Source: Candidatus Latescibacterota bacterium
Lineage (GTDB): Bacteria; Krumholzibacteriota; Krumholzibacteriia; G020349025
Assembly: GCA_020349025.1 (NCBI GenBank)
Contig: CP070763.1
Span: 2,622,182-2,686,181, forward strand
Length of the DNA: 64,000 bases
Direction: 5' to 3'
The position numbers and the translations under genes are program-made. The notes beneath the pieces were generated by a model that saw nothing but the letters and a program-made list of their open reading frames with translations, ran no database searches and was not told the DNA's origin. This document shows positions 1 through 64,000 of this stretch, piece after piece. Position 1 is the stretch's first letter; every line of letters begins with the position of its first letter.

Positions 1-1222
1 AGCCGACGACGGCGCTGTCTGGGAGGTTCAGCTTCTTGATCGGTTTCTTGACGACCGTGGTGCCACCACGCGCGAGGAGCTCGAGTGCCTCGGCATCGTT
101 CTCCTTGAGCTGGGCGAAGGAGAGCACCTGCCCTTTGCGCAGGTACTGTTTGATGGCGGCCGCGGTACTGAGGCGGACCGAGACGGCGGCATCGATGCCC
201 ACCACGTGCACGAGCGGCACGTAGTTCGTGCGGCGAATCAGCGCGATCGTCTTGCGAGCCCCGAGCCGCCGCGCCAGGAGACACGACATGACATTCGTCT
301 CCTCGTCGTTCGTCGCGGCGATGAAGGCGTCCATCTCGTTGACGTTCTCGTTCTCGAGGAGCGTCACGTCGGTGCCGTCACCATGCAGCAGCATGACCTT
401 CTCCAGCTCGCGCGAAACGCGCTCCGCCTTGGAGCGGTTGTGCTCGACGATCTTGACGTTGACCTTTTGGGAGACGAGGTGGCCCGCGAGGTGGCGTGAG
501 ATGGGACCCGCGCCGATCACCATGACGTTGCGCGCGGCTTCCACGTCCTGGCCCACGAGTCCCATGACGTCCGGCATGAGCCAGCTCTCGCCGATAAGGA
601 AGATGTGATCTCCGGCCTGCAGAACGGTGTCGCCGTCGGGGATGAGTGTGTTCTCCTCGCGCAGCACGGCGACCACGGTGACCGGCAGCGGACCGTACTT
701 GCTGTCGAGCTCGCGTAGGGGGACACCGGCCAGCGGGCTGCGCCCACCCACGTGCAGGCCGATCATGCGCACACGAGCGTCGGCGAAGTCGGTCACGTCG
801 GTGGCGCCCGGCAGAGACACGAGTCGCTCCATCTCGAGCGCTGCAGCCAGATCGGGATTGATCATCACGTCCACCCCGACCTGTTGCATCGAGCGGCCGG
901 AGCGCGGCCCGTAGTACGTCGTGTCCTTGACGCGCGCCAGGCGCCGCGGGATTCCGAGGGTCTTGCCGCTGACGCAGGCGACGATGTTGACCTCGTCGAC
1001 ATGCGTGACGGCGATGATCATGTCGGCGCTGCCGGCATCCGCCTGCTCGAGCACCTGCAGGCTCGCCCCGTTCCCGAGCACGACCAGCGCGTCGAGCGCG
1101 TTCTGCGCGCGCTCGGCACGCTCCTCGTCGTTGTCGATCACGATGACGTCGTGACCTTCTTGGGAGAGGTGGGAGGTGACGTGGTTGCCAACCTCGCCGG
1201 CACCAACGACAACGATCTTCAT
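1..1222 (-). CDS. trkA: Trk potassium uptake regulatory protein TrkA (3' end missing)
   Basis: Peripheral NAD(H)-binding subunit that gates a TrkH/KtrB-type potassium channel at the inner membrane. The protein starts MKIVVVGAGEVGNH, a Rossmann GxGxxG dinucleotide fold, followed by the acidic end of beta-2 (VIVIDND). A second Rossmann copy begins near residue 231 (NVMVIGAGPISRHLAG), giving the duplicated TrkA_N/TrkA_C architecture of full-length TrkA. About 407 residues are visible; E. coli TrkA has 458, so only part of the last TrkA_C domain lies beyond the left edge. The matching trkH would be expected further left. The family call is firm; no partner gene is seen in the window. Confidence 0.95.
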   Translation of the reverse strand, partial: MKIVVVGAGEVGNHVTSHLSQEGHDVIVIDNDEERAERAQNALDALVVLGNGASLQVLEQADAGSADMIIAVTHVDEVNIVACVSGKTLGIPRRLARVKDTTYYGPRSGRSMQQVGVDVMINPDLAAALEMERLVSLPGATDVTDFADARVRMIGLHVGGRSPLAGVPLRELDSKYGPLPVTVVAVLREENTLIPDGDTVLQAGDHIFLIGESWLMPDVMGLVGQDVEAARNVMVIGAGPISRHLAGHLVSQKVNVKIVEHNRSKAERVSRELEKVMLLHGDGTDVTLLENENVNEMDAFIAATNDEETNVMSCLLARRLGARKTIALIRRTNYVPLVHVVGIDAAVSVRLSTAAAIKQYLRKGQVLSFAQLKENDAEALELLARGGTTVVKKPIKKLNLPDSAVVG

Positions 1223-1403
1223 GCGGCGGGGCACTGGGAGGCCCCTGCTCGACCTCCAGTCTCGCGCTGGACGGCTCCACGCAGCGAAGGCGCGGCGGAG
1301 TCTAGCAGAGCGGGCCTTGGGTGACGACGGAATCGATCACCCGGCAGCCGACGTCTGGAGCGCAGCCCAAACCGGCAGGCACGGCGCCGGTTGGACCGGG
1401 GCG

Positions 1404-2702
<1,299 letters not shown>

Positions 2703-2791
2703 CGGAACCTGGCCTCCCTGTGTTCGGGTGTCGCTCCAAACCGGCGTGCAATATAGCAGACGCAGCGGCCGTTTGCCCGCCCGCACGACGT

Positions 2792-4528
2792 TCACCCCTC
2801 GTCGGCGCCTCGCGCGTGCAGACGGCGCTCGGGCGGGTAGGGGTAGAGATCCGCCATCGCCGTGGTGCGTTGTGCCTGCTGCCGGCGCCGCCAGAAACGG
2901 ACGTCCAGGAGCTCGGAGTGGGCCTCCAGGAACGCCTGGCGCAGGGGGCCTCGGAACTCCAGGAACTGGGCGAACTCCTCCGGGAAGATGTCGCGGTCGT
3001 CGGTGTAGAACCAGGCCTCGCCGGCCATCTCCTCCTCGTCGGTCGACGGCTGCGGCAGGCGCCGAAAGCGGCAGTCCGTCAACAGACACAGCTCGTCGTA
3101 GTCGTAAAAGACGAGCCGGCGGTTGCGTGTGACGCCGAAGTTCTTCGGCAGCAGGTCGCCCGGGAAGATGTTCGTGGCGGCGAGATCCCGCAGCGCCTGG
3201 CCGTAGTCGAGCACCGCCGCGCGTGCCTGCTCCGGATCCGCCTCGCGCAAGTAGAGATCCAGGGGAACGAGTCGACGCTCCGTATAGAGATGGCGAATCA
3301 CGACGTGGGTCGCGTCCACGTCGACGCTTTGGGCGGCGTGCGTCCGCAGCTCGTCGAGAAGCTCCGGCGCGAAGCGTTCACGCGCGAACTTGAAGTACTC
3401 GAACTCCTGCGCGTCGACGAGCCGTCCGGCGCGGTCGTGCTGGAACACCAGCTGGTACTTCTGCATCACTTGCCTACGGGTGGTGTTCTTGGGTGGGGCA
3501 AAGTGGTCGCGGATCACCTTGAACACGACGTCGAACGAACGCATCGTGAACACGATCATCACCATGCCCCGCGCCCCAAGTGCGATCTCGAAGCGATCGT
3601 CGGAGCGTTCGAGCTGTTGCAGCAGAGCGCGATACAGCTCGCTCTTACCGTGCCTGTTGTAACCGATCGAGTTGTAGAGCTCGTCCAGCGGTTTGTGCCG
3701 CATGATCGATTGCAGGAAGCGCACGAGGACACGCGGGCGCTCGGCCGCCACCAGGAAGTAGGAGCGCGTGAAGCTGAAAACGACACTCACCTCGTGTTCG
3801 GCGAGCAGCACCGCGTCCACGCGCGCCTGCCCGTGCACGTTGAGCAGCGCGATCACGAGCGGCAGGGTGCCCTCGTAGCCACGGATCCGTCCAATGATGT
3901 AGGCACCCTTGTTGCGGTAGAAGACGGGGCGCACGAGCTCGATGGAGCGCACTCCGATCCGCGGCGTGTAGCTTTCGATCTCACCTGCGAGCAGCCGGGC
4001 ATCGCGCTCGAGATCCTCGTAGCCGACGCTGAAGCGGTAGCGGTGCAGGATCTCGCGCGCCAAGTCGCGTACGTCCGTGCGGCGAATGAAAACCTCGACC
4101 ACGGTGCCGCGCGCCCTCTCGTTGACCGCGGTGTCGTCGTGAGCCAGGAACTCGATCTCGCGGTCCACACCGATCGTGGTGAAGATGCGGCGCGTGGCCG
4201 AGTTGAAGAAGGTCTCGGCGATCTCCACGTCGCCACGCGCAGCGATGCGCTGCGCGTACTCGCGTTTGATGCGCCGCCACGTGTTGCGGTCACGCAGCGC
4301 CACCCCCATCGTGCCTTCGAGCGCATGCAGACCTTCCCGCACCGCGGAGCGGTAGACTCCCAGGCGCGCGACGGCGTCGCGCCGCCCCGCCGGCCAGTCG
4401 CGCTGCTCGAAACGGGAACGTGCCTGGAGCGTCAGGCGCCGGAAGTGCGCAATGTAATCGAGGAACGCGTCGTAGAGGATCTTCGCACCCAGCTCATGCA
4501 GCGGCAGTTCGCGTTTTTGCCAGCGCAC
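2792..4528 (-). CDS. aceK: Isocitrate dehydrogenase kinase/phosphatase
   Basis: Bifunctional enzyme that phosphorylates and dephosphorylates isocitrate dehydrogenase, diverting flux to the glyoxylate bypass. The C-terminal catalytic block [20 protein letters not shown] is the AceK signature ([22 protein letters not shown] in known members), and the N-terminus ([17 protein letters not shown], then [15 protein letters not shown]) fits the regulatory domain. I chose the GTG at 4528 because GGGGAGG precedes it by 5 nt; this gives 578 residues, the same length as E. coli AceK. An ATG at 4615 would add 29 arginine/alanine-rich residues without a good ribosome site. It is divergent from the glycosyltransferase gene and upstream of icd. 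No aceA or aceB is in the window. Confidence 0.95.
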
Positions 4529-4632
4529 GGCCACCTCCCCGCCCGCCGAGGATACGCGATCGCCGCCCGCGGCGCGACGAGCGAGGATCGCGGAGCCTCG
4601 CGGGCTCGGGGGCATGTGCTAGTCTGCCGGCT

Positions 4633-6336
4633 ATGACCGCGATTTCCACTCCACTTCGCCTCCTTTTCCTCGACTCGGACACGCGCTGGAGCGGCCGCGA
4701 GCGTTGGATGGTGGAGGCGGCGACGGGAATGGCGAAGCGTGGCCATGCGGTTGTGCTGGCGGGGCGACGCGGCTCCCGCCTTCTCGATCGTGCGACCGAG
4801 GCGAGCGTGCAGACGCGCAGCGTGCGCACGGGCGGCGTCCGTGGCGTCGTGGCGCTGCGCTCCCTGCTTGCAGCGCAGCGGCCCGACGCCCTCTTCATTG
4901 GACGCGACGCCGAGCTGCACGACTTCTGCCTGGCCACCTGGTGGGGTCGCCGGCCGCTCCTGTTTCAACGCCGCCGCAACGACGAGGAATTCGCGACGGG
5001 CAGGGTGACACGCCTCGCCTATGGACGCTGCGTCACCCGCTTCCTGCACAACGGTGCGGTGCGACGTTCGCCGCACCTGCGAGAGGATCTCGTGCGTGAA
5101 GTGCGTGACGGCGTCGACACGAGCGTCGAGCCCGCGTCGATCGATCGCAGCGCGATGCGCCGCAGTCTGCGCCTGCCACGCAAGGGGAAGATCGTCCTGC
5201 ACGTCGGCGAGCTCGGTCCGCCGCAGGAGACCACGTTGCGAGCGCTCGCTGCGACGCGAGAAGCCGACACCCCATCCACGCTGGCTTTCATCGGCACGGG
5301 GGCAGCAGAGCCGCGCTTGCGCGATCTCTGCCACGAGTTGGGCGTGCAGGAGCGCGTGCTGTGGCTCGGCTTTCGCAGCAACGTCGAGGAGTACCTGAGT
5401 GCGGCGGATCTCCTCGTCCTGCCGACTTGCGGCGACGACGTCCCGCGCACCGCTCTCGAAGCGATGGCACACGGGCTTCCCGTCGTGGCCTCGACGGCGA
5501 GCGGCGCCGCGGTGCTGATCGAAGACGGGATCAACGGCCTGCTCGTGCCTGCCGACGATCCGGCGGCCCTCGCTGCGGCCGTGCAACGGCTCGTCGACGA
5601 CACGCCGCGGGCGGACAGCTTCGCGCGACGCGGATTCGAGACGATACGTCGCCACTGGAGCCTCGAGGCGATGCTGGACGATCTCGAGTGTCTCGTGTAC
5701 GCGCACCTGCTGCGGCAGCAACTTCCCGCGCGGCGGCCGGCGCTCTTCCTCGACCGGGACGGGACTCTGGTCGACAACGTGCCGTACAACGGCGATCCGG
5801 AGCAGGTGCGGCTCGTGCCCGGCGTCGGGCGCGCCCTGCGTTGGGTACGCGACGCAGGCTTTCCCATGATCGTCGTCAGCAACCAGTCGGGTGTCGCGCA
5901 GGGCTTGCTGAGCGAGGCGGACTTGCAGCGCGTCAATGCGCGGATGCGCGAGCTGCTGCAGCGCACCGGCAGCGATGTCGACGCGATCTACGTCTGCCCG
6001 CACCATCCGGAACATGGACCGGCGTGCAAGTGCCGGAAGCCGCAGCCGGGCCTGCTGTGGCGTGCGGCCGAGGAGCTCGGCATCGATCTGTCGGCGAGCT
6101 TGATGGTGGGGGACGCGCCGCGTGATTTGGAGGCTGGAGCGCGTGCTGGCACGCAGCGCGTAGGCTTCAGCAGCGAAGAAACCACGCAGATCGCAGCCGG
6201 CGAACTCCTCTACCGCAGCTGGACCGCACTGGTGCGCGACTTCCTCCGCGCTCTGCATTCCGGAGAGCGACTGGATGCGAGCGTGCGCGACGACGCGCAG
6301 CAGAGCCGCGCCAGCGCCCCTACTCGTTCAGGATGA
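4633..6336 (+). CDS. Fusion of GT4 glycosyltransferase and GmhB-type heptose-bisphosphate phosphatase
   Basis: 567 residues in two parts. Residues 1 to about 365 form a GT-B glycosyltransferase of family 4: LHVGELG starts the nucleotide-binding half, followed by VLWLGFRSNVEEYLSAADLLVLPT and the EALAM-like LEAMAHGLPVVAS with a downstream ED. Residues about 370-540 are a HAD phosphatase of the histidinol-phosphatase/GmhB class: LFLDRDGTLVDNVPY with nucleophile Asp374 and Asp376, VVSNQSGVAQG, a zinc loop C455-H457-C465-C467 and MVGDAPRDLEAG. GmhB removes the 7-phosphate from heptose-1,7-bisphosphate in LPS-heptose synthesis. The zinc loop separates it from plain HAD enzymes. The sugar moved by the transferase is not known. 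The 3' end overlaps the convergent gene by 17 nt. Confidence 0.9.
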   Translation: MTAISTPLRLLFLDSDTRWSGRERWMVEAATGMAKRGHAVVLAGRRGSRLLDRATEASVQTRSVRTGGVRGVVALRSLLAAQRPDALFIGRDAELHDFCLATWWGRRPLLFQRRRNDEEFATGRVTRLAYGRCVTRFLHNGAVRRSPHLREDLVREVRDGVDTSVEPASIDRSAMRRSLRLPRKGKIVLHVGELGPPQETTLRALAATREADTPSTLAFIGTGAAEPRLRDLCHELGVQERVLWLGFRSNVEEYLSAADLLVLPTCGDDVPRTALEAMAHGLPVVASTASGAAVLIEDGINGLLVPADDPAALAAAVQRLVDDTPRADSFARRGFETIRRHWSLEAMLDDLECLVYAHLLRQQLPARRPALFLDRDGTLVDNVPYNGDPEQVRLVPGVGRALRWVRDAGFPMIVVSNQSGVAQGLLSEADLQRVNARMRELLQRTGSDVDAIYVCPHHPEHGPACKCRKPQPGLLWRAAEELGIDLSASLMVGDAPRDLEAGARAGTQRVGFSSEETTQIAAGELLYRSWTALVRDFLRALHSGERLDASVRDDAQQSRASAPTRSG

Positions 6337-7168
6337 AGACGGCCTCCTCGTAGAAGCGGATGCGCCCCTCCACTTCCAGAGAATCGATGAAGCGCGCGAA
6401 GTATGCGGCACGCGCCTCCTCCCCCTGCATCTCGGTCAGGAAATCGAGTCCGATGTTGAGGTTGAGCGCTCGCCCCGGCACCAGGTGGCGCGTGATCCCG
6501 GTGGGGATCCGAATCGCGGCGTCCGCCAGCTCGATGAGCTCGCTCTTGCTCAAGAGCGGGAAGAGACACAGCTGGTGCTCCATCGTGTCGAATACGTGCG
6601 GCAGGTTGGAGTAGTCCGGCATCTTGATGCGCTCCAGCTCCGCCTTCCCTTCGTACGCGGCGATGACGCGGTCGAGCGTGTGGATCCACTCGTACACGTC
6701 GAAACGCGCTCCCGTTTGCGGAAACAGGCCCCAACACGTTGCCGCCTCGTCGACGAGCACTGCGTAGACGCGCCGCAGCTCCAGGAGGCGCTCGAGCTCC
6801 TCCTTCTGGACGCGTCGCACGTGCACGCCAGGGATCTTGCGGTACGCACCCGCCAGGTCCAAAACGTGCCCCTCCAGCAGCAGATGGTGCCACCCCTTGA
6901 GCTCGATTGCCGGATCGGCGTAGTCGATCACTTGCACCGGGATGTGGCTGTAGCCGAGCTCGACAAAAGCGCTGACGCGATTGGCGCCGTCGAGCAGCAG
7001 CAAACGCTCGGCGTCCAGCTCGGCGACGATGGGCGGGTTGCGCAGGATCTTCTCGCGCCGGACGCGCTCGACGAGTCGCAGCGTGCGACGATGCTCGGGG
7101 TGCTCGTGGAAGCGGATCCTCGCGGTTCGCACGAGCCTCAGATCGGGCGCGCTGCCGAGCTTGGACAT
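6320..7168 (-). CDS. ParB/sulfiredoxin-fold protein of the SbnI/SerK type
   Basis: 282 residues from an ATG with GGGAG 9 nt upstream. The first 100 residues resemble the ParB-like fold shared by Staphylococcus SbnI and archaeal SerK (free serine kinases that make O-phosphoserine): HEHPEHRRTLRLVERVRRE, then ILRNPPIV, LLLLDGANRVSAFVELGY (57-73 region) and IPVQVIDY. In this fold DGxHR lies in the nucleotide pocket; here it reads DGANR (60-64), with Asn in the usual His position. Glu22 after His21 could be the catalytic acid, by inference only. The long C-terminal part is helical and unassigned. It is 162 nt downstream of asnA on the same strand, which hints at amino-acid metabolism. It is not a partitioning ParB: there is no helix-turn-helix and no parA. 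Confidence 0.65.
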   Translation of the reverse strand: MSKLGSAPDLRLVRTARIRFHEHPEHRRTLRLVERVRREKILRNPPIVAELDAERLLLLDGANRVSAFVELGYSHIPVQVIDYADPAIELKGWHHLLLEGHVLDLAGAYRKIPGVHVRRVQKEELERLLELRRVYAVLVDEAATCWGLFPQTGARFDVYEWIHTLDRVIAAYEGKAELERIKMPDYSNLPHVFDTMEHQLCLFPLLSKSELIELADAAIRIPTGITRHLVPGRALNLNIGLDFLTEMQGEEARAAYFARFIDSLEVEGRIRFYEEAVFILNE

Positions 7169-7330
7169 CCTGCGATCTCCCGGACCTCGCCCGCGGGGGG
7201 GGGCGTCAGTGGGCGGCAGAGTCTGGGAGGATCGTGCATCCGGGGTGCGCGTGTCCACGCCTTTGGCGGCAGGCGGAGGCGGACCGGAGGCTCGCAAGCG
7301 GAGCCCCCGGTGGCGCCAGGACTCGAGCCG

Positions 7331-8461
7331 TCACTCGAGCACGTGGATGTTGCGCTTGGCGCACATCTCCTTGAGGATCCGGGGCCAGACGGTGACGCTC
7401 ACCTCGCCGAGGTGTGCCTTGTTCAGCAGCAGCATGAGCGTCCGCGCCTGGCCAATGCCCCCGCCGATGCTGAGCGGGATCTCTTCGTTCACGATCGCCT
7501 GGTGATACGGCAGCTCGAGGAAGTCCATCTGACCGGTGATCTCCAGCTGCTGCTTCAGCGTCGCCGGGTTGACGCGAACCCCCATCGACGTGAGCTCGTG
7601 CCGCCGCTGCGTCACGTGGTTCCACACGAGGATGTCGCCGTTCAAGCCGTGCATCGGACGCCCATCCTTCGACACCGTCTCCGTCACCCAATCGTCGTAG
7701 TCGGCTGCGCGCATCTCGTGCGGATAGCCGTCCTGGAGTGTCCACCCGATGCCGTAGATGAACACGGCCGGGTACTCCTGGAGAATGGCCGTCTCGCGCG
7801 CCTTGCGCGGCAGATCGGGGTAGCGATCGAGAATGTCCTCGGCGTGCAGGAACGTCAGCTCCTCCGGCAGGTTCGGGTAGCGACCGCTCTTCAGCTGCGG
7901 GAACAGCTGCTGCACGTGGGTTTCGGCACCCTTGAGCACCTTCCAGATCTTCTGCACGACTTCGGTGAGGAAATCGAGGTTGCGGTGCTTCTCCGTGATC
8001 GCCATCTCCCAGTCCCACTGGTCGACGTAGGCACTATGATCGTGGTCGAGGAAGTAGTCCTTGCGCACCGCACGCATGTCGGTGCAGATCCCTTCGCCAA
8101 TCCCCATGCCGAACTGCTTCAACGCAACACGTTTCCATTTCGTCGCCGCTTGCACGATCTGGGCGTCGACGGGGTTCTTGTCATGATCGTTCGAGATGTG
8201 GAACTGGATCGGCGCACGCGAGCCGTCGCGATCGAGGTAATCGTTCACGCCACTTTCGACGTCGACGATGAGCGGCACCTGCACCATCATCAAGTTGAGC
8301 TCTTTGCAGAGATTCTCCTCGATGTAGTTCTTGGTGGCGAACAGCGCCTGCTGCGTTTCGCGGGGCGTCAGCTGCGACGTGTAGTCTTTGGGCAGGATCT
8401 TCTCGAGCTCTGCGTAATCGCCGATGCCCGGCCCTGCCAGATCCGCGGTCTTGTCTGCCAT
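7331..8461 (-). CDS. asnA: Aspartate-ammonia ligase (asparagine synthetase A)
   Basis: ATP-dependent amidation of aspartate with ammonia to give asparagine, AMP and PPi; a class II aminoacyl-tRNA-synthetase fold. Recognisable blocks are YIEENLCKELNLMMVQVPLI, GVNDYLDR, PIQFHISNDHDKNPVDAQIVQ, DMRAVRKDY and YVDQWDWE, with C-terminal LPYHQAIVNEEIPLSIGGGIGQAR. The 376 residues are longer than E. coli AsnA (330), mainly through insertions before YPNLPEELTF. The ATG at 8461 has AGGAG 11 nt upstream; an in-frame start at 8569 would add an unrelated low-complexity segment. Upstream lies the MalK-type ATPase, downstream the SbnI/SerK-like gene. Confidence 0.95.
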   Translation of the reverse strand: MADKTADLAGPGIGDYAELEKILPKDYTSQLTPRETQQALFATKNYIEENLCKELNLMMVQVPLIVDVESGVNDYLDRDGSRAPIQFHISNDHDKNPVDAQIVQAATKWKRVALKQFGMGIGEGICTDMRAVRKDYFLDHDHSAYVDQWDWEMAITEKHRNLDFLTEVVQKIWKVLKGAETHVQQLFPQLKSGRYPNLPEELTFLHAEDILDRYPDLPRKARETAILQEYPAVFIYGIGWTLQDGYPHEMRAADYDDWVTETVSKDGRPMHGLNGDILVWNHVTQRRHELTSMGVRVNPATLKQQLEITGQMDFLELPYHQAIVNEEIPLSIGGGIGQARTLMLLLNKAHLGEVSVTVWPRILKEMCAKRNIHVLE

Positions 8462-8605
8462 CTTTCGGAACTCCTGGTCGACGTGGGGCGCCCGCGCGGG
8501 GCGCGAACTCGTTGCGACGGGTTCAGCCGACGCCGTCCTCTGGCAGAGAACGGCCGCGGCTCTCGACACTTGGAAAGTCGCCTGAGCATGCCTCGCGGGT
8601 GGCGC

Positions 8606-9727
8606 TCACCCAGCCGCGCCGACCTGCCGCCCCGGCCGGTACGGCAAGCCGTTGCGGGGGTCGAAGACGTGGACGCGTGCCAGGTCCACCCAGAGCTGAA
8701 GCGGCTCGCCCAGCGCGACCGCGCAGTCGCGGCGCACGCGGGCGACCCAGGCGACGCTGCCGCCCAGCGCCACGTGCACGCGCGTCTCGCTGCCCAGCGA
8801 CTCGACGAAGGTCACGAGCCCCGTGCAGCGCCCGACGTGCGCCGGGCCGGGCGGTCGCTCGCCCGGGATGACCTCCTCCGGGCGCACACCCAGATCGACT
8901 TCCTCCCCTGGATGTAACGGCAGAGGGTGCCCCGCGTCCAGATGCAGCACCGCGCCCCCGGCGGCTCGAAACGTGGTCCCCTCGCTCAGCTCGCCGCGCA
9001 GGAAGTTCATCGGCGGGCTGCCGATGAACTCGGCGACGAAGCGGCTCGCCGGCTCACGGTAGACCTCGAGCGGCGGGCCCACCTGCTGGATGGCACCCTC
9101 GCGCATGACCGCGACGCGGTGTCCGAGAGTCATGGCCTCGACCTGATCGTGTGTCACGTGCAGGATCGTCGCCTGCAGACGGCGCTGCAACTCGGTGAGC
9201 TCGGCGCGCGTCTGAACACGCATCTGTGCATCGAGGTTGGAAAGCGGCTCGTCGAAGAGAAAGACCTGGGGGTTGCGCACCATGGCACGCCCCAGCGCCA
9301 CGCGTTGCCGTTGCCCACCCGACAGTTGCTTCGGCTTGCGCTCGAGCAACGAGGCGATCCCCAGGAGCTCGGCCGCATCGCGCACGCGCTGCTGCACCTG
9401 GGCGCGCGGCACGCGCCGCAGCTTCAGACCCAACGCCATGTTGTCGAACACGCTCATGTGCGGGTAGAGCGCGTACGACTGGAACACCATGGCGATGTCG
9501 CGATCCTTCGGGTCGACGTCGTTCACCACGCGCGAACCGATTCGCACCTCACCCGACGTGAGGTTCTCGAGACCGGCGATCAAGCGCAGGAGTGTCGTCT
9601 TGCCGCAGCCGGACGGTCCGACGAGCACCACGAACTCCCGGTCCGGCACGGTGAGATCGACGTGGCGAACCGCGTGGACGCCGCCCGCATGGATCTTGCT
9701 GACGTTGCGAAGCTCGACGACGGCCAT
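8606..9727 (-). CDS. ABC transporter ATP-binding protein, MalK/UgpC family
   Basis: Cytoplasmic ATPase of a carbohydrate-type importer. Walker A GPSGCGKT is at residues 37-44, the Q-loop is in MVFQSYALYPH, the signature is [14 protein letters not shown], Walker B is VFLFDEPLSNLD and the H-loop is THDQVEAM. Residues from about 235 form the C-terminal TOBE/MOP regulatory domain (DLGVRPEEV) typical of MalK, UgpC and MsmK. The length (373) is normal. No permease or binding protein adjoins it, so it may be a shared MsmK-like ATPase serving transporters elsewhere. A good -35/-10 pair lies just upstream, suggesting an independent unit. The substrate cannot be told from the sequence. Confidence 0.9.
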   Translation of the reverse strand: MAVVELRNVSKIHAGGVHAVRHVDLTVPDREFVVLVGPSGCGKTTLLRLIAGLENLTSGEVRIGSRVVNDVDPKDRDIAMVFQSYALYPHMSVFDNMALGLKLRRVPRAQVQQRVRDAAELLGIASLLERKPKQLSGGQRQRVALGRAMVRNPQVFLFDEPLSNLDAQMRVQTRAELTELQRRLQATILHVTHDQVEAMTLGHRVAVMREGAIQQVGPPLEVYREPASRFVAEFIGSPPMNFLRGELSEGTTFRAAGGAVLHLDAGHPLPLHPGEEVDLGVRPEEVIPGERPPGPAHVGRCTGLVTFVESLGSETRVHVALGGSVAWVARVRRDCAVALGEPLQLWVDLARVHVFDPRNGLPYRPGRQVGAAG

Positions 9728-9747
9728 GATCCTCTCCGGAAAGCTGC

Positions 9748-9776
9748 ACCTTAGAGTGACCCGCAGGGTGAGTCAA
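9748..9776 (-). promoter_or_regulatory. Probable sigma-70-type promoter for the MalK-type ATPase gene
   Basis: On the minus strand TTGACT (9771-9776) is followed after exactly 17 nt by TAAGGT (9748-9753), which puts the start of transcription about 10-15 nt before the ATG at 9727. The -35 matches consensus at five of six positions; the -10 is weak (three of six). Confidence 0.45.
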
Positions 9777-9871
9777 CGTGCGGCGACCGCCGCCATGAGG
9801 ATGGTTGTCACCCGCATCGCACGCATGACACGATGCATCGGGAGCCGGACTCGTGACGCAAACGGGGTGGC

Positions 9872-11623
9872 ATGGTGCCGGAAACAGTATCGACACGCGT
9901 GCGCGGGCTCGACCTGGCGATCGCGGCCGCCGTCGCAACCGTTGCCGCGCTCATCCCCTACCATCGCGCCCTCGGGTTCTCCTTTGCGCTCGATGACTAC
10001 ACCTTTCTCTTCCGTGCCGCCGGGATCGATCCGGACCCGTTCACGCTGCGCCGAGTTCTCGCAACGCGTCTCTACTACGAGCTGGGATACGAGCTCTTCG
10101 GGGTCTCGAGCACGCTGGCGTGGCACCTCGTCTCCTTCTTGCTGCATGTGGGAAACGCCCTCTGGGTGTACCTGCTCGCGCGCCACTTCCGGATCGCGCG
10201 TGACGCAGCCTGGCTCGCCTGCGCGCTCTTCGCCGGCGGTCCCCTCGCCTTTACGGTGATGTATTGGATTGCGGGTACGCAGGAGCTCTCGAGCACCTTC
10301 TTCCTCCTCGCGGCGACCTGGGTGGCGCTGCAACCGGGTCGGCGGCCCGGGTGGTCGTTGCCGCTCTTCGCCGCCGCTCTGCTCTGCAAGGAATCGGTCG
10401 TGGCCGCTCCCCTGCTGCTGCCGCTTCTCGGTGGCCGCCGGAGCCTGCGCCTGGCGGCGGCGCAGCTGGGTCTGGCGCTGGCGTTCTTCATCGCAGCCGA
10501 GCTCCACCTGCGCGCGTTCGAGACGAACGCCGCATCGCCCTACGCCACCGACTACGGTCTCGGGCTCCTGCGCAATCTCGGCACTGCCTTCGTCTGGCTG
10601 GCGTCTCCGTGGCGCCGCTATCCCGACCGCATCGCGGAGGCGGACCCGGCACTGCTCCCGTGGGCCGCCGGGATGCTGATCGCGGGCAGCCTGCTCCTCG
10701 CTTTCACGCGCCGTCGCTTTGCGCGCCCGGCGCTGCTTGCGAGCGCCTGGTTCGTCGCGCTCCTGCTGCCGACGCTGCCGCTGAAACGGCACTTCTTCGC
10801 CTACTACCTGTATCTGCCGCAGGTCGGCTTTCTGATCCTCTTTGCCGCGCTGGCGCTCGCGGGCGCGCACCGGCTCGCCGGGCGTCCACAGCGCGGAACC
10901 GCCGAGGCGCGACTCGGGATCGCGCTGTTTCTGGCCATGCTCTGCCTCCTCTTCGCGCACCGCAACAGGCGCACGCATGAGACCCTGATGCTCGGCCGGT
11001 CGCTGGCGCACCATGACGCCATGGTGCGCTACGGCAGCGTGAGCGGCCTCGTGCGCGCGCAGATTCGCGATGCGAACCTGCGGCCCGAGGTACGCCGTGT
11101 TGCGATCGTCATCCTCGGTGGGGGGGAGGGCGGGCTCACGCCCGGAACCCGAAAACCGGTACCCGGTGCGGTCCGACGCCGGACGGTTCCTCTGCGCAAC
11201 GCGATGTACGACGGCAAGTTCTTCGCGCTGCACTTTCCCCGTCTGCAGGGCAATGTCGTCGACGCGCTGACGGCGGAGGATGAAGGCGGGAAAACCGCTT
11301 TCTTCCTCGCGTACGACCTGGCGACGCTCGAGCCTCTTCCCGATGCCTCGGCGGCCTATGCGATCCTGGCGCTGAGCGCCTTCATCCGCGACGACTACAA
11401 CGATGCCGGGCGCAACGCGCAGCGCGCGCTCGCGCTGCGGCCCGACGAGGCCACGGCTCGCCTCGTGGCTGCCGGGGTCCTCGCCAGGCAGGGTGACGTG
11501 CGCGACGCCGAACGCATTCTATCCGGCCTCGACAAGCAGGGACTGGGGGCCCAGATGGGCCGTTTCATGCAGAAGGTTCGCGATCTCATCGCGGCACACG
11601 AGAGCGGGCCCGCTTCGCCATAA
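9872..11623 (+). CDS. Polytopic membrane protein, GT-C glycosyltransferase-like, with TPR-like tail
   Basis: 583 residues with about ten hydrophobic segments in the first 370. The first loop after TM1 reads FALDDYTFLF with an Asp41-Asp42 pair, the usual place of the catalytic acidic residues in GT-C lipid-sugar glycosyltransferases. A later loop has FTVMYWIAGTQELSS, similar to the TMTC/O-mannosyltransferase group. The C-terminal 200 residues are soluble and end in TPR-like helices (YAILALSAFIRDDYNDAGRNA and EATARLVAAGVLARQGDVRDA). The acceptor and donor are unknown. It starts with ATG after GGGGTGGC, and 29 nt separate it from the DinB-like gene. A plain hypothetical membrane protein is the alternative. 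Confidence 0.6.
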   Translation: MVPETVSTRVRGLDLAIAAAVATVAALIPYHRALGFSFALDDYTFLFRAAGIDPDPFTLRRVLATRLYYELGYELFGVSSTLAWHLVSFLLHVGNALWVYLLARHFRIARDAAWLACALFAGGPLAFTVMYWIAGTQELSSTFFLLAATWVALQPGRRPGWSLPLFAAALLCKESVVAAPLLLPLLGGRRSLRLAAAQLGLALAFFIAAELHLRAFETNAASPYATDYGLGLLRNLGTAFVWLASPWRRYPDRIAEADPALLPWAAGMLIAGSLLLAFTRRRFARPALLASAWFVALLLPTLPLKRHFFAYYLYLPQVGFLILFAALALAGAHRLAGRPQRGTAEARLGIALFLAMLCLLFAHRNRRTHETLMLGRSLAHHDAMVRYGSVSGLVRAQIRDANLRPEVRRVAIVILGGGEGGLTPGTRKPVPGAVRRRTVPLRNAMYDGKFFALHFPRLQGNVVDALTAEDEGGKTAFFLAYDLATLEPLPDASAAYAILALSAFIRDDYNDAGRNAQRALALRPDEATARLVAAGVLARQGDVRDAERILSGLDKQGLGAQMGRFMQKVRDLIAAHESGPASP

Positions 11624-11652
11624 GGCGGGCGCGCCAAAGAAGGAGGCTCCCG

Positions 11653-12177
11653 ATGTCGTCTCACATCCTGTGGCAGGAGAGGACCTTCCACTTCGATTTC
11701 CCGGTGGCGCTGCATCGGGAGATCCTCGAGCGTTTGCGCGGCACCCCGGCGCGCGTCGAGGAGCGAGTGACCACTTTCCCACCGGAGATCCTCACGCTCC
11801 GGCTCGACGACCGCTGGTCGATCCAGGAGCACGCCGGTCACCTCGCCAACGTGGAGAGCCTCTTCATGCATCGGCTCGACGAGTACGAGGCGGGAGCGCA
11901 GACGTTGCGAGCCGCAGACATGCGCAACGTGGCAACCTGGGATGCGAACCACAATGCGAAGACGAGCGCCGAAGTCGTCGCGGAGGTGCGACGTGCACGC
12001 TCCGCCTTCGTCCGCCGTTTGGAAAAGCTGCACGCCGAAGCCTTTGCGCGCTCGGCCTTCCATCCGCGCCTGCGTCGGCAGATGCGCCTCGTCGACATGA
12101 TGCTGTTTCTGGCCGAGCACGACGACTACCACCTGGCGCGCATCACCGAGCTCTCGCGCGCCTTGACCGGGGAATGA
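11653..12177 (+). CDS. DinB-family metal-binding four-helix protein
   Basis: 174 residues with the DinB/YfiT pattern: a first helix, then WSIQEHAGHLANVE (His60 and His63) and, near the C-terminus, LAEHDDYHLARITEL (about 148-160), which supply the three-histidine metal site of the fold. Members include bacillithiol- or mycothiol-dependent transferases and many proteins of unknown role. A strong AAGGAGG lies 10 nt before the ATG. It probably shares a transcript with the membrane-protein gene 29 nt upstream. No thiol-biosynthesis gene adjoins it, so the substrate is not assigned. Confidence 0.8.
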   Translation: MSSHILWQERTFHFDFPVALHREILERLRGTPARVEERVTTFPPEILTLRLDDRWSIQEHAGHLANVESLFMHRLDEYEAGAQTLRAADMRNVATWDANHNAKTSAEVVAEVRRARSAFVRRLEKLHAEAFARSAFHPRLRRQMRLVDMMLFLAEHDDYHLARITELSRALTGE

Positions 12178-12360
12178 GCCAGTGTTACACCATCCTGAAG
12201 GCGGCCGCGCTGGCTTGCAGCTTGCACGAGCTGCAGCGGCGCTCCATTGTGACGCGCCACCACGGAGAGGGATTCCGCAGCGCGGCCGACGGTGCCGTGT
12301 CTGTGGGGGAGCTGCAGCGATCGGCCACGACGCTCTGGGCCGAAATCCGTGAGGAGTGGG

Positions 12361-12672
12361 ATGCCCACCTACATCAAGAAGAGCCGCATCCACGGACGCG
12401 GCCTGTTCGCGCGCCTGCGCATCTCACGCGGCCGCTTCATCGGCACCTATGAGGGCCCCGACGCCAGCCGCAACAGCAAGTACGTGCTCTGGGTTCTGCA
12501 ACACGATGGCACCCGTCGCGGCATCTTGGGCCGCAACGCGTTGCGCTACGTCAACCACTCCAGCCAGCCCAACGCCGAGTTCCGCGGCGCCGACCTCTTC
12601 GCCATCCGGATCATCCGGCCTGACGAAGAGATCACGATCGACTACGGGCCCGACTGGGCCGACCTCAACTGA
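12361..12672 (+). CDS. Small SET-domain protein
   Basis: 103 residues, essentially a bare SET domain. After MPTYIKKSRIHGRGLFA comes the core motif YVNHSSQPNAEF (NHSxxPN, cofactor- and knot-forming region) and then EEITIDYGPDW (the second knot strand with the catalytic tyrosine). SET enzymes methylate lysine using S-adenosylmethionine; similar very short SET proteins occur in bacteria with unknown targets. The start ATG has GAGGAG 7 nt upstream; an extension to 12292 is poorly supported. There is no post-SET cysteine cluster. The target protein is unknown. Confidence 0.85.
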   Translation: MPTYIKKSRIHGRGLFARLRISRGRFIGTYEGPDASRNSKYVLWVLQHDGTRRGILGRNALRYVNHSSQPNAEFRGADLFAIRIIRPDEEITIDYGPDWADLN

Positions 12673-12735
12673 ACCGCCACCCCAACACGCCGCGCCCGAC
12701 GCTCCGCCCGGGGTCTTGAGATGGTTCTGTTCGGT

Positions 12736-13215
12736 CTACTCGGCGGGTTCGACGGGACGCAGGACCCGGCACGGGTTTCCGGCAGCCACGACGTTGTCGG
12801 GAACGTCGCGCGTGACCACGCTGCCGGCACCGATGATCGAGTTGCGCCCGATCGTGACGTTGGAGAGGACCGTGGTGCTCGTGCCGATGGAAGCGCCTTC
12901 ACACACACGCGTCGGCTCGACCGACCAATCCTCCTGCGTTTGCAGACGACCCTCGGCGGTCGCACGGGGGTACTTGTCGTTGATGAAGGAGACGTTGTGC
13001 CCGACGAAGACGTTGTCTTCGATCGTGACCCCCTCGCAGATGAAGGTGTGGCTCGAGATCTTGCAGTTGCGGCCAATCACCGCGTTCTTCTGCACCTCGA
13101 CGAAGGTGCCGATCTTCGTGTGGTCGCCGATCGTGCAGCCGTAGAGGTTGACGAAATCGACGATTCTCACGCCCTCGCCGAGCTTCACGTCCTCGCTGAT
13201 CTTCTGGAACGCCAT
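12736..13215 (-). CDS. Left-handed beta-helix acyltransferase (WbbJ/WlbB-like sugar N-acetyltransferase)
   Basis: 159 residues dominated by hexapeptide repeats: KLGEGVRIVDFVNLYGCTIG, DHTKIGTFVEVQ, AVIGRNCKISSHTFICEGVT, IEDNVFVGHNVSFIN, then ASIGTSTTVLSNVTIG, RNSIIGAGSVVTRDV and the typical end VVAAGNPCRV. The order resembles the N- or O-acetyltransferases that finish dTDP- or UDP-amino sugars for surface polysaccharides. Polysaccharide genes (a flippase, and glycosyltransferases further off) support that role. The acyl donor is presumably acetyl-CoA; the sugar is unknown. It converges on the SET gene with a 63-nt gap. Confidence 0.85.
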   Translation of the reverse strand: MAFQKISEDVKLGEGVRIVDFVNLYGCTIGDHTKIGTFVEVQKNAVIGRNCKISSHTFICEGVTIEDNVFVGHNVSFINDKYPRATAEGRLQTQEDWSVEPTRVCEGASIGTSTTVLSNVTIGRNSIIGAGSVVTRDVPDNVVAAGNPCRVLRPVEPAE

Positions 13216-13243
13216 GGCGACTCCGGTGCGGTGGCGTCCGAGT

Positions 13244-13798
13244 CTACGCCGAACGCAGGCGCTCGTCGTGCGCGCCCAGCATCAGCTCCAAGCGACTGCA
13301 GAGCACCCTCTCCACGGCCCGCGTGTGCTCGTGATAGGAGATGTCGCCATCGAACATCAGCTTGCGGGCCAGGTTGTACGCCGTATCCATGCGCACGCCG
13401 GTCACGCCCACGCGCAGGAAATCGCGCGTGGCATCGTCTCGCGCTAGCGCAACGAGGAGCGGATAGGTCGCGTTCGAAACGAAGCTCACCACAACGAGGG
13501 TCGGCGACGCGAGCGCTCGCACCACTTCAGCCCCCTCGCTGCCGAGGAACTCACGCTCCGGAATCCCCTTGCCGGAGACGCGGTAGCGGATCCCGGCACT
13601 CTTCAACGCTTTGGTGGTCAGGGAATCGTTCTTTGCCGCGAAGGCACTGGTGTCCGCAGACGCTTGCGCGCCTTCCTCCGCACCGACCGCTCGGACGACG
13701 GCCGCCAGACCGTATTTCCAGCCGCGCAGCGTGCGCTGCAGATCGTAGAGGTCGTTGGCCTCGGGGTCGTCGATGAGCAGGGCGGGTGTCTTCTGCAC
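13244..13798 (-). CDS. Hypothetical protein, 184 aa
   Basis: I do not recognise this family. The GTG at 13798 has GGAGG 5 nt upstream; the open frame runs on to 14251 but that part lies under the flippase gene. The product begins VQKTPALLIDDPEANDLYDL, contains a basic patch RTLRGWKYGLAAVV and a beta-rich middle (TLVVVSFVSNATYPLLVAL), and ends with a helical SYHEHTRAVERVLCSRLELM segment. It has no signal peptide or membrane helix. Spacing of 28 nt to the acyltransferase and 58 nt to the flippase on the same strand suggests a flippase-hypothetical-acyltransferase operon, so a link to surface polysaccharide is possible. Confidence 0.6.
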   Translation of the reverse strand: MQKTPALLIDDPEANDLYDLQRTLRGWKYGLAAVVRAVGAEEGAQASADTSAFAAKNDSLTTKALKSAGIRYRVSGKGIPEREFLGSEGAEVVRALASPTLVVVSFVSNATYPLLVALARDDATRDFLRVGVTGVRMDTAYNLARKLMFDGDISYHEHTRAVERVLCSRLELMLGAHDERLRSA

Positions 13799-13856
13799 CG
13801 TGGCCTCCAGATTCCGAGTCTTCACGCCGCGGCGGCATGGTAGCGGACCGTGATCC

Positions 13857-15161
13857 TCAAGGGAAGCCGATCCGCCGGCGCAGGAAAGAGGTCGCGTCGC
13901 GCGTGCGTGCCGCCACGTTGCGAAGTTGGAACCTGAGGATCCTCTGCAACACCGCGGTGCGCGCCACCATCCCGACGACGGAGGAGACCAGGAGCGCCAG
14001 CGCGGCTCCCTCCGGTCCGTAGCGCGGGATCCACACCAGCGCCAAGGCGACGCCCACAGCCATTCCTGCCCAGGTGATCCACAAAAGGCTGCGCACGTGG
14101 CCGAGCCCGAAGAGGAAGGGGCTGCCGACGCTGGCGAAAGGCAGAACGAGCGCGCTCGTGACCAGAATCCGGAAGGCCGGGATGCTGTCGGCGTAGAGCG
14201 CTCCATAGAAGACGCGGTAGATCTGCGGCGCCAGGAGGAGCAGCGCCGCAATGATCGGAAGCACAGCCAGATAGAGGAAGCAGACGCTCTTCTCGTACAG
14301 GACGCGCAGGTCGCGCTCGCGCCCCTCCGCTTGCAGGCGCGAAACCAGCGGCATGATCACCTGATTGATCGCCTGGGCGAGCACGTTGAAGACACGGAAG
14401 AAGAGCTTCGCCACGTGGTAGGAGGCGATGCCCGGCGCGTCCATGAGCGCGCCCGCCAGCAGGGTGTCCGCGTGCTGCCCGACGGTGGTGCCCAGCCCCA
14501 TGCCGAACGAGTAGCGTCCCAGGTGCGCCACACGCGCGGCGGCGCGACGCGACGGGCGTGCCCACACCAGCCGGCCCACCGCCGCGAGGGCGAGGAGCGA
14601 GCCCGCGGCGGCTGCACCGGCATGCACCCACTGCACGCTGACCGCGGTGCGCGGGGCGGCGCCCCAGCGCCAGGCAGCGAAGCTGGCGATGGCGACGGCG
14701 TAGTAGCCGCAGTCGATCCAGAAGAGCCGCTGCAGCCGGCGATGACCTTCGAGCGTCGCTGCGGCCGCATCGCGCGCGCTCCCGACCAGCATCAGGGTGG
14801 CGCTCGGGATCAGCACTGGGCCCAGAGCGGGCTTCGAGAAGATCGCCTGCAGAATGCCCGCACCCGCCGCCAGCACCAGGGCCACCAGCCCGGAGCCCAG
14901 CACATACATCGAGCACCCCGTGGCGGCCATCCGCGTCGCCTCCCGCCCCTCCGCAACGAACTTGGTGAGGGGCGCCAGCAACATGAAGCGCAACAGCTGC
15001 GCCGCGGTCAGCACGATCGTACTCGCGATCGCCTGCAGGCCCAGCTCGGCGGGGGGCAGGGTGCGCACCACGAGCAGCATGAAAGCGACGCCGAACAGGA
15101 CCGGCAGGCTCTTGTCGAGCAAGGCCCAGGAGATACGCCGCCAGTTCCTCTCGAGTTGCAC
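13857..15161 (-). CDS. Oligosaccharide flippase family membrane protein (Wzx/MATE-like)
   Basis: 434 residues with 12-14 predicted membrane segments spread over the whole length and the MOP-superfamily pattern: a basic N-terminus (NWRRISWALLDKSLPVLFGV), a TM1-2 loop with LPPAELG, and a second half starting at LGRYSFGMGLGTTVGQHADTLL, which mirrors the first. Such proteins move lipid-linked oligosaccharide across the inner membrane for capsule or O-antigen assembly. The start is GTG after GGGGTGAGC. It is the first gene of a likely three-gene minus-strand operon with the hypothetical protein and the acyltransferase. The polymer it handles is unknown. Confidence 0.85.
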   Translation of the reverse strand: MQLERNWRRISWALLDKSLPVLFGVAFMLLVVRTLPPAELGLQAIASTIVLTAAQLLRFMLLAPLTKFVAEGREATRMAATGCSMYVLGSGLVALVLAAGAGILQAIFSKPALGPVLIPSATLMLVGSARDAAAATLEGHRRLQRLFWIDCGYYAVAIASFAAWRWGAAPRTAVSVQWVHAGAAAAGSLLALAAVGRLVWARPSRRAAARVAHLGRYSFGMGLGTTVGQHADTLLAGALMDAPGIASYHVAKLFFRVFNVLAQAINQVIMPLVSRLQAEGRERDLRVLYEKSVCFLYLAVLPIIAALLLLAPQIYRVFYGALYADSIPAFRILVTSALVLPFASVGSPFLFGLGHVRSLLWITWAGMAVGVALALVWIPRYGPEGAALALLVSSVVGMVARTAVLQRILRFQLRNVAARTRDATSFLRRRIGFP

Positions 15162-15258
15162 CGCTCACCCCGAAGTTTTCGGTTCACTGGATCGCGCCGG
15201 GTTCGATACCCTCCCCGGCACGGATTGTCGCCTCGACACGGGAGAAAGGATCGCAGTG

Positions 15259-15774
15259 ATGAAGAAGCTGTGTTGGATTGTGGTTGCGACGCTGATCTCC
15301 GCCGCTTCGGCGAGCGCACAGACGCAGTATCAAACCTCCTTCGAGATCGGACTCGGTTACGCGCGTCCCGCCGTGGGGAGGTTCGACATGGCGAGCGTGC
15401 TCATGCAGGGAGACGACTACCTCTTCGAAACCGGAATCGGTCTCGACATCAACGGCTCGACCGTTTCGACCGGCGATGAGACGGCCTTCAGCTGGCTCAT
15501 CCGAGCCGCCGTGCGTCCGATCGTCCTCGGCAACACGCTCGTGCACATCGGCGGCGAATTCTCGCTGCACACGAAATCGGCGATCGACGTGAGCAAGACC
15601 CCCACCGAAGTCGGAACCTTGACGGCCGTCTCGGCCCTTTTTGGTGTCTCGCAGCCGCTCGTCGATCACTTCAACGTCTCCGTGCAGATCTATCCGATCG
15701 TCCTCGAGTTCGGCAGCCAGGACACGGTCGTGAGGATCGTGCGCGCATCAATCGGGGCGCACCTGCTTTTCTGA
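15259..15774 (+). CDS. Small secreted protein, probably an outer-membrane beta-barrel
   Basis: 171 residues. A clear signal peptide MKKLCWIVVATLISAASASA ends with ASA before QTQYQ. The rest alternates hydrophobic and polar residues in short strands (TSFEIGLGYARPAVGRF, LIRAAVRPIVLGNTLVHIGG, FNVSVQIYPIVLEFG) and ends in VRASIGAHLLF with a terminal aromatic residue, the usual mark of outer-membrane barrels. No family is recognised. The ATG has GGAGAAAGGA upstream. It is divergent from the flippase and ahead of the M16 genes. Confidence 0.65.
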   Translation: MKKLCWIVVATLISAASASAQTQYQTSFEIGLGYARPAVGRFDMASVLMQGDDYLFETGIGLDINGSTVSTGDETAFSWLIRAAVRPIVLGNTLVHIGGEFSLHTKSAIDVSKTPTEVGTLTAVSALFGVSQPLVDHFNVSVQIYPIVLEFGSQDTVVRIVRASIGAHLLF

Positions 15775-15890
15775 CGCTCCCGGATCACGACGCACGGGAT
15801 CATGCCCGGCTCGGTCCGCGGGGGCAAGCGCTCCTAGGCAAGGCGGATGGCCTGGCGGCGAGGCGAATCGACAGCACTGGAGGAGAACGC

Positions 15891-17228
15891 ATGCGGCATG
15901 CAGGACGCGCTCGGAGCTCGAGCGCGGGCGCGTATGGTGGCGCCGACGGCGGCCTGCAGCGCACCCGACTCGAGAACGGGCTCGACGTGATTCTCATGGA
16001 GAACCATGTGGTCCCGCTCGTGACGATCGAGATCGACGTCAAGAACGGTGCCTACACCGAGACGGCAGAGTACGACGGCCTCTCGCACCTGTACGAGCAC
16101 ATGTTCTTCAAGGCCAACGAGAGGATCCCCGACCAGGAAGCGTACCTGCGCCGCGCACGTGAGCTCGGGATGGAGTGGAACGGCACCACGAGCGAGGAGC
16201 GCGTGAACTACTTCTTCACCCTGCATCGCAAGAACCTGCGTGCCGGGCTCGACTTCATGAACGACGCCATCCGCACACCGCTCTTCCGCCAGGACGAGAT
16301 CGAGCGCGAGCGCCCGGTCGTGCTCGGCGAGTACGACCGCGCCGAGTCCGATCCCACCTACCACCTGATCGTCGCCGTGCAGAAACGGCTCTGGTACGAG
16401 CACTACACGCGCAAGAACGTCCTGGGATCACGTGAGGTCATCGAGACGGCGACAACCGAAAAGATGAAGACGATCCAGTCGCGTTACTACGTGCCCAACA
16501 ACAGCGCACTTCTGATCGCCGGGAGCGTCGACGCCGACACCGCATTCGCCGCAGCGCAGGCGGTGTTCGGCAACTGGAGAGCGGGCCCCGATCCCTTCGA
16601 GGCGCATCGAATCCCCCCTCATCCGCAGCTGCGGCAGTCGACGACGATCGTGGTCGAGAAACCGGTGCAGTCGGTGATGCTCGCCATGGGCTTCCACGGC
16701 CCGAGCGTCGCTGAGGACCGCAACGGCACCTACGCGGCGGACGTCTTCTCCTACATCTTGGGGCAGCGCAATAGCCGCTTCTACCGCCGGCTCGTCGACA
16801 GTGGCCTGTGTGTCAGCGCCTCGCTCGGGTATCAGACGCTACGCCACACCGGTCCCATCCACGCGCTCCTGCGAACGGAGGTGGAACCGTTTCAAGCGGC
16901 GCACGATGCCCTGCTCGACGAGATCGCGCACTTTGCCGATGCCGACGCCTTCACGGACGAGGAGCTCGACAACGCCAAGAACCAGCTCGAGGTCTCGCAC
17001 GTCTACGAAACGGAGCGCCCCTCGAACCACATCCACACGGTCGGCTACTGGTGGGCTGTCGCGGACCTGGAATACTACGAAAGCTACCTCGCCGAGCTGC
17101 GCCGGGTGTCGCGAGCCGACATCCAATCCTTCGTTCGCCGTTACATCCTGGGGCAACCGTCGGTCACCGGCGTGTTGATGTCGCCGGAGATGCGAGCGAC
17201 GATCGGCCGCGTGAAGGGGGAAGCGTGA
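15891..17228 (+). CDS. M16 zinc metallopeptidase (catalytic subunit)
   Basis: 445 residues. The inverted zinc motif HLYEH is at 66-70, with Glu69 as general base; a distal Glu147 in VVLGEYDRAE lies 77 residues past His70, the spacing of the M16 HxxEH-x(74-76)-E site. The family (pitrilysin, insulysin, mitochondrial processing peptidase) degrades peptides or removes presequences. The N-terminus lacks a signal peptide in this frame; the ATG is fixed by GGAGGAGAACGC immediately before it. It overlaps the next M16 gene by 4 nt (GTGA), as expected for two subunits that form one clam-shell. Confidence 0.93.
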   Translation: MRHAGRARSSSAGAYGGADGGLQRTRLENGLDVILMENHVVPLVTIEIDVKNGAYTETAEYDGLSHLYEHMFFKANERIPDQEAYLRRARELGMEWNGTTSEERVNYFFTLHRKNLRAGLDFMNDAIRTPLFRQDEIERERPVVLGEYDRAESDPTYHLIVAVQKRLWYEHYTRKNVLGSREVIETATTEKMKTIQSRYYVPNNSALLIAGSVDADTAFAAAQAVFGNWRAGPDPFEAHRIPPHPQLRQSTTIVVEKPVQSVMLAMGFHGPSVAEDRNGTYAADVFSYILGQRNSRFYRRLVDSGLCVSASLGYQTLRHTGPIHALLRTEVEPFQAAHDALLDEIAHFADADAFTDEELDNAKNQLEVSHVYETERPSNHIHTVGYWWAVADLEYYESYLAELRRVSRADIQSFVRRYILGQPSVTGVLMSPEMRATIGRVKGEA

Positions 17229-18487
17229 AGAGCAAACCCGGGGCGCACGGCGCGCCCGTCGTCCGTCTGCGATGTGGCGGCGTGCCGACGCTGCTCTGCC
17301 ACAATCCGGCGCACGAGGTCGTGGCGCTGCGGCTCTACGTTCGCGGCGGCTCTTCGAGCCTCGCAAGCCGCCACGCGGGTGCCGATGCGCTGCACGCGCG
17401 TGTGGCGCGACGCGGCACGCGCCACTACCCGAAGGAGAAGCTGAACGCGGACCTCGCACGGATGGGCACCGAGATCGGCGGCGCCGCGAGCGAGGACTGG
17501 AGCAGCTACCGCTTGCGCTGCGTGCGCCGACATTTCGAGTCGTCGTGGCAGATTCTCGCCGACGTCGTGCTGCATCCGCTTCTGGCCGACGACGAGCTGG
17601 AGCTCGTGCGCCGCCAGATGCTCGCGGAGATTCGCCAGCGCCACGACGACCCGGACGGGCGCCTCGACGACCTCGGGCGCGAGCTCACGTACGAGGGTCA
17701 CCCGTACGCCGCGCACCCCGGCGGCACCGAAGAGAGCGTGCGCGATCTCTCCGTCGAACTGCTGCGGACGCACGCAGAGAGTCAACTGACGCGCGGCAAC
17801 CTGCTGCTCGTCGTTGCCGGCGACGTCGGCCGCGATGCACTGGAGCCGCTCGTGGAGTCGACGCTCGGCCGCCTGCCGGAGGGGAACGGGGCGGCGCAGC
17901 TTCCGCCGCCGCTGCGTTTCGCAGCCAGCCGTCTGCACGTGGAAGCGCGCGAGCTCCCCACCAACTACGTGCTGGGTCAGTTCCCGGCACCGGCCCTCGA
18001 TGCGGACGCGTACGCCGCGACGCTGCTCGCCATGTCCGTGCTGCGCGACCGCTTGTTCGAAGAGGTGCGGACGAAGCGCAATCTCAGCTACGCGCCCGCG
18101 GCGGGTCTCGGGAGCCATGCCGCGAACGTCGCTTGGATCTACGTCACCGCGGTCGACACCCGGCAGACGATGCGGGTCATGCTGGACGAGATGAAGCGCA
18201 TGCGCGACGTGCCACTCGAAGAGAAGGAGCTGCGCGACAAGGTGCAGGTCTACATCACGCGCTACTACCTGCAGAACGAGACGAACCAGGCGCAGGTGGG
18301 TTTCCTCGGTCGCTACGAGCTGCTCGGCAACGGCTGGGAGCGTAGCCGCGACTTCGTGAGCCGACTCGAGGCGCTGACACCGGACGACGTGCAGCAAGCG
18401 GCACGCGCCGTCCTGCAGAACATCCAGTACGCCTATCTCGGCGATCCCGAGCTCGCGCACAGCGACCTCTTCGTCGACCCGGCGTGA
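17225..18487 (+). CDS. M16 peptidase-like protein without the zinc motif (partner subunit)
   Basis: 420 residues from a GTG that overlaps the previous stop. It has the M16 fold in both halves, but where HxxEH should stand it reads DALHA (54-58), so zinc binding and catalysis are lost. The R/Y substrate-grip motif of the family is kept near the C-terminus (VRTKRNLSYAPAAG). This matches the known arrangement in which an active M16 subunit pairs with an inactive one. The two products very probably form a heterodimer; this is inference from the family and the gene coupling. Confidence 0.9.
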   Translation: MKSKPGAHGAPVVRLRCGGVPTLLCHNPAHEVVALRLYVRGGSSSLASRHAGADALHARVARRGTRHYPKEKLNADLARMGTEIGGAASEDWSSYRLRCVRRHFESSWQILADVVLHPLLADDELELVRRQMLAEIRQRHDDPDGRLDDLGRELTYEGHPYAAHPGGTEESVRDLSVELLRTHAESQLTRGNLLLVVAGDVGRDALEPLVESTLGRLPEGNGAAQLPPPLRFAASRLHVEARELPTNYVLGQFPAPALDADAYAATLLAMSVLRDRLFEEVRTKRNLSYAPAAGLGSHAANVAWIYVTAVDTRQTMRVMLDEMKRMRDVPLEEKELRDKVQVYITRYYLQNETNQAQVGFLGRYELLGNGWERSRDFVSRLEALTPDDVQQAARAVLQNIQYAYLGDPELAHSDLFVDPA

Positions 18488-18517
18488 CTCGAGGTCGGCT
18501 CGGAGGCAACGAATCAA

Positions 18518-18576
18518 AGCCTGCCGGCACCACGCGCTCCCGCCATCCCATGGGAGCTGTCGGATGCCGGCAGGCT
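18518..18576. terminator. Long nested hairpin between convergent genes, possible bidirectional terminator
   Basis: Perfect 12-bp inverted repeat, AGCCTGCCGGCA (18518-18529) and TGCCGGCAGGCT (18565-18576), enclosing a second stem GCTCCC (18536-18541) / GGGAGC (18552-18557). It begins 31 nt after the M16 stop and lies before the end of the E1 gene coming from the other side. No T-tract follows on either strand, so classic intrinsic termination is doubtful; RNA 3'-end protection is another reading. Confidence 0.5.
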
Positions 18577-18772
18577 GCCCGACTTCACGTTCACAGAGGG
18601 GCGTTGCCCACTCGCTCAGATTCAGAGCAAACGGCGCACCCAACGGCTCCGCTGACGTATGTCGCTGCAATTGATTCTATTACGAATGACGACGGGTGCC
18701 AGCGCGGCTGTGAAGACGCAGCGGCGTCCTGCAACTCCTGCAGTCGACCGCACGATTTGCGCAGCGCGAGGG

Positions 18773-20881
18773 CTAGTACTGCACGGTCTTGCGTATGGCG
18801 CTTTCGATGTCGGACTGCTGCGGCAGGATGAAGTGCTCGAGGGGTGGTGAGTAGCCCACCGGCGTGTCGGTCCCGGCGACGCGCATGACCGGCGCATCGA
18901 GCCACTCGAAGAGCTCCGACGCGGCCCAGGCTGCGATCTCCGCGCCGTAGCCGAACGTGAGGTGATCCTCGTAGACCACGAGCAGCTTCGCGGTCCGGCG
19001 CACCGACTCCGCCACTGTCTCCGCATCCCAAGGCGACAGCGAGCGCAGATCGATCACCTCCGGCTCGATCCCCTCCGCCTCGGCCAGCTTCGCGGCGGCC
19101 ATCGTGGCCCGCCGCACCACCGCGCCGTAGGTGACCACGGTGAGGTCGCTTCCGGGGCGCACGGTCGCGGCCCTGCCGAAGGGGATGCAGTAGTCGGGCC
19201 CCGGGTACTCCCCCTTGGCGTACGGCTGCCGGTAGAGGTGCTTGTGCTCGAGAAAGAGGACCGGGTCGTCACAGCGGATCGCCGTGCGCAGCAGCCCGTT
19301 TGCGTCCTGGGCGTTCGACGGCATGACCACGCGCAGCCCGGGACAATGGGCAAAGAGCACCTCACCCGACTGGCTGTGGTAGACGCCGCCCCCTTGCAGG
19401 TAGCCGCCGATCGGCACGCGCATGACGAACGGCGCCGACCAGGCGTTGTTCGAGCGCCAGCGCAGCATCGAGACTTCGTTGCGGATCTGCATCATGGCCG
19501 GCCAGATGTAGTCGAAGAACTGAATCTCGACCACGGGCTTCATGCCACGCGTCGCCATGCCGAGCGCGCGGCCCACGATGTTGGCTTCGGCGAGGGGCGA
19601 GTTGAAGACCCGACGTGAGCCGTACGTCTTCTGCAGCTTGTGTGTGACCTTGAAGACGCCACCTTTGCCCGCCACCTCGTCGACGATGTCGTCGTCAGCG
19701 CAGTCGGCCACATCCTCACCGAAGACGACGATGTGCGTGTCACGCGCCATCTCGTCGTGCAGGCAGCGGTTGATGAGACCCACCATCGACTCCGACTTGC
19801 CGTTCGCGTGGGGCGCGGTCGCGAAGCGCTCGGATGTGGGATCGACGTCGGGCGAGTAGACGTGCAGGAGCGCCTGCTCCGGCTCCGGCTTCGCCGCCGC
19901 CACGGCGCGGTCCACGGCATCGCGCAGCTCGTCGTCCACCTCCCCGCGCACGCTCTCCAGCTCCTCGGCGCTCGAGAGCCCTTCGCGCACGAGGTAGGCG
20001 GCGAAGCTCGGGATCGGATCGCGCGAGCGCTCCTCCTCGAGCTCCTCCGCGCTGCGGTACGTCGAGTGGTCGTCCGACATGGAGTGCGCATAGGGACGCG
20101 TGACGCGCGCGTGAACGAGTGCCGGACCACGGCGTTCACGGCAGTGCTCCACCGCCTCACGGCAGACCCGCAGGCTGGCGATCGGGTCGGTGCCGTCGAC
20201 GTCGAGGACGAGAAGATCGGGGAAGCCACGCACGAGCTTGGAGATGTCGCCGCCGGCCGTCTGCTCCTCGACCGGGACCGAGATGGCGTAGCCGTTGTCC
20301 TCGATCATGAACAGAACAGGAAGACGCGCGTTGCAGGCGGTGTTGAGTCCTTCCCAGAATTCCCCCTGGCTCGTCGTGCCGTCGCCGAGGGAGACGTACA
20401 CGACTTCGTCGCGCTCGAAAGGGGCCTTGGCACCATCTCCCCCCTGCGCCAGGTAGATGCCGGCCTCGGCACATCCCACTGCCTGGAGCACCTGCGTTCC
20501 GGTCGGGCTCGACTGCGAGACGATGCGCAGATCACGATGTCCCCAGTGGCTCGGCATCTGACGTCCGCCGCTCGCGGGGTCGTCGATGGCGCCCGTCGCC
20601 TCGAGCAGCATCTCGTACGGCGTCAGGCCGATCTGCAGACACAGCGCACGGTCGCGATAGTAGGGGTAGAACCAGTCGGAGCCGCCGCGCAGGCAGAGTC
20701 CGGCGGCAGCCAGAACCGCCTCGTGGCCGGCGCCACTGATCTGGAAATAGACCTGGTTGCGCCGTTTCAGCTTGATCTCCTCGTCGTCGATGCGGCGAGA
20801 CGTGTACATCGTGCGATACACGCCGACGAGCTGCTCGCGCGTCAGTCCCAAGGCTTCGAGGCTCTGCATCGACGACGCCAT
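18773..20881 (-). CDS. 2-oxoacid dehydrogenase E1 component, fused alpha and beta subunits
   Basis: 702 residues. Residues 1 to about 335 are an E1-alpha with the thiamine-diphosphate motif [15 protein letters not shown] continuing to [11 protein letters not shown] (GDG...N) and [11 protein letters not shown]; residues about 365-702 are E1-beta ([61 protein letters not shown]). It decarboxylates a 2-oxoacid and loads the lipoyl arm of E2. The alpha part is closest by eye to branched-chain (2-oxoisovalerate) E1, but pyruvate is possible. Fused alpha/beta E1 proteins of this size are known. GGGAGAGGGA precedes the ATG. No E2 or E3 is nearby. Confidence 0.88.
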
Positions 20882-20932
20882 TCCCTCTCCCGGTCTGCAG
20901 TTACGAGTCGGCGCAGTATACCATCCGGGGCC

Positions 20933-21409
20933 TCAATCGAGCCGGTAGCGTCCGGAAGGATCATCCTCCCAGCGGATTTCGTCCACGGGCTCCCGACGCC
21001 CCTCTCCCGCGTAGAGTCGATCTGGGAGGTTGATCACGAGTCCCGGCTGCGACCCGACGTTCTGGTATGCATGCACGACGCCAGCCGGCACGACGACGCG
21101 TGCCGGCGCGTTCTCTCCCGCTTCGAAACGCATGCGTCGACCCCGGGTCGGTGAGTCTTGACGCTGATCCCAGAGGTAGACGCGGAAGGTGGAGGGCCCC
21201 ATGAAAACGAAAACGTCCGCTTGCTCCCGATGCTCGTGTGGACCCCGGGCGACGCCGGGGTGGGTTTGCGACACGTAGGCCATCGTGGGTTGGACGTCGA
21301 GCTCGTCGCTGCGATAGACCTCCGCCAGCCAACCGCGCGAATCGGTGTGGTAGACGAGTGCCGTCACCTCGACGCCGTCGATCACCACCTCGGGCAGCTG
21401 CTGCGCCAT
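20933..21409 (-). CDS. RmlC-like cupin (dTDP-4-dehydrorhamnose 3,5-epimerase-related)
   Basis: 158 residues from the ATG at 21409, which has GAGGAG 7 nt upstream; starts further out (21430, 21499) run into a hairpin and the tRNA. The sequence shows the RmlC core: YHTDSRGWLAEVYRSDEL, PTMAYVSQTHPGVARGPHEH, ADVFVFMGPSTFRVYLWD, then VVVPAGVVHAYQNVG. The HEH and the late His are the positions used in RmlC, but the protein is shorter than true RmlC (about 180), so a related sugar isomerase or sensing cupin is possible. It lies directly after tRNA-Leu. Confidence 0.75.
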   Translation of the reverse strand: MAQQLPEVVIDGVEVTALVYHTDSRGWLAEVYRSDELDVQPTMAYVSQTHPGVARGPHEHREQADVFVFMGPSTFRVYLWDQRQDSPTRGRRMRFEAGENAPARVVVPAGVVHAYQNVGSQPGLVINLPDRLYAGEGRREPVDEIRWEDDPSGRYRLD

Positions 21410-21434
21410 GGCGTGGCTCCTCGGTTTCATAACG

Positions 21435-21462
21435 ACGAGGACCGCGCCGTGGCGGTCCTCGT
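21435..21462 (-). terminator. Hairpin after tRNA-Leu, probable terminator
   Basis: Perfect 11-bp stem ACGAGGACCGC / GCGGTCCTCGT with a 6-nt loop, starting 8 nt after the tRNA CCA end. Only CGTT follows on the minus strand, so the U-tract is poor. It sits between the tRNA and the ATG of the cupin gene and could end the secG-tRNA transcript or separate it from the cupin message. Confidence 0.55.
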
Positions 21463-21469
21463 AGCGAAG

Positions 21470-21556
21470 TGGTGCCGGAAGCGGGATTCGAACCCGCACG
21501 GGCTTGCGCCCACTACCCCCTCAAGATAGCGTGTCTGCCAATTCCACCATCCCGGC
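21470..21556 (-). tRNA. tRNA-Leu, anticodon GAG
   Basis: The cloverleaf folds with acceptor GCCGGGA / TTCCGGC, D-arm GGTGGAATTGGCAGAC typical of leucine tRNAs, anticodon stem CTATC / GGTAG around loop TTGAGGG (anticodon GAG, reading CUC and CUU), a long variable arm GGGC-GCAA-GCCC, T-arm GCGGG-TTCGAAT-CCCGC, discriminator A and an encoded CCA (21470-21472). It lies 13 nt downstream of secG on the same strand, a common secG-tRNA-Leu arrangement, so it is probably transcribed with the secG operon and then processed. Confidence 0.97.
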
Positions 21557-21569
21557 AATGACTCCGTCG

Positions 21570-21995
21570 TCAAGGGCTCTGCGTCGTGTCGCCCGCGGCA
21601 CCCTCTTCCGCCCCGACCGGCTCGCCGATGCTCTCGGTCGGCGGCGACCCCTCGAGGCTGTCCAGCGCGGCGGCCGGGTTGAACGGCGTCGAGGAGGGCG
21701 GCAGCTGCACCTGTGAGGCGCGCTGGCGGGCTCTCTGCTGGAGCAATCCCTCCCCGGTCGCTCCGGTCCGGCTCGAGAGCAGCGCCAGCAGGATCGACAT
21801 CAGCATGAAACCGATCGCGAGCCAGGCCGTGGCCTTGCTCAGAAAGGTCGCCGCTCCACGGCCGCCGAAGAAGGTCTGGGCCGTGCCGCCGCCGAACGCG
21901 CCAGCGAGGCCACCACCACGTCCGGATTGCAGGAGCACGACCAGAATGAGGCACACGCAGATGATGACGTGAATGGCGATGAAAACCGTGAACAC
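21570..21995 (-). CDS. secG: Preprotein translocase subunit SecG
   Basis: 141 residues. Two membrane segments (TVFIAIHVIICVCLILVVLL and ATAWLAIGFMLMSILLALL) flank the SecG loop LQSGRGGGLAGAFGGGTAQT followed by FFGGRGAATFLSKATA. SecG associates with SecYE and helps SecA-driven export. The extra 70-residue Pro/Ser/Gly-rich tail (QVQLPPSSTPFNPAAALDSL) is longer than in short SecG proteins but common in large ones. The GTG at 21995 has GGAG 8 nt upstream; a TTG one codon earlier is possible. It follows tpiA by 111 nt. Confidence 0.95.
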   Translation of the reverse strand: MFTVFIAIHVIICVCLILVVLLQSGRGGGLAGAFGGGTAQTFFGGRGAATFLSKATAWLAIGFMLMSILLALLSSRTGATGEGLLQQRARQRASQVQLPPSSTPFNPAAALDSLEGSPPTESIGEPVGAEEGAAGDTTQSP

Positions 21996-22106
21996 CAATC
22001 AAGCTCCGGGACCGGGATGAGATCACGTCGCCGGGGGCGTCGCGAGGGCCTGAAACCAGGCGAAGTTAGCACCGCGCGCGGTCGACGGTCAATGGAGTCG
22101 TCGGCC

Positions 22107-22877
22107 TCAAGCGGGCGTGACGGCAGCGGCTTCGACGATGGCGAGGAAGGCGCTGGCGTCGAGGCTGGCGCCTCCGACGAGCGCGCCGTCGACGTCCGCT
22201 TGTCCCAGGAGCGTTGCGGCATTGGCCGGCTTGACGCTGCCGCCGTACTGGATTCGCGTCTGCTGGGCCACGCCGGCACCGGCCCGCTGGCCGACGAGGT
22301 CGCGGAGCAGCGCGTGCACCTCCTGCGCCTGCTCCGGCGTCGCGGTGCGCCCGGTGCCGATCGCCCAGACGGGCTCGTAGGCGAGTGTCACGCGCGCCCA
22401 ATCACCGGCATCGAGAGCGTCCAGACCTTCGCGCACCTGCGTCGTGACCACGCGCTCGGTGGCGCCCGACTCGCGCTCCTCCAGCGTCTCACCGACGCAC
22501 ACGATGCACTCCAGGCCGGCAGCGAGCGCCGCGCGCAGACGCCGCGCGACACTGGCGTTGCTCTCGCCGAAGTGCTGCCGTCGCTCCGAGTGGCCGAGAA
22601 TGACCCAGCCGCAGCCGGCATCGACGAGCATCGGGGCGGCCACCTCACCCGTCCACGCGCCGGAGGTTTCCCAGAAGACGTTCTGGGCCCCGAGCGCGAT
22701 CCCGCTCCCCTGCACGATCTCGCCGACCGCGGCGAGGCTGACGCAGGGAGGGCAGAGGAGGACATCGACGGCGTCGCGTCGGCCCATGAGACCATTGCGG
22801 ATTTCGAGCGCGAGCTTGCGCGCTTCCGAGGGTCCGCAGTGCAGCTTCCAGTTGCCGGCGATCAGCGGTCTGCGCAT
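22107..22877 (-). CDS. tpiA: Triosephosphate isomerase
   Basis: Interconverts dihydroxyacetone phosphate and glyceraldehyde 3-phosphate. The 256-residue TIM barrel has N-terminal AGNWKLH (Asn, Lys), the catalytic His in ILGHSERRQHFGE, the catalytic Glu in LAYEPVWAIGTG, the flexible loop after it, and the phosphate-binding YGGSVKPANA and GALVGGASL. The ATG at 22877 has GGAGG 6 nt upstream. It follows pgk on the same strand with a 74-nt gap that contains a G-rich tandem repeat (on the opposite strand). Confidence 0.98.
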   Translation of the reverse strand: MRRPLIAGNWKLHCGPSEARKLALEIRNGLMGRRDAVDVLLCPPCVSLAAVGEIVQGSGIALGAQNVFWETSGAWTGEVAAPMLVDAGCGWVILGHSERRQHFGESNASVARRLRAALAAGLECIVCVGETLEERESGATERVVTTQVREGLDALDAGDWARVTLAYEPVWAIGTGRTATPEQAQEVHALLRDLVGQRAGAGVAQQTRIQYGGSVKPANAATLLGQADVDGALVGGASLDASAFLAIVEAAAVTPA

Positions 22878-22911
22878 GGCGCCTCCGTGACGCGGGAAAC
22901 AGCGCCCGCGT

Positions 22912-22939
22912 GGGTTTGGGGTCGGGGTCGGGGTCGGGG
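22912..22939 (+). repeat. G-run tandem repeat between pgk and tpiA, potential G-quadruplex
   Basis: On the plus strand there are five runs of three to four G (22912-22914, 22918-22921, 22924-22927, 22930-22933, 22936-22939) separated by TTT or TC, i.e. a GGGGTC hexamer repeated three times. The genes are read from the other strand, so the G-rich strand is the template. It fits the G3+N1-7 quadruplex rule. Confidence 0.75.
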
Positions 22940-22951
22940 CGCACGCAAGCC

Positions 22952-24148
22952 TCAGCGATCGGTGAGGGCGGCCACTCCCGGCAGCTCCTTGCCCTCGAGG
23001 AACTCGAGCGAGGCTCCGCCCCCGGTGGAGACGTGCGTCACGCGATCCGCGAGGCCAAGCTGATTGATGGCGGCGGCCGAGTCGCCGCCCCCGACGACGC
23101 TGGTACAGCCCAGATCGGTGGCACGACCCAGGGCGCGGGCCATCGCCTCCGTGCCGGCACGGAACGGCTCCAGCTCGAAGACTCCCATGGGACCGTTCCA
23201 GAACACGGTGCGCGCCGCATGGATGCGCTCCGCGTAGTCGTCGATCGTCTTGCGGCCGATGTCCACACCGATCCATCCCTCGGGAATGTCGGTCACCAGC
23301 ACGGTCTTGCTCTCCGACGCCGCATCGATCGCCCGGGCGATCACGGTGTCTTGCGGCAGCAGCAGCGAGAAGCCGCGCGACTTTGCATCGCGCAGCAATC
23401 CTGCGGCAACCTCCACCATCTCCTCATCCACCAGGCTGCCACCCACTTCGTAGCCGAGTGAACGGAAGAAGGTGTAGGTCATGCCACCGCCGATCAGAAG
23501 CGTATCCACCTTCTCGAACAAGCGCTGGATCACCTCGATCTTGCCCTTGATCTTGGCACCGCCCATGACGGCGACGAAGGGGCGCTCGGCGCTGTCCAGA
23601 GCCTGACCCAGATAACGGAGCTCACGCTCCATCAGGAGCCCGGCCGCGCAGCGCTCCAGAAACGCGGTCACCCCGACCGTGGAGGCGTGGGCGCGGTGGG
23701 CGCTGCCGAAGGCATCGTTGACGTAGAGGTCGGCGTAGCCCGCCAGGGCGCGAGCGAACTGCGGGTCGTTCGCTTCCTCACCCGGGTGGAAGCGCAGGTT
23801 TTCGAGGAGCAGAACCTCGCCGCTCTTCAGGTTCTCGACGATCATGCGCGGCTCGTCGCCAATGCAATCGTTCGCGAACTTGATCGGTGTCTCGATGTAA
23901 GCGGTGAGACGATCCGCCACCGGGCGCAAACCGTACTTCGGGTTCGGCTTCCCCTTCGGTCGTCCGAGGTGGCTGACCAGGATCGGCGTGCCACCCTTGT
24001 CGAGGATCGTGCGAATCGTCGGCAGGCTGCTGCGAATGCGCCTGTCGTCCATGATGTTCTGCTGCTCGTCCATCGGCACGTTGAAGTCGACGCGCACCAG
24101 AACGCGTTTGCCCGCCAGATCCAGATCTGCCAGCGCCAGCTTCGCCAC
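22952..24148 (-). CDS. pgk: Phosphoglycerate kinase
   Basis: Transfers phosphate from 1,3-bisphosphoglycerate to ADP. The protein has [12 protein letters not shown] (substrate-binding Asp/Asn/Arg), [58 protein letters not shown], the hinge and [10 protein letters not shown], and the nucleotide loop [15 protein letters not shown] with [19 protein letters not shown] at the end. The GTG at 24148 is preceded by GGGGAGGG and gives 398 residues; the ATG at 24172 (406 aa) has no ribosome site and sits next to the gap stop. It lies between gap and tpiA. Confidence 0.98.
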
Positions 24149-24175
24149 GCTTCCCTCCCCGCGCTTCGACATCGT

Positions 24176-25174
24176 CTAGACGAGTGTCTCGATGAGCTCC
24201 GCCATGCGCTTCGCGTACGCGAACTCGTTGTCGTACCAGGACACCACCTTGACCGACTTCTTGCCGATGACGGTGGTCGACAGCGCATCGAAAACCGAGG
24301 AGTGCGCGTTGCCGATGATGTCGCTCGAAACCAGCGGCTCTTCGGAGTACTCGAGCACACCCTGCAGTGGAGCCTTCCCCGCCGCCTCCCGGACCGCCTG
24401 GTTCACCTGCTCCTTGGTGACCTCGCGCCCGAGCGTGACGACGAGATCGACGACGGAGCCATCGACCACGGGCACACGCATGGCCATCCCGTCGAGGCGT
24501 CCCTCCAGTTCGGGAAGCACCTTGGTCACCGCCACGGCGGCGCCGGTCGTCGTGGGAATGATGTTCACGTTCGCGGCGCGCGCGCGGCGCGGATCCTTAT
24601 GGGGCAGGTCGAGAATGCGCTGGTCGTTCGTGTAGGCGTGCACGGTGGTCATCAAACCGTTCTCCACGCCGAACGCCTCGTGCAGCACTTTGACGACGGG
24701 CGCGAGGCAGTTCGTCGTGCACGACGCGCTCGAGACGAGATGATGCTTCTCCTTGTCGTAGAGATGATCGTTGACGCCTTTGACGATCGTGATGTCTTCG
24801 CCCTTGGCGGGTGCCGAGATCAGGACCTTGCGCGCACCCGCTTTCAGGTGTTTCTCGGCGCCCTCGCGCTTCGTGAACAAACCGGTGGACTCGATGACGA
24901 CCTCGACGCCGAGGCCTTGCCAGGGCAACTTCTCGGGATCACGCTCAGCCAGCACCTGGACACGCTTGCCGTCGACGTCGATGGCGTTGTCCACGGCGCG
25001 CACCTTTCCTGGAAAAGGGCCGTGCACCGTGTCGCGGGACAACAGGTGTGCGAGGGTCGCCGTGTCCGTGATGTCGTTGACGGCGACGACGTCGACGTTC
25101 GAGTTCCCGTGCAGGTGCCGGAACACGATGCGTCCGATGCGACCGAAGCCATTGATCGCCACCTTGAGAGCCAT
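24176..25174 (-). CDS. gap: Glyceraldehyde-3-phosphate dehydrogenase, type I
   Basis: 332 residues. The NAD fold is [11 protein letters not shown] at the N-terminus, the catalytic Cys is in [13 protein letters not shown], His in [13 protein letters not shown], and [31 protein letters not shown] and [12 protein letters not shown] follow. VAVNDIT carries Asn after the NAD-ribose strand. It oxidises glyceraldehyde 3-phosphate to 1,3-bisphosphoglycerate. GGAGGAAACAGG precedes the ATG, and gap is the first gene of gap-pgk-tpiA-secG-tRNA-Leu. A weak candidate promoter (TTGTGA, 17 nt, AAGACT) ends the upstream spacer. Stop TAG. Confidence 0.98.
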
Positions 25175-25250
25175 CCTGTTTCCTCCTCTGGTCCCGAGCG
25201 TCGCCGGAAGCGTCGAAGCGCTCACCAAGTCTTGGGTTCCGCTTTTTCTA

Positions 25251-26045
25251 TCACAAAACCCGCGTGGGTCGATAGTGGCTCTCCATGGAGGCATGGCAAA
25301 CGCTGAGAACCACGCACGGGAGCGAGTCCGCGACATCGAGCGCCGCGAGAGCGGCCGCGCTCGTGGCACCCGTCGTCACCACGTCGTCGACCAGAACGAG
25401 GAGCGCGTGCCGCCGTGGAATCGCTCGCTTGCGCGCGAAGGCACCCTGCACTCGCGCGCGCCGCTCCGCGTGCTCGAGCTGGGCGAGGGGCGGCGTGGCC
25501 ACGCGCCGCACCAGGAGGTCTTCGACGACGGCGCAGCCGATCCGGCGCCCCACCTCCTCGGCGAGCAGCCGGCTCTGATTGAAGCCGCGCTCGCGCAGGC
25601 GCTCGGCGTGCAGCGGTACGGGAACGAGCAGGAGGGGTCGCGGCCGCAGGGTGCGCCGCACGCGGCGCGCCATCCACGCCCCGAGCCACGGAGCGAGCTC
25701 CGGAACACCGCCATACTTGAAGCGGTGCAGGATCTCGAAGATCTCCGGACCGGGCTGGAAAGCGCTCAGGTGCAGGACTCCGCCGCGCGGCGCCGCGCAC
25801 CCGATCGCCGGGCGCAGACGCGAGGCACAGGCGCGACACAGGAGCCGCAGAGGCACTTGCAGCGCGCCGACGAGTGGCCGGCGCAGCTTGCCCGACTCGA
25901 GGCGGGAGGCGGGGCGTGCGCGCGACGTCTGCGACGCAAGATCGGCGTCGCAGACGCAACACGACTCCGGGAAGAGCACCGCCAGCACGTCTTCGACTCC
26001 CCGTGATACCCATCGCAACAGCGAGCCTGCCGAGCCCCGGGTCAT
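25251..26045 (-). CDS. comF: ComF-family phosphoribosyltransferase-like protein
   Basis: 264 residues with the two marks of ComF: an N-terminal cysteine cluster ([10 protein letters not shown] and later [10 protein letters not shown]), likely zinc-binding, and a C-terminal PRPP-binding site [38 protein letters not shown] is also diagnostic. ComF is required for DNA uptake in competent bacteria and assists handling of incoming single strands; many homologues lie in non-competent genomes. No other competence gene is in the window. It follows aroE by 48 nt in the same direction. Confidence 0.92.
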
Positions 26046-26093
26046 CGTCGACGGGAGAGGTCGGGCCAGTTGGCTTCGGACACCAGCGCGTGC

Positions 26094-27014
26094 TCAAGCG
26101 AGGCCGAGGCTGCGGCGCATCGCTTCGAGGGGCGGGTCGATGCCGGTCCACAAACCGAAGGAGGCAGCACCCTGGTGCAGCAGCATGTCGAGGCCGTTGC
26201 TGCATCGCAGACCGGCGCTGCGCGCCCGGCGCAGGAGCGCGGTCTGCGGCGGAGCGTAGAGGGTGTCGAGGACGAAGAGCGCGGCCGGCGGCGCCGAGAG
26301 GAGAACCGGGAGAGGGTCGTCCGGTTGCATTCCCACCGGCGTCGTCTGGATCAGGACAGCCGCATCGCGCAATGCCCGTGGCGCGGCGTCGAGCGGCGCG
26401 CAGGAAAGCGCAGGCAGGGCTCCGCGCCAAACAGCGACGACCGCATCCAGCATCTCTTGCGCCCGTACCGGTGCGCGGTTGAGGACGCGGACCGCGGCCG
26501 CGCCGGAGTGCAGCGCACCCGCCACGGCGGCACGTGCCGCGCCGCCCGCTCCGACGATCACGACCACGGCACCGGACATCGTCACAGCGTGCTCGTCGAG
26601 CGCCGCCAGGAGACCGTGCACGTCGGTGTTGAAACCGCGCAGAAGCGGTGTTCCGGAGGCGGTCGGCTCGAAGCGAATCGTGTTCACGGCTCCTGTCAGG
26701 CGTGCCTCCTCGTCGAGCGCGTCGACAAGCCCGACGATGGCGTGCTTGTGCGGCAACGTCACGTTGATGCCGGCGAGCGGGCCGGACGCCGCCTGCTCGC
26801 GCATGCGCTCGACGCTGCGCTGCAGCTCCGCCGCAGCCACCTCGAAGCGGAGGTATACGGCGTCGAGAGCGCTCGCGGCGAAGGCTGCGCTCTGGAAGCG
26901 AGGGGAAAGCGAATGCCGCACCGGTTGGCCGAGGATCCCGAAGACGCGGGTCGCGGAGGTGCCCCGATAGCCCACAGCACGCGCACCGAGCTGGATTTCG
27001 AGTCGCCGATTCAC
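26094..27014 (-). CDS. aroE: Shikimate dehydrogenase
   Basis: 306 residues. The shikimate-binding SLSP is in GQPVRHSLSP, the catalytic Lys in INVTLPHKHA, then LTGAVNTI, FNTDVHGL (catalytic Asp), the NADP loop GAGGAARAAVAGAL and NRAPVRAQEM, with ending QGAASFGLWTG. It reduces 3-dehydroshikimate to shikimate. The GTG at 27014 overlaps the lgt stop (GTGA), so translation is probably coupled. About 20 residues precede the usual AroE start (VFGILGQP); a later start is possible. Confidence 0.95.
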   Translation of the reverse strand: MNRRLEIQLGARAVGYRGTSATRVFGILGQPVRHSLSPRFQSAAFAASALDAVYLRFEVAAAELQRSVERMREQAASGPLAGINVTLPHKHAIVGLVDALDEEARLTGAVNTIRFEPTASGTPLLRGFNTDVHGLLAALDEHAVTMSGAVVVIVGAGGAARAAVAGALHSGAAAVRVLNRAPVRAQEMLDAVVAVWRGALPALSCAPLDAAPRALRDAAVLIQTTPVGMQPDDPLPVLLSAPPAALFVLDTLYAPPQTALLRRARSAGLRCSNGLDMLLHQGAASFGLWTGIDPPLEAMRRSLGLA

Positions 27015-27841
27015 GAGCCTACGGGGCGCGCGGCCTGGCCCGGATGCGACGTCGCCGTCGACGCCGTGGACACACGCGCAGGCGGCGCGTGACGGGTGGA
27101 GTACAGCAGGAGAAGACCGATCAGGAAAGCGCCCACGCTGATCAACTGGTTCACCGTGCCTCCACCGACGATGTAGACGTTGGCTTCGTAGTAGCGGAAG
27201 AAGTCGAGGGCGAAACGTCCTGCGGAGGCGAGCATCAGATAGAGCGCGAAGAGCTGCCCCTCCGGCCGCCGCGCACGATCCCAGAGCAGGAGGATGAGCA
27301 GGATCAGGAGTCCGATCGCAGAGGAGTACAGCTGTGTCGGATGCAGCGCGGTGCCTTCGAACAGGTGCCCGCTGAAGGTGTCGCTCGGAAACTGCACACC
27401 GAGCGGCAGCTCGGTCGGGCGCCCGTAGCAGCAACCGTTGAGGAAACAACCGACCCGGGTCAGCCCCAGGCCGAGCCCAAGACTGGGTGCCATGATGTCG
27501 GCCATGCGCAGGAAGGGAACGCCGCGGCGTCGCACGTACCAGAACGCCGCCGCCATCGCCGCAAGGACGCCACCGTACATCGCCAGGCCGCCACGCCACA
27601 CGGCGACGAGGTCGAGGAGCGAGCTCATCTCCTCGCGATGAAAGAGCACGTACATGAGCCGGGCTCCGACGATCGACGCGAAAACGATGACGAGCGCGGT
27701 ATCGAACACCGTGTCGGAGGAAACACCACGCGCCGGAGCTCGACGCGCCGCCAGGAGAATCCCGAAGAAGAAGCCGAGCGCCAGCATGAAGCCGTACGAG
27801 TGCAGCTCGAAGGGACCGAGCTTGAACAGTGTCGGATGCAT
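27011..27841 (-). CDS. lgt: Prolipoprotein diacylglyceryl transferase
   Basis: Adds diacylglycerol to the lipobox cysteine of prolipoproteins at the inner membrane. The 276 residues carry about seven membrane segments, an N-terminal LFKLGPFELHSYGFMLALGF, the loop VWRGGLAMYGGVLAA, the core signature RVGCFLNGCCYGRPT, and HPTQLYSSAIG with YYEA near the end. The two cysteines after NG occur in many non-proteobacterial Lgt proteins. The ATG at 27841 has GAGG 8 nt upstream. A plausible promoter overlaps the end of rodA. Lipoproteins encoded nearby (39-40 kb, 58 kb) would be its substrates. Confidence 0.96.
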   Translation of the reverse strand: MHPTLFKLGPFELHSYGFMLALGFFFGILLAARRAPARGVSSDTVFDTALVIVFASIVGARLMYVLFHREEMSSLLDLVAVWRGGLAMYGGVLAAMAAAFWYVRRRGVPFLRMADIMAPSLGLGLGLTRVGCFLNGCCYGRPTELPLGVQFPSDTFSGHLFEGTALHPTQLYSSAIGLLILLILLLWDRARRPEGQLFALYLMLASAGRFALDFFRYYEANVYIVGGGTVNQLISVGAFLIGLLLLYSTRHAPPARVSTASTATSHPGQAARPVGS

Positions 27842-27906
27842 GAACCCGTCCTCGTTCACACCCGCGGTGCCGCGCCCGCGCCAGGCGGGGCGCCGCAAGC
27901 AACTGA

Positions 27907-27935
27907 AAACTATTCACCTACAACGCTGGCGTCAA
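27907..27935 (-). promoter_or_regulatory. Candidate promoter for lgt-aroE-comF
   Basis: On the minus strand TTGACG (27930-27935) and TAGTTT (27907-27912) are separated by exactly 17 nt. The -35 overlaps the rodA stop codon. Five of six -35 bases match, the -10 only three of six, so this is a moderate candidate. Confidence 0.4.
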
Positions 27936-29215
27936 TACTCTCGCCAGCGCGCGCCGAGGTTGAGCAGGACCCCCATCAGGAACAGCGTGACCAGCAGAGA
28001 ACTTCCCCCGTAGCTGACGAGCGGCAACGGAATCCCGGTGACCGGGAGCAGCCCGACGGTCATGCCGACGTTCTGGGTGACCTGGAACATCACGTAGCTG
28101 GTGATCCCGAAAGCCGCGTAGCGCACGAAACCGTTGCGTGCGCGCGCGGCGAAGCCGATTCCGCGCACGACCAGAAGCGCAAAGAGCGAGACCACGAGGA
28201 CGGCGCCGACGAAGCCGAACTCCTCCCCGACGACCGAAAAGATGAAGTCGGTGTGGCGCGCCGGCAGGAATGCGAGCTCCTTCTGCGTTCCCTCCATGAA
28301 GCCCTGACCGAGAAAACCACCCGCCCCCACGGCGATTTTCGACTGCGCCACGTGATACCCCTGCCCCATGGGATCGATGCTCGGGTCGAAGAAGGAGACG
28401 ATCCGCTGTTGCTGGTACTGGCGCAACCTCTCCCAGAGCATCGGTTCGAGCACGTGCACGGAGGCGTTCACCACCAGCATGCAGATGTTCTCCAAGAGAT
28501 AGAGTCGCCGCCACAGCGTGACGCCGAACACCAGCACGACGAAGACGAGCCATGGCCACAGGGTCGCGTGCTGCGTGCGGAAGTAGAGATGCAGCAGGAA
28601 ACTGATCCCGGGGGAGACGAGAAGCAGCATGTGCCACAGCTTCAAGCCGCGCCAGTAGAGCAGGGGCCCGAGGATGGCGAAAAAGACCAGGGACGTGCCG
28701 AGGTCGGGCTGGCGCAGGATGAGCCCCACGGGTGGGAGCACGATGCACAGGGGCAGGATCACGTTGCGCAGGCGATTGCCGTTGCCCGCAGAGCGCGCCA
28801 GGTAGCGTGCCAGGACGAAGACGACGGCGATCTTGGCGAACTCGGAGGGCTGGAACTGCACCGGACCCAGGCGGATCCAGCGCTCCACCCCCGATCCCCC
28901 GACAAGGAGGACGGCGATGAGAAGGAGCAGAACGACGGCGTACTGCAGCCACGCGGTCGCCTCGAGCAAGCGAAAGGGGAGGTGAAAACCGACGTAGAGT
29001 GCCCCGAGCCCGATCACGATCCAGACGATCTGGCGCCAGAACACCCCCTCGCCGACGTCGAGCCCGCGCTGCCCCAGATCGAGGACCGGGGTGCGGGTGA
29101 CGCTGTAGAGCGTCACGAGCGACAGCAGGAGCAGCGCCAGGATCGCCCCCAACGCCGGGCGATCGACCTGCTCGGCGAACCGGCGCAAGCCCAGGATGCC
29201 GGCAGAATGACTCAC
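27932..29215 (-). CDS. rodA: Rod shape-determining protein RodA (SEDS glycosyltransferase)
   Basis: Peptidoglycan polymerase of the elongasome, partner of PBP2. The 427-residue polytopic protein shows SEDS motifs: RWIRLGPVQFQPSEFAKIAV, LRQPDLGTSLVFF (catalytic Asp region), GQGYHVAQSKIAVGAGGFLG, FLPARHTDFIFSVVGEEFGF, and the end TGIPLPLVSYGGSSLL. The GTG at 29215 overlaps the mrdA stop by 4 nt. The insert between the polymerase motifs (LYFRTQHATLWPWLVFVV) is slightly longer than in E. coli RodA. It is the last gene of the radC-mre-mrd run. Confidence 0.97.
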   Translation of the reverse strand: MSHSAGILGLRRFAEQVDRPALGAILALLLLSLVTLYSVTRTPVLDLGQRGLDVGEGVFWRQIVWIVIGLGALYVGFHLPFRLLEATAWLQYAVVLLLLIAVLLVGGSGVERWIRLGPVQFQPSEFAKIAVVFVLARYLARSAGNGNRLRNVILPLCIVLPPVGLILRQPDLGTSLVFFAILGPLLYWRGLKLWHMLLLVSPGISFLLHLYFRTQHATLWPWLVFVVLVFGVTLWRRLYLLENICMLVVNASVHVLEPMLWERLRQYQQQRIVSFFDPSIDPMGQGYHVAQSKIAVGAGGFLGQGFMEGTQKELAFLPARHTDFIFSVVGEEFGFVGAVLVVSLFALLVVRGIGFAARARNGFVRYAAFGITSYVMFQVTQNVGMTVGLLPVTGIPLPLVSYGGSSLLVTLFLMGVLLNLGARWREY

Positions 29216-31068
29216 GAGGTCTCTCCACGCACCAGCCTGCGCCGCTGCAGCTCCGGCAGACGCCGCCAGTACGCGACGCCGCGGTCCTCGAAACCGAAAT
29301 ACTCGGCCACGATCTGGCGGGCAATCGGGGCGGCCACAGCTCCACCATGACCGGCGCGCTCCACGATCACGGCGCCCGCGATCTCCGGCTTGTCGTGCGG
29401 CGCCAGGAAGATGAACCAGGCGTGGTCCTCCTTCTTCCCGGGCGTCTCCGCCGTACCGGTTTTGCCTGCCACGATCAGAGATTCCGGCAGCGCCGCATGC
29501 CCGGTGCCGCGCTCCCCCACCACGACGTTCAGCATGGCGCGACGCAGGAAACGCAGGACCGAGTCGTCGAAGATCCCATCGCGCTCCACCTCGGGAGTGA
29601 CCGCGCGCACCACGCGCCCGCGCGCATCGACGACGCGGTGCACGATCTGCGGCTGCACGAGCGCGCCACCGTTGGCGACGGCGCACACCAGGCGCGCCAG
29701 CTGCAACGGCGTGACCAGCACTTCGCCCTGCCCGATGATGCAGTTGACGGCGACCGCCCAGGTCCAGCCGCGTTCGCCCAGGACGCGATTGTAGTAGCGA
29801 GTGTCGGGAACCAGGCCATCCGCTTCCGGGAGCGCAAAGCCGGTGCGCGCCCCGAACCCGAGCTGCCGCGCCGTTTGCGCCAGACGATCGACCCCGAGAG
29901 CGCGTGCTTGCTGGTAGTAGTAGACGTCGCAGCTCTGTGTGAACCCGCCCAGCATGGTCAGGCTGCCATGCCCCTCTTCCTTGTGACAGCGGAAGGTGCG
30001 GATGCCCACCTGGTACCAGCCGGGACACGCCTGCTTCCATTCGCGGACGCGTGCAATGCGATGATCGAGCAGAGCGGCACTCGAGACGACCTTGTACGTG
30101 GAGCCGGGTGGGTACGCGGCCATCGAGTAGCGGTTGAACAGGGGGGTGAGCGGGTCGTTGCGCAGCTTCTCGTAGTCGGCGCTGGAGATGCCGATGGCGA
30201 AGCGGTTCAGGTCGTATCCCGGCTTGCTCACCGCGGCCAGCAGCTCTCCAGTGCGCACGTCCATGACGACGGCGGCACCGGCGCGACCTTCGGGCCACAT
30301 GCGTGTCTCGATGGCGTGCTGGAGATCGAAGTCGATGGTCAGGAAGACGTCGTGGCCCGCAATCGGCGGCTCCGCCTTGTCGACGAGCTCGAAGAGCTCC
30401 GCCCCGGCAGCGTTCACCTGCACCCAGCGCCTGCCGTCGAAGCCGCGCAGCTCCATCTCGCTCAAGGCCTCGACACCCGACTTGCCTGCGACGTCTCCCA
30501 AGCGATAGGCGCGCGCTCCTTCGGATCCGTCCACCTGCTCCTGCGTCACCTCGCCCACGTAACCGAGGACGTGCGTCGCGAAATCGCCGAAGATGTAACG
30601 GCGACGCCCACGCGCATCGAGCCACGCACCGGGGTAACGCTCCAGATTCTCCTCGAATTGCGACAGCTGTGCCTTGCTGAGATTGCCGAGAGCCTTCACC
30701 GGGTCGTGGCCACGCCGCCGCTGCCGCAGCGCCTGCCAGCGTGCCTGCGCCGCCGTGGTGTCGACGCCGAAGTCGTGCGCGAGCCGCGCCAACAGGGAAT
30801 CGTTGTGCATGGCCGTCGCGTCGATGAAGAGTTGGTACTCGGCGACATTGTCCACGAGGCTCTTGCCCGTACGGTCGCGGATGACGCCGCGCGGGGCCAC
30901 GACGCGCTTGATGCGAAACTGGTTCTCTCGCGCCAACCTCTCGAAGGTGCGGTGTTCCAACACTTGCACCTGGAAGAGGCGGACCGTCAGCAGCGTGAAG
31001 ACCGCAACGACGATCACGTAGGCACACTGTGTGATGCGCTCACTGGCTCGCGATGCGAGAGCGGCCAA
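29212..31068 (-). CDS. mrdA: Penicillin-binding protein 2 (elongasome transpeptidase)
   Basis: One N-terminal membrane helix (AYVIVVAVFTLLTVRLFQV), a pedestal with NQFRIKRVVAPRGVIRDR, then the transpeptidase: SxxK in YPPGSTYKVVSS, the SxN-equivalent SCD in TQSCDVYYYQ, and KTGTAETPG. It cross-links peptidoglycan during side-wall growth with RodA. The start needs a decision: a TTG at 31068 has AAGGAGGT 8 nt before it, the strongest ribosome site in the area, giving 618 residues; an ATG at 31125 has none. The chosen start lies inside mreD, a 29-nt overlap. Confidence 0.95.
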   Translation of the reverse strand: MAALASRASERITQCAYVIVVAVFTLLTVRLFQVQVLEHRTFERLARENQFRIKRVVAPRGVIRDRTGKSLVDNVAEYQLFIDATAMHNDSLLARLAHDFGVDTTAAQARWQALRQRRRGHDPVKALGNLSKAQLSQFEENLERYPGAWLDARGRRRYIFGDFATHVLGYVGEVTQEQVDGSEGARAYRLGDVAGKSGVEALSEMELRGFDGRRWVQVNAAGAELFELVDKAEPPIAGHDVFLTIDFDLQHAIETRMWPEGRAGAAVVMDVRTGELLAAVSKPGYDLNRFAIGISSADYEKLRNDPLTPLFNRYSMAAYPPGSTYKVVSSAALLDHRIARVREWKQACPGWYQVGIRTFRCHKEEGHGSLTMLGGFTQSCDVYYYQQARALGVDRLAQTARQLGFGARTGFALPEADGLVPDTRYYNRVLGERGWTWAVAVNCIIGQGEVLVTPLQLARLVCAVANGGALVQPQIVHRVVDARGRVVRAVTPEVERDGIFDDSVLRFLRRAMLNVVVGERGTGHAALPESLIVAGKTGTAETPGKKEDHAWFIFLAPHDKPEIAGAVIVERAGHGGAVAAPIARQIVAEYFGFEDRGVAYWRRLPELQRRRLVRGETS

Positions 31069-31552
31069 AGCGGCTCGACCTCCTTCCCGACATCGGTGCC
31101 AGGAGCGCGAACGCACACATCCCAACGAGTGCCGTGTAGACCGCCGTCGGCAGCGTCCGGGTGGCCAGCGCGAGCATGATCTCCGACAGCACCAAGCGCA
31201 TGTAGATCGTCAGGTAGAGCAAGTCGTGGAGGATCGTCGCCACGAAGAGCACCGCCACGTGGGTCGCCGCGGTGCCGGCATCGAAACGCTCGCGCAGTGT
31301 GCCGAGACCGTGGCCGAGCAGGGACTTGGCGAGCGCGTTCAAGCCGAGGAAGGCGGGATTGGTGAGATCCTGCCCCAGGCCGATCAGAAACCCGGCGGTC
31401 GTCCCGGCTGTCGCGCCGCGGCCGAGTGCGATCATCGCGGTCGCCACGAGCGGCAGGTCGGGACGGATGCCGGCGATGCCGAGATGCGGAACCAGAGTCG
31501 CCTGCAACGCCAGCGCCACGTAGCCGACGAGGATCGGCATGAGGATCGACAC
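31040..31552 (-). CDS. mreD: Rod shape-determining protein MreD
   Basis: 170-residue inner-membrane protein with about five hydrophobic segments (ILMPILVGYVALALQATLVP, RPDLPLVATAMIALGRG, the helix THVAVLFVATILHDLLYLTI, TAVYTALVGMCAFALL). The motif GRGATAGTTAGFLIGLGQDL is typical of MreD. It links MreC and the cytoplasmic MreB filaments. The start is GTG two nt after the mreC stop with a run of G upstream (AAGGGGGGGAC). Position between mreC and mrdA confirms the call. Confidence 0.93.
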   Translation of the reverse strand: MSILMPILVGYVALALQATLVPHLGIAGIRPDLPLVATAMIALGRGATAGTTAGFLIGLGQDLTNPAFLGLNALAKSLLGHGLGTLRERFDAGTAATHVAVLFVATILHDLLYLTIYMRLVLSEIMLALATRTLPTAVYTALVGMCAFALLAPMSGRRSSRFGRSRIASQ

Positions 31553-31554
31553 GC

Positions 31555-32433
31555 CTAGTCCCCCCCTTCCTGGAGCGCCGCGCCTTCGTGTGCCTGCAGC
31601 TGGTACAGCAGGCGCGCCTGCTCGGGCGGATAGAGGATCTTCTCCTCCCAATCCACCACGCGCCGCACCACGAACACGTCTTTCAGGCCGGCAAAGTCGA
31701 CGTGCGGGCGCACCTCCACCTGCTTGAAGAGGCCGTCGAGCGAAACCTCGACGCGCGTCACCACGCCGACCGGGATTCCGCGCGGGTAGACGCCGCCCAG
31801 ACCGGAGGTCACAAGCGGATCGCCGACCAGGACGTCCTCGACGGCGTCGACGCGATCGAGGCGGAACTGGTTGCCACGCACCCAGCGCAGAATTCCGACC
31901 ACCGCGCTGCGCTGGTCGCGCACACTGACCGCCATGTCCGGACTTGCCAACGTTTCCACCAGAGCGCGCTGACGCGTGACGTTGCGGACGCGCCCCACTA
32001 GGCCCGAGTACGCCGCCACCGGCATGTTGGCATCGAGGGAATCCCCGACGCCGCACGCCAGCTGCAGGGTCTTCTGGAAATGATCGGTGGAGCGGCCGAC
32101 GATTTCACACGGCATGAGGTCGGGAAAGCGCTCGGCGGCGAAGCCCGCGACGCGCCTGAGCTCTGCGACCTCGTCTCGATACTGCAGCAGCCGCTGGCGT
32201 TCGAGATTGAGCGTGGCGACGACGCGCCGCAGCTGGCGATTCTCGCGCCGCAGGAAGAGGAGATCCTGGGTCGTGCGCGCCACCGCTTGCACCGGTGCAT
32301 AGAGGCTGGCGCCCAGCCCGCGCGCCAGGTCAGCCTGGAGGCTGCGGTCCAGAGTCAGGAGCAAGGTGGAAAGAAGAAGCGCCACGCCGACGAGCGTGCG
32401 ATCGCGGTAGCGTCCGAACAAACCACGGAACAC
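31555..32433 (-). CDS. mreC: Rod shape-determining protein MreC
   Basis: 292 residues: a short basic cytoplasmic start, one membrane helix (TLVGVALLLSTLLLTL), a coiled coil (LRRENRQLRRVVATLNLERQ), then the two beta domains with IVGRSTDHFQKTLQLACGVG, VAAYSGLVGRV, VGILRWV, DPLVTSGLGGVYPRGIPVG and a final VEVRPHVDFAGLKDVFVV. It is the periplasmic scaffold for PBP2 and RodA. The start is GTG after GGGGAAGGG. It lies 32 nt downstream of mreB. Confidence 0.96.
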   Translation of the reverse strand: MFRGLFGRYRDRTLVGVALLLSTLLLTLDRSLQADLARGLGASLYAPVQAVARTTQDLLFLRRENRQLRRVVATLNLERQRLLQYRDEVAELRRVAGFAAERFPDLMPCEIVGRSTDHFQKTLQLACGVGDSLDANMPVAAYSGLVGRVRNVTRQRALVETLASPDMAVSVRDQRSAVVGILRWVRGNQFRLDRVDAVEDVLVGDPLVTSGLGGVYPRGIPVGVVTRVEVSLDGLFKQVEVRPHVDFAGLKDVFVVRRVVDWEEKILYPPEQARLLYQLQAHEGAALQEGGD

Positions 32434-32465
32434 CGTCCACCCTTCCCCGCTTCGGCGCGCTCACG

Positions 32466-33500
32466 TCAGTCGCGTCCCGCCGCGATCAACACCTTTTCGT
32501 AGTAGTCGATGTCGTCGAGGATCTTGCCCGTGCCGAGAACCACACAGGACAGCGGATCATCGACGGTGTTGATCGGCAGGTTCGTCTCCTCCTTGAGGAG
32601 CGTCTCCAGCTCGCGCAGCAGAGAACCCCCACCCGTCATCACGATGCCGCGATCCACGATGTCGGCCGAGAGCTCGGGCGGACAGCGTTCGAGCGACAAC
32701 TTCAGGGCATCGACGATGGCCATGATCGGCTCGCGCAAGGCTTCGCGAATCTCGACCGAGGAGATGCGCAGCACCTTCGGGATTCCGGCCACGAGGTCGC
32801 GCCCCTTGATTTCCATCTCGAGCTCCTCCGGCAGCGGCGCCGCCGACCCGATCGTCTTCTTGATGTTCTCCGCCGTGACGTCGCCCACGAGGAGGTTGTA
32901 GGTCTTCTTGATGTGCGTGACGATCGCCTCGTCCATCTCGTCGCCGCCGACGCGAATCGATGTGTCGCACACGATGCCATCGAGCGCGATCACCGCGATC
33001 TCGGTGGTCCCACCACCGATGTCGATGATCATGTTGCCGCTCGGCCGGTTCACGGGCAGCCCGACGCCAATCGCCGCGGCGATCGGCTCCGCGACCAGAA
33101 ACACCTCGCGAGCCCCCGCGTGCTCCGCCGAGTCACGGACCGCGCGTTTCTCCACTTCGGTGATCCCGGAAGGGACGCAGATGACGATGCGCGGCTTGAC
33201 GAAATGGCGTTTGCGCTGCGCCTTGCGAATGAACTCGCGCAGCATGATCTCGGTGACCTGGAAGTCGGCGATGACGCCATCCTTCATTGGGCGAACCGCC
33301 GTAATGTGGTCGGGGGTCTTGCCAAGCATCGATTTCGCGTCGTTGCCAACCGCAACCACCTTGCGGGTCTGGTTGTCGACGGCGACGACGGACGGCTCGT
33401 TGAGAACGATTCCCTGACCCTTGACGTGCACGACCGTGTTGGCGGTCCCGAGATCGATCGCCACGTCGTTGTTGAACATGGCCCCAAGCTTCTTAATCAT
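32466..33500 (-). CDS. mreB: Rod shape-determining protein MreB
   Basis: Actin-like filament protein that positions lateral wall synthesis. The 344 residues have phosphate-1 [40 protein letters not shown], phosphate-2 [29 protein letters not shown] and the adenosine motif [14 protein letters not shown]. The ATG at 33500 precedes the conserved [18 protein letters not shown]; the open frame extends to 34016 but this is antisense-like sequence within radC. It starts the mreBCD-mrdA-rodA run and follows radC by 32 nt. Confidence 0.98.
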
Positions 33501-33532
33501 CACCGCGCCATCCTCTGCGACGGGAGCTGCCT

Positions 33533-34213
33533 TCAGAAGTGGCCGCTCGCCTTCAAGCTCTCGAACGCTCCATCCCCGATGATCACGTGGTCCAACAGCC
33601 GAATCCCCACCACGTCGCAACAGCGGCCCAGGCGCTGCGTGAACTCGATGTCTTCGCGACTCGGCTCCGGAATCCCGGTCGGATGGTTGTGCGCCACGAT
33701 GAGCGCCGCCGCGCTGGCCTGGATCGCAGGCTTCAGCACCTCGCGCGGGTGCACGAGCGAGGCGGACAACGATCCGATCGAGACGGTGATCACGTCGATC
33801 ACCTGATTCTTCGTGGTCAGAAGAACCGCCACGAAGTGCTCGCGGTCGAGGTCGCGTAGCGCTGGCATCAACAACCGGGCGACCCTCTCCGGCGAATCGA
33901 CGACCCCGCGTTTCAGCGGACGCCCGTACACCAGACGCCGTCCGAGCTCGAGGCACGCTTCGACGCGGGCCGCATGCTCGGGGCGGGTGCTCGGAACGCG
34001 GAGAAGCTCGGCGCACGAAGCGTGGGACAGGCCGCGGAGGCTTCCGAAATGTCTCAGGAGAAGATCAGCAACGTGTGCTCCGCCCCCGCCGAACCCATCC
34101 AACACCAGCGTCAGGAGCTCCCGGTTCGAGAGGTGGCGCGCTGCCGGACGCTCCTCCGAGCGCCCCCGCCGAGCTCCGAGAGGTCCCGCCGGGACCGTCC
34201 GGAGAGGCTTCAC
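33533..34213 (-). CDS. radC: RadC-family JAB1/MPN domain protein
   Basis: 226 residues. An N-terminal helix-hairpin-helix-like part ([40 protein letters not shown]) is followed by the JAMM metal site: Glu in [14 protein letters not shown], then [20 protein letters not shown] (HxHPxG...S..D). [20 protein letters not shown] is diagnostic of RadC. The name comes from a disputed repair phenotype; many RadC-type proteins are of unknown function. The GTG at 34213 has GGGGGT 6 nt upstream; a TTG one codon earlier is possible. It is the first gene of the mre operon. Confidence 0.94.
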
Positions 34214-34471
34214 CAAGCCACCCCCAAAACCCTGTAACCACTTGTATTAAAAGCAGCTACAGCAATCCACACGCTAGCACGATGGACCTCGGTTCCGCAA
34301 GCGATTTTCTAGGGCATCCGAGCGCCCACGAGCCTGCAGCAAGAAGTGTGCTTCCGACCGGGACGGCGCTGCCGCGCGGGTGACGGTCTCGCATCCAGGG
34401 CGCATACTGCGGCGCGGGGCCGACGAGCGCCAGGCGCCAGGCGTGCTCGGGCCCGGCGCCAGGAGAACGAC

Positions 34472-35389
34472 ATGAAGATCGCCATCGAGGTGCCCGGCTC
34501 GACATCGAATCTGGGACCCGGTTTCGACTGTCTGGGGATGGCGCTCGACGCGCTTCTGCACGTCGAGGTGGAAGCGCTGCCGCATCGCGGGCTCGAGATC
34601 CGCGTCGGCGGGCCCCACGCGCACGATCTCCCGACGCAGTCGGACAACCTGGTCTATGCCACTCTGCTGCGCGTTCTGCGGCGACGCGGCGTGGAACCCC
34701 CCGGGCTGCGTCTACGCATGCAGAACGCCATCCCGGTGGCGCGTGGACTGGGATCCTCGGGTGCGGCGATCGTCGCTGGCGTCGTCGCCGGTCGACTCCT
34801 GTGCGGAGAAGCAGCGCTCGACCGGGACGAGCTCACCGCGGAAGCCGCAGCGATCGAAGGGCATCCGGACAACGTCGCAGCGAGCGTCCACGGCGGCGCC
34901 GTCGTCGCGGCGTCGGTCGACGGTCACGTGCACAGCACGCGTTTGCCCATCCCGCCCGATCTGCGCATGCTTCTGCTGATTCCGGATCACCCGGTGTCGA
35001 CGCAGGAGGCGCGTGCCATCCTGCCGCCGCAGGTGGCGCTCGAAGACGTCGTCTTTAACCTGGCGCGGATGGGATCCCTTTGCGCGGCGTTGGCGCTGGG
35101 CGACCCGCACTCCCTGAAGATGGCCATGCAGGACCGCCTGCACTCGCGACACCGGCTGGCGCTCGTGCCTGGCCTCGCGGAGGCGCTGGAGAGCCTGCTG
35201 CAGGAGAGCGGATGCCGCGCCGCAACGATTTCCGGATCCGGCCCCACGCTCATCGCCTTCTTCGACGAGTACCCGGCACATGCAGGGCGGGCCGCCGCTC
35301 GACTCCTGCAGCGGCACGGCGTGCGCTCCCGGATTCAGAGCGCCCGGCCACGAGCCCACGGCGCCCGCTGGACACACGAGCCTGGTTGA
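34472..35389 (+). CDS. thrB: Homoserine kinase
   Basis: ATP-dependent phosphorylation of homoserine in threonine synthesis. A GHMP kinase of 305 residues: VPGSTSNLGPGFDCLGMAL near the start, the ATP loop PVARGLGSSGAA at 88-99, IEGHPDNVAASVHGG, and the third motif AATISGSGPTLIAFF. AGGAGAACGAC precedes the ATG. It is 63 nt upstream of lysC, so two steps of the aspartate family are probably co-transcribed; hom and thrC are not in the window. Confidence 0.96.
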   Translation: MKIAIEVPGSTSNLGPGFDCLGMALDALLHVEVEALPHRGLEIRVGGPHAHDLPTQSDNLVYATLLRVLRRRGVEPPGLRLRMQNAIPVARGLGSSGAAIVAGVVAGRLLCGEAALDRDELTAEAAAIEGHPDNVAASVHGGAVVAASVDGHVHSTRLPIPPDLRMLLLIPDHPVSTQEARAILPPQVALEDVVFNLARMGSLCAALALGDPHSLKMAMQDRLHSRHRLALVPGLAEALESLLQESGCRAATISGSGPTLIAFFDEYPAHAGRAAARLLQRHGVRSRIQSARPRAHGARWTHEPG

Positions 35390-35452
35390 GGCGGTCGACC
35401 GCGATCACAAGCTTCTTGACGCTCCCCCGGGTGTGCCGAGCAGAATCCCCCC

Positions 35453-36676
35453 GTGCAGCTCCTGGTGCAGAAGTATGGCGGGACCTCCCTTGCCTCCACA
35501 GACCGCATCGTGCAGGTCGCGCGCCGCATCGTCGATGCCAAACACGAGGGGTACTCGGTCCTCGTCGTGGTCTCCGCCATGGGATTGACCACCGACGAGC
35601 TGCTCAGCCTGGCCAGCCAGATCACCGAGCAACCGCCGGCGCGTGAGCTCGACATGCTGCTGACCGCCGGAGAACGCATCTCGATGGCGCTGCTGTCGAT
35701 GGCGCTCCATGCGCAGGGCCACGCCGCGGTCTCCTACACCGGCTCGCAGAGCGGCATCATCACCGACACACACCACGCCGACGCGCGCATCCTCGACGTG
35801 CGAGCTGCGCGTATCGAGGAAGCACTCGCGGCTGGACGCATCGTCATCGTGGCGGGGTTCCAGGGCGTGAGTCCGGAGCGCGAGGTCACGACACTGGGTC
35901 GCGGTGGCTCCGACACCACGGCCGTGGCCCTGGCTGCGGCGTTGGGAGCCGTGCGCTGCGACATCTGCACCGACGTCGACGGCGTCTACAGCGCCGACCC
36001 GCGCCGCGTGCCGCGCGCTCGCCGACTGTCCGCGCTTTCCTACGACGAGACCATGGAGCTAACGGCGCACGGTGCGCGCGTTCTGCACCCGCGCTGTGTC
36101 GAGATCGCGCGCCGTTTCGGGGTTCCTCTGCACGTGCGCTCCTCGTTCACGAGCGCCAATGGGACGGTGATCGGAGCAATGGAGAAAGTCGAAACCGCGG
36201 TCATTCGTGGAGTGACATGCGACGAAGATGTGGCGACGATCCGCATGGCCGCCATCCCGATCGCGGAGAGCGCCGCGCTCCTGGAGATCCTGGGGAAGGA
36301 AGAGGTCGCAACGCGCGTCGTGGTGCAGAGCGGCGGCCCGGATCGGTGTGACGTCGTCTGCCTTCTGCAGCGCGACGACGCGGTGCAAGCCACCAACCTG
36401 CTGCGCGCGCACGTCGAGTCTGTCGGCGGCACGCTGCGGCACGATCCGGATGTGGCTGCGGTCACGGTCGTCGGGCAGGGGATCCAGAGCCACCCGGGAA
36501 CGGTGGCTCGGGTGCTGGCGGCGCTGACCCGAACGTCCGTGCCGGTGCACCTCGTGTCGAGCTCTGCGATTGCGCTGACCTGCGTCGTCTCACGCTCGCA
36601 AGCGACCATCGCCGTGCGCGCGCTGCATGCGCAGCTCGGCCTCGACGCTCCGACTGTGGAGGGGCCCGCCGCGTAG
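35453..36676 (+). CDS. lysC: Aspartate kinase
   Basis: First step of lysine, threonine and methionine synthesis. Kinase domain: [10 protein letters not shown] (KYGGTS 7-12), [48 protein letters not shown] and [16 protein letters not shown]. Residues from about 265 form two ACT domains for feedback control ([19 protein letters not shown], and [20 protein letters not shown]). 407 residues is the normal size for a monofunctional enzyme. The start is GTG with a weak ribosome site (a C-rich leader), consistent with coupling to thrB. Its 3' end overlaps the convergent rhomboid gene by 87 nt. Confidence 0.96.
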
Positions 36677-37915
36677 GAGTGCGCCCGCCGCGCGCTGGCG
36701 ACGTGGGCGCGCCTCGGGGCTCACGCACGCAAGCTCGGTTTCCGGTGCGTCGGGGTGTTGCAAGCGCAAGCGGTGCAGAAGCTCCGCCGCAAGCTCGTGC
36801 GCGCCGCGGCGCTGCGCCAGGCGTGCGGCGCGATAGAGAGCCCGCGGGACGCCGGAGGCCTTCGGGTAGCGACGCCAGTAGCTCGTGTACGCTTGCTCCG
36901 CCGCGTCGAGCTTGAGCGCACGCTCCAGAAGCTGCGCCACGTGCAGCTGCAGAGCGGGACGCAACACGAAGTCCGGACGCCCGCGCTCCGCCTCCCGCAT
37001 GATGCGCTCAACTCGGTCGAGACGTCGCCCACGTGCCAGCTGTTCGCACGCCGCACGGTACTGCTCGTCGGCTTTGTCGTGATCGTCGGTGAGTCGGTAC
37101 GTCCGAGCCAGCTCCAGCCTCCCCTCCGCATCGCCCGGCTGGCGACGCACGTACGTGATCAACTCTCCCTGCGCGGCATACCACTGCGCCCGGGCGAGAT
37201 AGCTTCGACCGCGGTGCAGATGCTGCTCCGCCATGGCCTGCCGCCTAAGACCCAACATCAAGGCGAACCCCACGCCGGCAGCCAGGCCTCCGAGATGGGA
37301 GCCCGCGGCGACCTGCACCGCGCCACCCTGCGTTTGTGTCAAGACGACGGCGAGCTGCATCAGCAGCCAGAGGAAGACGGCCGCGCCCACCGAGATCTGG
37401 CGCGAGCCGGCACGCGTGTACGCTTGCAGTGGCATGAAGGCCCAGTAGGCGACGCGCAGACGCGCAAAATAGAGTCTCACGACGAACAAGCCCACCAGTC
37501 CGGAGATCGCGCCGGAAGCACCCAGGATGCCGTAGGCGCTCGCACCCGGCAGGAGTCCATGTGCCATGGCCCCTTGAACGAGGTTCCCGCACACGTTGCA
37601 GGCGTGATAGAGGAGCAGGAAGCGACGTGCGCCGAGCCGATCCTCGAGTGCGGGACCGAAGACGACGAGCGAGATCATGTTCGAGATCCAGTGCAGCCAG
37701 TCTGCATGCAGGTAGGCATTCAGCAACAGTGCCGATGGGCGCGGGAAATCGGGCACGTAGACCAGGAGCTCGTACTGCTCCCACATCCAAGCGGGGCACA
37801 GCCTCGAGAGCGCGAAACCGAGGAGCGAGGCGGCGACCAGGCCCCACGTCGCCCAGGCGCGTCGTCGCGTGCGCACGTCGAAGCCGAGCGGGAAGTAGTA
37901 GAAAAAGTAGAACAT
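36590..37915 (-). CDS. Rhomboid intramembrane serine protease with TPR-like C-terminal domain
   Basis: 441 residues. Residues 1 to about 225 are a six-helix rhomboid: [12 protein letters not shown] (Asn79), nucleophile Ser134 in GASGAISG, and His207 in [12 protein letters not shown] complete the Ser-His dyad. After [19 protein letters not shown] the rest is helical and resembles TPR repeats ([52 protein letters not shown]). It cleaves membrane proteins within their helices; the TPR part may recruit substrate. GAGGG is 5 nt before the ATG. The last 29 codons overlap lysC in antisense. It is the end of the long envelope gene run. Confidence 0.88.
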
Positions 37916-38043
37916 GGCGGCCCTCGTGGAGTCGACGCGGGCGTGGACGCCCTCACCGCTTCTGCAAGCAGTGATCCCGTTCGCGCCGGGGCGCGTCGTG
38001 CTCCTGCGCGTCGAGCGTGGGAGCTGCGAGCAGGGGGATGGGG

Positions 38044-39081
38044 TCACATGGAGCCGGGTGGTGCGTCGCTGTGGGGGAGAATCCGACGCGTCCCGCGCAG
38101 CATACCGGCGAGCTCCGCATCGTAGGCTGGCGCTCCCGTTGCGAGAGAGTTGCGGCGCACGTGGCCGCGCGCGTGCAGGTACTCGCGCGCACCGAGGGCC
38201 ACGGCCACGTGACTGATGCTGTCACGGCCGAAGAAGAGCAGATCCCCCGGCACCGGCTCCTGCACGACCTGACCGCACTCGAACTGCTGGTCGGAGTCGC
38301 GCGGCAGCGGCACGCCGTGGAGCCCGAACACGAACTGCACGAGTCCGGAGCAATCGAATCCTTTCGGGCTGCGTCCACCCCAGACGTAGGGAACGCCGAT
38401 CAAGGTGTGCAGCGTCGACAGGATGGCCTCGCGGCTCATCGGCCAATCCGCGGCGCCTGCGCGCACCTCGGAAGCGTGCGCCCAGCCACGCGTGCCGCCG
38501 GGAATCTCGATCTCCAGCCAATCCGATTTGCGTGCTCCCGCGACGACACGCGTCCCGAGCACGCTCTCGGCGCGCGCCGGTGTTGTCGTACCGGGCGTTT
38601 CACGAAGGCGCGCCGTCGCGACCTGGATGCGGGCGTTGACCGCCTGCGCGAAACGCGCCGGCACGGTCGGAGCATGCAACCGCAGGTGCCAGTCACGAAG
38701 CCAACCGACGTAGCCGTCGGGAAGCCGCGCGAGAAGCCAACCCTCTTCATGCAGGAGCGGCTCGAGGACCTCGCCCTGCAGAGCTTGAGTCACCTGCTCG
38801 GCTGCGTGGCTCGGATCGCGCCGGACGTCCGCAACGCTCGCCGTCACCCAGGCGCATTGGGCGCGCAGCGTCGGAACGGGGAGCTCCACCGCGCGCACGT
38901 CGGCCTGCGGCAGAGTCTCGCGACTGCGTGACAGGAGACGCTGCAACAGCTTCGCATCCGACGACTCGATGCGATGCCCGCGTGCGTCGCTCGCGACGCG
39001 GGTGTAGACGGCGCGTGGCTCCCGCCCGCTCTCGGCGTTCGTCCTGCGCACGATCTCCTCGAGCTGCGCTTTGACGTCCAT
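38044..39081 (-). CDS. NlpC/P60 peptidoglycan endopeptidase with SH3b domains
   Basis: 345 residues. Two bacterial SH3 segments (about 75-135, with WVTASVADVRRDP and GYVGWLRDWHL; about 150-208, with TRVVAGARKSDWLEIEIP and GTRGWAHASEV) precede an NlpC/P60 domain with Cys244 in GFDCSGLVQF, His291 in ISHVAVALG and His303 in LHARGHV. The layout matches YkfC-type gamma-D-glutamyl-L-diamino-acid endopeptidases that trim muropeptides. There is no obvious signal peptide, so it may act on imported muropeptides in the cytoplasm. GAGGAG precedes the ATG. It lies 29 nt after the GWxTD lipoprotein gene. Confidence 0.88.
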   Translation of the reverse strand: MDVKAQLEEIVRRTNAESGREPRAVYTRVASDARGHRIESSDAKLLQRLLSRSRETLPQADVRAVELPVPTLRAQCAWVTASVADVRRDPSHAAEQVTQALQGEVLEPLLHEEGWLLARLPDGYVGWLRDWHLRLHAPTVPARFAQAVNARIQVATARLRETPGTTTPARAESVLGTRVVAGARKSDWLEIEIPGGTRGWAHASEVRAGAADWPMSREAILSTLHTLIGVPYVWGGRSPKGFDCSGLVQFVFGLHGVPLPRDSDQQFECGQVVQEPVPGDLLFFGRDSISHVAVALGAREYLHARGHVRRNSLATGAPAYDAELAGMLRGTRRILPHSDAPPGSM

Positions 39082-39110
39082 GAGTCTCCTCGACCCGGCA
39101 GCGCCACGCT

Positions 39111-40310
39111 TCAGAACCCCGGGACGTTGGTGCGGAGCAAGGCATACTCCCCGCTGCGATCGCGATCGACGAAGAGGAAGACGCCCTCCTCGTAGGTCCA
39201 GCGCTCCATGCGTTCCAGCGCCTGCGGCTGCCCGACGGCTTCCACCCGCAGCGGGGCCCCCATGCGGATGTAAACCCGACCGCGGTCGCTGCGCCAGCCC
39301 GGAATCGAAGTCGAGAAGTGGGTACCCACGTAGCGCAGGCGCTCCTGGATCACGGCGTCGAACTCGTTCTCCGGCGTTGCGGGGTCCGGGTCGCGACGTC
39401 GCCAGAACTCCCGCCACAAAACGCCGCGCTGCTCGGCCGGAACCTGGTGCAGCGAATCGAGCTCCGCGGGGGTGAGGATCAGCCGCAGGAGGTCGGCACT
39501 GCCTGCGACTCCCACGAGCGTGGAGAGATCGGCGATCCCCACCTCGAAGCGTCGCGCGGTGGTCGCAAGGCGCGTGCCCCGGCTCGCCTCGAGCTCCAGG
39601 CGGTAGACGCCGAACGCGGGCATGGGCATCTCCAGATCGAACGGAGTCACCGCACCCTGTGCGTCGACGCGCCGGGAGCCCTGGAACACGATCGCACCGG
39701 CGTCGTCGCGCAAGGCGTAGGTGACCGCGAACGCGGCCGTCTGCAGCGTGGGTGCGAAGTCGTACAGGAACGAACGCACGCGCAACGGGGACTCCCCCTC
39801 CTCCACGTAGGCACGCCCCTGCTCGACCCAGCTCGCGCCGCCCTCGAGCCGCAGAAGGAGCGGCTCACCCAGCCGCAAGCCCCCATCCGCCTCGCGCACG
39901 TCGAAACGACGGCGCCAGGCGTTGCCGAGCGCCGTTCCATCGACGAGCAGGTGCAACACCAGCTCCTGCTTGCCAGGCTGGGTGCCGAGCTCTCGCGTCC
40001 GTTCGTAGAAGAGGCCGCTGCCAGCGGCGACGTCGACGACGTCCGTCCACGCATGGCCGTCGAGTGGCTGCCCATCCGGAGCCGCAATCGTCGCGCTCAG
40101 GACGACGCGAGCGCGATTCTCTTGGGCGCGTGCGCGCAGCTCGCTCCACGCAATGGAAACCGCAATTCGATAGAGGGGCTGAGCACGCGAGTCCCATGCG
40201 ATCCAGGCGTACAGCGTTTGACTCGCCGGAGCCTCCTGCTGCCAATCAGGCGTCCCCGCACACGTGACGAGCAGTGCCGCCGACGCGGTCAGCAGCAGTC
40301 GCCGCTTCAC
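39111..40310 (-). CDS. GWxTD-domain lipoprotein
   Basis: 399 residues. An N-terminal [17 protein letters not shown] gives a lipobox LVTC with Cys17, so it is probably an acylated envelope protein. The middle is beta-rich. The C-terminal part holds [12 protein letters not shown]-like text (residues 299-310), an [14 protein letters not shown] helix and [16 protein letters not shown] (338-353), the GWxTD signature with Ser for Thr. The domain is widespread in FCB-type bacteria and its function is unknown. The GTG start overlaps the stop of the ABC ATPase gene by 4 nt, a tight coupling. A second GWxTD protein is at 44.6-46.3 kb. Confidence 0.85.
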
Positions 40311-40999
40311 GCGACACCCCCACCCGCGCGCACGTCGCTCTCGATCCGACCGTCGCGCAGGCGCACGATGCGGCGGGCGTGGTGGGCGACGTCATCGTCG
40401 TGCGTCACCATGACGAGGGTATTGCCGGCGGCGTGCAGTGCATCGAAGACGCCAAGGATCTCTGCACCCGTGCGGCTGTCGAGATTGCCGGTGGGCTCGT
40501 CGGCCAGGATGATCGACGGTTCGTTGACCAGCGCTCGCGCGATCGCCACGCGTTGGCGCTGGCCGCCGGAGAGCTGGTTCGGCTTGTGTTGTGTGCGATC
40601 GGAGAGGCCGACGGTCTCGAGCGACTCCTGCACGCGCGCGCGCCGCTCCCCCGTCGGCAAGCCGGCGTACAGGAGGGGCAGCTCGACGTTGCGCGCCGCG
40701 CTGGCACGCGGCAGCAGATTGAAGGTCTGGAAGACGAAGCCGATCTCGCGGTTGCGAATCGCGGCCAGGTCGTCGTCGGCGAGTTGCCCGACGTCACGGC
40801 CACTCAGACGATACGTCCCCTCTGTCGGCGTATCGAGACAGCCGATCAGGTTCATCAGGGTGGACTTGCCGGAGCCGCTCGGCCCCATCACAGCCACGTA
40901 TTCACCCTGACCGATGACGAGATCGACGCAGTCCAGGGCGCGTACGCGCTCGGCGTCGCGCATGTAGTCCTTCACCAGACGGCGCATCTCGATCAGCAT
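40307..40999 (-). CDS. ABC transporter ATP-binding protein, MacB/LolD type
   Basis: 230 residues. Walker A GPSGSGKS is at 39-46, Q-loop in [11 protein letters not shown], signature [15 protein letters not shown], Walker [14 protein letters not shown]-loop in [12 protein letters not shown]. The phrase [15 protein letters not shown] and [16 protein letters not shown] place it in the MacB/LolD/FtsE mechanotransmission family that works with FtsX-like permeases. No such permease or MacA adaptor is next to it; instead TolC is upstream and a GWxTD lipoprotein overlaps downstream. The substrate (lipoprotein, peptide or drug) cannot be told. Confidence 0.92.
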
Positions 41000-41071
41000 C
41001 CGGCCGACGCTCCGGCCGCTTTCGCCTTCGCTGCGTCCGCGCCGTGCCCATCCCTGCGGTGCATCTCCGGT

Positions 41072-42511
41072 TCAGAGCTGGCTGAACGGCCGGCCGGTGG
41101 CGCGAAAGAGCTTGGCGCGCGCAATCAGGAAGTCGACGATCGCTTCCACCTCGGCCGCCTTGGTCGAGGTGAGGTCGGATTCCGCCGTGATCGTATCAAG
41201 AATCGTCCCGGCGCCGACGCGGAACTTCTCCTGCGCCAGGCGCAGATCCTCCTCGGAGCGCACCACGTTCTCGCGCGCCACGACGAGTCTCTCCTGCGCC
41301 TCCTGCAGCTGGTTCACGAAGTCGCGGATCTCCTGCATGGCGTCAAGCTCCGCCTGGCGCCGGTTGTACTCGGCGATGCGCTTGCGGGCCTTCTGCTGCG
41401 TGACATTGGTCCATGTGCGGTAACGATCGAAAATCGCCCAGTTGGAAGCGAAAAACCAGGAGCGGTTGAGGTTCTGCTGCGCACCGAAACGGAACTGCGA
41501 TTCCTGGTCCGTCCAGGTCACGCGGTAGCCGAAGTCGAGCGTCGGAAAGAGTGGTCCGCGCGCCACGACGACACGTTTGCCTTCCGCATCCTCCGTCTTG
41601 CGCAGCGCGTGGATGTCGAGTCGGTTGGCGATCGCATACTGGACTTCTGCCTCGAAGTCGACCTGGATCGACGGGATTTCGGCGATCGTCGTGTCGATCG
41701 CGAACGGCGTGGAGCGGAAGAGGTTCATCGAGTAGATGAGCCGATCTCTCGACTGGCGCTCGCCATTGCGCCGCTGCACGAGCTCGAGACGAGTCTGCCC
41801 CAGCTGCACCTGCGACTTGAGGACGTCGCTCCGCGCCGCGGATCCGAGGTCGTACAGTGCTTGCGTGCGCTCGAGCTGCTCGCGGGCCACGTCGACGGCC
41901 TCGGTGGAAACGTTGAGCAGCAGCTTGGCGCGCAGCAGATTGTAGTACGCCTCGATGACGTTGGTCTGTACGACGGTCTCGAGGTAGAGCAGATCGAGCT
42001 CGTCCGACTCCACGTCGTCGCCGGAAGCCGCGATGTTGTAGTAGTTCGCCAAACCGTCGAAGAGGCGAATGTTCGAGGACAGCTGGTACTGCGTGAACCT
42101 GGAGGTCTCGTCCTGATCGATGGTGAAGGGCTCGACCATTTCGTCGAACGCCACCGGTATGAAGCGGCTACCCTCGGTTCGGATCGAGTCTGGTGTGAAC
42201 GATATCAGACGCCCACGCTCGAGGTCGAAGTCGGTGCGCGTCGACCTCGACGTCGTAAAGGACCCGCTCAGATCGGGGCCGAGGTTGAAGATGGCGTTGA
42301 TCCGCGCGGCCCGCGCCTGGTCCAGCTGAGCCGACTGGATCCCGAGGCGGGTGCTGCCATCCAGGGCGATCGCCACCGCATCCGCAAGGGTCAGAAACCC
42401 CGGCACCTGGGTCGGCTCCTGGGCCGCGCTGCTGCCCACCACCAGGCCCCCGAGGGCTACGACGAAAAGAGTCTGGACGGCCCGGCGTGGGCGCCCGACG
42501 CACCGTCTCAT
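41072..42511 (-). CDS. TolC-family outer-membrane efflux protein
   Basis: 479 residues with a signal peptide (hydrophobic TLFVVALGGLVVGSSAAA-like stretch ending SSAA-QEP). The OEP repeats occur twice: FLTLADAVAIALDGSTRLGI opens the first half; long helices (LLRAKLLLNVSTEAVDVARE, LYDLGSAARSDVLKSQVQLG) and in the second half VRSEEDLRLAQEKFRVGAGT with LDTITAESDLTSTKAAE fit TolC coiled coils. TolC trimers span the outer membrane and connect to MacAB-, RND- or type I systems. It is 72 nt upstream of the MacB/LolD-type ATPase in the same direction, so an ABC-TolC machine is likely. Confidence 0.93.
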   Translation of the reverse strand: MRRCVGRPRRAVQTLFVVALGGLVVGSSAAQEPTQVPGFLTLADAVAIALDGSTRLGIQSAQLDQARAARINAIFNLGPDLSGSFTTSRSTRTDFDLERGRLISFTPDSIRTEGSRFIPVAFDEMVEPFTIDQDETSRFTQYQLSSNIRLFDGLANYYNIAASGDDVESDELDLLYLETVVQTNVIEAYYNLLRAKLLLNVSTEAVDVAREQLERTQALYDLGSAARSDVLKSQVQLGQTRLELVQRRNGERQSRDRLIYSMNLFRSTPFAIDTTIAEIPSIQVDFEAEVQYAIANRLDIHALRKTEDAEGKRVVVARGPLFPTLDFGYRVTWTDQESQFRFGAQQNLNRSWFFASNWAIFDRYRTWTNVTQQKARKRIAEYNRRQAELDAMQEIRDFVNQLQEAQERLVVARENVVRSEEDLRLAQEKFRVGAGTILDTITAESDLTSTKAAEVEAIVDFLIARAKLFRATGRPFSQL

Positions 42512-42578
42512 CGGTGAATCACCTCTCCAGTGTGGGGAAGGATGGGGTCCACCACCCGACCGCTTGTCTGCATGAAAC

Positions 42579-42596
42579 GGCCGCAGGGACGCGGCC
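42579..42596 (-). terminator. Short GC hairpin after the exbBDD genes, weak terminator candidate
   Basis: GGCCGC (42579-42584) and GCGGCC (42591-42596) form a 6-bp stem with a 6-nt loop, 40 nt past the exbD stop; on the minus strand GTTTC follows. It would separate the exb transcript from tolC, but the U-tract is short. Confidence 0.3.
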
Positions 42597-42635
42597 TTCT
42601 CCTACTACGCAAATGCTCGCAACGGGTTGCAGCTC

Positions 42636-43064
42636 CTACGATCCCGGCGCACGTGGCAGGGTCGTGAAAGACACCCGCACCGCCTCCGCCTTCTTCATCT
42701 CGGCAAGGGCCCGGTGCATGAAGGTGTAGCGCGTGCGCTTGTCCGTATTGACGGCCACGATCAGCTGCGGGTTCGCTCGCAGCTTGGCCGCGAGAATCGG
42801 GGCGATCTCCTCGTAGCTGACGTAGAAATCGTTGATCATGGGGCGCCCCTGCGCATCGATCCAGATGTGCGCGATCTGCTCCTGCGGCTGGCGCATGGTG
42901 TTCTGGGCCCGCGGCAGATCGACGTCGAGGCCCGCCTCCACGCGCAGGATGGCGGTCGTCATGTAGAAGATCAGGAGCAGAAAGGCGATGTCCGCCATCG
43001 ACTCCGTGGGGATGCGATAGCGGCGCATCACCGTGCGCTGGAAGCGTCCGTAGCGTCGCCTCAA
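42636..43064 (-). CDS. ExbD/TolR-family biopolymer transport protein (second copy)
   Basis: 142 residues: a basic N-terminus, one membrane helix with the essential Asp in ESMADIAFLLLIFYMTT, then a periplasmic domain (HIWIDAQGRPMINDFYV, LIVAVNTDKRTRYTFMHRAL). ExbD works with ExbB to turn proton motive force into torque for TonB or Tol. The start is TTG, set by GGAGGAGGGGCC immediately upstream and overlapping the stop of the other exbD (TTGA). This copy is followed by 124 nt and then tolC. Confidence 0.92.
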   Translation of the reverse strand: MRRRYGRFQRTVMRRYRIPTESMADIAFLLLIFYMTTAILRVEAGLDVDLPRAQNTMRQPQEQIAHIWIDAQGRPMINDFYVSYEEIAPILAAKLRANPQLIVAVNTDKRTRYTFMHRALAEMKKAEAVRVSFTTLPRAPGS

Positions 43065-43489
43065 GGCCCCTCCTCCAGCATCTGCAGGGCCACGCGCCGG
43101 CTGTCGGCGGCGCGCACCCGATCGAGGATCGACACCATTGTCTGGTACGACGCATCCGGGTGCGTCTCCACGACGACGATGAGCTCCGACTGGCCGAGCG
43201 CACGCCGCTCTGCGTTGCGTGCTCGCAGCTGCGGCGTGATCTGCTCCAGGGTTGCAGGGCTGCCATCGACGGTCACGCGACCATCCGCGAGGCCGCGAAC
43301 GCGAAACACCTCGCTGGCTTCAACCGTCACGCTTGGGCTGCGCGTCGCGCTCGGAAGCACGAGGGGCAAGCCGTGCTCGACGGCGAAGACCGTGCTGGTG
43401 ATGAAAAAGATGAGGAGCAGGAAGGCGAGGTCCGGAAGCGACGCCTGGGGAATCTCCTCGACCACACGTCGCCGCCTGAGGTGCCGCAT
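43061..43489 (-). CDS. ExbD/TolR-family biopolymer transport protein (first copy)
   Basis: 142 residues. MRHLRRRRVVEEIPQASLPD leads into the membrane helix LAFLLLIFFITSTVFAVEHG with the conserved Asp20 just before it, and a periplasmic domain with VTVDGSPATLEQITP, IVVVETHPDASYQTMVSILD. GGAGATTTCG precedes the ATG at 43489. It is diverged from the second ExbD, so the pair probably forms a hetero-ExbD assembly with the single ExbB, as in several non-enteric TonB systems. It follows exbB by 49 nt. Confidence 0.92.
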   Translation of the reverse strand: MRHLRRRRVVEEIPQASLPDLAFLLLIFFITSTVFAVEHGLPLVLPSATRSPSVTVEASEVFRVRGLADGRVTVDGSPATLEQITPQLRARNAERRALGQSELIVVVETHPDASYQTMVSILDRVRAADSRRVALQMLEEGP

Positions 43490-43538
43490 CGAAATCTCCG
43501 GCGGGTGCGGCCATACGACCGCACCCACCCATACTTCG

Positions 43539-44387
43539 TTACTTCAGCTCGTCGATCGTGTTGACCAGTTCGCTCGAGCTCTCCTCCATCTCGACGACGA
43601 AACGATCGATCTGAGAGAGAAAGAAGTTGTGAAAGAGGCTGGTCGGCACGGCGACCAGGAGTCCCGCCTGCGTCGTGATGAGCGCTTCCGAGATCCCGCC
43701 CGCGACCAGCTTGGCGCTCACCTGGTCGGCGGCCGCGATGGCGTCGAAGGCGCGGATCATCCCCGACACGGTGCCGAGGAAGCCGAGGAGTGGCGCGATC
43801 GTGGCAATCGTGGCCAACCAGATGAGACCACGCTCGAGGAACGACATCTCCACGGCGCCTGCCGTCTCGATCGCCTTCTCGACGGCCTCGGGGCCACGGT
43901 CGGCTTGTTTGAGCCCCGAGAACACGATTGCGGCGATCGGTCCCCGTGTTTGCTCGCACACGCGTTCCGCAGCCGGAACACCTTCGCGTCGCACGGCGTT
44001 GAGAATATCGGACATCAGCGAGCGCGTGTTGGTGCGTGCGCGCACCAACGTGATACTGCGTTCGATGATGAACGTCACAGCAATGATGGAGCAGAAGAGG
44101 ATCGGCCACATGAACGGACCGCCTCGATTGAACCAATCGAGCACGACCCAAACGCGTGAGCGCTGGGGCGCCGTGGTGGTCACCGCTCCGTGACCGCCCG
44201 CCGGGGGCGCCGCTGCCGGTGGCACGATCGCGGTGGCAGTCGTATCCACCGCCTCCGGCATGGCCGCCTCTTCAGTCATTGGACGTTCGGGCGGCTGCTG
44301 CGTGCTGGAATGCTGTGCCGCCACCGCCCCTACCAGGACAGTCAGAGCGAGCAGACTGATCAATACAACTGGTCGAGTCTTCTTCAT
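43539..44387 (-). CDS. MotA/TolQ/ExbB proton channel protein with N-terminal signal and linker
   Basis: 282 residues. Unlike short ExbB it begins with a signal-like helix (MKKTRPVVLISLLALTVLVG) and a Pro/Ala/Thr-rich linker (residues about 25-75) before TM1 (MWPILFCSIIAVTFIIERSI). The core has the conserved ERGLIWLATIATIAPLLGFL with GTVSGMIRAF and the last helix GGISEALITTQAGLLVAVP. It is the stator of the Exb proton channel. The ribosome site is weak, but an excellent promoter lies about 160 nt upstream and starts an exbB-exbD-exbD unit. TonB itself is not in the window. Confidence 0.92.
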   Translation of the reverse strand: MKKTRPVVLISLLALTVLVGAVAAQHSSTQQPPERPMTEEAAMPEAVDTTATAIVPPAAAPPAGGHGAVTTTAPQRSRVWVVLDWFNRGGPFMWPILFCSIIAVTFIIERSITLVRARTNTRSLMSDILNAVRREGVPAAERVCEQTRGPIAAIVFSGLKQADRGPEAVEKAIETAGAVEMSFLERGLIWLATIATIAPLLGFLGTVSGMIRAFDAIAAADQVSAKLVAGGISEALITTQAGLLVAVPTSLFHNFFLSQIDRFVVEMEESSSELVNTIDELK

Positions 44388-44478
44388 GATCGGATGGCGT
44401 GCTGTCGGAGCGACGGCAGCTCCCCCTTTCAAGATCTGAACGCGTTCGATTCGCTGCGCCGTGGCAAGCGAGTGACCG

Positions 44479-44505
44479 ACCCCACCAACCCCACAGACCC
44501 CACTT
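44479..44505 (-). repeat. Three tandem 9-nt repeats in the exbB leader
   Basis: On the plus strand ACCCCACCA, ACCCCACAG and ACCCCACTT follow one another exactly (44479-44505); in the exbB message they are GTGGGGT units with three G4 runs and a further GG nearby. They lie between the promoter and the exbB start, so they would be in the 5' leader RNA. Confidence 0.6.
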
Positions 44506-44546
44506 AAGCCCTTGGGAAATGGCCCAGTTACCGCTGAAGCGCGGCA

Positions 44547-44575
44547 AATATAGCCTCTCGCCCCGGCGCTGTCAA
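44547..44575 (-). promoter_or_regulatory. Strong sigma-70-type promoter for exbB-exbD-exbD
   Basis: On the minus strand TTGACA (44570-44575, perfect) is followed after exactly 17 nt by TATATT (44547-44552, five of six). Transcription would start about 150 nt before the exbB ATG at 44387. The same two hexamers and spacing occur upstream of the TonB-dependent receptor gene. Confidence 0.8.
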
Positions 44576-44610
44576 CGCTGCCGAGGATCGGCGCCGCAGC
44601 GCGGCAGGCG

Positions 44611-46254
44611 CTAGAAGCTGCTCGCGAACAGGCCCGGGATGTCGAGTGTGGCAGACGACTTGCGCAGCTCGAACGCCCCGAAACCTTGCGTGTCGGCAAA
44701 GAGAAGGCGGAAGCCGGTGTCGATTCCGACCACATCGCGCTCGAGGAGCGGCGCGCCGCGCCCCGTGTAGAGCCACAGCTCGTACGCCACGAGCTCGCGA
44801 CCGGGGCCGACGACGCGGGTCGCCTCCTGACTCAAGCGCACGTTCGCGGCGGGTGAGCGCACCGATTCACTGATGTTCCCCTGGACCTCGAGATCACCGA
44901 TCGAGTAAGGATCCTCCACTTTCTCGATGAGCCCCTCCACGCCCTGGCCGGCGAGGTGGCTCGGGACCGCTTCGGACTGGATCTCGTTGGGCGGGCCGAA
45001 GCGAATGAACACCTTGCCACGGTGCGTGAGGGCACCACGGACCCGTTCGGAGAAGTTCGCGTCGGCGTGAGCGACGCGTCGATGGAAGTCTTCGAGAACT
45101 TCGTTGTAGGCCGTATCGGGAGAGGGATCGTTGCGCTCCCAGAAAGCATCGAGGTAGCTTTCCTTCTCGCCCAACGGCAACGACTTGTAGAGCTCGTACT
45201 CCTTGTCCGTGAGCACGATCTCCGCTTCCAGATCCAGATCACGCCGTGATTTCTTCCAGGAGCTCAGCGACCAGGCGACGTCGAAGCTGCGCTGTGCGCC
45301 GACCGCCCCGTCGGGTGTCACCGCCATCAACGCCAGCACGTACTGCCCCGCCGGCAAGGTGTTGACGCTGGCGTCAAAGGCGACGGCGTGGCGCCCCGCG
45401 AGCGCGACCTCGAGCGAGTCGCGCAGGTGGACTTCGCCAGCGCGGTCATGCACGGTCATGTCGACGCGGGCGCTGCCGCTGCCGTAGAGCGTGCTGTGCA
45501 CGTGCAACGAGTCGTTCAAGAGGCCGTAGACGCGCGCCGCGTAATCCTGCCGGGAGTTGTGCCCGACCTTGAACACCGGGTCAGCGAGCGCCACGGCGGC
45601 ATGGAGGTCGGGAACCCGAACCAGCATGCGCGCGGTCGCATTCGTGTGCTTGTGGCGCAAGCGATCGAGCAGCCCTTTCTTGAGGCGCGACAGATTCTCG
45701 ACGAAGACCTCGAAGACGTAGTTCCCCGGCGCCAGCTCGAAGGAAAGCTCCACCAGCTTGTAGTCCGTGTCCCGCAGCGTTGTGCGGTCCTCCACCTGAA
45801 GCGGCGTTTCGACTTCGGCAGCGGCAGACGGTTTGACACCGCCAAAGTCCTCGAGCACCTCCTGCACGCGGCGATCCGCGCGCTGCGCCTCCTGCTCTTT
45901 GGAGTCCTTCGGATCGTGCTCCATCGCTTCGAGTCGTGCCAACGCCTCGAGGGCGCGCTCTGCGTCGTAGGCGCGTGCCTGCACGCGCATCTCGGCAACG
46001 TTGGCGTCGGCCTGGTCCAGCAAGAGACGAATCGGAAGCTGCGTCAGCACGCGGCTGATGGCGCGTCCTTCGCTGCCACGTCCCGTTGCTGCCACGTCCA
46101 TGTTGAACTCGAAATCGCCGCGTCCCAGTCCGGCGTGGAGCGAGGACGCCAACGTCCCCAGCGATGCCTCCTCGGCGGCGGCGCTCGAGGCGATCACGCT
46201 CGTCAGCGCCGCTGCAAACGAGACCCGGAGCGACCTGCGACCTTTGATTCCCAT
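44611..46254 (-). CDS. GWxTD-domain secreted protein with degenerate signature
   Basis: 547 residues. Signal peptide RRSLRVSFAAALTSVIASSA ends near SAAAEEA. Residues about 80-145 are helical with charge-rich coiled-coil character; 150-340 are beta-rich repeats (FELAPGNYVFEVFVENLSR, LPAGQYVLALMAVTPDG). The C-terminal GWxTD domain contains ESYLDAFWERNDPSPDTAYN and RVRGALTHRGKVFIRFGPP; the name-giving motif is GALTH (407-411), so both Trp and Asp are lost. The ATG at 46254 has GGGAGTCGGAG before it. It lies between the PorV-like gene and the exb unit; the role is unknown. Confidence 0.8.
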   Translation of the reverse strand: MGIKGRRSLRVSFAAALTSVIASSAAAEEASLGTLASSLHAGLGRGDFEFNMDVAATGRGSEGRAISRVLTQLPIRLLLDQADANVAEMRVQARAYDAERALEALARLEAMEHDPKDSKEQEAQRADRRVQEVLEDFGGVKPSAAAEVETPLQVEDRTTLRDTDYKLVELSFELAPGNYVFEVFVENLSRLKKGLLDRLRHKHTNATARMLVRVPDLHAAVALADPVFKVGHNSRQDYAARVYGLLNDSLHVHSTLYGSGSARVDMTVHDRAGEVHLRDSLEVALAGRHAVAFDASVNTLPAGQYVLALMAVTPDGAVGAQRSFDVAWSLSSWKKSRRDLDLEAEIVLTDKEYELYKSLPLGEKESYLDAFWERNDPSPDTAYNEVLEDFHRRVAHADANFSERVRGALTHRGKVFIRFGPPNEIQSEAVPSHLAGQGVEGLIEKVEDPYSIGDLEVQGNISESVRSPAANVRLSQEATRVVGPGRELVAYELWLYTGRGAPLLERDVVGIDTGFRLLFADTQGFGAFELRKSSATLDIPGLFASSF

Positions 46255-46287
46255 CTCCGACTCCCTTGCATTCGCGCCGTCAGAAAG

Positions 46288-46315
46288 GAACCCGCCTGGG
46301 TGGTCAGGCGGGTTC
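46288..46315 (-). terminator. Hairpin after the PorV-like gene, probable terminator or attenuator
   Basis: Perfect 10-bp stem GAACCCGCCT / AGGCGGGTTC with an 8-nt loop; CTTTCTG follows on the minus strand. It begins 41 nt past the PorV-like stop and ends only 33 nt before the GWxTD start, leaving little room for a new promoter, so partial read-through is likely. Confidence 0.6.
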
Positions 46316-46356
46316 ACGGGAAACGAGTCTCCGAACGGCTCCCTGGGGCATCGACC

Positions 46357-47292
46357 TCAGTAGCGGAAGTCCAGAGAGATCCGATGCACGCCGCCCAGCA
46401 CTTCCATGTCGACGAACGAGTAGTCGACTCCGATCGCCGTCGACTGGCTGGTCTGCAGCGCAATCCCGGCGCCCGCCGCAAAGGCTTCCGCGTCGTAGCC
46501 AACGTTGTAGCCACCACGCAGGAAGAGGAACTGGTTGTAGCCGTACTCCAGACCGAAGTTCGTGCGCTCCGAGTTGTCCGAGGGGCGCGAGAACTCACCG
46601 ACACCGAGCAGCGAGTGCGGCCCGGCACGGTACGCATCGATCGCCAACCCCACTTTGAACACCGTCGGCAGCTTCGACGAGCGGTTGTCGAAATCGACCT
46701 CGGCGCCGATGCTCTGCACCGCCATCCCCAGCTTCATGCCGCGGATGCCGATGCGGTACTGCAGCCCGAAGTCGGTGACGATCGTATTGACGGAGCGGTC
46801 CGCGAGCCCCATGTGAACCCACGAGAGCGTGACACCAGCCGAAAACTTGTCGGTGAAGTAGCGACCGTACGAGAGGCCGAACGACATGTCCCCGGCGTCG
46901 AACTGCTCCCCGGTGCCCTCCTGACGGAAGACCGTGCGGACAACCTGCGGGTCCATGGTCAATCCGCGCGCGTGCAACGAGACCTTGCCGCGGATGAAGG
47001 CGGGCGAGAACGTGAAGTTCGCGTAGTTGAGGTTGATGTCGGCCGGCCATTCGGTGTGGTGCACCGCGACCACGGTGCCGTCCACGTCGACCAGACCGGC
47101 GGGATTCCAGAACGCCGCAGAGGCGTCGTTGGCAACCGCGGTGAAGGCGCTGCCCATCCCGGTCGCGCGCGCGCTGATGCCGATCTTCATGAATTGCCCT
47201 GCGTAGGTGCCGACTTTCTCGAAGATCTCGGAGGCCACACACACGTGCGGCACCAGAACTCCGATCAGGGCCAAGGTCAGGACTCGTTTCAC
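46357..47292 (-). CDS. PorV/PorQ-family outer-membrane beta-barrel protein
   Basis: 311 residues from a GTG with GGAGG 6 nt upstream. Signal peptide VKRVLTLALIGVLVPHVCVA, then the family hallmark near the start: ARATGMGSAFTAVANDASAA followed by FWNPAGL, and a barrel of alternating strands ending YSFVDMEVLGGVHRISLDFRY. PorV is the FadL-like outer-membrane shuttle of the type IX secretion system, and PorQ is related; short homologues without other Por proteins are frequent in FCB genomes. It lies just downstream of a protein with a sorting-like C-terminus, which fits a secretion role. The barrel call is firm, the function inferred. Confidence 0.88.
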   Translation of the reverse strand: MKRVLTLALIGVLVPHVCVASEIFEKVGTYAGQFMKIGISARATGMGSAFTAVANDASAAFWNPAGLVDVDGTVVAVHHTEWPADINLNYANFTFSPAFIRGKVSLHARGLTMDPQVVRTVFRQEGTGEQFDAGDMSFGLSYGRYFTDKFSAGVTLSWVHMGLADRSVNTIVTDFGLQYRIGIRGMKLGMAVQSIGAEVDFDNRSSKLPTVFKVGLAIDAYRAGPHSLLGVGEFSRPSDNSERTNFGLEYGYNQFLFLRGGYNVGYDAEAFAAGAGIALQTSQSTAIGVDYSFVDMEVLGGVHRISLDFRY

Positions 47293-47347
47293 CTTCAACC
47301 TCCAGATCGGGCGGCTACCACCAGCCACCGGTTCACGTGCTCCGGCC

Positions 47348-50110
47348 CTATCGGATGATGACGAACTTGCCGACGAAGCGTTCCCAGTTCGGGTCCTCCG
47401 CCTCGACGGCGAACAGGTAGACACCGCTCGTCACCTCCTGTCCATTGCGGCTAACCAGGTTCCACGGGAGCGACGCGAAACCGCGCGGTGCCTCGGACGC
47501 GGAGGTGGCGTTAAACGGCAACTCGATCACCATATCGCCGGACAACGTGAACACCGTGACCTTGCCCCGTGCCCTCGGGAGGTGGTGGAACTCGATCTTG
47601 GTGCCGGTTGGATCATCGTTGTTCGGCTCCAGTAGTGGCCATTTGCTCATGCTCTCTGTCGTGGCCGGATTGGGCACGACGTAGACTTCCTGTTTCACCC
47701 TGTCCCCGTCACTCCAGGCCTCTGGCGGCAACGGATCCGTGGGGGGCGCGATGTAGATGAAATTCGAGGACGGATCTCCAGCCAACCCGGGTCCAGCTGG
47801 CTCGAGCTGCCCGCTGGGACCAGGCGCAAGCTTGTGATCCGTGGCGGTCAGCGAGTAGAACGTATGCCGGCCGGCGTGGGGTGCAGGCGCAACTTCCTGA
47901 CACATCCCGAACTTGTTGCAGCGCGTCAAGACTGGTCCCGAGGCGGTCTGCACGGGCGCGCAGTCGCCGTTCGATGGACAGGGACCGAGGACGCAGTCGG
48001 TTTCGTCGTTGGCGTTGTTCACACACCCCGACGTCTTGAACGGTGGATCGGTGTAGCGGTAGTAGCGCACCCCCTGTGCCATGTCCTTCGCCGTATCCAA
48101 CTCGGCCGACGAGAAGCCGGGAAGGTCGGGAGGGTCGAGGAACGGGTGCTGGGCGAACCACTCGCGATAGAACTCGATCGCCCGGTCCGGGATGTCTGGT
48201 GTGTAGCGAATCGCATCGAGCCCGGTGTCGGAACCGATGTTGTTGCGCGGCAGATCGAACTCGGCCAGCAGCGCCCAGAGCTCTGAGCCAGGCCCCGTTT
48301 CCGTGCTCGAGCCGAGAGGACGCGTCCAGTTGTCGGCGCGCCAGATCCGGTACGACTCGAAGTCGACCACGTTCAGGCGCAGGTCGGGTGTGCGCTCGCT
48401 GAAGTTGTCCCAGAGGAGATCGACCGCGTTCTCGCGCGCGACCAACCGCATCCTCGGTGGCGGCGGCGCCGTTCCGACGAGCCAGTTGACGAGACACTCC
48501 TTGCCGTCGACGCCGGTCGGGAACCCCGTTTGCTCTTCGATCTGACAATCGGCGTTGATCCACTCGCAACCGTCGGCGCGCACCTGGACCCAGCAATTCT
48601 CGTCGCTCGGGGGTGCGGTCACGCAGTTTTCGAATCCCTCGCACCACGTCAGCTGCCCCTGTTCATTCGTGTAGGCAGCGATGGGGAAGGTGAGACCCGC
48701 GAGATCCGGGCCGCACACGGGCGTTTCACGCCCCACGACGCCCGTGCTCGGATCTTCGTCGCAGTCGAGGTAAACACCGTCGTAGGTCAGCTGGGCCTGC
48801 ACCGCGTTCGCGAGCATGCCGTCGAAGCGGTAGCCGATGACCAGCGCGGCCTGGAAGCCGAGCGAATCGCCCGGCTCGACCGAGAGGAACTCGGTGTCCC
48901 CGAACGGCGCGCCGAAGGGCCCTGCCGACACCAGCATACGGTAGTCGTCCGCCTTGCGCGCCAGCTGCGCCGGCCGCAAGCCGGTCATCGGATCCGCCGG
49001 CGGCAGCGGCTTCGGGTCGGTTCCAGCGAGCGTGCGGTAACGCTCCTCGTCGTTCGAGGGATCGCCCCCCTGCTCGAAGGCGGACTGTCCGGAGAACATC
49101 CGGAAGTTGTTCAGGCTGACGAAGCCTCCACCCGTCTGCGCGCCCGGATCCTGCGCTCCGAGAAACATCAAGCCGATGTAGCCATCGGCGGTGCCTTCGT
49201 CACCGTCGTCGTCGAACATGTAGCCGATCGACACCTTCACGTTTTTGAAGGTGTTCCCGAGACGGGCCACTTCGATTCCTTCCCAGAAACCGGCCCAGTC
49301 GTCCTCGGACACCTGCTCGCGTTCGCGCTCGCCGATGTCGCAATCGGCGAAGAAGCCGACGTATGTATCGAGGAGCGGCTCGAAGCTCTCGTTGATCAGC
49401 CGGAAGTCGAAGGCGATGAAGTCGTCGATGAGCTGGTCTTCCCAGCACAGAGACGACTGCTGCACACGGAACCCGAGCGGCACGTGCTCCGGCTGATTGA
49501 GCTTGATGTTGGGGTCGACGTCGCTGTACTCGCAGAAGAACATCTGGTTGGAGATGGCCGCATAGTCCTCGTCGATGCCGCCATCGCCGTCGTTGTCGCG
49601 GCCGTCGAGCCAGTCCTCGTCCTCCATCCCGTCGCGATCGTCGTCTGCGTTCGGCGACGGCCGGCGCGCCCCGCCTGGCGCCAGCTCGCGCGTCCAGTAG
49701 ATGCGATCGAACTCACTCAAACCGGGGCGGAACTCGAGCGCGTAGACCGCCGTGGTCACCGCGGGCTCGGCGTTCTTGACGGCGCCGATCCACAACCCCG
49801 CCACCCACAGGTATTCCGTCTTGCTCCCGGAAGGCCACTGCGCGGAAGGTGCACTCTCGAAGCTCAAGCGTGACCCGGGCGCCGAGCCGATCAGACCGAA
49901 ATTCGTGACGTGCAAGAGGATGTTGCCACAGTTGTGGACGTTGTCCCCGTCCAGCTCGAGGATGCCACGCATCCCCGGATAGGTGGTCCCATCCAGGAGG
50001 TCCGGCGGAAAGGTCATCGTGCCGCGGGCCAGTGCCTGCGATGAGCCGCCGAGCACCAACGCCAGCACGATTCCTGCGACCTTTCTGCATCCTGTCGTTG
50101 TTCTCCTCAT
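47348..50110 (-). CDS. Large secreted protein with calcium-type acidic repeats and FlgD/T9SS-like C-terminal domain
   Basis: 920 residues. Signal peptide (VAGIVLALVLGGSSQALA). An acidic stretch near residues 153-183 (ADDDRDGMEDEDW, DNDGDGGIDEDY) has the DxDxDG spacing of thrombospondin type 3 or EF-hand-like calcium sites; DDDGDEGTADGY follows near 300. Several cysteine-bearing inserts lie between 480 and 740. The last 85 residues (VYVVPNPATTES, KVTVFTLSGDMVIELPF, WNLVSRNGQEVTSGVYLFAV, ending GKFVIIR) match the FlgD Ig-like or type A sorting domains of secreted FCB proteins. The ligand is unknown. It lies between the TonB receptor and the PorV-like gene. Confidence 0.78.
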   Translation of the reverse strand: MRRTTTGCRKVAGIVLALVLGGSSQALARGTMTFPPDLLDGTTYPGMRGILELDGDNVHNCGNILLHVTNFGLIGSAPGSRLSFESAPSAQWPSGSKTEYLWVAGLWIGAVKNAEPAVTTAVYALEFRPGLSEFDRIYWTRELAPGGARRPSPNADDDRDGMEDEDWLDGRDNDGDGGIDEDYAAISNQMFFCEYSDVDPNIKLNQPEHVPLGFRVQQSSLCWEDQLIDDFIAFDFRLINESFEPLLDTYVGFFADCDIGEREREQVSEDDWAGFWEGIEVARLGNTFKNVKVSIGYMFDDDGDEGTADGYIGLMFLGAQDPGAQTGGGFVSLNNFRMFSGQSAFEQGGDPSNDEERYRTLAGTDPKPLPPADPMTGLRPAQLARKADDYRMLVSAGPFGAPFGDTEFLSVEPGDSLGFQAALVIGYRFDGMLANAVQAQLTYDGVYLDCDEDPSTGVVGRETPVCGPDLAGLTFPIAAYTNEQGQLTWCEGFENCVTAPPSDENCWVQVRADGCEWINADCQIEEQTGFPTGVDGKECLVNWLVGTAPPPPRMRLVARENAVDLLWDNFSERTPDLRLNVVDFESYRIWRADNWTRPLGSSTETGPGSELWALLAEFDLPRNNIGSDTGLDAIRYTPDIPDRAIEFYREWFAQHPFLDPPDLPGFSSAELDTAKDMAQGVRYYRYTDPPFKTSGCVNNANDETDCVLGPCPSNGDCAPVQTASGPVLTRCNKFGMCQEVAPAPHAGRHTFYSLTATDHKLAPGPSGQLEPAGPGLAGDPSSNFIYIAPPTDPLPPEAWSDGDRVKQEVYVVPNPATTESMSKWPLLEPNNDDPTGTKIEFHHLPRARGKVTVFTLSGDMVIELPFNATSASEAPRGFASLPWNLVSRNGQEVTSGVYLFAVEAEDPNWERFVGKFVIIR

Positions 50111-50158
50111 CACGCCTGCCTTTCCGGCGCGGGTGGACGCCCCGGTGTGTTCGTGACC

Positions 50159-53100
50159 CTAGAACTCGAATCCCAATCCAAGCCGGAAGAGCCGGCGCTG
50201 CCCAAAGACGCGTGGATCGTTGACCGGGAAGAACTCGTCCCGGCCGTCGCCATCCGTATCCTGCAAGTATGCGCCCCCGAAGTTCCCGGTCTCGGTCGCG
50301 TACGACGTGTAAGCCGCGTTTGCGTTCTCGAGACCCGGAAACACGATCGGCGAGAGATTGACGACTACGCGGTCGTTGAGAAGATTGCGGCCGTCAAAGA
50401 AGAGCCGCAGGTTGCGCCCATAGATCTTGAAGAACTTCTCGCCCCGGAAGTTCAAGATGTTGGTCGACGGGAAGCGGCGCGAGTTCTCCAGCAACGGATC
50501 CTGCTTCTTCTCGAAGCGGAAGGTGGGAGTCCACGGCAAGCCGCTTCCGTACTGGTGCACGAACGTCGCCGACCAATCGCCGGCGCGGGCGACGGTCAGC
50601 GTCGTGTTCAGCGTGTGACGCTGGTCCCAGTCGAGGGGCAGCTCGCCGGTGGGGATGAAGGCGAATCCAGCAGCTTGGCGACCGAAGTCGGGATTCGACG
50701 AGACGCCATCCGCGAAGGAGAACGTGTAGGAAACGTCGAAGGCGAAGTTGTTCGCAAACGCCTTCGACGCGCTCAGCTCGACCCCGCGGCTGCTCGCGAA
50801 GGCGCGGTTGATGTAGCGGAAGTTGCGCGTCCCGGTGGAGTCGTCGGTTATTTCGATCGACGACAGCAACCCAAAGTAGTCCTTGTTGAAGATGGCGAAC
50901 TGGCCGGAGAGGTTGTTCGAGAACTGGTGCTTGATGCCGGCCTGGTAGGAAATCGACGTCTCCGGCTGCAGATTCGGGTTGCCCAAAGTGCCGATCGCCT
51001 GATTCACGTCCTGGGACGCAAAGATGAAGTTCTTGTCCGGGAACTGGACGAAACGCCCATAGTGGAAGTGGAACACATCGCGATCGGTGATCGGGAACGC
51101 CAACCCCAGACGCGGGCTCCACTGCGTTTGCCAGCGCTGCACGTCGCTCCGAATCTCGGTGTTGTTGATCTCCACGCCGATCCCCGACCCGGGTGAGAAG
51201 AAGTCGAAGCGAATGCCGCCGTTCACGACCATGCCCTCGTACTCCCAGCGATCCTGGACGTAGAGGGACCCCTCGGGGTTGAAGTTGTGGAAGACGTTCC
51301 GGTCCAAACCGTACGGGCCGCCGAAGTCGTTTTGCCGCCCTGGAGAGGCGAGCGCCGCGTTGTTCAGATCGTTATACTGGAGGAGCACCCCACCCTTGAC
51401 CTTGTGGCCTCGCCAGCGCTGCGTCGTGATGTCGGTACGCATGATGTAGCTGACGGTGTTGCGTCGCTGGTAGAGCGGATAGTCGTAGGCGAGCGCAAAA
51501 AAGGGCACGTCCGGATCGGTGTAGTAGTCGACGTTGCCCACGCGCACGGGCCCACGACCGGGGAGCCAAACGAATTTGCGTGCGGTGTCGAATTCCTCCG
51601 GGGTCGCGCCGTTGACGGTCGTTTTCACGTCGAACGCCAGACGCGAGAACTTGACCTCGTAGAAGGTCTTCGGCGAGATCGTGTGCGTCAGCGTCCACTT
51701 CGCCTGCTGGCTCGTGTTCGAGGTCGCGACGACGTGCTCGGCCGAGTTGTAGTACACCTTGTTTGTGTCGCCGGCGTCGCCCTCGAGCTCCGGAACCCAC
51801 GTCGAGATCGGATTCTGGAAGCCTTCGAACATCACGAAATCGACGAACGCATAGAGCCAGAGCTGCGGGTCGGGATCGTCGCCCTGAAGCTGGAAGTCGA
51901 TGACGCGCACCGCGCGGATCACCTGGTTGCCGGAGACCGGCATGAGGCAGTAGGTGCATTCCGCGTCGTCGTTGATCGAGGTGTAGGTGGCGTTCGCCGC
52001 CCGTTCGCGCCACGGCCCGTCGTACATCGTGACGCTGCCCTGGATCACGAAGAACCCGCTACGGAAGCGGTTCGGCCGCACCCGCGGGAAGATGACGATC
52101 CGGGACGTGTAACCCTCGGTCGTCCAGTTGTGCACGTAGGGATCGACGACCGACTTGGAGAGCGTGAGCTCACCCGACATCTTCACGCCGCGCGACAGGC
52201 GCCAATCGAGTCGCCCCTGGGTGCGGAAGCTGTTGTTCGCGCGCTCCTTCCACTTGATCCCGAGGAACTCGTGCTGCTCGTAGCGCTTGGTCGTGAGGAA
52301 CTCGCCATCCTGGAAGGTGCCCTCGCCCGAGATGTAGTACGTGAGGTCTTTGAAAGGGGTCGGGCCCCCGAAGCCGAGGGAGTAGCGATCGTAGTTCGTG
52401 TAGGTCTTGTCGGCGCGACCGTAGTCGTCGGTCGTGTAGCGGAAATTGCCCTCGAAATTGCGCCCGCCCGACTTGGTCGTGAAGTTGATGACGGCCGAGT
52501 TGGCGTTGCCGTACTCGGCGTCCATGCCCCCGGTGATCAGCTCCGACTGCGCCACGGAGAGGAGCCCGAGGTCGACGCTACCGCCCGAAAGGGGGTCGTC
52601 GACGGGCACGCCGTCGATCTGCACCTGGATCTCGTTCGAGCGGCCGCCGCGCACGTGCAGCTCGCCACCCTGGACGACGACGCCCGTATTGAGCGCTACC
52701 GCCTCCTCCACCTCTTCCACCGGAAGCGACAGAATCTCCTTGTCGGTGGTGACGTGAGAGACGTCGGAAGCCTTGACGTCGACCTTCTTCGCCTCACTCG
52801 TCACGGTGATGGTCTGCACCATCCCGGCCACGCCCTTCTTGAGTCGGAACTCGAGGATCGTGGCCTTGTCGGCATCCACGCGCACGTCGGCAATCGTTTG
52901 CGGATCGTAGCCGACGAAGCTCGCCTTCAGTGAGTAGGTGCCGACCGGCACGAGATTGATGTTGAACTGGCCGCCATTGCGAGCCATGGAGCCCATCGTC
53001 GATCCGAGAATCACGATGTTGCAGAAATCGAGCGGCTGGCCGGAATCGCGATCGACAACGGTCCCTCGGATCGAACCGAATTGCGTCGTTTGCTGCGCGT

Positions 53101-53179
53101 GTGCGGCGAAGGCGAGCGTCAGACTGCAAAAGAGCGCACACGCAAAGAGTGAGGCACGCGAGCGTAGCACTCTGGCCAT
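50159..53179 (-). CDS. TonB-dependent receptor with N-terminal carboxypeptidase-regulatory domain
   Basis: 1006 residues. Signal peptide ending AAHAQ; a CarboxypepD_reg-like domain (IRGTVVDRDSGQPLDFCNIV, GTYSLKASFVGYDPQTI); a plug with GGELHVRGGRSNEIQVQIDG, GGMDAEYGNANSAVINFTT; then a barrel with many aromatic-ended strands and the terminal RRLFRLGLGFEF. Such receptors import chelates or carbohydrates, or take part in secretion. No SusD partner follows; instead a sorting-domain protein and a PorV-like protein do. I took the ATG at 53179 (GGGGAG upstream) over a GTG at 53191. A strong promoter lies about 245 nt upstream. Confidence 0.92.
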   Translation of the reverse strand: MARVLRSRASLFACALFCSLTLAFAAHAQQTTQFGSIRGTVVDRDSGQPLDFCNIVILGSTMGSMARNGGQFNINLVPVGTYSLKASFVGYDPQTIADVRVDADKATILEFRLKKGVAGMVQTITVTSEAKKVDVKASDVSHVTTDKEILSLPVEEVEEAVALNTGVVVQGGELHVRGGRSNEIQVQIDGVPVDDPLSGGSVDLGLLSVAQSELITGGMDAEYGNANSAVINFTTKSGGRNFEGNFRYTTDDYGRADKTYTNYDRYSLGFGGPTPFKDLTYYISGEGTFQDGEFLTTKRYEQHEFLGIKWKERANNSFRTQGRLDWRLSRGVKMSGELTLSKSVVDPYVHNWTTEGYTSRIVIFPRVRPNRFRSGFFVIQGSVTMYDGPWRERAANATYTSINDDAECTYCLMPVSGNQVIRAVRVIDFQLQGDDPDPQLWLYAFVDFVMFEGFQNPISTWVPELEGDAGDTNKVYYNSAEHVVATSNTSQQAKWTLTHTISPKTFYEVKFSRLAFDVKTTVNGATPEEFDTARKFVWLPGRGPVRVGNVDYYTDPDVPFFALAYDYPLYQRRNTVSYIMRTDITTQRWRGHKVKGGVLLQYNDLNNAALASPGRQNDFGGPYGLDRNVFHNFNPEGSLYVQDRWEYEGMVVNGGIRFDFFSPGSGIGVEINNTEIRSDVQRWQTQWSPRLGLAFPITDRDVFHFHYGRFVQFPDKNFIFASQDVNQAIGTLGNPNLQPETSISYQAGIKHQFSNNLSGQFAIFNKDYFGLLSSIEITDDSTGTRNFRYINRAFASSRGVELSASKAFANNFAFDVSYTFSFADGVSSNPDFGRQAAGFAFIPTGELPLDWDQRHTLNTTLTVARAGDWSATFVHQYGSGLPWTPTFRFEKKQDPLLENSRRFPSTNILNFRGEKFFKIYGRNLRLFFDGRNLLNDRVVVNLSPIVFPGLENANAAYTSYATETGNFGGAYLQDTDGDGRDEFFPVNDPRVFGQRRLFRLGLGFEF

Positions 53180-53421
53180 CAACTCACTCACTCCCCTCTA
53201 GAGATGGCTCCGGCGGTAACGGATTTCGGACAACCCCCCACGACAGCGAAACCAGTGGGTGAAAGGCTGGTAGCGCAACACAAAAAAGCAAAAGAGAGCC
53301 GATTCCAGGACCTCCACGCTCGGTCGGCCGGTGGGGTCGGCGATCGAACTCTCCTAGTCACGCCCGCAGGCATGTCGAATCTTCAGGCACTTTTTGGAAC
53401 AGGCCCACACGTGGCGCTTGC
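53180..53421 (-). promoter_or_regulatory. Long 5' leader of the TonB-receptor transcript
   Basis: Between the -10 at 53422 and the receptor ATG at 53179 there is an untranslated stretch of roughly 240 nt, A/T-richer than the surroundings. I see no clear riboswitch: CCCACTGG occurs but without the rest of a cobalamin element. Its length suggests regulation at the RNA level; this is inference. Confidence 0.4.
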
Positions 53422-53450
53422 AATATAAACAGCACGCTAAAGAGTGTCAA
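53422..53450 (-). promoter_or_regulatory. Strong sigma-70-type promoter for the TonB-receptor operon
   Basis: On the minus strand TTGACA (53445-53450) and TATATT (53422-53427) are separated by exactly 17 nt, identical in both hexamers to the exbB promoter. It lies in the 434-nt gap between oppD and the receptor gene; the remaining gap sequence toward oppD shows no gene. Confidence 0.8.
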
Positions 53451-53613
53451 TCGCTCTGTCAACGTGGAGGTTACGCGTCCAGGCACCCCTCCCTTCGGCT
53501 CCGCTTTTCGGCACTCGCCGCGGCAGGCGGGGGCACCAAGAAGCCAGGCCGATGGGTGAGTCGACGCGTGAAATGTATTTGCTGACAAGGAGAAACAAGC
53601 CTCGTCTGAGGAG

Positions 53614-54627
53614 TCACTGCGCCTCGGGGGAGGGGTCGACGAAGCAGCGGACCTCGTGCGACGCCCGCACCCGGCGGGGGGGCGGGTCTTCGAGCCGGCA
53701 GCGTTCCACCCGGCGGGGGCAGCGATCGAAGAAGCGACAGTTCCCGGGAAGCCGGGTCGGATCGGGGAGCGCTCCTGGAATCGCATCGAGCCGCTGCGGC
53801 CCGCCCGACAGGCGCGGCCGCGACCGCAAGAGCCCCGACGTATACGGATGTTGTGGTGTCTCGAAGAGAGCGTCGCGGGCACCCGCCTCGACGACCCGTC
53901 CGGCATACATGACCGCGACCCGCGTCGCCACCTGCGCCACGACGCCGAGATCGTGCGTGATGAGGAGCACCGCCATGCCGGTGTCGCGTTGCAGCTCCAA
54001 GATCAGGTCGAGGATCTGTGCCTGTACGGTGACGTCGAGCGCGGTCGTCGGCTCGTCGGCGACGAGGAGCTTCGGGCCGCACGCGAGCGCCATCGCCAGC
54101 ATGACTCGTTGGCACATGCCGCCGGAGAGCTCGTGCGGGTAGCGGTCCGCGAGCCGCGCGGGATCAGGGAAGCGCACCCTGGTGAGAAGCTCGACGGCGC
54201 GCGCCCGTGCCTGCGGGTGCTTCATGCGCCGGTGCGTTCGCAGCACCTCTGCGATCTGCTCGCCACAGGAGAAGACCGGATTGAGCGCGGAGGCGGGCTC
54301 CTGGAACACCATGGCGATCTCGCGCCCGCGCAGGGAGCGCATGCTCTCGGAGTCGAGATTCAGCAGGCTGCGACCATCGAAGCGGATCTCACCCGCGACG
54401 ACGCGCCCCGGATGTGGTAAGAGACCGAGGATCGACAGCGCCGTGACGCTCTTGCCACAGCCCGATTCCCCCACCAGCCCGACGATTTCGCCGCGTCGCA
54501 CCTCGAGCGTGGCGCCGTCGACCGCGCGCGCGACACCGGATGGAGTCTCGAACTCGGTGGTCAGCTCGCGGATCTCGAGCAGTGGGGCGGCTTCGGCCTG
54601 CCTGCGCTTGCTGATGTCGTGGTTCAT
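53614..54627 (-). CDS. Oligopeptide/dipeptide ABC transporter ATP-binding protein, DppD/OppD type
   Basis: 337 residues. Walker A GESGCGKS, Q-loop in MVFQEPASALNPV, signature LSGGMCQRVMLAMAL, Walker B LLVADEPTTALD, H-loop LITHDLGVVA. The C-terminus has the peptide-family segment HPYTSGLL and the four-cysteine block (NCRFFDRCPRRVERC plus a later Cys) that holds a 4Fe-4S cluster in DppD-type proteins. It energises uptake with OppB and OppC. It overlaps oppC by 4 nt. No second ATPase (OppF) follows, so this protein may act as a homodimer or with a remote partner. Confidence 0.95.
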   Translation of the reverse strand: MNHDISKRRQAEAAPLLEIRELTTEFETPSGVARAVDGATLEVRRGEIVGLVGESGCGKSVTALSILGLLPHPGRVVAGEIRFDGRSLLNLDSESMRSLRGREIAMVFQEPASALNPVFSCGEQIAEVLRTHRRMKHPQARARAVELLTRVRFPDPARLADRYPHELSGGMCQRVMLAMALACGPKLLVADEPTTALDVTVQAQILDLILELQRDTGMAVLLITHDLGVVAQVATRVAVMYAGRVVEAGARDALFETPQHPYTSGLLRSRPRLSGGPQRLDAIPGALPDPTRLPGNCRFFDRCPRRVERCRLEDPPPRRVRASHEVRCFVDPSPEAQ

Positions 54628-55733
54628 CCGCGATCCCGCACTCCCTCCTCCGGCAGGTGCGGATCCAGGGCGTCGCGCAGACCGTCACCGAGCAGGTTGT
54701 AACCCATCACGGTCAGCGTGATCGCCACTCCGGGGAAGGTCGCCAGCCACCAGGCGGAGTGCCAGGCCCCGCGCGCCTCGTTCAACATGGCCCCCCAACT
54801 CGGCACCGGAACCTGCACGCCGAGGCCGAGGAAGGAGAGCACGCTTTCGGCGAGGATCGCGTTGCCCACCATCAGAGTCGCGGACACGACGACCGGCGCC
54901 GCAGCGTTGGGCAACACGTGGCGCGAGAGGATCCGCCACAATGGCAGGCCGAGAGCGCGAGCCGCCTCGACGTACTCCTGCTCGCGCAGGCTGAGCACCT
55001 GCGAACGCACCAGGCGCGCCGTGGCCATCCAGCCGGTCAGCCCGAGCACAGCGATCACCAGCCAGATGGAGGGTCCCCAGAGCGCGATGATGAGGAGTGC
55101 GAGGAAGATGCGCGGGAACGCGATCAGCAGATCGACGAGTCGCATCAGCGCGGCGTCGACCAGACCCCCGACGTAACCAGCCACCAACCCCACGGTGGTG
55201 CCGATCAAGAGCGCCAGAAACACCGCGACGAAACCGACCATGAGCGAGATCCGCGCCCCGTACAGCAGGCGTGAGAGCACGTCGCGTCCGATCTCGTCCG
55301 TTCCCAACCAGTGGTCGGGACCGGGCGGCTCGAGACCGAGCTTGGCAAAGGTGAACGGATCGTACGGCGCCAGGATCGGTGCGAGCAGAGCGCAGACGCT
55401 CCAGAGCGCTACCAGTATCACGCCCGTCATCGCCACGCGGTTTGCGAGCAGCGCGTGCAGAACACGCTCCCAGTGCGCAACACCCGCCACGGACGCGCGC
55501 AAGCGCCGCGCATCGAGGAGTGCGCCAAGCCACGCGACGAGCGGCAGCGCCACAAGCGTGAGACCCACGAGCACGGCATCGCCGACACCGCGATCCTGGA
55601 GCCGCGCCAGACGCGGCACGAGGAAGAGCGACAGCGCCGTGGCGAGCAAGACGGCGAGGCTCTGCAGGCACGCGCGACGGCGATGATCCAGCTGCCACGC
55701 CGTGTATCCGGGGAGCCATGCTGCCGAGTGCAA
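54624..55733 (-). CDS. Peptide ABC transporter permease, OppC/DppC type, with N-terminal extension
   Basis: 369 residues. The usual OppC core starts near residue 90 (HALLANRVAMTGVILVALW) with LLAPILAPYDPF, DHWLGTDEIGRDVLSRLLYG, six membrane helices and the EAA loop YVEAARALGLPLWRILSRHV. Ahead of it are about 85 extra residues with two further hydrophobic segments (LAVLLATALSLFLVPRLARL, VLVGLTLVALPLVAWLGALL), unusual for the family (about 290 aa). The start is TTG after GGGAG. It is 13 nt downstream of oppB and overlaps oppD by 4 nt. Confidence 0.93.
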   Translation of the reverse strand: MHSAAWLPGYTAWQLDHRRRACLQSLAVLLATALSLFLVPRLARLQDRGVGDAVLVGLTLVALPLVAWLGALLDARRLRASVAGVAHWERVLHALLANRVAMTGVILVALWSVCALLAPILAPYDPFTFAKLGLEPPGPDHWLGTDEIGRDVLSRLLYGARISLMVGFVAVFLALLIGTTVGLVAGYVGGLVDAALMRLVDLLIAFPRIFLALLIIALWGPSIWLVIAVLGLTGWMATARLVRSQVLSLREQEYVEAARALGLPLWRILSRHVLPNAAAPVVVSATLMVGNAILAESVLSFLGLGVQVPVPSWGAMLNEARGAWHSAWWLATFPGVAITLTVMGYNLLGDGLRDALDPHLPEEGVRDRG

Positions 55734-55746
55734 ACCAACGCTCCCT

Positions 55747-56718
55747 TCACGACTCCAGCCGCACTCGAGGATCGAGGAGCGAGTAGGTGATGTCCGCCAG
55801 CAGGTTGCTGATCACGACGGCGACCCCGGAGAGGAACGTCGTCGCCATGACGACGGGGTAGTCGCGTTGCGAGATCGCCTCGATCGTCAGCTTGCCCATG
55901 CCGGGCCACGAGAAGACGTGCTCGATGACGACGGTGCCGCCGATGAGCGCCGGAATCGACAGCGCCACGAGCGTCACCACCGGCAGCAGCGCGTTGCGCA
56001 GCGCGTGCTTGAGAATGACCGTGCGTTCCGTGAGGCCTTTGGCGCGCGCGGCGCGCACGTAGTCCTGCGACAGCACCTCAAGCATCCCGGCGCGCATGAA
56101 ACGCAGCGTCGCGGCCGCACCCCCGATGCCGAGAACGAAGACCGGCAGCATGAGGTGTCGAGCGCTGTCCCACACGCGTGCCGCGAAGCCGAGGCTGGCG
56201 TGATCCAGGCTCACCATCTGTCCCGGCGGCAACCACTTGAGCTGCAGTGCGAAAACGAGGAGAAGCATGACCCCGAGCCAGAACGCCGGGACCGAGTAGA
56301 CGAGCAAGGCGCCGACGCTGAGCCCCACATCGACGGCGCGGCCGCGGCGCACTGCAGCCAGGATCCCGAAGCCGACGCCGAGGAGAACGCGGACGAGCAG
56401 GGCCCACGCCGCCAGGCGAATCGTGTTGGGCAGCGCGCCGGCCACCAGATCGCGCACCGCGCGTCGCTTCGCCAGGCTGATGCCGAAATCGAACTCCAAG
56501 AGGAAGCTCCGCATCCAGCTCAGGTACTGCTGCGCGACCGGCTGGTCGAGACCGAACTGCATCCGCAGCTGCTCGACGAGCTGCGGATCCATCTCCGGAT
56601 CGGCGTAGCCCTGGAGCGGGTCGCCCGGGGCCAGCTGGATGACGAAGAAGACGAAGGTGAGCAGAGCGAGAATGAGCAACGCCGCAAGGAGGATGCGTCG
56701 AATCAGGAACGAGAGCAT
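55747..56718 (-). CDS. Peptide ABC transporter permease, OppB/DppB type
   Basis: 323 residues with six membrane helices. MLSFLIRRILLAALLILALL and the conserved FFVIQLAPGDPLQ open the protein; DFGISLAKRRAV, LPNTIRLAAWALLV, the EAA loop YVRAARAKGLTERTVILKHA and WPGMGKLTIEAISQRDYPVV are standard for OppB. It forms the channel with OppC. It follows the binding-protein gene by 140 nt and starts the oppB-oppC-oppD part of the operon. Confidence 0.96.
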   Translation of the reverse strand: MLSFLIRRILLAALLILALLTFVFFVIQLAPGDPLQGYADPEMDPQLVEQLRMQFGLDQPVAQQYLSWMRSFLLEFDFGISLAKRRAVRDLVAGALPNTIRLAAWALLVRVLLGVGFGILAAVRRGRAVDVGLSVGALLVYSVPAFWLGVMLLLVFALQLKWLPPGQMVSLDHASLGFAARVWDSARHLMLPVFVLGIGGAAATLRFMRAGMLEVLSQDYVRAARAKGLTERTVILKHALRNALLPVVTLVALSIPALIGGTVVIEHVFSWPGMGKLTIEAISQRDYPVVMATTFLSGVAVVISNLLADITYSLLDPRVRLES

Positions 56719-56858
56719 GGTCCTCCGGGCTCGTCAATCGATCTCGAGTCGCCCGCCCCGCGGCAAGCCCCAACCACTATGTTCACTGCGCCCGCGAGCG
56801 GCAAGCTCTGGGCGCTCCGAGACATCGATGGCGCTGCCGCCTTCGACACGCGGCGACC

Positions 56859-58466
56859 TCAGTGCGGCGTTCGCTGGCGGGCTCGGGGGATCCACCACTC
56901 CGGCAGGTTCCAGAACGTCGACACCACCGAAGGACGTGCGCCCTCGACTCGATCGGCGAAGACGACGAAGCGCGGGTCCTGGATGAGAAAGAGGTAGGGC
57001 TGCAGTGAGTAGATCCGTGTCTGCAGCTGCGTCAGCAGCGCCTGGCGGCGGAAGCCGGGTTCTGCGTAACGCAGGCGCTGGAGGAGGCTGTCGACCTCCG
57101 GGTTCGAAAAGCCGCCGTAGTTGAACCGGTGTGTCGCTTCGGAGTGCCACACGGCTTCGAAGTGGCGCGCGCCCGGATACCAGCGCCCCACGAAAGCCTC
57201 GAAACCGCCCTGTTCGACTCGCGCGACGAGCGCCTGGATCGGAAGTGGCCGCACCTCGACGCGGATTCCAACCTGACGCAGATCGCCCGCCACCTCGGCG
57301 GCGAGCCGCCGACGCAGCGGCGCGTCGTCGGGCACCAGAAGATGGAAAGCAAGTCGGGAGCCGCGTCTTTCGCGTACACCGTCACCGTCCTCGTCACGCC
57401 AACCGGCGCGATCCAGCTGCCGGCGCGCCGCTTCGCGATCGTAGGGCAGGAGTGCCGTCGTGTCGGGGATGCCCATGACCGGCACGACCGGCCCGCGCGA
57501 CGGATCGCCCTGGCCATGCACCAGATCGCGAATGATGCGATCGGTGTCCACGGCCTGCGCCGCGGCCCGTCTCACGCTGGGATCGGCGAGACGCGCGTCG
57601 CGCAGGTTCCAGCCGACAAAGAGGTAGGACGCACCCACGAGCGCGACAAGACGCGCGTCGCGAACGGCCGCCGCTTCGGGCACGCGATCGAAGGGAAGAT
57701 CTTCGATGACGTCGACCGCGCCTGCGCGCAGCACGGCCAGGGCGGTGTCGGCGTTGGTGGTGCGGACCTCGACGCGCTCCAGATACGGTGGCGTGAAACC
57801 CGACGCAAGGCTCCGCTCCAGCGTCAGGCGATGCGGCGTCGACTCGGCGACCCGGAACGGGCCGCAGGAAAGGGGCTTGCGCGTGATCGGCCACTCCAGC
57901 AGGCGGCGCGGATCGGCGTCCTCTCCGACGATGTGCGCCGGCAGCGGCATGATCAGAGCGTCCAGGTGACGCTGCGGCAGGAACTCCAGCAGCTCAAAGA
58001 AGAGTGTCGAGTCGTCGACGGCCTCCACGTCCTTCACCAGACCGAAGCGTGAGCGTTCGAAGCCGGGAGCGCCGGGGTGCAACATCATCTGTGTCGTGCG
58101 CACGAAGTCCTGCGCGGTCACGCGGACGCCATCTTCCCAGGACGCCCTGCGCAAGCGGAAGTGCAGGCCCCCGAGCGTCTCGCCCGCGCGCTTCGCCATC
58201 ACCCATTCGATACTGCCACGCTCGTCGACTCGCCCGAGTGGAGGCGTGATGTGCTCCATGAACTGCAGGGTCAGGGGCTCGACCGCGCGCACCGGCGTGA
58301 GGAAATCGAAGGGCTCGAGGAGAACGATGCGCAAGGTGCCGCCCGGCTCCGGCGCCGACGGCACGTCCTCCGGCTCGGCGCAACCCCACTGCAACGCGGC
58401 AAGAAGCAGGAGCGCAACGCATCCGTGAGGCAACCGCGGTGTCCCGATGTGTCGACTCGTTTTCAT
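56859..58466 (-). CDS. Extracellular solute-binding protein family 5 (peptide-binding, OppA/DppA-like)
   Basis: 535 residues. Signal peptide with hydrophobic core CVALLLLAALQWGC; Cys29 may be acylated although the lipobox (QWGC) is off consensus. GGTLRIVLLEPFDFLTPVRA starts the mature SBP_bac_5 domain; ITRKPLSCGPFRVAES is the family signature region, and ALLPYDREAARRQLDRAGW with DGDGVRERRG the later motif. It captures peptides or similar solutes for OppBCD. The substrate is not readable from sequence. The ATG at 58466 is chosen for the signal peptide that follows. Confidence 0.92.
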   Translation of the reverse strand: MKTSRHIGTPRLPHGCVALLLLAALQWGCAEPEDVPSAPEPGGTLRIVLLEPFDFLTPVRAVEPLTLQFMEHITPPLGRVDERGSIEWVMAKRAGETLGGLHFRLRRASWEDGVRVTAQDFVRTTQMMLHPGAPGFERSRFGLVKDVEAVDDSTLFFELLEFLPQRHLDALIMPLPAHIVGEDADPRRLLEWPITRKPLSCGPFRVAESTPHRLTLERSLASGFTPPYLERVEVRTTNADTALAVLRAGAVDVIEDLPFDRVPEAAAVRDARLVALVGASYLFVGWNLRDARLADPSVRRAAAQAVDTDRIIRDLVHGQGDPSRGPVVPVMGIPDTTALLPYDREAARRQLDRAGWRDEDGDGVRERRGSRLAFHLLVPDDAPLRRRLAAEVAGDLRQVGIRVEVRPLPIQALVARVEQGGFEAFVGRWYPGARHFEAVWHSEATHRFNYGGFSNPEVDSLLQRLRYAEPGFRRQALLTQLQTRIYSLQPYLFLIQDPRFVVFADRVEGARPSVVSTFWNLPEWWIPRARQRTPH

Positions 58467-58603
58467 TGCACGGATCCTGCCGAGAAGAGCTTGTCTTGGA
58501 TCGAGACCCGGCCGTCCCCGCCGCGGCGGCATGGTAGCACTTCGGATTGCCAGGAGCGGCGCGCTCCCCACCTCGGTCGCGTCTCGCATGGTAGGATGCC
58601 GGC

Positions 58604-59428
58604 ATGCGAAACGACGAGACGCTGCAGGTGTTGCTGCAACCGGGGTGCTCCGGCGCCCAGAACATGCGTCACGATGCGCTGCTTCTGGAATCTCAGCGCG
58701 ACATGTCGGTGACGCTCCGTCTCTACACCTGGGAGCCGCCAGCGATCTCGTTGGGTCACATGCAGCGCGCCGAGGAGCTTCTCGACCTGGAGGCGTGTCG
58801 CAACGCCGGGATTGACGTCGTGCGACGTCCGACCGGAGGGCGTGCGATCCTGCACTGGGAAGAAGTCACCTACGCCGTCGCGGCCGCGACGAACGATCGT
58901 CGCTTCGGCGCCAGCCTGGCGCAATCGCACACGGTGATCGCGCAGTGCCTGCGGGACGCGCTCGCGCGCCTGGGAATCGCATCCAGTCTGTCACGCCCGA
59001 CACGCGACCCCGGACGTCGGCTGCTGCGTCAACCCTGCTTCGCGTCGACGGGACGAGCCGAGATCCTCGTCGAGGGTCGCAAGCTCGTGGGCAGCGCCCA
59101 ACGCCGCACGGCGCATGCGTTTTTGCAACATGGCTCGCTGCTTCTGGGGCGCGGCCACGAGCTTCTCGTCGATCTCCTGGCCCACATGAGCGCCACAGAG
59201 AGAGAGAGCATGCGCGCGCGGCTGCGCCAAGAGACGATCACGCTCGCTGAGCTTCGCGCGCGCACCCCGACGTTCGGAGAGATTGCCGGCGCTCTGGTGG
59301 AGAGCTTCTCGACTCGTCTCGAGGTCGTGCCGGACACACGTGTGGGGACGCCTTCGCAACGATGTGGGAGGTCGGTCTCCGCGCTCACTCCGCTTCCCCA
59401 ACCTGCTCCGAATACTGATCCGCCGTGA
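58604..59428 (+). CDS. lplA: Lipoate-protein ligase A family
   Basis: 274 residues of the biotin/lipoate A/B ligase fold: SVTLRLYTWEPPAISLGH, RRPTGGRAILH (74-84), Lys160 in EGRKLVGSAQRRTAHAFLQHG (the ligase lysine) and LLLGRGHELL. Such proteins attach lipoate or octanoate to lipoyl domains; they may be LplA ligases or LipM/LipL octanoyl transferases, which look alike. The context of gcvH (a lipoyl carrier) and of an E1 dehydrogenase in the window fits. Its 3' end overlaps gcvH on the opposite strand by 44 nt. Confidence 0.88.
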   Translation: MRNDETLQVLLQPGCSGAQNMRHDALLLESQRDMSVTLRLYTWEPPAISLGHMQRAEELLDLEACRNAGIDVVRRPTGGRAILHWEEVTYAVAAATNDRRFGASLAQSHTVIAQCLRDALARLGIASSLSRPTRDPGRRLLRQPCFASTGRAEILVEGRKLVGSAQRRTAHAFLQHGSLLLGRGHELLVDLLAHMSATERESMRARLRQETITLAELRARTPTFGEIAGALVESFSTRLEVVPDTRVGTPSQRCGRSVSALTPLPQPAPNTDPP

Positions 59429-59777
59429 GCAGCTTCTCGACCTCTTGCAGATCGGTGAGTCGCATTCTCACGATCCACCCATCCTGGTAGGGGCTCTCGT
59501 TGATCAACGTCGGCGCATCCTGCAGCGTGGCGTTGACTCCGACGATCTCGCCCGACACGGGTGCGTAGAGATCCGCGACCGTCTTGACGGCTTCGATGCT
59601 GCCGAAGGATTCCATCTGCGTGACCGTTTCACCCTCGGCTGGCAGCTCGACGTAGACGATGTCGCCGAGCTCGGACTGTGCGAAATCAGTGATCCCGACG
59701 AGCGCCATGCCATCGTCGTCGAGGTTCACCCACTCATGCTCCGATGTGTACTTGAGATGCGTCGGAATGTCCGGCAT
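59385..59777 (-). CDS. gcvH: Glycine cleavage system H protein
   Basis: 130 residues. The lipoyl lysine is Lys65 in FGSIEAVKTVADLYAPVSGE; KYTSEHEWVNLDDDG and VGITDFAQSELGDIVYVELP are standard. It shuttles the aminomethyl group between the P, T and L proteins. I chose the ATG at 59777 (GGAGG 11 nt upstream); one at 59795 would add six residues. It is 73 nt downstream of gcvT on the same strand. No gcvP is in the window. Confidence 0.97.
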   Translation of the reverse strand: MPDIPTHLKYTSEHEWVNLDDDGMALVGITDFAQSELGDIVYVELPAEGETVTQMESFGSIEAVKTVADLYAPVSGEIVGVNATLQDAPTLINESPYQDGWIVRMRLTDLQEVEKLLTADQYSEQVGEAE

Positions 59778-59850
59778 GTCGTTCAGCGCCTCCATCCATC
59801 TGCAGCCGCATCCGCGGCTTCGGTTTCCTCACCTTCGACCTCCGCTCGGG

Positions 59851-60981
59851 TCACTTCGTCGCCGCCGGTCTGTGAAACGGAAGGGTGACGCGCTGCGCTG
59901 GGATTCCGCGCCCGCGCACCGCGACACACATCGGCTCCTCCAGAGCATCGCGCTGCACCAGCGCCATCGCCAGGCTGCGCTGCAACGTCGGCGCGTAGGT
60001 GCCGCTGGTGACCGAGCCGACGGTCCGCTCGCCCACCCGCACTTCGAATCCGGCGCGTGCGATCGCGCGCTCCTGCAACTCGAGGCCGACGAGCTTGCGT
60101 GGTACGCCCTCCCTCTTCTGTCTCTCCAACGCGGCGCGTCCCACGAAGTCCGCTTTGCGCAGCTTGACGGTCCAGCCCAAGCCGGCTTCGAGGGGTGACA
60201 CGTCTTCAGCCAGCTCGTTGCCGTACAGACAGAAGCCCACCTCGAAGCGTAGCGTATCGCGAGCCGCCAGACCGACCGGTCCCGCACCGTGCGCCCTCCC
60301 GCTCGCGAGAGTCTCCTGCCACAGCGCGATCGCCAGCTCGTGGCTCGCGTAGATCTCGAATCCGAGCTCGCCCGTGTACCCGGTGCGCGACACGGCGACG
60401 AGATCACGCCCGTCTCCGGGGAGGAAGTGGTAGTAGGGAAGATCGTGCAGGCGCGCGGCGATCGCGCCCAGGATGCGGGAGGAGCTCAGGATCTCGCGGC
60501 TGCGCGGGCCCTGCAAAGCCAGAAGCGACAACGCCTCGCTCCGATCGTGCAGCTCGGTTTCGGGCTGCAGGTGCTCACGCGACCAGGCGGCGATCTTGGC
60601 GTGATTCGCAGCGTTCACCACCATCATGAACTGCGTGGCGTCGAAGCGGTAGAGAAGCACGTCGTCGCGCACGCCGCCGCGCTCGTTGCAGAGCGGCGTG
60701 TAGAGCGCGCGCCCCGGCTGCAGCGACGTGACGTCGTTGGTCGCGAGATGATCGAGCGTGGGCAGGGCCCCCGGGCCGCCGAAGAAGAGCTCCCCCATGT
60801 GACTGACGTCGAAGAGCCCGGCGGCGCTGCGCACACGCTCATGCTCGCGCAAGACGCCGTCGTACTGCACCGGCATGCGCCAATCGGCGAAGTCGACCAT
60901 GCGCGCACCGAGCTGCACGTGCTCATCGTGCAGGGCGGTGCGTTTCGTTTCTGATCTCGAGACGTCGATGGCGAGCTCCAA
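59851..60981 (-). CDS. gcvT: Aminomethyltransferase (glycine cleavage T protein)
   Basis: 376 residues. Motifs: DFADWRMPVQYDGVLREHER, GLFDVSHMGELFF, ATNDVTSLQPGRALYTPLCN with the folate-binding Asp, YTGELGFEIY, GLAARDTLRFEVGFCLYGNE and GSVTSGTYAPTLQ. It transfers the methylene unit to tetrahydrofolate. The start is a TTG at 60981 with a poor ribosome site; the exact start is uncertain by up to about ten codons. A possible -10 (TATGAT, 61034-61039) lies 50 nt upstream. No glycine riboswitch is seen. Confidence 0.96.
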   Translation of the reverse strand: MELAIDVSRSETKRTALHDEHVQLGARMVDFADWRMPVQYDGVLREHERVRSAAGLFDVSHMGELFFGGPGALPTLDHLATNDVTSLQPGRALYTPLCNERGGVRDDVLLYRFDATQFMMVVNAANHAKIAAWSREHLQPETELHDRSEALSLLALQGPRSREILSSSRILGAIAARLHDLPYYHFLPGDGRDLVAVSRTGYTGELGFEIYASHELAIALWQETLASGRAHGAGPVGLAARDTLRFEVGFCLYGNELAEDVSPLEAGLGWTVKLRKADFVGRAALERQKREGVPRKLVGLELQERAIARAGFEVRVGERTVGSVTSGTYAPTLQRSLAMALVQRDALEEPMCVAVRGRGIPAQRVTLPFHRPAATK

Positions 60982-61281
60982 CGCGGCGGGTCATCCGCCC
61001 ACACTCCACTTCTTGGGGCGCCGGCAAGGCGGCATCATAGCCGCTCCGGCGGGGACGTGGAAGTCCTGCACCTGGTGCCGTCGCCACACACCGCATCGCT
61101 CCCTGGGACATCCTGTCATTTCCGACAATGGCGTCCGTGTCGAGCCGGTCCATTCTGTCGATCGCCTCCGCGTGTCGCCGCGCGCTCGTCCGCGGATGCA
61201 AGAGAACAGCCGGCTAATCGGTTGCATCGCAATGGATTGAAGTTCTGAGCGAAAGAAGCTCCGAGGTCGGCCGCGCTGGCA

Positions 61282-61491
61282 TCAAGCTGGCTTGCCACTG
61301 CGGTGAGCCGCTGCATCCAGCGGCCCGAACCTCGGTGCCAATCTCGTGGCGCACAGAGGGACGTTTCGCCAGCTGCTCTTGCGCAGTCCCACCGTCACGG
61401 CTGGCGGACAACCCGGCACGCTGGAGGAAGCGACGCACGCGGCCACCAGCACGATGGGAACGGTGGATCGGCGCAAGCCACCGTCTCCCAT
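61282..61491 (-). CDS. Possible small lipoprotein (69 aa), low confidence
   Basis: MGDGGLRRSTVPIVLVAACV gives a basic start, a hydrophobic stretch and a lipobox VAAC, with a second Cys context SVPGC a little further on. The remaining 40 residues are basic and unlike any family I know. The ribosome site is poor (GGTAGG directly before ATG). It could be a chance frame in GC-rich intergenic DNA. Confidence 0.22.
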   Translation of the reverse strand: MGDGGLRRSTVPIVLVAACVASSSVPGCPPAVTVGLRKSSWRNVPLCATRLAPRFGPLDAAAHRSGKPA

Positions 61492-61648
61492 CCTACCGGT
61501 CTCGTCACCGGTACCGAGGCACTTGGAAAACTCTCCTCCTCGGAGACGCATACGGTCATGCGATTCCGGGTCCGCTGCGATTGACTGGGGCGGGACGCAG
61601 CGGCCCGGCAATCGCTGGCCGTGAGGTCTCGACCCCTCCACCATGCTC

Positions 61649-61679
61649 TTGAGCCCCGTCGCCGCCGCGGTGATACAAT
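61649..61679 (+). promoter_or_regulatory. Candidate extended -10 promoter for the ATP-grasp gene
   Basis: TACAAT (61674-61679, five of six) is preceded by TGA, giving the extended -10 TGnTACAAT; TTGAGC (61649-61654) lies 19 nt upstream, longer than ideal. It is 45 nt before the chosen GTG start. Confidence 0.4.
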
Positions 61680-61723
61680 GCAACGCGGTTTTTTGGCGCG
61701 CGGATGAACGACGAGGTGCGCGA

Positions 61724-63007
61724 GTGGGACGCATCCTCCTGCTGATGACCACCACAACGTACAAGGCGCACGCATTCCTGCGCGCGGCCGAGCGCCTCGG
61801 TGCGGACGTCGTGGTGGGGACGGATCGTGCCCAGACACTCGCGGCGCTGAACCCCTCCGGGAACCTGACCTTGCCATTCGCGGACCTGGAGGGTGCGGCG
61901 CGACGCGTGGAGGAGTTTGCGGCAAAACGACCCCTGGCTGCGGTCGTGGCCGCGGACGACGAGGGCGCGCTCCTCGCCGCCCATGTCTCGGAGCGCTTGG
62001 GCCTCGCCCACAGCCCGAGGTCCGCTGTCAAGACGGCGTGTGACAAGTTGGCCACGCGCGAGGCGCTCCGAGACGCCGCTCTTGCCGTTCCCCGTTTCGA
62101 CGCATTCCGTCTCTCCGATGCACCCCAGCGCATCGCGGCGAGCGTGCGCTACCCCTGTGTTCTGAAGCCGCTACGGCTCGCGGCGAGCCGCGGCGTCATT
62201 CGCGCCGACGACCGACGTAGCTTCGAGCGTGCCTTCGAGAGGGTGCGCGCGATCGTGGCGGCGAGCGGCACGCCCGCGGCCGAGACGCTTCTGGTCTAGG
62301 ATTTCATCCCCGGTGTCGAGGTGGCGCTGGAGGGGCTTCTCGAACGTGGGCAGCTCCACACGTTGGCGCTCTTCGACAAGCCCGATGCGCTCGACGGCCC
62401 CTACTTCGAAGAAACGCTCTACGTCACACCGTCGCGGCTGCCGCAAAGCAAGCGCGATGCGGTCGAGAGCGCGGCGCGCCAGGCGCTCGCTGCGATCGGA
62501 CTGCGGCACGGACCCGTGCACGCGGAGCTGCGCGTCAACGACGCGGGCGCGTGGTTCCTCGAGGCCGCACCGCGCTCGATCGGCGGTCTGTGCGCCCAGG
62601 CCTTGCGCTTCGGGCGGGGAGACGTCTCGCTCGAGGAGCTCATCCTGCGCCACGCCCTGGGCGGCGTCGACGAGATTCCCCAACGCGAGGCGTGTGCATC
62701 CGGAGTCATGATGATTCCGATCCCGCGGCCTGGTATTCTCCGGGGGGTGGGTGGGCGTGAAGCCGCTCGGGCGATTCCCGGCGTGGAGGAGATCCGCATC
62801 ACCGTTCCGCGCGGCGAGACCGTGTTGCCGCCGCCGGAAGGAGCGCGCTACCTCGGATTCATCTTCGCGCGCGCTGCCACAGCGGACGAGGTGGAACACT
62901 CTCTGCGAGCGAGTCACTCCGCCTTGGAAATCGAGATCGAGGCGGTCGAGCCGTCGATCGCGGTCGCTCCGGAACCGCAGCCCCACCGGGGGAGGGAGAG
63001 AACATGA
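61724..63007 (+). pseudogene. ATP-grasp carboxylate-amine ligase gene interrupted by an in-frame TAG
   Basis: The frame encodes an ATP-grasp protein of about 427 codons: N-terminal VGRILLLMTTTTYKAHAFLR, HSPRSAVKTACDKLATREAL (the pre-ATP-grasp KxxxR), YPCVLKPLRLAASRGV (ATP lysine), then, after the break, FIPGVEVALEGLLERG, and the metal site HAELRVNDAGAWFLEAAPRS. Codon 192 (62297-62299) is TAG between LLV and DFIPGVEV; relatives have Glu here (LVEEFIPG), one base away (GAG). The frame is open on both sides, so this is a nonsense change or base error, not a frameshift. The GTG start has GAGG 7 nt upstream. The stop overlaps nfuA by 4 nt. Confidence 0.85.
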
Positions 63008-63597
63008 TCACGATCACCGATGCAGCCAAGAAGGAGCTCGCCGAGGCTCTGGCACAACAGGAGGAGAACGATTACTGCGTGCGGCTCTCGATCAGCGGCC
63101 GCGGTCCGAGCGGATTCGACTACGAGTTGTTGCTCCTGCACGAACACGAAAAAGCAGACGACGATGTCGTCGCGTACTCCGATGAGATGACCGTGCTCTT
63201 CGACGCCCAGAGCGCCGACAACCTCAAGGGCTGCACTCTCGACTACGTGGAGCTGCCGGGCGGCTACGGCTTCAAGATCGACAACCCCAATCCGCTTTGG
63301 ACCGACCCCGTCGCCATCAAGGTGCAGCGTGTCATCGACACCGAGATCAACCCGGGCGTGGCGACGCACGGTGGTCACGTGACGCTGCTCGACGTGAAGC
63401 AGGGAACCGCCTACATCCGCCTGGGTGGCGGTTGCCAGGGGTGTGGAATGGCGGACGTCACGTTGAAACAGGGGATCGAGGTCGCCATCAAGCAGGCGGT
63501 CCCGGAGATCGTCGACGTGCTCGACACGACCGACCACGCGGCCGGTGACAACCCCTTCTACCAGCCCGCGAAAGGTGGGCAGTCGCCGCTCGGTTGA
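63004..63597 (+). CDS. nfuA: NfuA-like Fe-S cluster carrier (HesB/IscA-like N-terminus, NifU C-terminus)
   Basis: 197 residues. Residues 1-95 resemble an A-type carrier but lack its three cysteines, as in NfuA (ITDAAKKELAEALAQQ, the FDYELLLLHEHE strand, GGYGFKIDNPNP). Residues about 105-175 are a NifU-like domain with Cys144 and Cys147 in LGGGCQGCGMADVTLKQGIE, preceded by VIDTEINPGVATHGGHVTLL. The protein delivers 4Fe-4S clusters to client enzymes, among them lipoyl synthase in known systems. The ATG overlaps the ATP-grasp stop (ATGA). It converges on the EgtB-like gene with an 18-nt gap. Confidence 0.92.
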   Translation: MITITDAAKKELAEALAQQEENDYCVRLSISGRGPSGFDYELLLLHEHEKADDDVVAYSDEMTVLFDAQSADNLKGCTLDYVELPGGYGFKIDNPNPLWTDPVAIKVQRVIDTEINPGVATHGGHVTLLDVKQGTAYIRLGGGCQGCGMADVTLKQGIEVAIKQAVPEIVDVLDTTDHAAGDNPFYQPAKGGQSPLG

Positions 63598-63615
63598 TCG
63601 TTCCCGCGTGCGCCC

Positions 63616-64000
63616 TCAACCGACGTCGCGCGCCAACCGCATCCCCTGGAAATTCCAGCGTTGGAAAGGATAGAAGTAGTTGCGATAGGTGACGCGCACG
63701 TGCTCCTGCGGCGTCACGCACGACCCACCTCGCTGCACGTACTGGCCGCACATGAACTTGCCGTTGTACTCCCCGAGAGCACTCGGGGCGGGCCGGTAGC
63801 CGGGGTAGGGAGCGTAGTCGCTGCGGGTGAGCTCCCAGACGTCACCGAACATCTGCTGCAGGCCGCTGCCATCGGCAGGACGCGGATGCATCGCCGCGGA
63901 GTCGACGAAATTGCCGGCCACGGCGGCATCGCGCGCCGCCGCCTCCCACTCGAACTCCGTCGGCAGCCGGGCGCTGCGCCAGCGCGCGTAGGCGTCCGCC
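63616..64000 (-). CDS. EgtB-like formylglycine-generating-fold protein (N-terminal part missing)
   Basis: Only the last 128 codons are in the window. [59 protein letters not shown] and [20 protein letters not shown] follow the order of the FGE-sulfatase domain of EgtB (hercynine-sulfoxide synthase of ergothioneine synthesis), where [18 protein letters not shown] and YRNFFxPxxRWxFxGxR are typical. Whether it makes ergothioneine, ovothiol or something else needs the rest of the gene. The DinB-like N-terminal domain of EgtB would lie beyond the edge. Confidence 0.85.

Follow-up and report, generated by a model that had tools for sequence, protein, structure and literature searches.

An ATP-grasp gene of the L-amino-acid-ligase type is interrupted by a single in-frame amber codon in the window, the whole stretch of 64,000 nucleotides that was analysed, which comes from an uncultured bacterium. 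Judged from the sequence, this codon is best explained, with reasonable probability, by recent nonsense mutation of an accessory gene. The same sequence fits a nonsense mutation and a one-base consensus error alike, and both appear favoured over a codon that is read through in the cell. The lone TAG is ordinary in itself. It would represent a lost or mis-sequenced accessory gene with no sign of an altered genetic code, and annotation of the lineage stays simple.

If a nonsense mutation occurred, it is possible to describe its consequences in some detail. A Glu codon would have changed to TAG inside the ATP-grasp domain of the enzyme, and translation would end after 191 residues. The fragment would lack the remainder of its ATP site as well as the C-terminal domain, and would most probably be inactive. 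The nfuA gene downstream would stay intact, possibly with some loss of translational coupling or some polarity.

The two parts of the gene can be recognized separately with Pfam models (Table). The 191-residue fragment that precedes the stop matches ATPgrasp_N (PF18130; E=1e-9, 39.2 bits, cut-off 27) and the start of ATP-grasp_4 (PF13535; E=1.9e-6, 28 bits, cut-off 27). Past the TAG the frame is open up to the native TGA, and the 235-residue fragment encoded there matches the remainder of ATP-grasp_4 (E=1.2e-18, 67.7 bits, cut-off 27) and LAL_C2 (PF18603; E=4.8e-18, 65.6 bits, cut-off 29.4). The ATP-grasp_4 domain therefore spans the interrupted codon, whose position we take to lie in the adenine-binding segment. 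The NCBIfam models match both halves only far under their cut-offs. The gene has the ATP-grasp domain and the LAL C-terminal domain of the ATP-grasp L-amino-acid-ligase-like enzymes; its ATP site is interrupted, with TAG in place of the conserved Glu.

Table. Positions of the interrupted gene, its parts and the genes that follow it in the window (G001 is a genome of the same family)
Feature	Position	Strand	Basis or remark
ATP-grasp/L-amino-acid-ligase-like gene, whole	61724-63007	+	
5' fragment, 191 aa, ending at the TAG	61724..62299	+	Translation; Pfam ATPgrasp_N and beginning of ATP-grasp_4
In-frame TAG, codon 192 counting from GTG 61724	62297..62299	+	Glu in homologues
3' fragment, remaining ATP-grasp_4 and LAL_C2, to the native TGA (63005-63007)	62300..63007	+	Pfam; 60.8% identity to G001
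ORF from the in-frame GTG 21 bases past the TAG	62321..63007	+	ORF list; may be a reinitiation start, though a weak one
nfuA-like Fe-S biogenesis gene	63004..63597	+	Start overlaps the ATP-grasp stop (ATGA)
FGE-sulfatase (formylglycine-generating-type) domain gene	63616-63999	-	Runs beyond the window end

Relatives of the enzyme were collected by scanning a genome collection with a profile made from the read-through window protein and its counterparts in G001 and in G025, a genome of the same class. The best 80 of at least 525 confirmed relatives form the survey set. By tblastn, the column of codon 192 is Glu in all 80 of these best loci (53 GAG and 27 GAA), and the codon is GAG in G001 and GAA in G025. 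A stop at codon 192 is present in none of the best 80 of at least 525 loci, nor in G001 or G025; the one TAG reported for G025 is its own terminal codon. Conservation at this level points to a residue that the enzyme needs. Two neighboring residues, Gly197 and Glu199, are likewise each kept in 80 of the best 80 homologues of at least 525. Stops of any kind interrupt five of these 80 alignments (best 80 of at least 525). Four fall close to the C-terminal end (window positions 407-415), and the fifth, a TGA in the Poribacteria locus L093, is the sole stop well inside the gene in the best HSPs. An earlier note on this DNA had described a TAG at codon 192 where relatives have Glu, two halves that remain open and conserved, and an nfuA gene coupled to the 3' end; all of this agrees with the codons of the relatives, with the Pfam matches on each side of the TAG, and with the ATGA that joins the two genes.

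The solved structures also place a Glu at this position. In profile comparison, the top match among solved structures is the L-amino acid ligase BL00235 (PDB 3vot; E=5.9e-49, profile positions 51-405), which has Glu at the position aligned to codon 192. Its gene is intact, however, and in the printed alignment Val is found opposite the conserved Cys of the family (window codon 290). The alanine-anticapsin ligase BacD (PDB 3wo1, 3wnz, 3vmm) is an ATP-grasp ligase as well (E from 6.6e-20 to 9.3e-20) and has Glu at the aligned position in both printed alignments, although its alignment is limited to profile positions 25-291.

The meaning of TAG in this genome bears directly on whether the codon could be translated. 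Release factor RF1 is present, with 506 bits, above its cut-off and without internal stop. From 424 kb of genome sequence, 187 long non-overlapping ORFs were taken. The stop is in view for 180 of them and is TGA in 123, TAG in 50 and TAA in 7, the ORFs being mechanical ones that may include some shadow frames. A search for PylS in the assembly, which is 86.6% complete, had no hit at E<=0.001. A tRNA family search gave 33 hits, 32 of which were typed by ARAGORN on the window, 30 loci and two further stretches. No CUA anticodon is among these 32, an inventory that is incomplete because no tRNA for Trp, Ile or Asn is labelled among the typed hits. A run of 100 N cuts into the 33rd hit (29 bits), whose anticodon is TCC by eye. 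Since RF1 is intact, TAG is a common terminator and PylS was not found, reassignment of TAG or a pyrrolysine system appears unlikely here. Amber recoding kept at the same site in relatives is not what is seen either, as Glu occupies the site in all of the best 80 of at least 525 loci and in G001 and G025. The pattern would fit a nonsense pseudogene: a premature stop absent from the homologues, in an organism where TAG, by RF1 and stop usage, terminates translation.

A suppressor tRNA or leaky termination might nevertheless allow the TAG to be read through, yielding some full-length enzyme. The conserved 3' half of the gene would be consistent with this, and a suppressor tRNA could be encoded, for instance, in a gap, given the incomplete tRNA inventory. 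Furthermore, the 64 bases from the TAG fold slightly better than their shuffles (z -1.73, with 12 of 200 as good). However, the lack of any stop at codon 192 in the best 80 of at least 525 loci, in G001 and in G025 gives no sign of a selected signal, and the state of RF1, TAG usage and PylS described above also speaks against it. We regard read-through as very improbable. The earlier note had treated TAG as an ordinary stop and reassignment as unlikely, and on both points the wider genome bears it out. It had offered three readings of the codon, of which the nonsense mutation and the assembly error are the favoured ones, while read-through finds little support and no relative with a stop at this place.

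It is also conceivable that the two fragments are made separately, with reinitiation at GTG 62321, and work together as a split enzyme. In favour of this, an in-frame GTG is located 21 bases past the TAG. The second fragment would, however, start beyond Gly197 and Glu199, each invariant in the best 80 of at least 525 homologues, and by eye no good ribosome-binding stretch is found at the usual distance from this GTG. Nor is there a precedent among the best HSPs of those 80 homologues (best 80 of at least 525), where no stop other than the L093 TGA lies well within the gene. Splitting with reinitiation was rejected on the conservation of Gly197 and Glu199, and we would give it hardly any probability at all. 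Read-through and a split enzyme both have little positive support.

How old might the lesion be, if the nonsense mutation is real? Identity to the G001 protein is 57.1% before the stop and 60.8% after it. Among highly conserved columns, those kept in at least 95% of the other rows, 5 of 97 are broken in the window gene; the corresponding counts are 3 of 98 for G001 and 14 of 100 for G025. The 82 other rows have on average 1.56 broken columns, with 80 of them at or below the count of the window gene. By this measure the window gene is at the high end, yet it is not decayed, and the mutation is called recent because of this lack of decay.

With 69 of 81 outgroups, relative rate comparisons with G001 give the higher number of changes for the ATP-grasp protein of the window, and chi-square exceeds 3.84 with 7 outgroups. 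The direction is reversed with G025 as the outgroup, with 35 changes in the window protein and 41 in G001. For nfuA, the window has more changes with 3 of 11 outgroups, none of which is above a chi-square of 3.84. As the outgroups share history, the slight excess on the window branch would be at most a hint of relaxed constraint. Of 80 genomes of the phylum, 3 contain close homologues of the ligase (E<=1e-40), and this number includes the organism's own genome, which has one match with the C-terminal half as the query. As close homologues are this rare, the function of the ligase seems dispensable in the phylum, which fits the loss of an accessory gene by nonsense mutation.

The main alternative is that the organism's gene is intact and the TAG is a one-base consensus error in a draft metagenome assembly. 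All but one of the codons are open and conserved, as such an error would leave them. The quality of the record is consistent with it too: 22 runs of exactly 100 N are present in the 465 kb examined, and completeness is 86.6% by the tool's figure. The 'single-contig' genome record is a draft of joined pieces, and gene absences in this genome are therefore weak evidence. Runs of 100 N occur in the genome's stretches L124, L125, L127-L130, L132, L133, L135, L136, L138 and L141, and in L129 they follow one another in places every 3-4 kb. The window itself has no N inside it, so the codon is away from a contig edge, which speaks against an error; one run ends at the base preceding the window start.

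Errors of this kind were also sought in the surroundings of the gene, by comparing the open frames of G001 contig C134 with the 144 kb around it. Among the 51 best non-overlapping matches to this part of G001 (20863 aligned columns), 20 stops occur, and by our reading only the TAG at 62297 is interior to a gene body in the gene's own frame. Four of the stops are in the match 71651_74326_- and were set aside, the frame 72892_74352_- covering window positions 15954-17225 with 71.9% over 424 residues. The other 15 precede a conserved start or fall in shadow frames, and were set aside by manual sorting, with no computed rule. A strict filter, which asked for 40 columns at 50% identity on each side of a stop, missed the window TAG (0.42 on the left and 0.70 on the right), owing to a variable segment immediately ahead of this codon, and selected a single stop, in 71651_74326_-. 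The comparison thus yields no second interior stop by our reading, which argues against a consensus error, apart from possible frameshifts at five pairs of abutting HSPs. A codon-usage scan for interrupted genes was dropped: it gave 1593 stops flanked on either side by 60 open codons, in DNA of 66% GC, and could not single out interruptions because gene ends and shadow frames are among these stops. Of its output, the stop-usage counts alone were retained, and the G001 comparison took its place. A literature search on nonsense mutations in metagenome assemblies found nothing. Taken with the rest, a consensus error is possible but rather doubtful, and a nonsense mutation is preferred.

The one stop well inside a homologous gene leads to a different kind of event, which concerns relatives of the enzyme; the window TAG would remain an ordinary nonsense codon. 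The Cys of window codon 290 is kept in 79 homologues of the survey (best 80 of at least 525), and the 80th, L093 from the Poribacteria genome G058, has its in-frame TGA exactly at this Cys. A search of 84 Poribacteria genomes gave a homologue match in 56, two of which are weak or short. In-frame stops occur in three of these genomes, G058, G129 and G137, and each is a single TGA. Twenty Poribacteria loci were read, a chosen and non-random set mostly of 73-80% identity to the query, in which the Cys codon is TGA in 3, TGT in 15 and TGC in 2. The TGA is at L093:5883-5885, L177:2374-2376 and L178:2374-2376, with L179 carrying it on the minus strand. In a nucleotide tree of the 20 loci, the three TGA loci form one clade with support of 1.000.

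The 114 codons past the TGA have far more synonymous than non-synonymous differences: 34 and 8 between L178 and L179, 32 and 8 between L177 and L179, and 9 and 2 between L177 and L178. The frame past the TGA seems to have been kept by purifying selection since the TGA arose, which argues against an accidental error and against a dead gene. The genes end in TGA in L177 and in TAA in L178 and L179.

These observations suggest that in the clade of G058, G129 and G137 the TGA at the conserved Cys is likely to be decoded as selenocysteine, making the enzyme a candidate selenium ATP-grasp ligase. SelB is above its cut-off in all nine Poribacteria genomes tested, the three TGA-bearing ones included, and SelA in both genomes tested (G058 and G059, the genome of L116). 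A tRNA-Sec is above its cut-off in G058, in G059 and in 7 of 8 further genomes, including G129. None was found in G137 among the 150 of 503 candidates scored there; in that genome a contig ends 93 bases from selB, in the direction in which other genomes would lead one to expect the tRNA-Sec gene. A conserved TGA in place of Cys, a selected frame and SelB together make the pattern expected of a selenoprotein.

The RNA past the TGA does not clearly contain a bacterial SECIS element. Folds of 53 to 63 bases past the TGA are no better than shuffles, with the exception of one short piece at z -0.87. Compensatory changes are lacking from the consensus of the three RNA sequences; of the 18 pairs in this consensus, 3 are disrupted, each in a single sequence. 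According to PMC13188914, the rules for bSECIS hairpins comprise a published spacing and loop and a limit of -7.5 kcal/mol. Hairpins built to these rules reach -7.8, -5.3 and -9.9 kcal/mol, so that two of the three pass the limit, and 62, 95 and 38 of 200 mononucleotide shuffles, respectively, are as good. The same limit is also reached by 2 of the 17 Cys loci (L196 and L181).

The candidate resembles the prokaryotic selenoproteins in that three relatives have a TGA at a conserved Cys in SelB-bearing genomes. It differs from them in its fold: Table 1 of PMC13188914, a 2026 review, has 119 prokaryotic selenoprotein families or subfamilies, and no ATP-grasp or amino-acid-ligase entry is among them. 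A full-text literature search for an ATP-grasp selenoprotein gave, in the passages it returned, matches on other subjects only. If the TGA does encode selenocysteine, the conserved Cys would be chemically important, in a ligase fold that is unlisted in that table. This would also provide a handle on the function of an enzyme that is sited near the Fe-S gene nfuA in some genomes.

In the window, nfuA is open across its NifU and Fe-S biosynthesis domains. Because the ribosome-binding-like stretch GGGAGGGAGAG precedes its ATG, nfuA probably can start on its own, although polarity from the interrupted gene may be possible. In G001, nfuA likewise follows the ATP-grasp gene, and in G025 an NfuA-like ORF, by our reading of the translation, precedes it. 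Among the best 80 of at least 525 survey loci, nfuA is matched at E<=1e-6 in 44, and over 150 residues at E<=1e-20 in 11. Queries with gcvT, gcvH, lplA and the FGE-sulfatase gene had no hit in the same 80 loci (best 80 of at least 525). The ATP-grasp gene recurs near nfuA in several lineages (window 61724-63597; L003; L004; 11 of the best 80 of at least 525 loci). Possibly, the ligase and its conserved Cys might be linked to Fe-S or thiol chemistry. On its other side, nfuA is adjoined by the FGE-sulfatase domain gene, which has a counterpart beside nfuA in G001.
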